Shown: one piece after another, positions 1 to 22,692 of the stretch
How the letters are laid out: each line of letters begins with the position of its first letter
Numbering within the stretch: position 1 is the first letter of the stretch
Source of the DNA: Deltaproteobacteria bacterium
Lineage (GTDB): Bacteria > DRYD01
Length of the DNA stretch: 22,692 bases
Direction: 5' to 3'
Assembly: GCA_028276365.1 (NCBI GenBank)
Contig: JAPYWL010000015.1
Coordinates: 1 to 22,692 of the forward strand
Notes under the pieces: generated by a model
What the model was told of the DNA's origin: nothing
The model's input: only the letters and a program-made list of their open reading frames with translations
Databases searched by the model: none
Position numbers and translations under genes: made by a program

Positions 1-475
1 ATATCCCTAAACTAATTATAATAACAAATACAATAATCTGTAATATGTCATTATTTACAAAACTTTTAAAAACATTAGGAGTAAATAAATTAACTAAAAA
101 ATCAATCAAATTCTTCTGCTCTATATTCACAGAATTGGAATTGTTTATTATTATTTTTTCATTTTTTCCCGGTTTTATAAGATAAGTAAAAAACAGAGAA
201 TTAACAACTGCTAATAACATTGTTAAAAAATACAAAGATATCGTTATAAATCCCATAACTTTTATTTTGTTAATATCCCTTAAATTTAACAAAGAAGAAG
301 AAATACTAAAAACTACTATAGGTAAAACAAACATCTTTAAAACATTAATAAAAATATCTCCTAAAAATTTTATAGCCTTTGAAAAGTTAGGAAAATAATA
401 ACCTACTGCTAAACCTAATAAAATTGATAGGAAAATTAAGAGCTCAGTTTTATTTAAAATGCTATCCTTCCTCAT
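1..475 (-). CDS. Na+/dicarboxylate-glutamate symporter (DAACS/SDF family), 3' end outside window
   Basis: This partial gene begins at ATG 475 and runs off the left edge, giving 158 codons of N-terminal sequence with no stop. The product is a multi-pass inner-membrane protein of the DAACS family, which imports acidic amino acids or C4-dicarboxylates with Na+ or H+. Family hallmarks are the first helix (LLGLAVGYYFPNF, about residues 19-31), the second helix ending VLKMFVLPIVVFSIS (about 45-59), and the stretch NNDILQIIVFVIIISLGI at the end, which matches the segment before the conserved core. A Lys/Asn-rich loop of about 20 residues sits between helix 3 and that segment. An in-frame TAA lies five codons upstream of the ATG, so no earlier start is possible close by. 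No good Shine-Dalgarno is seen. It is separated from the upstream peptidase gene by 277 nt, so it may have its own promoter. Substrate cannot be told from this part. Confidence 0.8.
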   Translation of the reverse strand, partial: MRKDSILNKTELLIFLSILLGLAVGYYFPNFSKAIKFLGDIFINVLKMFVLPIVVFSISSSLLNLRDINKIKVMGFITISLYFLTMLLAVVNSLFFTYLIKPGKNEKIIINNSNSVNIEQKNLIDFLVNLFTPNVFKSFVNNDILQIIVFVIIISLGI

Positions 476-700
476 TTTTTTATAATTTTAATCTTTTTAT
501 AATTTTTACACTTAAATAATTCACTAAAAAAATTCTTTTACCCTTTATAAGAAAAACCCTTAAAATAAAAGCTTATCTATATTTATTTATTTATAAAGAA
601 ATACCTCGAAAAACTACCCTATTTCACATTAACAGTTTTTTTTATTATTAAGGATTTTTTATTTTTTTACCTAATTATTATATCGGAGTAAATATACATC

Positions 701-726
701 CTCCTTAGCTTAGCTTACCCCTAAGG
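701..726. repeat. Short inverted repeat CCTTAG/CTAAGG in the gap between peptidase and symporter genes
   Basis: CCTTAG and CTAAGG are separated by 12 nt, just after the M20 peptidase gene on its transcribed strand. No U-tract follows, so it is not a standard intrinsic terminator. The rest of the 476-752 gap is AT-rich; a TATAAT hexamer lies on the minus strand near 677-682 but has no convincing -35 partner. Confidence 0.3.
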
Positions 727-752
727 GAATTAAAAGAATGGGAATTGAAAGT

Positions 753-1925
753 TTATTTAAAAGAAATACTGTTTATGAAATTATAGAGAAATGAGAGATT
801 TTGAGTAAGATTAGGGATTAAAACATATTCGTTTTTTTGATGAGCTAAATAAGGACTCCCTGGACCAAAATTAATAGCACTAATTGAATTGTTAGTAAAT
901 TTAGATACATCAGTATATGCTTCCTTTCCCTTTACCCTTAAATCCCCAAAGTATTTAACATAATAATTAATAAAATCATTTAATAAATTATTAAAAATAA
1001 TTCCCCCCGCAGGTGCATAATCAACTACTTTAATAATATCTGCTTTAACTTCATATAAAAACTCATTTATAAAACTTATTAAATCTCTTTTATTAAAAGT
1101 AAACGGAAACCTAATATTTAGATTAAGCTTAGCATACTCAGGTACAACATTCCTAAACTTATTATCCCTAAAATAGTCCATTACACCTTTAATATCAGTT
1201 ATAACAAAATTAGATTTAAAAACTATTTCTTTATTTAGTATATTTACTTTAGCTTCAAATTCAGGTAATTCTTGAATTTTACTTAACAAAGGAATAATCT
1301 TATAAAATGGATTTATATAAGAGTATTTTCTGGCACTATGTCCTGATTTCCCTTTATAGAAAACTTCAATATTACAAACTCCATTACACCCAATCTCTAT
1401 ATAATTATCCGTAGGCTCTAAAATAATAGCTAAATCAATATTCTTTATTAAATCCAAATACTTACTAAATACTATATTTAACCCGTTATTAATAAAACTA
1501 CCTTCTTCTTGATCATAAAAAATCCAAATTAAATTCCTAAATTTATAAAAATACTTTAATAAAACTAACATAACAGCAATCCCAGCTTTCATATCACTGC
1601 TACCTAAACCATATACTTTTTCATCCATTATTCTTAAATTATATTCATTAACATTATCTACAGTATCAATATGCCCAACTAATGCTAATACTTGATTATT
1701 TTTTTTATCTAAATTAATTTCTTTATTAAAAATAATGATATTATTTCTTTCTTTAATAACATTAACTTCATTTAAATTAACAAAAGATTTTATAAACTCA
1801 AGAATAAAATCAGCTAATTCACTTTCATAACCTGTTAAAGATTTAATAGCTAAAATCTTTATTAATATATCTATTAATTCATTTTTAAATAAAAATAGGT
1901 TTTCAAGATTAAGGTTAGTAATCAA
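753..1925 (-). CDS. M20 family metallopeptidase, DapE-like (succinyl-diaminopimelate desuccinylase type)
   Basis: This is a 390-residue zinc-dependent M20 hydrolase, probably cytoplasmic. The metal and catalytic residues are in order: H85 and D87 in LVGHIDTVD, D111 in GLGSSDMKAG, the glutamate pair E140-E141 in YDQEEG, E170 in ILEPT, H196 in SGHSAR, and H362 in YLAHQKN. The spacing and the string EPTDNYIEIGCNG resemble the DapE form known from Gram-positive bacteria (succinyl-diaminopimelate to diaminopimelate plus succinate, lysine and peptidoglycan synthesis). A general peptidase or deacylase of the same family is the main alternative. No ATG occurs before residue 100. The best start is TTG at 1925, with a GGGGG run about 10-14 nt upstream. 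It lies 45 nt behind the oligopeptide transporter gene and may be cotranscribed, which would also suit a peptide-degrading role. Confidence 0.78.
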   Translation of the reverse strand: MITNLNLENLFLFKNELIDILIKILAIKSLTGYESELADFILEFIKSFVNLNEVNVIKERNNIIIFNKEINLDKKNNQVLALVGHIDTVDNVNEYNLRIMDEKVYGLGSSDMKAGIAVMLVLLKYFYKFRNLIWIFYDQEEGSFINNGLNIVFSKYLDLIKNIDLAIILEPTDNYIEIGCNGVCNIEVFYKGKSGHSARKYSYINPFYKIIPLLSKIQELPEFEAKVNILNKEIVFKSNFVITDIKGVMDYFRDNKFRNVVPEYAKLNLNIRFPFTFNKRDLISFINEFLYEVKADIIKVVDYAPAGGIIFNNLLNDFINYYVKYFGDLRVKGKEAYTDVSKFTNNSISAINFGPGSPYLAHQKNEYVLIPNLTQNLSFLYNFINSISFK

Positions 1926-1970
1926 AAAATTTTATCCCCCAACTTTTATAAATTAATTAATAAAATATAT

Positions 1971-3869
1971 TTATTTCTTTTTAACTAAAATATGATAAAC
2001 TAAGAATATAACTAAAGAAAAAGCTAATAAAGATAAGAAAGGGGAAAATGATTGAAAAATAGATCCTCCATCTTCTGAAGGTAAGATATTAAAAGCAATT
2101 AAAAAGACAATTAAAAGTCCTAAGATAGTATCGCCAGCAATTAATCCCGAAGCTACTAAATTTAATTTCTCTTCATTTTCTAGGTTATTTTCATTATTAT
2201 CTGCTTTTTTATTTAAAATATCTTTGATAAAATTAGAAAAAATACCACCTAATAAAATAGGGATAGATAAAGCTTGAGGTAAATAAACTCCAACCCCAAA
2301 GGCTAATACTGAAAAATTCAGTATCCTAGCTATTACCCCTAAAAAAATCCCTACTACTATCTCATTCCATTTAATATCACCTAAAAATATACTATTAGCT
2401 AAAGTAGCAATTAGATTAGCTTGAGGAGCAGGTAATGGATTAGCATGAATAGCACTAAAACCATATGTTTTATTAAATAGAAATATCAAATAAGTTAAGA
2501 AAAAAGAAGCAAAGGTAGCAGAGATAATCCCTGCTATCTGCTGCTTATAAGGAGTAGCTTTAACTAAAAAACCAGTCTTAAGATCCTGAGACATATCACC
2601 CGCAATAGCTAAAGAAATACAAGCCATAACAGATAAAAAAATTACTACATAAATCCCACTCTCTCCACTAACCCCTATTAACTTTAAAGTTAAAGCTAAT
2701 GCTATCAAAGTAGAAATAGTCATAGCACTAACCGGCTGATTACTTGAACCTACTAAACCCACTATATAACTTGATACAGCAGTAAATAAAAAAGCAAATA
2801 TAATAACTACTACATAACTAAGAATTTTACCCAATATACTATCAATAGGATTAACTATAAAAAATATTATACTCGTTAATATTATCAAAGAAATAGCAAT
2901 AATTGGATTTAAATCTTTTGAATGTTCTGGATTATCATACCATAAATCCCTATGAGGATCTTTAGAGTATTTAAGTTCTTTATTATTATCTTTTTTAATA
3001 AAAGTTTTAAAAATAAATGGAATGAATTGAATAATAGATAAAAAAGCCCCAGTTATTATTACTCCTATTCCTATATATCTTATATGTTGCTTATATATAA
3101 GATTGGGAGCTAAATCTGGGTTAAAAATGGAAATAACAGGAATAATAACCCACCAAGCAATTAAAGCACCACTAGCCATCATTATTGCTATATTCCTACC
3201 AACTATCATCCCCACCCCAAAAAGTGCAGGTAGTAAATCTATTGATAATACAATACTCTTTAAAGCAGTAGGTAAATTCTTTAGATTATATAAACTCAAT
3301 GTAAAATTTTCATCCAAAATTTTATTAATTTTACCAAAAAAATAGAATTTAATATTTTGTAATATTTTTAAAGAAGCTGATATAATAAATCCGTATAATA
3401 GATATAGAGCTTTATGAGTAGCTTGCTGCCCAGTTTTTAGTACTTCAGCACATGCAGTACCTTCAGGATATGGAAGCTTTTCATGTTCCTTTACAATATG
3501 GGGATACCTAAAAAATATCATAAACACAGTACCCCAAATACTACCAATAAAAGATATAATTAGAATCTGATAAAAAGAAGGGATCTTAGAAATAATACCT
3601 GTTTCATTTAAAATAAAAAAAGAAGGGATAGTAAAAATGATACCCGCAGCAACTGCCTGAGCAACAGATGCCATTGTCTGAACTATATTATTTTCTAATA
3701 TTGTTCCATTTTTAATTATTTTAGTTAAAATAAGCATAGAGATAACAGAAGCAGGAATAGAAGCAGCAACAGTCATACCCGCTTTTAACCCTAAATAAGC
3801 ATTTGCTCCACTTAATATAACACCTAAAATTAATCCCAGTAAAACACTCCTTAATGTTAATTCCCTCAT
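1971..3869 (-). CDS. OPT family oligopeptide transporter
   Basis: The product has 632 residues and about 14-16 hydrophobic segments, the usual size for bacterial OPT-superfamily carriers, which bring in oligopeptides by ion symport across the inner membrane. Family signatures are ELTLRSVLLGLILG at residues 3-16, followed by GANAYLGLKAGMTVAASIPA, then PYPEGTACAEVLKTG near residue 135, and GSSNQPVSAMTIST in the middle of the protein. A polar insert of about 30 residues (near 290-320) probably forms a cytoplasmic loop. ATG 3869 matches the normal N-terminus of the family; an AAGG lies 11 nt upstream. The gene is followed after 45 nt by the M20 peptidase and, farther on, by an amino-acid symporter, a grouping that suits peptide uptake and breakdown. 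Some family members are suspected to move metal chelates, so the substrate is unproven. Confidence 0.9.
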   Translation of the reverse strand: MRELTLRSVLLGLILGVILSGANAYLGLKAGMTVAASIPASVISMLILTKIIKNGTILENNIVQTMASVAQAVAAGIIFTIPSFFILNETGIISKIPSFYQILIISFIGSIWGTVFMIFFRYPHIVKEHEKLPYPEGTACAEVLKTGQQATHKALYLLYGFIISASLKILQNIKFYFFGKINKILDENFTLSLYNLKNLPTALKSIVLSIDLLPALFGVGMIVGRNIAIMMASGALIAWWVIIPVISIFNPDLAPNLIYKQHIRYIGIGVIITGAFLSIIQFIPFIFKTFIKKDNNKELKYSKDPHRDLWYDNPEHSKDLNPIIAISLIILTSIIFFIVNPIDSILGKILSYVVVIIFAFLFTAVSSYIVGLVGSSNQPVSAMTISTLIALALTLKLIGVSGESGIYVVIFLSVMACISLAIAGDMSQDLKTGFLVKATPYKQQIAGIISATFASFFLTYLIFLFNKTYGFSAIHANPLPAPQANLIATLANSIFLGDIKWNEIVVGIFLGVIARILNFSVLAFGVGVYLPQALSIPILLGGIFSNFIKDILNKKADNNENNLENEEKLNLVASGLIAGDTILGLLIVFLIAFNILPSEDGGSIFQSFSPFLSLLAFSLVIFLVYHILVKKK

Positions 3870-3914
3870 ATCTTAATTAACCTTATTAAATTTTTTGTAG
3901 TACTTAAATATTAT

Positions 3915-5144
3915 CTAAAGCTGATCAATAAGAGATACTATATAGCTTTTTACAAAGGGATCTTTCTCTGAATTTAATAAATCCTGTAATATACTTCTTC
4001 TTTGATCAATATTGATTAAGAATAAAGCATTTAAAATATAAATCTTTTGATGAGATTCATAATTATTATAATTATTCAATAAAATATCTATTTCTTTCTG
4101 TGTTATAGGTAAATACTGGAAGGTTTTTAAAATCTCATCTTTAATTATTTCATTAACATCATTACTTAATAACAAATTAAGCAAAAAATCAATAAAAGAA
4201 GGATCCCTTAAGGTCTGAATAGCTACTAATAAACTAAGTTTGATAATATCACTAACGTTTTTATTTAGTAATTTATTTTTAATCCAATTAATGTTATCTT
4301 GGTCCTTAAAACTGCCTAATGCTTGTCCTAAATAAAATAAAAAAATCATATCTTTATTATCATTATTCATTAATAAATCATACAATAACTGTTTAATTTT
4401 ATTAATATTTTCAATTTTCTTAGAATTAACTAAGGCTAACAAAGCTTGTAACTTTATATTATTATCCTTAGATTTCAAAAGATCCATTAACTTATTAATA
4501 ACATAGCTATCTTCTATTAAGTAATTTTGAAAAATAACACTAGCATAATACGGATTCAATTCAAATAATTCCATTACTTTAGAATCTAATTCCTTAATTT
4601 GTAAGTATTTAATACATAAACCTAATAAATAAGCTGCCTCAAATTTAACATAATTTCTATTATCATTACTATAAATTTTATTAAAAAACTCATTCAACCA
4701 ACCATCAATATATAATTTATTTATTTTATCTTTAATATAGTTAATATCTAATTTATCATCACAAAAAGCTTCCACTCCATTAGCCTTAATAGATACTAAA
4801 TCTAATTGATAAGAAATCATTTTATTGATTCCCTTAGTAAGTCTCTGATGTGCAATAGAAAAAGGACTAATTACTATCTGATTTACCCCTACTTTATTTA
4901 AAGAAAGATTATTAACATCCCAAATTCCATTCCAGTTCTTTATAATACTTTCTCCTATATAACTTCCAATTATTGAAATAGCTACTTTAGATTTAGTCCT
5001 ATTAAATCTAAAAAATAAAGAAATCAAAATATCAGATATTATTATATCTTCTATCCTATTATCTACATTTAAATCGAATTTTCTCTTAGCTATGTAAATA
5101 AAATCTTCATTTAATCTTTTAAAATCTTCTAATTTTAATTCCAT
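3915..5144 (-). CDS. HEAT-like helical repeat protein, function unknown
   Basis: This is a 409-residue soluble protein that I do not recognise as a named family. The first ~150 residues form a mixed region with the strings SIIGSYIGESIIKNWNGIW and ISPFSIAHQRLTKGIN. From about residue 165 to the end it consists of repeated amphipathic helix pairs, for example NNIKLQALLALVNSKKI and KLSLLVAIQTLRDPSFI, typical of HEAT/Armadillo-type scaffolds used for protein binding. No signal peptide or catalytic motif is visible. The frame is open to a GTG at 5156, but ATG 5144 is preferred: AGGTGG lies 8 nt upstream, and this start falls 2 nt after the stop of the upstream M50-like gene (5146), without overlap. 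That spacing makes translational coupling with the membrane protein likely, so the two products may work together. Confidence 0.7.
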   Translation of the reverse strand: MELKLEDFKRLNEDFIYIAKRKFDLNVDNRIEDIIISDILISLFFRFNRTKSKVAISIIGSYIGESIIKNWNGIWDVNNLSLNKVGVNQIVISPFSIAHQRLTKGINKMISYQLDLVSIKANGVEAFCDDKLDINYIKDKINKLYIDGWLNEFFNKIYSNDNRNYVKFEAAYLLGLCIKYLQIKELDSKVMELFELNPYYASVIFQNYLIEDSYVINKLMDLLKSKDNNIKLQALLALVNSKKIENINKIKQLLYDLLMNNDNKDMIFLFYLGQALGSFKDQDNINWIKNKLLNKNVSDIIKLSLLVAIQTLRDPSFIDFLLNLLLSNDVNEIIKDEILKTFQYLPITQKEIDILLNNYNNYESHQKIYILNALFLINIDQRRSILQDLLNSEKDPFVKSYIVSLIDQL

Positions 5145-5145
5145 A

Positions 5146-5775
5146 TTACCAACCACCTATCTTTAAAGCAATACTAGCTAAAAAAGATAAAACCGGAGAA
5201 AATATATAAATTAAAGGAAAAAATAAAACTAATATAATAAATTGATTTTTTAAATAAAAATCTTCTAACACATAATACATTCTTTTATTAAAATTCCTTA
5301 ATATAAGGCTAAGAATAATATATCCATCAAATCCTTTAATAGGTAATAAATTTAATGCAAATAAAAAAGCAGACATGTATGCTAATAATTGAAAAACAGA
5401 AGGTAAAAACGGATTTAGATTATAAGAATAAACATATAATACTTTACAAACTGCAATAATCATCAAAAAGGATAATAATCCAAAAGAACCAACTACTAAT
5501 TCCCCTATATCTCTATTTTTAAAATAATTAGAATCATAATCTACATACTTAACCCATCCAAATACAAATTGACCACCAGTTAAAATTGGCATAATAAATA
5601 ATAACGAAGTACCAAAGGGATCTATATGATTAACTGGATTAAAAGTTAATAATTTTCTGTATTTAGGGGTAGGATCTCCTAAGTAATAAATTACATAAGC
5701 TTTAATAGCATTCCTGATAACCAATATAATAAAAAGTAATAAACCTATAAGTATATATAAACTAATATTACCCAT
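5146..5775 (-). CDS. Degenerate site-2-protease-like (M50) membrane protein lacking HExxH
   Basis: This 209-residue protein has about five or six hydrophobic segments and the layout of the short M50 site-2 protease family: AYVIYYLGDPTPKYRKLLTFNP at 26-47, HIDPFGTSLLF at 50-60, FGWVKYV at 72-78, and LNLLPIKGFDG at 141-151. Those correspond to the family's GDPT, NPxxHxDPxGT, FGWAKPV and NLLPIPPLDG motifs. The zinc site, however, is gone: where relatives carry HExxHA, this protein reads RNAIKA (residues 21-26), so both histidines and the glutamate are lost. Asp150 of the second metal motif remains. It is therefore probably not a protease but an inactive relative, perhaps a membrane scaffold. ATG 5775 has only a weak ribosome site. 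It lies 45 nt after the aldolase gene and its stop almost touches the HEAT-like gene. Confidence 0.72.
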   Translation of the reverse strand: MGNISLYILIGLLLFIILVIRNAIKAYVIYYLGDPTPKYRKLLTFNPVNHIDPFGTSLLFIMPILTGGQFVFGWVKYVDYDSNYFKNRDIGELVVGSFGLLSFLMIIAVCKVLYVYSYNLNPFLPSVFQLLAYMSAFLFALNLLPIKGFDGYIILSLILRNFNKRMYYVLEDFYLKNQFIILVLFFPLIYIFSPVLSFLASIALKIGGW

Positions 5776-5820
5776 TATTTTCTTGTTCCATTTATTTTAT
5801 TTAATTTAGGTATTAATTTT

Positions 5821-6744
5821 TTACAAGCTCATTTTACCTTCATAAATTTTCATAGCTTCATCAACAGTATAATTCTTAACAGTAATAGCATATATAGCAT
5901 TACAAAATCTAATAGCTTCTTCTAAAGGTTTTTGATGTATATTTCTACCAGTAGCATTACCAGCTACTCCCACTTGAATTTGATCGTATAATTTTTGTAA
6001 GAATTCTTTAGCTTCAACACTTTTACCACCTGCACAGATAACTTTAGTTCTACCAGCAGCTAAGACAGCTTCCTTTAATAATTCTGCTTCTTCTTTACCT
6101 TCAGCGTTCTTAGGTGGATTAACTTTAACAAAATCTGCTCCTAAGCAAGCAGCTAACCCCGCAGCACCAGCTATTAAATGAGGGTCCCTTTCATCCTTTA
6201 CTGCCTTACCTCTTGGATATGACCATATTACAGCTATTAACCCATATCTATGAGCTTGATTAACTATTTTAGCAGCTTCTCTTAACATAATATACTCATA
6301 TTCACTACCAGGATATATAGTATACCCTACACCTACTATTTTTAAGCCAGTTTGTTCTTTAAATCTTATAACATCTTCTACATCAACCCATGCAGTACTT
6401 ATAGGATCCATTTGACTAGTTTTAACAAGATGAGTTTTAGAATTAATCTTAACTATATAATTAACATCAGGATAATCCATAGCATACCTAGCAATTAAGC
6501 CCAATTGAGTAGCAAAAGCTCCTATCTTAGATTTAGAAGCTATTCTAAATAAATGTTCAGGATCATTATCTTCTATATCAATACCAGGACCATAAAAATC
6601 ATCATTTAAATGTTCCACTTTTTGATCCCCTGCAAATAAAAATAATCTTCCGCTTCCATCTGTAGCTAAATTATAATTCTTTAAATACTCCTCTACTTTA
6701 TCTTTAGGTACATCAACAGGAACTTTTATATCAGTTTTTAACAT
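5821..6744 (-). CDS. Class I fructose-bisphosphate aldolase, DeoC/LacD (archaeal-type) family
   Basis: This is a 307-residue TIM-barrel aldolase forming a Schiff base, expected to split fructose 1,6-bisphosphate into glyceraldehyde 3-phosphate and dihydroxyacetone phosphate. The Schiff-base lysine is K207 in DFVKVNPPK. Other landmarks are D40 in LFAGDQK, the strand-loop WSYPRGKAVKDERDPH (175-189), the phosphate-binding GGKS at 239-242, and GVAGNATGRNIHQ (259-271). It is not the classic eukaryotic class I or the zinc class II enzyme; it resembles the DhnA/archaeal-type group found in many bacteria. ATG 6744 is supported by AGGGGGTGA 7 nt upstream. The phosphofructokinase gene lies two genes upstream on the same strand, so the pair would supply consecutive glycolytic steps. 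A related sugar-phosphate aldolase activity cannot be excluded from sequence alone. Confidence 0.85.
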   Translation of the reverse strand: MLKTDIKVPVDVPKDKVEEYLKNYNLATDGSGRLFLFAGDQKVEHLNDDFYGPGIDIEDNDPEHLFRIASKSKIGAFATQLGLIARYAMDYPDVNYIVKINSKTHLVKTSQMDPISTAWVDVEDVIRFKEQTGLKIVGVGYTIYPGSEYEYIMLREAAKIVNQAHRYGLIAVIWSYPRGKAVKDERDPHLIAGAAGLAACLGADFVKVNPPKNAEGKEEAELLKEAVLAAGRTKVICAGGKSVEAKEFLQKLYDQIQVGVAGNATGRNIHQKPLEEAIRFCNAIYAITVKNYTVDEAMKIYEGKMSL

Positions 6745-6809
6745 ATCATATTCACCCCCTTAACTAAACACTTTTTAATTTAATTTACATCTTATATATT
6801 TCTAAAAAA

Positions 6810-7616
6810 CTATAACAAATCTTCTTCAGTTATATTTAATTTAGGTATTTCTTTTATTAATTTATCAAAAACAGTATAAAAATCATCAGAAATATTCCTA
6901 ACATTTCTTCCATATGTATTTTGAAAAGCTTTAGAAATGATGACTTGCTTTACTAAGGAATTTGATATCCCTAATTCCTCATATTTTTGATTTAGAACTT
7001 CTTTAGCTTTCAATAAAATATTAGCCCGTTTTTCCCTTTCAATAATAGCATCCTTTAATTCTAAATCTAAGAAGAAATCTACTTTCTTTAATATTCTTTC
7101 AAAAGCATATCCTGGAAACTTTCTATCTTGATACTTATCTATTATAATTCCCAAAGTTATATAATAAGCCTCTTCTATTTTCTTATCAAGTAAATATTCC
7201 TTTAAATTAGGATTATTTTGTAAATAATCATTAAAAATAGAGAATGCTTGGTGAGCTTTATCCCTTAATGTAGGGATTTTTTCTATATTTAATAATAAAA
7301 CATAATCTCTATATTCATAAGGAAAAACAAAAACAGGAATCTTGGTAATATTTAAAATAGTAACAGCTTGTAACCTATGTTGTCCATTTATAACCTCATA
7401 TTTGCCTTCCTTATTTAATACTACATCAATGGGATCAATAAAGCCTATTTCTTCTATAGATTCTTTCAATTTTTCTACTAAACTCTCAGATATCTCCCTC
7501 TGAATAGGAGGGATAACTAATTGATCTATATCTACAATTTTAAACTCTATTTCTTTATTTTTTATTTGATCCTTTAAAAATATTTTAAAATTGGAACATT
7601 CTACTTTTATATCCAT
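6810..7616 (-). CDS. ParB/Srx-fold domain protein
   Basis: The protein has 268 residues. Residues ~26-105 form a ParB N-terminal (ParB/sulfiredoxin-fold) domain: VIPPIQREISESLVEKLKES, then IGFIDPIDVV, and the nucleotide-binding box NGQHRLQAV at 77-85. The C-terminal part (about 110-268) is helical and charged, with no helix-turn-helix typical of chromosomal ParB that I can recognise, and no partner ParA is present in the window. Members of this fold include CTP-dependent DNA-segregation clamps, nucleases and small-molecule kinases, so the activity is open. The start at ATG 7616 has AAGGGG about 8 nt upstream. It lies between phosphofructokinase (145 nt upstream) and aldolase (65 nt downstream); that placement suggests cotranscription but does not reveal the function. 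The leader carries two inverted repeats. Confidence 0.75.
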   Translation of the reverse strand: MDIKVECSNFKIFLKDQIKNKEIEFKIVDIDQLVIPPIQREISESLVEKLKESIEEIGFIDPIDVVLNKEGKYEVINGQHRLQAVTILNITKIPVFVFPYEYRDYVLLLNIEKIPTLRDKAHQAFSIFNDYLQNNPNLKEYLLDKKIEEAYYITLGIIIDKYQDRKFPGYAFERILKKVDFFLDLELKDAIIEREKRANILLKAKEVLNQKYEELGISNSLVKQVIISKAFQNTYGRNVRNISDDFYTVFDKLIKEIPKLNITEEDLL

Positions 7617-7666
7617 AAAATTTTCCCCTTATAGTTTTTACTTTGTGTAGTTTTATACTTAAGTTC

Positions 7667-7753
7667 CTTGGTAGTAACCCAAAATAAGCACTTTACCAAG
7701 CCCTTTACTATTAATCTCTAACCTATGTAAAATGGAGATCTTTTGCAGTTTTT
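7667..7753 (-). promoter_or_regulatory. Possible structured leader: two hairpins upstream of the ParB-like gene
   Basis: Read on the minus strand, the 145-nt gap after the phosphofructokinase stop holds ATCTC and GAGAT (about 7716-7741, loop 16 nt), followed by CTTGGTA and TACCAAG (7694-7700 with 7667-7673, loop 20 nt). Seven perfect pairs with several G-C pairs are unusual in such AT-rich DNA. No U-tract follows either stem, so neither is a standard terminator. It could be a leader element, a processing site or a factor-dependent end for the upstream transcript. Confidence 0.35.
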
Positions 7754-7761
7754 TTTAAATA

Positions 7762-8775
7762 TCAATAAAAGAAAGATTTAGCAAAATTGTATAATTCTTT
7801 ATCAACGGTTTTTATTTTTCCTTCTACTTGAGATAAATCGATTTTAACTATTTCATTGCCTTTAATAGCTAGCATTTTGCCAAATTCTTTATTTTTAACT
7901 AATTCAATAGCTTGATAACCTAATCTTAGAGGGAAAATTCTGTCAATACTATTAGCTGGTCCGCCTCTTTGTAGATGCCCTAAATTAACTGATCTAGTAG
8001 TTATTCCCGTTTCTTTTTCTATTATTTTAGCTAACTGCTCCCCTACTCCTCCTAATTTCATATGCCCATATTCATCAACAACTTCTCTATTAATATTACC
8101 TAATTCAACTCCTTCAGCAACAACTACAATAGCATAAGTTTGACCTCTATTATACCTATCTTTAATAACCTTAACTAAATCACCCAAATCTAAAGGGAAT
8201 TCGGGAATAATAATATAATTAGCTCCTCCTGCTAATCCCCCATAAAGAGCAATCCAACCAGCATGTCTTCCCATAACTTCTAAAACTATTACCCTATGAT
8301 GAGATTTAGCAGTGGATATCAATTTTTCAATAGAATCTCTTACAATATCTACAGCAGTATAAAATCCTACTGTAAAGTCAGTCCCATAAAGATCATAATC
8401 AATAGTTTTAGGTAAACCAATAACAGGGATTCCAGCTTTGAACATTTTAGAAGAAGCTCCCATTGTATCTTCTCCACCTATAGCAATTAATACATTAAAT
8501 CCTGTAGCTTTAAAATTATTAATAGCTTTGTTTATAGTTTCTTCATTTTTAGCAGGATTAGTTCTTGAGCTACCAAGTAAAGTTCCGCCCTGAAAATATT
8601 CTTTTTCAACTAACTCTTTACTAAGCTTTATATATTTATTTTCTAATACACCCTTCCAGCCATCTAAAAAACCATATACTTCATAACCTTCATCAATAGC
8701 TTTAAATGTAATAGCTTTAAGATAAGCATTTAATCCTGGAGCATCTCCTCCTCCTGTTAATACTGATACCTTCAT
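7762..8775 (-). CDS. 6-phosphofructokinase, probably PPi-dependent type
   Basis: This 337-residue cytoplasmic enzyme phosphorylates fructose 6-phosphate to fructose 1,6-bisphosphate. Motifs in order are LTGGGDAPGLNAYL (6-19), GGTLLGSSRTNP (63-74), GGEDTMGAS (100-108), LPKTIDYD (121-128), SHHRVIVLEVMGRHAGW (158-174) and GGP near 270. Two positions decide the phosphoryl donor in this family: an Asp in place of Gly after the GGD/GGE and a Lys in place of Gly before TID both favour pyrophosphate. Both are present here (D103, K123), as in actinobacterial PPi-PFK. The catalytic Asp (D126) is retained, but the usual TIDND reads TIDYD, an unusual change. The start is firm: ATG 8775 follows GAGGAGGT. 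The gene ends with TGA, which shows TGA is a stop here. Confidence 0.93.
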   Translation of the reverse strand: MKVSVLTGGGDAPGLNAYLKAITFKAIDEGYEVYGFLDGWKGVLENKYIKLSKELVEKEYFQGGTLLGSSRTNPAKNEETINKAINNFKATGFNVLIAIGGEDTMGASSKMFKAGIPVIGLPKTIDYDLYGTDFTVGFYTAVDIVRDSIEKLISTAKSHHRVIVLEVMGRHAGWIALYGGLAGGANYIIIPEFPLDLGDLVKVIKDRYNRGQTYAIVVVAEGVELGNINREVVDEYGHMKLGGVGEQLAKIIEKETGITTRSVNLGHLQRGGPANSIDRIFPLRLGYQAIELVKNKEFGKMLAIKGNEIVKIDLSQVEGKIKTVDKELYNFAKSFFY

Positions 8776-8848
8776 AAAGCTACCTCCTCTTTACTAATTA
8801 TTCTTTATTTATTTTTTGATATTTTTAATAAAACTCCTTTAAATAAAC

Positions 8849-8902
8849 AAGGCCATATTTCAAAAAAAAACAAAAGGGATTTTGGTGGTTTAGATGGGCC
8901 TT
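8849..8902 (-). repeat. Inverted repeat bracketing a U-rich hairpin between RNase III and phosphofructokinase genes
   Basis: On the minus strand AAGGCCCAT and ATGGCCTT (8 pairs with one bulged C) enclose about 37 nt. Inside lies a small CAAAA-TCCC-TTTTG hairpin followed at once by nine T residues. The inner part looks like a weak intrinsic terminator for the RNase III transcript, while the outer GGCC stem could compete with it. The 216-nt gap has no gene. The element might equally be a leader for phosphofructokinase, whose ATG is 73 nt downstream. Confidence 0.35.
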
Positions 8903-8991
8903 ACACCCCAGTAATACTTTTTTTATCTTTGGTTGTAATTATCTCTATATTAAAATAAATCCTAAATAATTTTTAATTTTTTGACTATATA

Positions 8992-9747
8992 TTACAAGGA
9001 ATTTATTTTATTGATAAAAAAATTAAAAGCTGCTTGTTTTTCAGCTTCTTTTTTAGTTTTCCCAAAACCTATAGAAACCTCAACATTATCTAACACAGCT
9101 ACACATACAAATTCATTAACTCTTTTTTCAATAGTAACATATTTTAAAGCTTCCATTCCTTTTCTTTGGAAAATAGTCTGTAAAAAGCCCTTCCAATCAA
9201 ATATTTCTATCATTACTTCATCTATTAATTCATAAAATTTTTTTAAAATAATGTTATTAAAAAATTTTGTAACATAAAATAAATTAGTATCATTTTTATT
9301 TTTAACAGAATCATAATATATAGCTCCAATAATAGCTTCCATTAAATCAGCATATGTCTTAGTCTTTATACTATTATATCCTAAACTTTCATAATTAAAA
9401 ATTAAATAACTATCTAAATCTAAGCTCTTTAAAATTTTTGAAAGAGTTAAATAATTAACAATTAAAGATCTAAAATAAGATAGATTTTCTTCATTAAAAA
9501 ATGGATACTTTTCATAAGCATAAATACTTACTAAATAATTTAAAATACTATCTCCTAAAAATTCTAACCTTTGATTATTTTGTAAAACAAGTACATCATC
9601 ATCTATACTTACTTTAGTAGGAGAATTAATAAAAGAATTATGAATAAAAGCAGAAATTAATAAAGATTTATCTATAAATTGATAATCTATCTTATTCTCT
9701 ATATATCCTAAATTGCTTACTAAAAACCTAATTTTATCTATCAACAT
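8992..9747 (-). CDS. rnc: Ribonuclease III
   Basis: This 251-residue double-strand-specific endoribonuclease would process rRNA precursors and other duplex RNA. The nuclease domain holds the signature NQRLEFLGDSIL (58-69) with metal ligands E62 and D66, and the second acidic pair D134 and E137 in YADLMEAIIGA. The C-terminal ~65 residues form a double-stranded-RNA-binding domain ending KTKKEAEKQAAFNFF. Size is near the usual 220-250. The domain linker and N-terminus are rich in Lys, Asn and Ile, as elsewhere in this genome. ATG 9747 has no clear Shine-Dalgarno site; a three-codon frame (ATG-TTT-ACT-TAG) with AAGGG in front lies just upstream. It is the first gene of the long minus-strand run and is divergent from the S8 protease gene across 212 nt. 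Confidence 0.92.
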   Translation of the reverse strand: MLIDKIRFLVSNLGYIENKIDYQFIDKSLLISAFIHNSFINSPTKVSIDDDVLVLQNNQRLEFLGDSILNYLVSIYAYEKYPFFNEENLSYFRSLIVNYLTLSKILKSLDLDSYLIFNYESLGYNSIKTKTYADLMEAIIGAIYYDSVKNKNDTNLFYVTKFFNNIILKKFYELIDEVMIEIFDWKGFLQTIFQRKGMEALKYVTIEKRVNEFVCVAVLDNVEVSIGFGKTKKEAEKQAAFNFFINKINSL

Positions 9748-9959
9748 TTAGTAAAACTAAGTAAACATCAACCCTTTTTAATAAGAAAATTCTTTTAATT
9801 TTTTTTCTCTCCTTTTGGATATTAAAAATTAATATTTTTTAACTTTTTTTTAACAATTAATAAGCAAAACAAAGATAAAGTAACCTAAATTATTTAATAA
9901 AGTTAAAAATAAAAAAAATTATGAAAAAAATAAAATGAAAAAATTAAGGAGGAATACTT
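9748..9959. promoter_or_regulatory. Divergent intergenic region between RNase III and S8 protease genes
   Basis: These 212 nt of AT-rich DNA must carry start signals for both directions. AAGGAGG at 9946-9952, 7 nt before the protease ATG, is the clear ribosome site on the plus strand. TTAACA at 9850-9855 is a possible -35 for the protease, but the following -10 is poor, so no promoter is claimed with confidence. Confidence 0.4.
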
Positions 9960-11120
9960 ATGAACATAATTAACAATATTTACAACAAAATAAAAAGCTA
10001 TATAGGATATAATCAGGATAAGCAAATAAAAGATAAATCTTTAAAAACTCTTGATACTTTTTTACCAACTAATACAATAAGCTATTACAAACCAATAGAG
10101 ATAACTCAAGACAAAAACAAATTACCCCATAATTTGTTTAGAATAGACGTAATAAAAGATGTATTAAAAACAGATGAAGTTTGGAAAATGGGAATAACAG
10201 GTAAAGGAGTAACAGTAGCAGTTATAGATACAGGAATATATCCCCATCCAGATGTTAAAAATAGGATAATAGAATTTATTGATTTTGTTAATAATAAAAA
10301 TGGGGTAGAAAATGCGTATGATGATAACGGTCATGGTACCCACTGTGCAGGATTAGTAGGAGGGGATGGTACCAAAGCTAATGGAAATTACAAAGGTCCT
10401 GCTTATGAGGCTAACTTGATAGGTATAAAAGTTTTAGATAAACAGGGAAGTGGTTCATTATCTAATATTATTAGAGGAATATATTGGTGTATTAAAAATA
10501 AAGACAAATACAATATAAGAGTTATCTCTATGTCATTGGGAGCTACATCTGTTATAAAAGAACAAGATGATATAATAGCAAAAGCAGTAGAAGATGCAGA
10601 AAAAGCAGGTATAACTGTGGTTATAGCAGCAGGTAATAGTGGGCCATTAAAAGAAACCATAGGTACCCCTGGAATCTCAGAACATGCAATAACAGTAGGT
10701 GCTTATGATGATAAAAATACAGTAGATTTAAGTGATGATACTCCTGCTTTCTTTACCTCTAAAGGTCCTACACCAGTAGATAAGAAAGATAAACCTGATA
10801 TAGCTTCACCAGGAGTAGAAGTAGTATCCTTAAGATCACCTAATTCTACAATAGATAAAGAACCTGTAATCCATTATGGAGATTATTATACATTATTATC
10901 AGGAACTTCAATGGCAACTCCAATAGTAGCAGGAATAGTAGCACTAATGATTCAAGCTAATCCAAATTTAACCCCAGCTCAAATAAAGCAAATAATAAAA
11001 GAAACGGCTATTCCTGTTAAAGATGCCTTAAAATATTCAGTAGGAACAGGATTAGTTAATCCCGTTGATGCAGTTAAAAAAGCTCTCGAACTTAAAAAAC
11101 AAGATTCAAATTTTAACTAA
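9960..11120 (+). CDS. Subtilisin-like serine protease (S8), apparently intracellular
   Basis: This is a 386-residue S8 peptidase with the full catalytic set: Asp90 in VAVIDTGIYPHP, His125 in NGHGTHCAG, the oxyanion Asn226 in AAGNSGP, and Ser317 in LSGTSMATP. The first ~75 residues are Lys/Asn-rich and hydrophilic; no signal peptide, lipobox or membrane segment is visible, so it most likely stays in the cytoplasm, like the AprX/intracellular subtilisin group. A typical I9 propeptide is not recognised, though the N-terminal extension may play that part. The start is firm, with AAGGAGG 7 nt upstream of the ATG. The gene stands alone, 295 nt before the GH57 gene. With the OPT transporter and M20 peptidase on the other strand it could serve peptide turnover, but that link is only by proximity. 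Confidence 0.93.
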   Translation: MNIINNIYNKIKSYIGYNQDKQIKDKSLKTLDTFLPTNTISYYKPIEITQDKNKLPHNLFRIDVIKDVLKTDEVWKMGITGKGVTVAVIDTGIYPHPDVKNRIIEFIDFVNNKNGVENAYDDNGHGTHCAGLVGGDGTKANGNYKGPAYEANLIGIKVLDKQGSGSLSNIIRGIYWCIKNKDKYNIRVISMSLGATSVIKEQDDIIAKAVEDAEKAGITVVIAAGNSGPLKETIGTPGISEHAITVGAYDDKNTVDLSDDTPAFFTSKGPTPVDKKDKPDIASPGVEVVSLRSPNSTIDKEPVIHYGDYYTLLSGTSMATPIVAGIVALMIQANPNLTPAQIKQIIKETAIPVKDALKYSVGTGLVNPVDAVKKALELKKQDSNFN

Positions 11121-11143
11121 ACTACTAATTTTAAAATTAAAAC

Positions 11144-11174
11144 AAAAAAAATTACATAAAATATGTTTATGTAA
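11144..11174 (-). terminator. Perfect 9-bp hairpin with U-tract on the minus strand
   Basis: TTACATAAA and TTTATGTAA are separated by five bases. Read on the minus strand the stem is followed by eight T residues, the form of an intrinsic terminator. On the plus strand the run of A comes before the stem and no T-run follows. No minus-strand gene ends here, so it might protect the S8 protease gene from antisense reading, or it may be a chance AT palindrome. The rest of the 11121-11415 gap shows nothing recognisable. Confidence 0.35.
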
Positions 11175-11415
11175 GTAAAATAAATTTTCTAATAGAAAAA
11201 ATTAAATAAAATTAATATTTTACATATTTTTTTAAAATTTTAGCTTTTTATTTTTTTACTTCTCATTTTTAATTACTTATTTTTTCAATAATTTTTACTT
11301 TAATAAAAATATCATAAGATAAAGTTAAATAAAACGAAATTAAATAAAAAAGAGAAAATAAAAAAATGTAGAAAATAAGATAAAAGGGTATAAAATAGAA
11401 GGGTGAAAAAACTTT

Positions 11416-13935
11416 ATGAATTATGTAATATTTCATGGGCATTTTTATCAGCCACCTAGAGAAAGTCCATATACAGATGAAATAGATATCCAAGAAAGCG
11501 CATATCCTTTTGAAAACTGGAATGAAAGAATAGCAAATGAATGCTATATCCCAAATACCTTTGCAAGAATAATAGATTCTTATGGATATATTATTAAAAT
11601 AATAAATAATTTAGAATATATGAGTTTTAATTTTGGCCCTACTTTATTAAAATGGATAAAACTTTATAAACCTGAGTTATATCAAAAAATAATAGAAGCA
11701 GATAGATTAAGTTTGGAACATTTTGAAGGTTGCGGTAATGCTATAGCTCAAGTATATAATCATATAATAATGCCATTAAGTGATGAAAATGATAAAAAAT
11801 TACAAGTATATTGGGGAATAAAGGATTTTTACTACCATTTTAAAAGATACCCTAAAGGGATGTGGTTAAGTGAAACAGCTGTAGATATTAATACTTTAGA
11901 AATTCTTGCTTATTATAATATAAAATTTACAATCTTAGGGCAACACCAAATAAAAAGAATAAAAAAAATAAATTCTAATGAATGGGAAAATAATTTTATT
12001 CCTAGAAAGCCAATCTTAATAAAATTACCTTCAGGAAATAAAATTATTGTTTTCCCATTTGATAGAGAATTATCAGCAGAAGTCTCATTTAAGGATGCTT
12101 TATATAATGGAGAAAAATTAGCTAATGATTTAATAAATAGGCTTAAAAATTTAGAAAATTCGATGATATTAATAGCAACGGACGGAGAAACTTTTGGTCA
12201 TCATAAAAAATTCGGGGAATTAGGTTTAGCTTTTGCTATAAATTATTTACTTAACTCTAATGTAGTAAAAGTTAGTAATTTAGAATATTACCTTAAAAAC
12301 AACTATATAGAATATGAAGGAGAGATATATGAAAATACTTCATGGAGTTGTTTTCATGGGGTAGAAAGGTGGCGTAGTGATTGCGGATGTAGATTTGATC
12401 CTAATACTAATCAAAAGTGGAGAACCCCTTTTAGGCAAGCTATAGATTTTCTTAAATCAGAATTCTTAAATCTAATTCCTACTAATACCCCATATAAAAC
12501 TAAGGAAGAGTTTTTTAGTGATCTATTAAACTATATAGACATAGTATTAAAACGAGATTTTGAAGTTAAGGATTTTGAATCATTTAATAATTATAAAGAT
12601 TTTATTTATAGCTATTTTAACAATGAAAAAGATGAAAATATCTTAATAAAACTAAAATTATTAGAGATATATAAGAATATAATGTTTGGATATACTAGTT
12701 GCGGTTGGTTTTTTGATGATATATCAGGCATTGAAGCTACTCAAAATATGAAATACTTAGAATATGCTATAAATAAAATGTATGAAATTTTTGATAAAGA
12801 ACTAATTGATTCTATAAAGAATAATTTTCTAAACATCTTAGAACAAGCAGAATCAAATTATCCTAAATTTATTAATGGTAAATACATTTTCATTAATTAC
12901 ATAAATTCTATTCCAATCGAATTACTAATAGCTTCTCATATATTAAATAAACAACTTTTTGGAGAAAATACTTTTAAATATAATTTACTTTTTTATTATG
13001 AAGATCTAAAAAAAATAAAAGAACAAGATTACAAATTTCTTTTAGCTTCTATAAAAACAACAAATATAAAATATTTGGAAGAAAAAAACTTTATAACTCT
13101 ATCACTATTACTATCAAATATGAATGTATTTACAGGAGTTAATCTAAAAGATAAAATAGATATTAACTTTTCACAATTATTTAAAATCTTTAAAAATTAC
13201 CTCAATAAATTGGAAATAATAAGCATAATTAATTCAATGGAAGAATATTTTAAAAACATATTCACTTTAAAAGATATTTTACCTAATGTAAGATATAAAG
13301 TAGTAAAGAAGATAATAAATTCTTATATCAAAGAAATAGATAATGTTATGGAAAACTTATTATACGACCACAAATTTATTATAAATAACTTAATAGAATA
13401 TAAAATCCCAATTCCTTTAGAGTTATCACTAATTTTACAGTTAATTATTGATATAGAATTAGAGAAAATAATAAAAGAGGAAATGCTGAACTTAGATAAA
13501 ATAGAAGAAATAATATTTTACATTAATAATGCAAAAATTCCTTTAGACTATGAAAAATTTTCTAATTTAATAGTAGATAAAATAAGTAATAAAATAGAAA
13601 ATATTACAAACAGTTTTAAAGAATTTAGTAATATATCATTAATAGAGCTTGATAAATTCAAAAAAGAAGAGATCTTAATTTCTAAACTAAACAATATAAA
13701 AAGCAGTTTAGGTACTATAAAAAAGTTCCTAAATTTAGCAATAAATTTAGATATTAATTTAAATCTATGGAAAGCTCAAAACAAATTCTATAACCTATAT
13801 TACAAAATATTTTATGATTTCTATAAAACTAATATAAAAAATACAAATTTTAATTTTAGAGATTATTTAGTAAAAATAAATGAGTGTATTATAGAATTAG
13901 CTAACTACCTAAAAATAAGAATAATTAACATATAA
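11416..13935 (+). CDS. Glycoside hydrolase family 57-type protein with DUF3536
   Basis: This large 839-residue protein belongs to the GH57/DUF3536 group, cytoplasmic enzymes thought to act on alpha-glucans. It opens with the family signature HGHFYQPPRESP (7-18). The expected nucleophile is E153 in GMWLSETAVD, and the acid/base Asp is D256 in IATDGETFGHH. A Cys-rich stretch, CFHGVERWRSDCGC, lies near residues 313-326. The barrel domain fills roughly the first 350 residues; the rest is helical and very rich in Lys, Asn and Ile, matching the DUF3536 part by position rather than by clear motifs. ATG 11416 lies about 10 nt after AAGGG. The stop is 7 nt before the rsmA start, so both are probably on one transcript. 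The precise substrate (glycogen branching, amylase or other) cannot be read from sequence. Confidence 0.87.
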   Translation: MNYVIFHGHFYQPPRESPYTDEIDIQESAYPFENWNERIANECYIPNTFARIIDSYGYIIKIINNLEYMSFNFGPTLLKWIKLYKPELYQKIIEADRLSLEHFEGCGNAIAQVYNHIIMPLSDENDKKLQVYWGIKDFYYHFKRYPKGMWLSETAVDINTLEILAYYNIKFTILGQHQIKRIKKINSNEWENNFIPRKPILIKLPSGNKIIVFPFDRELSAEVSFKDALYNGEKLANDLINRLKNLENSMILIATDGETFGHHKKFGELGLAFAINYLLNSNVVKVSNLEYYLKNNYIEYEGEIYENTSWSCFHGVERWRSDCGCRFDPNTNQKWRTPFRQAIDFLKSEFLNLIPTNTPYKTKEEFFSDLLNYIDIVLKRDFEVKDFESFNNYKDFIYSYFNNEKDENILIKLKLLEIYKNIMFGYTSCGWFFDDISGIEATQNMKYLEYAINKMYEIFDKELIDSIKNNFLNILEQAESNYPKFINGKYIFINYINSIPIELLIASHILNKQLFGENTFKYNLLFYYEDLKKIKEQDYKFLLASIKTTNIKYLEEKNFITLSLLLSNMNVFTGVNLKDKIDINFSQLFKIFKNYLNKLEIISIINSMEEYFKNIFTLKDILPNVRYKVVKKIINSYIKEIDNVMENLLYDHKFIINNLIEYKIPIPLELSLILQLIIDIELEKIIKEEMLNLDKIEEIIFYINNAKIPLDYEKFSNLIVDKISNKIENITNSFKEFSNISLIELDKFKKEEILISKLNNIKSSLGTIKKFLNLAINLDINLNLWKAQNKFYNLYYKIFYDFYKTNIKNTNFNFRDYLVKINECIIELANYLKIRIINI

Positions 13936-13942
13936 TTAAAAA

Positions 13943-14773
13943 ATGTTACCAATAAGGCAAAGAAAATCCTTAGGGCAACACTTCATTAATGACCCTAATA
14001 TAATTAGTAATATATCCTCAATAATAATAAATAAAATTCAAGAGAAATTAAATAATACTTTTATAACGATTTTAGAAATAGGGTCATCTTATGGAATATT
14101 ATCCTTTAATTTACTTGATCAGTTAATATCTAATGATATACCATTTAATCTATTTATTTTAAACGAAATAGATTATAGATTAATAAAAAAATTAGAACTA
14201 AAAATAGAAGAAAATAATAAATTTAATGAACTATTTTTAGATAAAAAACTTCAGATTATGAATATTCCATTTGAAAAAATAGATTTAAGTCAATTTAAAG
14301 AGTTAGTATTAGTAGGTAATATCCCATTTTATATAACTGGTATAGTTTTAAGAAAAATAATAGATTATAATCAGAATCTAAAACTGATAGTATTAAATCT
14401 CCAAAAAGAAGTAGTAGATAAAATAAAGTCTTTAAATAGTGCCCAAAGTATCGTTTTAAATACTATTTATGATATAGATTATCATTTTATAATTCATCCT
14501 AAATATTATACTCCTAAACCTAAGGTTTTTAGTCAAATAATATCTTTTAATAAAAAGCAAGAGTTTAGCAGAGATTATATAAACAAACTCTATAAGTTTC
14601 TCGATAAAATTTATAAAAACAAAAACAAAAAGCTCCTAAATATATTAAATTATAAAGAACTAAATAAAATAAAAAATTTAGCTAATGATGATAAAATTAA
14701 TTTAATACTCAAAAAACGCGCAAATAATTTAGATTTTAAAGAGCTTTTAATTTTATTTGATTACCTTATTTAA
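13943..14773 (+). CDS. rsmA: 16S rRNA (adenine1518-N6/adenine1519-N6)-dimethyltransferase RsmA/KsgA
   Basis: The 276-residue enzyme dimethylates two adjacent adenines near the 3' end of 16S rRNA using S-adenosylmethionine. It has the RsmA opening RKSLGQHFINDPNII (7-21), the S-adenosylmethionine motif I as LEIGSSYGILS (44-54), the target-adenine motif as GNIPFYITG (125-133, usually NLPYYI), and NLQKEVVDKI after residue 145. Motif I deviates from the usual LEIGPGxGxLT (PG replaced by SS) but the frame is whole and length is normal. The start is ATG 13943, 7 nt after the GH57 stop. No Shine-Dalgarno is seen there, so translation may depend on ribosomes arriving from the gene before it. A hairpin terminator follows 13 nt after the stop. 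Confidence 0.9.
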   Translation: MLPIRQRKSLGQHFINDPNIISNISSIIINKIQEKLNNTFITILEIGSSYGILSFNLLDQLISNDIPFNLFILNEIDYRLIKKLELKIEENNKFNELFLDKKLQIMNIPFEKIDLSQFKELVLVGNIPFYITGIVLRKIIDYNQNLKLIVLNLQKEVVDKIKSLNSAQSIVLNTIYDIDYHFIIHPKYYTPKPKVFSQIISFNKKQEFSRDYINKLYKFLDKIYKNKNKKLLNILNYKELNKIKNLANDDKINLILKKRANNLDFKELLILFDYLI

Positions 14774-14786
14774 ATTAAAAAATAGT

Positions 14787-14821
14787 AAAAAAAAGAAGGG
14801 AGACTTTGAAATCCCCCTTCT
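14787..14821 (-). terminator. Intrinsic terminator between convergent rsmA and lipoprotein genes
   Basis: AGAAGGG (14794-14800) pairs with CCCTTCT (14815-14821) around a 14-nt loop. On the minus strand the stem runs straight into eight T residues, a standard terminator for the lipoprotein gene. On the plus strand the hairpin is followed by TTTCATTT, so it can probably serve rsmA too, less strongly. Confidence 0.85.
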
Positions 14822-14878
14822 CTTTCATTTCCAACTAAGAATTAGTAATTATTTATTTATTATTTTTATATTCTTCTT

Positions 14879-16315
14879 TTACCTTCTTCTCGAACCTCCT
14901 GTTAAATTATCTAATTCCTCATTATTTCCACCATTTCTATTATTCAAAATATTAGGTGCTGGACTTAGACAACCTACAGTTGTACTTATATTCTGTTCTA
15001 CCAAGTTATAATCTGTTACAGGTATTTCAGTTATACTTACATTATTTAATGTTAAATTAGTTGTACTTATTGTATATGAGGAGTCTAATGCTGTTATATT
15101 TGGATTAGTAACATTGAATACACAATTATTATTATCATTATTATCTATATTAAGATCGCTTGGACCTTTTAATATATATCCAACACTTCCATAATTTATA
15201 AATCTACTAATAATAAATCCCCCATCAGGTAACGGCATCATGTTAAGAACTCCCCATAACTGACTATTACCTCCACCTTTTGCACTCAATTTTACCTGAT
15301 TCATTATACTAAAATCATTCTTATTTATCTTTAATAATATTATATTCATTGGACTTTCATTTGTTGTTATTCCTAATATTATATTCCCATCTAAGGAAAA
15401 ACCTATTTGAGGAAAAATTGATATACTATTCCAATTATATTCCTTAACCATCTCTTGCGTTGGATTACTTAGATTATTTATATCTACTTTTGCTAACACT
15501 AAATTATTAGTATCTTGGTTTTGACCTATATAATATAGTTTATTATTATTATCTACTAAAGCAGCATGGCTCATATCTGTAGAATTATCAAATCTAACTG
15601 CATTATTTAAATTCTTATCTATAACTACTACTCCTTCGTTATTATAATTATCATCATATGTAATTAAGTAATCATTTGATATCGATATAGTTTCGAAGAT
15701 TGAAGAACTTATTCTTTTAGAACTAACAATATTATAATTATTATCAAGCTTTAAAACATATCCTGCATCGCTTACTCCGTATATATTAGTTCAACCGCTA
15801 ATACAGAATAAAACATTAATACTTTGAAAAATCTTTTTTAGAGTAATTTGACCTGTATTTTTATTAACTTCTCCTATTATTCCATGATAATTTGTTCCAT
15901 CAGGGTTTATCCATCCATCTACATAAAATGTACTATTATCTTTATACCATAAATTGCTTAAACCTACATCTGGTAAAGTATTATTGGAACTATCTTTAAC
16001 TTCATAATATTTAGAGTAATTAAGGGTTAAGTTAGGATTTATACTTATTAATGCTAATTTTCTCGTAGTATCTTGTTGCCAGCCAGAAATATAGTATTTA
16101 TAAGTAGTAGGATCAAATAGGATGGAGTTATACCAATCGGTGCCGTTTGTATCTATATGTTTTGCATCATTTACTAAGTTTGGAGTTCCTCCAGAACCTC
16201 CTCCAAAACTACTATTTCCAATTAAATTAGTAAAACTATTATTACATCCATTACAACCTGTCATTATAGATGCTATTATATATGCTATTATTAGATATAA
16301 TATCCATTTTCTCAT
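14879..16315 (-). pseudogene. Beta-propeller-like lipoprotein gene with one in-frame TGA
   Basis: One reading frame of 478 sense-or-TGA codons runs from ATG 16315 to TAA 14879, broken only by TGA at 15791-15793 (codon 175). The N-terminus is a lipoprotein signal peptide: MRKW, a hydrophobic helix, then SIMTGC, so the product would be anchored by Cys at residue 20. The body repeats a short pattern typical of propeller blades: YYISGWQQD, FYVDGWINPD, and at the break FCISG-stop-TNIYG, later LYYIGQNQD. Trp stands exactly where the TGA occurs, so TGG to TGA is the simplest explanation. All 72 codons between the TGA and the next ATG (15574) are open, so loss is recent or the stop is read through. 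AAGGAGGTGAT precedes the ATG by 3 nt. The ligand or role is unknown. As it stands, a 174-residue lipidated fragment would be made. Confidence 0.75.
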
Positions 16316-16318
16316 TTT

Positions 16319-16347
16319 ATCACCTCCTTATTAGATAGATTAATATA
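16319..16347 (-). promoter_or_regulatory. Ribosome site and possible -10 of the lipoprotein gene
   Basis: AAGGAGGTGAT at 16319-16329 is a near-perfect match to the 16S rRNA 3' end. TATATT at 16342-16347 could be the -10; the matching -35 would fall inside the neighbouring poly-T tract. The -10 assignment is tentative; the ribosome site is clear. Confidence 0.5.
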
Positions 16348-16356
16348 GTATTTTAG

Positions 16357-16395
16357 AAAAAAAAAAAAAAAAATCCTGCTCAAAAAAAATTTGAG
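16357..16395 (-). terminator. Hairpin followed by a 17-nt poly-T tract
   Basis: On the minus strand CTCAAA and TTTGAG (loop 5) are followed by CAGGA and then 17 T residues (16357-16373). This could terminate the transcript of the AAA/nuclease copy 1, whose stop is at 16486. The same tract lies where the -35 and spacer of the lipoprotein promoter would be. Confidence 0.5.
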
Positions 16396-16485
16396 TAAAA
16401 TTTTTTAATTTTATTTTAATATTTATAAAAAAAGATTTTAAAACTTTTTTAGGCTTAGATTCCTAAATATTTTTTTATAAAAATT

Positions 16486-18048
16486 TTATTTAACTTGTTG
16501 ATATTCAAAATTAGCAATTTGTTTTTTAGTTTTATCAAGTTCTATTTCAATTATATAAACTTTATCATAATTTAAATATTTTTTATAATATTCTTTTTGT
16601 AAAATTTGATTTATTGAGTTTCTTTTTTCTTTAGAATTTTGAATTACTTTAAATTCAAGGATATAAACGATAGAATTATTAACAATAACAGTTAAATCAA
16701 TTCTACCTTTAGAAATGTTATCTTCTGTTATAACATTTAAACCAGTAGAGTATAACATACTAAATACAGCTATTACATAACTTGACTCTTGCTTAAAATG
16801 TACATAACTTATATTACTTATTAATATTTCAATTTGTTCTTTTAGCTTCTCTATTTCTTGTTTTTTTAATATCTCTATTATATTATCTGCTATATTTTCT
16901 CTTAAATCTTTTGCTAATAAAATAGATAATATATCCTCATTAAAAGATATTCTAACTTCCTTATTTGGGAATCCTAATTTATATTCTTGTCCATACTCCT
17001 TTTGGTATTCCTCTTTTATCGTTAAATAGCCTGTTTGAAACATTAATGCCTCTATTTTGATTTCTTCTATGTCAAACTTTTCTAATATGTTGCTTTTTAC
17101 TATTTTATTTTCTAAATCTGAAACATCATATTCTTTTTTCTTTATTAGTTTTATTAAAAAATTGGGTGTTCCTGTCTTATACCAATAACTATCAAATCTC
17201 TTACTATCTAGATATAACAAGATATCAAAAGGATTATAAAGAGTATCTTGTAGGAAATAGTAACCATTATACCATTCTTTAATTTCATCTAAATTTAGTC
17301 CTTGTAAATAATCATTAAAATACAATTCTAATTCATTTTGAGTATATCCGCAAATATTTCCATATCTTGGATCTAAAGATATATCTTTTAGTTGATTTAA
17401 TCCACTAAAAAGAGAAACCTTTGAAAATTTACTTACCCCTGTTATTAATACAAATCTTATATATTCATCTAATCCTTTTAATACTCCATAAAAATTTTTT
17501 AATGACTCTCTTATTTTCTCTACCTCTGTCTTATTTTCTATATTATCTAATATAACTTTATCATACTCATCTACTAATATCACTACCTTTTCTTTATAAT
17601 AATCATAGCATTTTTTTATTAATAAAAATAGGTTTCCACTTGCTTTATACTTTTTTTCATACTTATATTTACAATTTTTTCCTATTTCTTTTAAAAGTAG
17701 CTCCATTTGAGTTTCAAAATCTTCTTCTTTTCTTATTGCTATTTGGGATAAATCTATTCTTATTACAGGATAAGTTTCATTCCAATTCCATTTATCTTCT
17801 ATAACGAGGGATTTATTCCCGATGTTATATGAATATATATAAAGTCCTTTAAATAATTCTTTCCTACCTTTAAATAAATATCTTATAGTTGAGATTAATA
17901 AGGATTTTCCAAAACGTCTAGGCCTGCTTAGAAAATATTATTTCCTCTGTTTAATTAATTTATATATGTACCGTGTCTTATCAACATATATGTAATTTTC
18001 CTGAATTAACTCCCTAAAATCACTTATTCCTATTGGTAATTTCTTCAT
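16486..18048 (-). pseudogene. AAA-ATPase_like/PD-(D/E)XK nuclease family protein, copy 1, broken by TAA at codon 37
   Basis: The frame from ATG 18048 to TAA 16486 has 520 codons with a single internal TAA at 17938-17940. Paralogues read GKYYFLSRPRRFGKSLL there; this copy reads RK-stop-YFLSRPRRFGKSLL, so a Tyr codon has become TAA. The rest is intact: a Walker-A-like RPRRFGKS, a Walker-B-like VILVDEYDKVILD (Pro to Val relative to the other copies), FVLITGVSKFSKVSLFSG, and at the C-terminus the nuclease core GRIDL...YILEFK...QI. A 12-codon in-frame insertion (17797-17832) is absent from the others. The N-terminal half resembles copy 2 and the C-terminal half copy 3, as after recombination. AGAGGTG precedes the ATG by 8 nt. 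Reinitiation at ATG 17706 would yield a 406-residue product without the P-loop. It lies 65 nt after copy 2. Confidence 0.8.
17797..17832 (-). other. 12-codon in-frame insertion in copy 1
   Basis: Copies 2 and 3 read YIYDKWNW and YIQDKFNW here; copy 1 has twelve extra residues (SYNIGNKSLVIE) between YIY and DKWNW. The frame is kept. It lies between the P-loop and Walker B regions. Confidence 0.7.
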
Positions 18049-18113
18049 TCTTTTTACACCTCTATTTAAAATTTCATAATAATTTTACTATCAATGCTAT
18101 AATAAGATACTAT

Positions 18114-19640
18114 TTATTTAATCTTTCGGTATTCAAAATTAACAATTTGTTTTTTAGTTTTATTAAGTTCTATTCCAATTATATAAATTTTTTGATAATC
18201 TAAATATTTTTTATAATATTCTTTTTCTTCTATTTGTTTTAAAGCTTTTCCTTTTTTTTCTTCTTTTTCTATTACTTTAAATTCTATTATATATACTATA
18301 CTTCTATTTACCAAGATTGTCAAATCAATTCTACCTTTAGAGGTGTTATCTTCTATTATGATATTAAAGCCAGTAGAATATATTAATCCATAAATAGCAG
18401 CTTGATATACATACTCATTTTTAAGTATATTATAACTTATTGAATTAATAAAAATTTCTATTTGCTCCTTTATTTTTTCAATTTCCTCATTTATAATTGC
18501 TATTTTTAAATTATATATTCTATCTGTATGATAGCTTTTGGTTATATAAAATACTAAATCTTTATTAAACGATTGTCTAACTTCTTTATTTGGATAATCT
18601 AACAGATACATCTCCTCTGATTGTATTTGTTTTACCTCTTTAATGGTTAAATAACCAGTTTGAAACATTAGCGCTTCTATGCTTATATACTCTAAATCAA
18701 ATTTATCTAGTATATCACTGGTATAATATAATTTATTTAGATAAGGAAGCTCATAGTTTTTAGTTTTTAAAAGCTTAAATAAGAATTCAGTTTTTCCTGT
18801 TTCATACCAATAATTCTTAAATACTTTATTTTTCAAATATAATAAAATATCAAATGGGTTATAGAGTGTATCTTGTAAGAAATAGTAACCATTATACCAT
18901 TCTTTAATTTCATCTAAATTTAGGTCCTGTAAATAATCTTTAAAGTAAAATTCTATTTCATCTTGAGTATAACCACATATATTGCCAAATTCTTTATTTA
19001 GGGAAATATCTTCTAACTGATTTAATCCGCTAAATAGAGATACTTTTGAAAATTTACTCACTCCTGTTATTAATACAAATTTGATATATTCATCTAATCC
19101 TTTTAAGACGGAATAAAATCCTTTTAATACTTCTCTTATCATTTCTACTCCCTCTTTTTTCTCTATATTATCCAATATCGGCTTATCATATTCGTCTATT
19201 AATATTACTATCTGCTTCTTTCTTTCATCATATATCCTCTTTACTAGTAATTCAAAATTTCTATTTATTGTATATTCTTGATTATATTCATAACCATATA
19301 TTCTCCCAGTTTCTATTATTGTAGCTTTTAATTCCATTTGTAATTCCTTTTCATTTTTTACTTGGGTTTTGGCAAAATCTATTCTTATTACTGGATAAAT
19401 TTCTTCCCAATTCCATTTATCGTAAATATATAACTCCTTAAATAACTTTTTTTTTCCTTCAAAGAGATATCTTATTGTAGAAATCAATAAAGATTTTCCA
19501 AAACGTCTAGGCCTACTTAGAAAATAGTATTTCCCCTGTTTAATTAATTCATATATATACTTTGTCTTATCTACATATATATAATTTCCTTGAATTAATT
19601 CCTTAAAATCGCTTATCCCTATTGGCAATTTCTTCATCAT
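18114..19640 (-). CDS. AAA-ATPase_like/PD-(D/E)XK nuclease family protein, copy 2
   Basis: This intact protein has 508 residues. Residues ~1-290 form the AAA-ATPase_like domain: GISDFKELIQGNYIYVDKT near the start, Walker-A-like RPRRFGKSLL (43-52), Walker-B-like VILIDEYDKP (145-154), and LITGVSKFSKVSLFSGLNQL (190-209). The C-terminus holds the PD-(D/E)XK nuclease core: GRIDL with D439, EFK with E453 and K455, and Q469. The family is common, often in many copies per genome, and its biological role is not established; DNA cleavage linked to nucleotide binding is a reasonable guess only. ATG 19640 is preferred, with AGAGGTG 5 nt upstream. The preceding gap contains the terminator of copy 3 and a 43-nt block also found before copy 3, so it probably has its own start signals. 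It may be cotranscribed with copy 1. Confidence 0.88.
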   Translation of the reverse strand: MMKKLPIGISDFKELIQGNYIYVDKTKYIYELIKQGKYYFLSRPRRFGKSLLISTIRYLFEGKKKLFKELYIYDKWNWEEIYPVIRIDFAKTQVKNEKELQMELKATIIETGRIYGYEYNQEYTINRNFELLVKRIYDERKKQIVILIDEYDKPILDNIEKKEGVEMIREVLKGFYSVLKGLDEYIKFVLITGVSKFSKVSLFSGLNQLEDISLNKEFGNICGYTQDEIEFYFKDYLQDLNLDEIKEWYNGYYFLQDTLYNPFDILLYLKNKVFKNYWYETGKTEFLFKLLKTKNYELPYLNKLYYTSDILDKFDLEYISIEALMFQTGYLTIKEVKQIQSEEMYLLDYPNKEVRQSFNKDLVFYITKSYHTDRIYNLKIAIINEEIEKIKEQIEIFINSISYNILKNEYVYQAAIYGLIYSTGFNIIIEDNTSKGRIDLTILVNRSIVYIIEFKVIEKEEKKGKALKQIEEKEYYKKYLDYQKIYIIGIELNKTKKQIVNFEYRKIK

Positions 19641-19683
19641 TTTAACACCTCTATTTTATCCAAATCTAAGAATAACTTTCTTA
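19641..19683 (-). repeat. Upstream direct repeat, copy A (before AAA/nuclease copy 2)
   Basis: This 43-nt segment next to the start codon matches 21411-21454 with one substitution and one single-base gap, in the same orientation. It contains the ribosome site AGAGGTG. Beyond it the sequences diverge. Confidence 0.85.
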
Positions 19684-19751
19684 ATTTAGTATTATATTTT
19701 TTGTTTTGCTTTCCTATTTCTAAAGAATTTAATATTTAGAATAATTTTAAT

Positions 19752-19785
19752 AAAAAATAAAAAGGGGTAGTTTGAAAACTACCCC
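19752..19785 (-). terminator. Strong intrinsic terminator after AAA/nuclease copy 3
   Basis: GGGGTAGTTT (19764-19773) and AAACTACCCC (19776-19785) form a near-perfect stem with a tiny loop. On the minus strand it is followed by TTTTTATTTTTT. It lies 95 nt past the copy 3 stop and splits the array into two transcription units. Confidence 0.9.
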
Positions 19786-19880
19786 CTATATCTTTTTTCT
19801 TTTTTTTGTTTAATCTACTTCCTACTTATACTTCCATTTTTTAAATCTTCTAAAAATCTATTATTTTTTTTATAAAAATT

Positions 19881-21410
19881 TCATTTAATTTTTTGGTATT
19901 CAAAGTTAGCAACTTGTTTATTAATTTTATCAAGTTCTATCCCAATTATGTAGATTTTATCATAATTTAAATATTTTTTGTAATATTCTTTTTGTAGAAT
20001 TTGGTTTATTGAGTTTCCTTTTTCTTTAGAATTTTGAATTACTTTAAATTCAAGGATATAAACTATGGAATTATTAACAATAATAGTTAAATCAATTCTA
20101 CCTTTTGATGTATTATCTTCTGTTATAACATTTAAGCCAGATGAATAAAATAAAACAAAAACAGCCAATACATAACTTGCTTCTTCTTTAAGGTACATAT
20201 AGCTAATGTTACTTATTAATATTTCCAGTTTTTCTTTTAGTTTTTTTATCTCTTCTTTTTTTAATATTGTTATTATTTCATCTACCAGTTTATATCTTAC
20301 CTCTTCTTTTATTGTAAATTCTAAGATATTTTCACTAAAAGAGATTCTAACTTCTTTATTAGGGAAACCAAGTTTATATTCTTGACCATATTCTTTTTGA
20401 TAAACTTCTTTAATAGTTAAGTAACCCGTTTGAAACATTAGAGCTTCTATTTTAATTTCTTCTATATCAAATTTTTCTAATATGTTTTTCTTAACTATCT
20501 TATTTTCTAATTCTGATACATCATATTTTTTGTTTTTAATAAGTTTAATTAAGAAAGAAGGAGTGCCTGTTTTATACCAATAACTATCAAATTCCCTATT
20601 TCTTAGATATAGCAAAATATCAAATGGGTTATAAAGAGTATCTTGTAAGAAATTATAGCCATTATACCATTCTTTAATTTCATCTAAATTTAGTTTTTCT
20701 AAATAATCTTTAAAATATAATTCTAATTCATTTTGAGTATAACCACAAATATTGCCATAATCTTTATTTAATGAGATATCTTCTAATTGATTTAATCCAC
20801 TAAAAAGAGAGACCTTAGAGAATTTACTTACCCCTGTTATTAAGACAAACCTTATATATTTATCTAAGCCTTTTAGAACAGAATAGAATGCTTTTAGCTG
20901 TTTTCTAATATTTTGAGCTTGTTTGATATCTTCTATTAGATCTAATATTGGCTTATCATATTCATCTACTAATACTACTACTTGTTTTCCATAGCTTTTA
21001 TATATAGTTATTATCAACTTTTCAAATAAGCCTATCTCATCTTCTTCTTTTTCAAACATCTCTATTCCATTATTAATATAGTTCTTTTCCAGTTCTTGTA
21101 TTACCCTTTTTTTATAGTCTTCTTTTTTTAGTATATCTTTGGAAAAATCTATTCTTATTACTGGATAAACCTCTTCCCAATTAAATTTATCTTGTATATA
21201 TAAACCTTTAAATAATTCTTTTTCTCCTTTAAATAGATATTCTACTGTAGAAATTAGTAAAGATTTTCCAAAACGTCTAGGCCTACTTAGAAAGTAATAT
21301 TTCCCACTATTTATTAATTTATAAATATACTCAGTTTTATCCACATATATATAATTACCTTCTATTAATTCTTTGAAATCACTTATTCCTACGCTTAGCT
21401 TCTTCATCAT
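19881..21410 (-). CDS. AAA-ATPase_like/PD-(D/E)XK nuclease family protein, copy 3
   Basis: This intact protein has 509 residues and the same architecture as copy 2: YIYVDKTEYIYKL, Walker-A-like RPRRFGKSLL, Walker-B-like VVLVDEYDKPILD, LITGVSKFSKVSLFSG, and a C-terminal PD-(D/E)XK core (GRIDL, ILEFK, NQILQKEYY). The frame is open up to a TTG at 21434, but the ribosome site AGAGGTG lies inside that extension; ATG 21410 (MMKKLSVG) sits 6 nt after it and aligns with the start of copy 2. The gene ends with TGA directly after FEYQKIK, where copies 1 and 2 have TAA, confirming TGA as a stop. Its C-terminal half is very close to copy 1. It lies 113 nt after the YVTN propeller gene and is followed by a strong terminator. 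Function unproven. Confidence 0.88.
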   Translation of the reverse strand: MMKKLSVGISDFKELIEGNYIYVDKTEYIYKLINSGKYYFLSRPRRFGKSLLISTVEYLFKGEKELFKGLYIQDKFNWEEVYPVIRIDFSKDILKKEDYKKRVIQELEKNYINNGIEMFEKEEDEIGLFEKLIITIYKSYGKQVVVLVDEYDKPILDLIEDIKQAQNIRKQLKAFYSVLKGLDKYIRFVLITGVSKFSKVSLFSGLNQLEDISLNKDYGNICGYTQNELELYFKDYLEKLNLDEIKEWYNGYNFLQDTLYNPFDILLYLRNREFDSYWYKTGTPSFLIKLIKNKKYDVSELENKIVKKNILEKFDIEEIKIEALMFQTGYLTIKEVYQKEYGQEYKLGFPNKEVRISFSENILEFTIKEEVRYKLVDEIITILKKEEIKKLKEKLEILISNISYMYLKEEASYVLAVFVLFYSSGLNVITEDNTSKGRIDLTIIVNNSIVYILEFKVIQNSKEKGNSINQILQKEYYKKYLNYDKIYIIGIELDKINKQVANFEYQKIK

Positions 21411-21454
21411 TTTAAACACCTCTATTTTATTCAAATCTAAGAATAACTTTCTTA
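21411..21454 (-). repeat. Upstream direct repeat, copy B (before AAA/nuclease copy 3)
   Basis: Partner of 19641-19683: 44 nt ending at the start codon, with one substitution and one indel. Copy 1 shares only the innermost part around ACACCTCTATTT. The orientation is direct, so these are not terminal inverted repeats. Confidence 0.85.
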
Positions 21455-21523
21455 AGATTTAATTACCTAATTACTGTTGTTAGCTGCGTTATTATGGACT
21501 ACAATTTTTATAAATTAAACAAA

Positions 21524-22692
21524 CTATTTTTTAACGGCAATAGCAGCGGGAGTAGCATAAAGTGCAGGTACGCTTTCAGCTACCATCATATTCTTAACTA
21601 AATCAACTACACATACAGTTTTAGAGCTTTTACAAGAAACATATAATTTATCCCCATAAGGACTTATCCCCATATAGGTAGGGCCATCTTTTACTTGAAT
21701 ATTAAATAATATCTTACTTGCTAAAACATCAATAACACTTATATAGTTAGAACCCTCATTAGAAACATAAACATATTTTAAAGAAGGATGTACAACAATT
21801 TTAGAAGGCTTATATCCTGTTTTAAATCTCCCTACTTCTATATTATTTTTAGCATCAATTAAAGAAACAGTATTATCATTATAATTAGCTACATAAACTC
21901 TTCTACCATCAGGAGTAGCAACGCTTAGGGGCATACTTCCTACTTTTATATAACTTTCAACTTCTAAAGTTTTAGCATTTAGTATTAACAAATAACCAAC
22001 ATTAGAATCTCCAAAAGTAGCAAATAATTTAGATTGATCATAGGATAAAACTAAGCCTTGAGGTTGTAAAATAGATGAAGAAGAAAAAGCTATTTTTGAT
22101 AACTTAGGATTTTTTGATAAAATAATAGAATTAACAGGAAAATCCCTAGAAGAGTCAATCATAATAATTTTAGGTTCAGGGCCCATTAAAGATACATAAA
22201 CAAAATTATCACCTACTACTATATCAGAAGGTAAATTTTCTGTAGATAAAGAAAATTTATTTATAACTTTATTATTGTTATTAGGTGAAATAATATATAA
22301 ATTAGACTTAAAATCTAAAGCATATAACTTAGAATAATTTTTATTAAAAGCAAGTAAATGTACACGAGAACCAATATTAACATTAGCTTTAATTTTTCCG
22401 TCTGTTTGAGTACTCATAATAGCTAATCCATTAATAGCATTCCCCATAAATATCCCATCTTGTCCATACATAGTAAAATACTTTCTATCTGCATATTCTA
22501 ATGGATTAGCACCATATTGGATAGCAGCTAAATCTTGCATATCTTCAGGTCCAGAACTAGGAGGGATACCTCCTGGAGTATCGTAATCCGAAGGAACAGC
22601 TATATATACTTTATCATTATTAGGATCATAATTCATACCTACAGTAGTTGAATCTAAATCTCTTCTTTTTTCAGGATTAAGTACTATATTAA
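21524..22692 (-). CDS. YVTN-type beta-propeller repeat protein, 5' end outside window
   Basis: The frame is open from TAG 21524 to the right edge, so at least 389 residues are present and the N-terminus, with any signal peptide, is missing. Starting at ATG 22636 would cut into sequence that continues in frame upstream (about 18 further codons, LNPEKRRDLDSTTVG), so that ATG is probably internal. The C-terminal half shows the YVTN beta-propeller pattern: TPDGRRVYVANYNDNTVSLID, then HPSLKYVYVSNEGSNYISVID, then SPYGDKLYVSCKSSKTVCVVD, at about 40-residue spacing. Such proteins usually lie on the cell surface or in the periplasm and bind ligands or partners. A Pro/Gly-rich stretch (DTPGGIPPSSGPED) lies near the available N-terminus. 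It may share a transcript with copy 3, which starts 113 nt downstream. Confidence 0.82.
   Translation of the reverse strand, partial: NIVLNPEKRRDLDSTTVGMNYDPNNDKVYIAVPSDYDTPGGIPPSSGPEDMQDLAAIQYGANPLEYADRKYFTMYGQDGIFMGNAINGLAIMSTQTDGKIKANVNIGSRVHLLAFNKNYSKLYALDFKSNLYIISPNNNNKVINKFSLSTENLPSDIVVGDNFVYVSLMGPEPKIIMIDSSRDFPVNSIILSKNPKLSKIAFSSSSILQPQGLVLSYDQSKLFATFGDSNVGYLLILNAKTLEVESYIKVGSMPLSVATPDGRRVYVANYNDNTVSLIDAKNNIEVGRFKTGYKPSKIVVHPSLKYVYVSNEGSNYISVIDVLASKILFNIQVKDGPTYMGISPYGDKLYVSCKSSKTVCVVDLVKNMMVAESVPALYATPAAIAVKK

Follow-up and report, generated by a model that had tools for sequence, protein, structure and literature searches.

A beta-propeller lipoprotein gene interrupted by a single in-frame TGA: a probable recent nonsense mutation in a decaying multi-copy family of an uncultured bacterium

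A lipoprotein gene copy of an uncultured, AT-rich bacterium is probably a paralogue that was recently disrupted by a nonsense mutation, within a multi-copy family that is itself decaying. The gene lies on the minus strand (14879..16315) of the window, i.e., the whole stretch of 22,692 nucleotides analysed, which is the entire contig 48 of a draft metagenome assembly of 1.59 Mb (124 contigs, 87% complete, 2.8% contamination). Its frame comprises 478 codons plus a terminal TAA, with one interruption, and encodes a signal peptide, a lipobox-like MTGC, a Gly/Ser linker, and a propeller domain. The sole internal stop is a TGA at codon 175 (15791..15793, minus strand), placed in the hairpin turn of blade 3; reading the gene with the standard code, the predicted translated part (15791..16315, minus strand) would correspond to a truncated lipoprotein of 174 residues ending early in blade 3. 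The original prediction had offered three options for this codon, that is, a recent TGG to TGA mutation, stop readthrough giving short and long surface proteins, or a sequence error; a recent nonsense mutation turned out to be the best supported, while neither its origin from TGG nor readthrough received support.

The single TGA at codon 175 is indeed present in the given sequence, and the frame remains open beyond it for 303 codons, in agreement with the more than 300 that had been claimed. The other five frames of the same segment contain from 10 to 57 stops, and 2000 first-order Markov simulations of it yielded a mean of 31 stops and never fewer than 14, against none in the observed frame. 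The region past the TGA was thus coding until very recently. Neither a second stop nor a frameshift follows the TGA, so that the loss itself must be very recent, and this requirement has to be counted against the nonsense mutation. An ORF starting from a downstream ATG (14879-15574) was also considered as a separate gene translated by reinitiation and was discarded, in that its product would be a partial propeller without a signal peptide.

No Pfam or NCBIfam model matched the lipoprotein. The AlphaFold model has a mean pLDDT of 74 and a pTM of 0.75, with block averages of about 88-95 around codon 175. Foldseek retrieved BamB, designed propellers, and WD40 proteins (best E value 4e-7, 8-15% identity), matches that support the modelled propeller fold rather than membership in any of these three families. 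The MTGC read from the sequence corresponds to TSC or ISC in the homologues, and the signal peptide with its lipobox, together with the repeated stranded blades of the model, points to a beta-propeller lipoprotein.

The original prediction placed the TGA exactly where an internal repeat would require a tryptophan, on the basis of the motifs ISGW (codons 76-79; 16079..16090, minus strand) and VDGW (codons 132-135; 15911..15922, minus strand), followed by ISG-stop in the third blade. The model does not bear this out. ISGW and VDGW are located inside strands 73-81 of blade 1 and 129-137 of blade 2, respectively, each being the second strand of its own blade, after the turn; ISG-stop (codons 172-175) runs from the end of strand 169-173 into the turn that precedes strand 178-182, and codon 175 itself falls in the hairpin turn between these two strands. 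The blade-3 counterpart of the two motifs is IYGVS (codons 178-182; 15770..15784, minus strand), 3' of the TGA. Moreover, the comparison with the corresponding codon in relatives revealed only polar turn residues: across eight homologues, drawn from this genome, its genus, and its family, the column harbors Asn (L012, L014, L013, L015, and L075), Ser (L016), Lys (L017), or Thr (L073), and Trp in none. The conserved local motif of the homologues, LITDN-TNLYGVS, aligns with CISG-stop-TNIYGVS of the window gene. The likeness of ISG to the repeats is a chance match of three residues that occupy another portion of the blade. TGG need not have been the ancestral codon, and the polar residues of the homologues give no indication that it was. 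The "missing tryptophan" was a false lead created by this short motif match.

The source genome, one sister species (G001), and one further species of its family (G002) all harbor full or partial homologues of the lipoprotein. A scan of genome contigs did not retrieve any match with the window protein as query, and retrieved only the sister MAG SRR5214706_bin.133 with a paralogue of the sister species. L016 of the sister species is the positional counterpart of the window gene, with ksgA and a GH57 gene beside it, arranged convergently in the same way; neither L016 nor L012, a closer paralogue, is interrupted across the TGA site, where they encode Ser and Asn, respectively. None of the eight homologues has a stop in the codon-175 column. 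The stop is thus embedded in a frame that is uninterrupted at this site in the homologues, as expected for a nonsense pseudogene. Other members of the family are damaged as well: the same genome contains three decayed pieces (C72:10216-10425, C71:347-448, and C66:5760-5807) and a distant uninterrupted member (C24:1281-2621), and the copy on contig C28 of the sister species is frameshifted. Against L012, the NG86 dN/dS value was about 0.26 before the stop and about 0.63 after it (up to codon 370); against L016, the two values were about 0.39 and 0.86. Synonymous distances were near saturation; the intact pair L012-L016, also near saturation, gave about 0.40 and 0.66, so the 3' part is higher without a stop too.

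Contig breaks fall inside four of the lipoprotein genes, i.e., L013, L015, and L078 (contigs C9, C13, and C22 of G002, respectively) and L012 (contig C9 of G001). Both lipoprotein copies of G002 are cut off where their contigs end, with a matching 3' part situated at the edge of C22; breaks of this kind in the G002 assembly are expected for near-identical duplicates. Two further lipoprotein genes, L003 and L006, share about 80% DNA identity with the window gene over the upstream intergenic region and the signal-peptide part, and then diverge into a different domain (a delta-60 repeat is found in L009, which is the same gene as L003). According to this sequence comparison, the 5' part of the three genes resembles a shared cassette.

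The adjacent upstream gene, which codes for an AAA-ATPase-like/PDDEXK_9 (DUF1703) protein (16486..18048, minus strand), is also interrupted by a stop, a TAA (17938..17940, minus strand) that replaces a Tyr invariant among the intact paralogues, shortly 5' of a Walker A-like GKS. The 1.6 Mb draft genome harbors 29 near-full-length paralogues of this gene (L086-L114) plus fragments, and the window neighbour is the only one of the 29 to be interrupted. In the window, the expansion is seen at 16486-21434. Lipoprotein genes or their remnants repeatedly adjoin an AAA-ATPase-like/PDDEXK_9 gene, both in the window (14879-17706) and on contigs C72, C71, C66, C124, and C24 of the same genome, and on C28 of the sister species. 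The presence of one nonsense codon in each of two neighbouring genes suggests the joint loss of a duplicated unit. In this little-known lineage of bacteria, the lipoprotein family and the large AAA-ATPase/PDDEXK_9 expansion are linked, and the former is undergoing both duplication and breakage.

In principle, we can depict the following course of events for the nonsense mutation. A poorly conserved turn codon would have mutated to TGA, at which RF2 would terminate translation, releasing a 174-residue lipoprotein made up of two full blades and one strand; such a product could not close a propeller. The remaining frame would represent a recent relic still free of further damage, in a multi-copy family whose members tend to adjoin an AAA-ATPase/PDDEXK_9 gene. 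Both the existence of the mutation in the cells and the non-functionality of the truncated lipoprotein are inferred.

The main competing explanation, which we regard as unlikely though deserving serious weight, is an artefact of sequencing, assembly, or strain mixture, in which the TGA reflects an erroneous base or one present in a minority only, most cells having an intact gene. In a fragmented draft with many similar paralogues, the consensus may plausibly be collapsed or chimeric, and the remainder of the lipoprotein frame is clean. However, the Ser-Gly-stop codons differ from those of the homologues at several bases, not at one alone, and the broken neighbour and the remnants elsewhere fit a biological decay; since the neighbouring gene and other family members are broken too, a real decay is likelier than a sequence error. 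Fixation, polymorphism, and error are indistinguishable from one genome of the species.

The other explanations concern the decoding of the TGA, which is a normal stop in the source genome. As the original prediction had pointed out, TGA ends at least two other genes of the window (7762-8775 and 19881-21434), and prfB, encoding RF2, is present with a score above the cut-off. The suppressor tRNA for which a search had been proposed, with a UCA or mutated CCA anticodon, was not recovered: none of the 37 tRNAs of the 87% complete genome has a UCA anticodon, and the one tRNA-Trp has the CCA anticodon and is identical over 75-76 bases to those of three relatives. In E. coli the classic suppressor change of this tRNA is G24A; here, the C11-G24 pair is retained, so the tRNA lacks that change. 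Its anticodon stem, read from the sequence, has five pairs, the topmost being G-U. Searches for SelB and tRNA-Sec both remained below the cut-offs, and neither a SECIS-like nor a readthrough-stimulating hairpin was detected 3' of the UGA, where folding was no better than that of shuffled sequences (z 0.4-0.8). Neither recoding nor a dedicated readthrough signal is supported by these data.

A functional stop readthrough, yielding two surface proteins, one short and one long, appears improbable. In its favor, the frame is open past the TGA, the anticodon stem of the tRNA-Trp is topped by no more than a G-U wobble, and selection has been argued in one survey to maintain some in-frame stops (PMC7918605). 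Background readthrough in bacteria amounts to 0.1-1% (PMC10057733), a level that is usual and needs no special explanation. On the other hand, the stop occurs in no homologue, the downstream structure does not exceed chance, the tRNA-Trp, with its CCA anticodon and paired C11-G24, does not differ from those of the relatives, and the short form in the AlphaFold model would be an unclosed propeller; overall, no positive evidence for a functional readthrough emerged. Even more doubtful is a stop that is real and leaky, in which a few ribosomes would read UGA with the tRNA-Trp by virtue of the G-U pair, yielding mostly truncated and rarely full-length lipoprotein and dialing down family members. 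Recoding of TGA as Trp, Gly, or selenocysteine, for which nothing but the open frame speaks, can be dismissed within the limits of an 87% complete genome, given prfB, the tRNA set, the SelB and tRNA-Sec scores, the genes ending in TGA, and the absence of in-frame TGA from the 28 intact AAA-ATPase-like paralogues.

In the reassignment of UGA to Trp, one mechanism of which is a tRNA-Trp with a 4-bp anticodon stem (PMC13092985), UGA likewise occurs inside reading frames, whereas the source genome of the window has RF2 and a five-pair stem with G-U at its top, and the homologues lack Trp at the site. The readthrough candidates of Belinky et al. 2021 (PMC7918605) resemble the window gene in that a stop interrupts a conserved frame that is otherwise open; their function was argued from stops common to orthologues of at least two species, whereas no homologue has the stop here. 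The same authors find that, for the most part, such in-frame stops survive no longer than polymorphisms within a population do, in keeping with a very young stop in the window gene. The expansion of the neighbouring family resembles that of DUF1703 (AAA-ATPase_like plus PDDEXK_9) in Cardinium cCpun, with 25 copies (PMC6387759) against 29 near-full-length ones here, although the organism is a different one and several of the present copies adjoin lipoprotein genes or remnants. Lastly, as in bacterial nonsense pseudogenes of multi-copy families, one paralogue has a single stop while others are intact or decayed, and the broken neighbour suggests the loss of a unit, as in those families; the window gene differs from them in the unusually limited decay past the stop, which would make it a very young member of this class.
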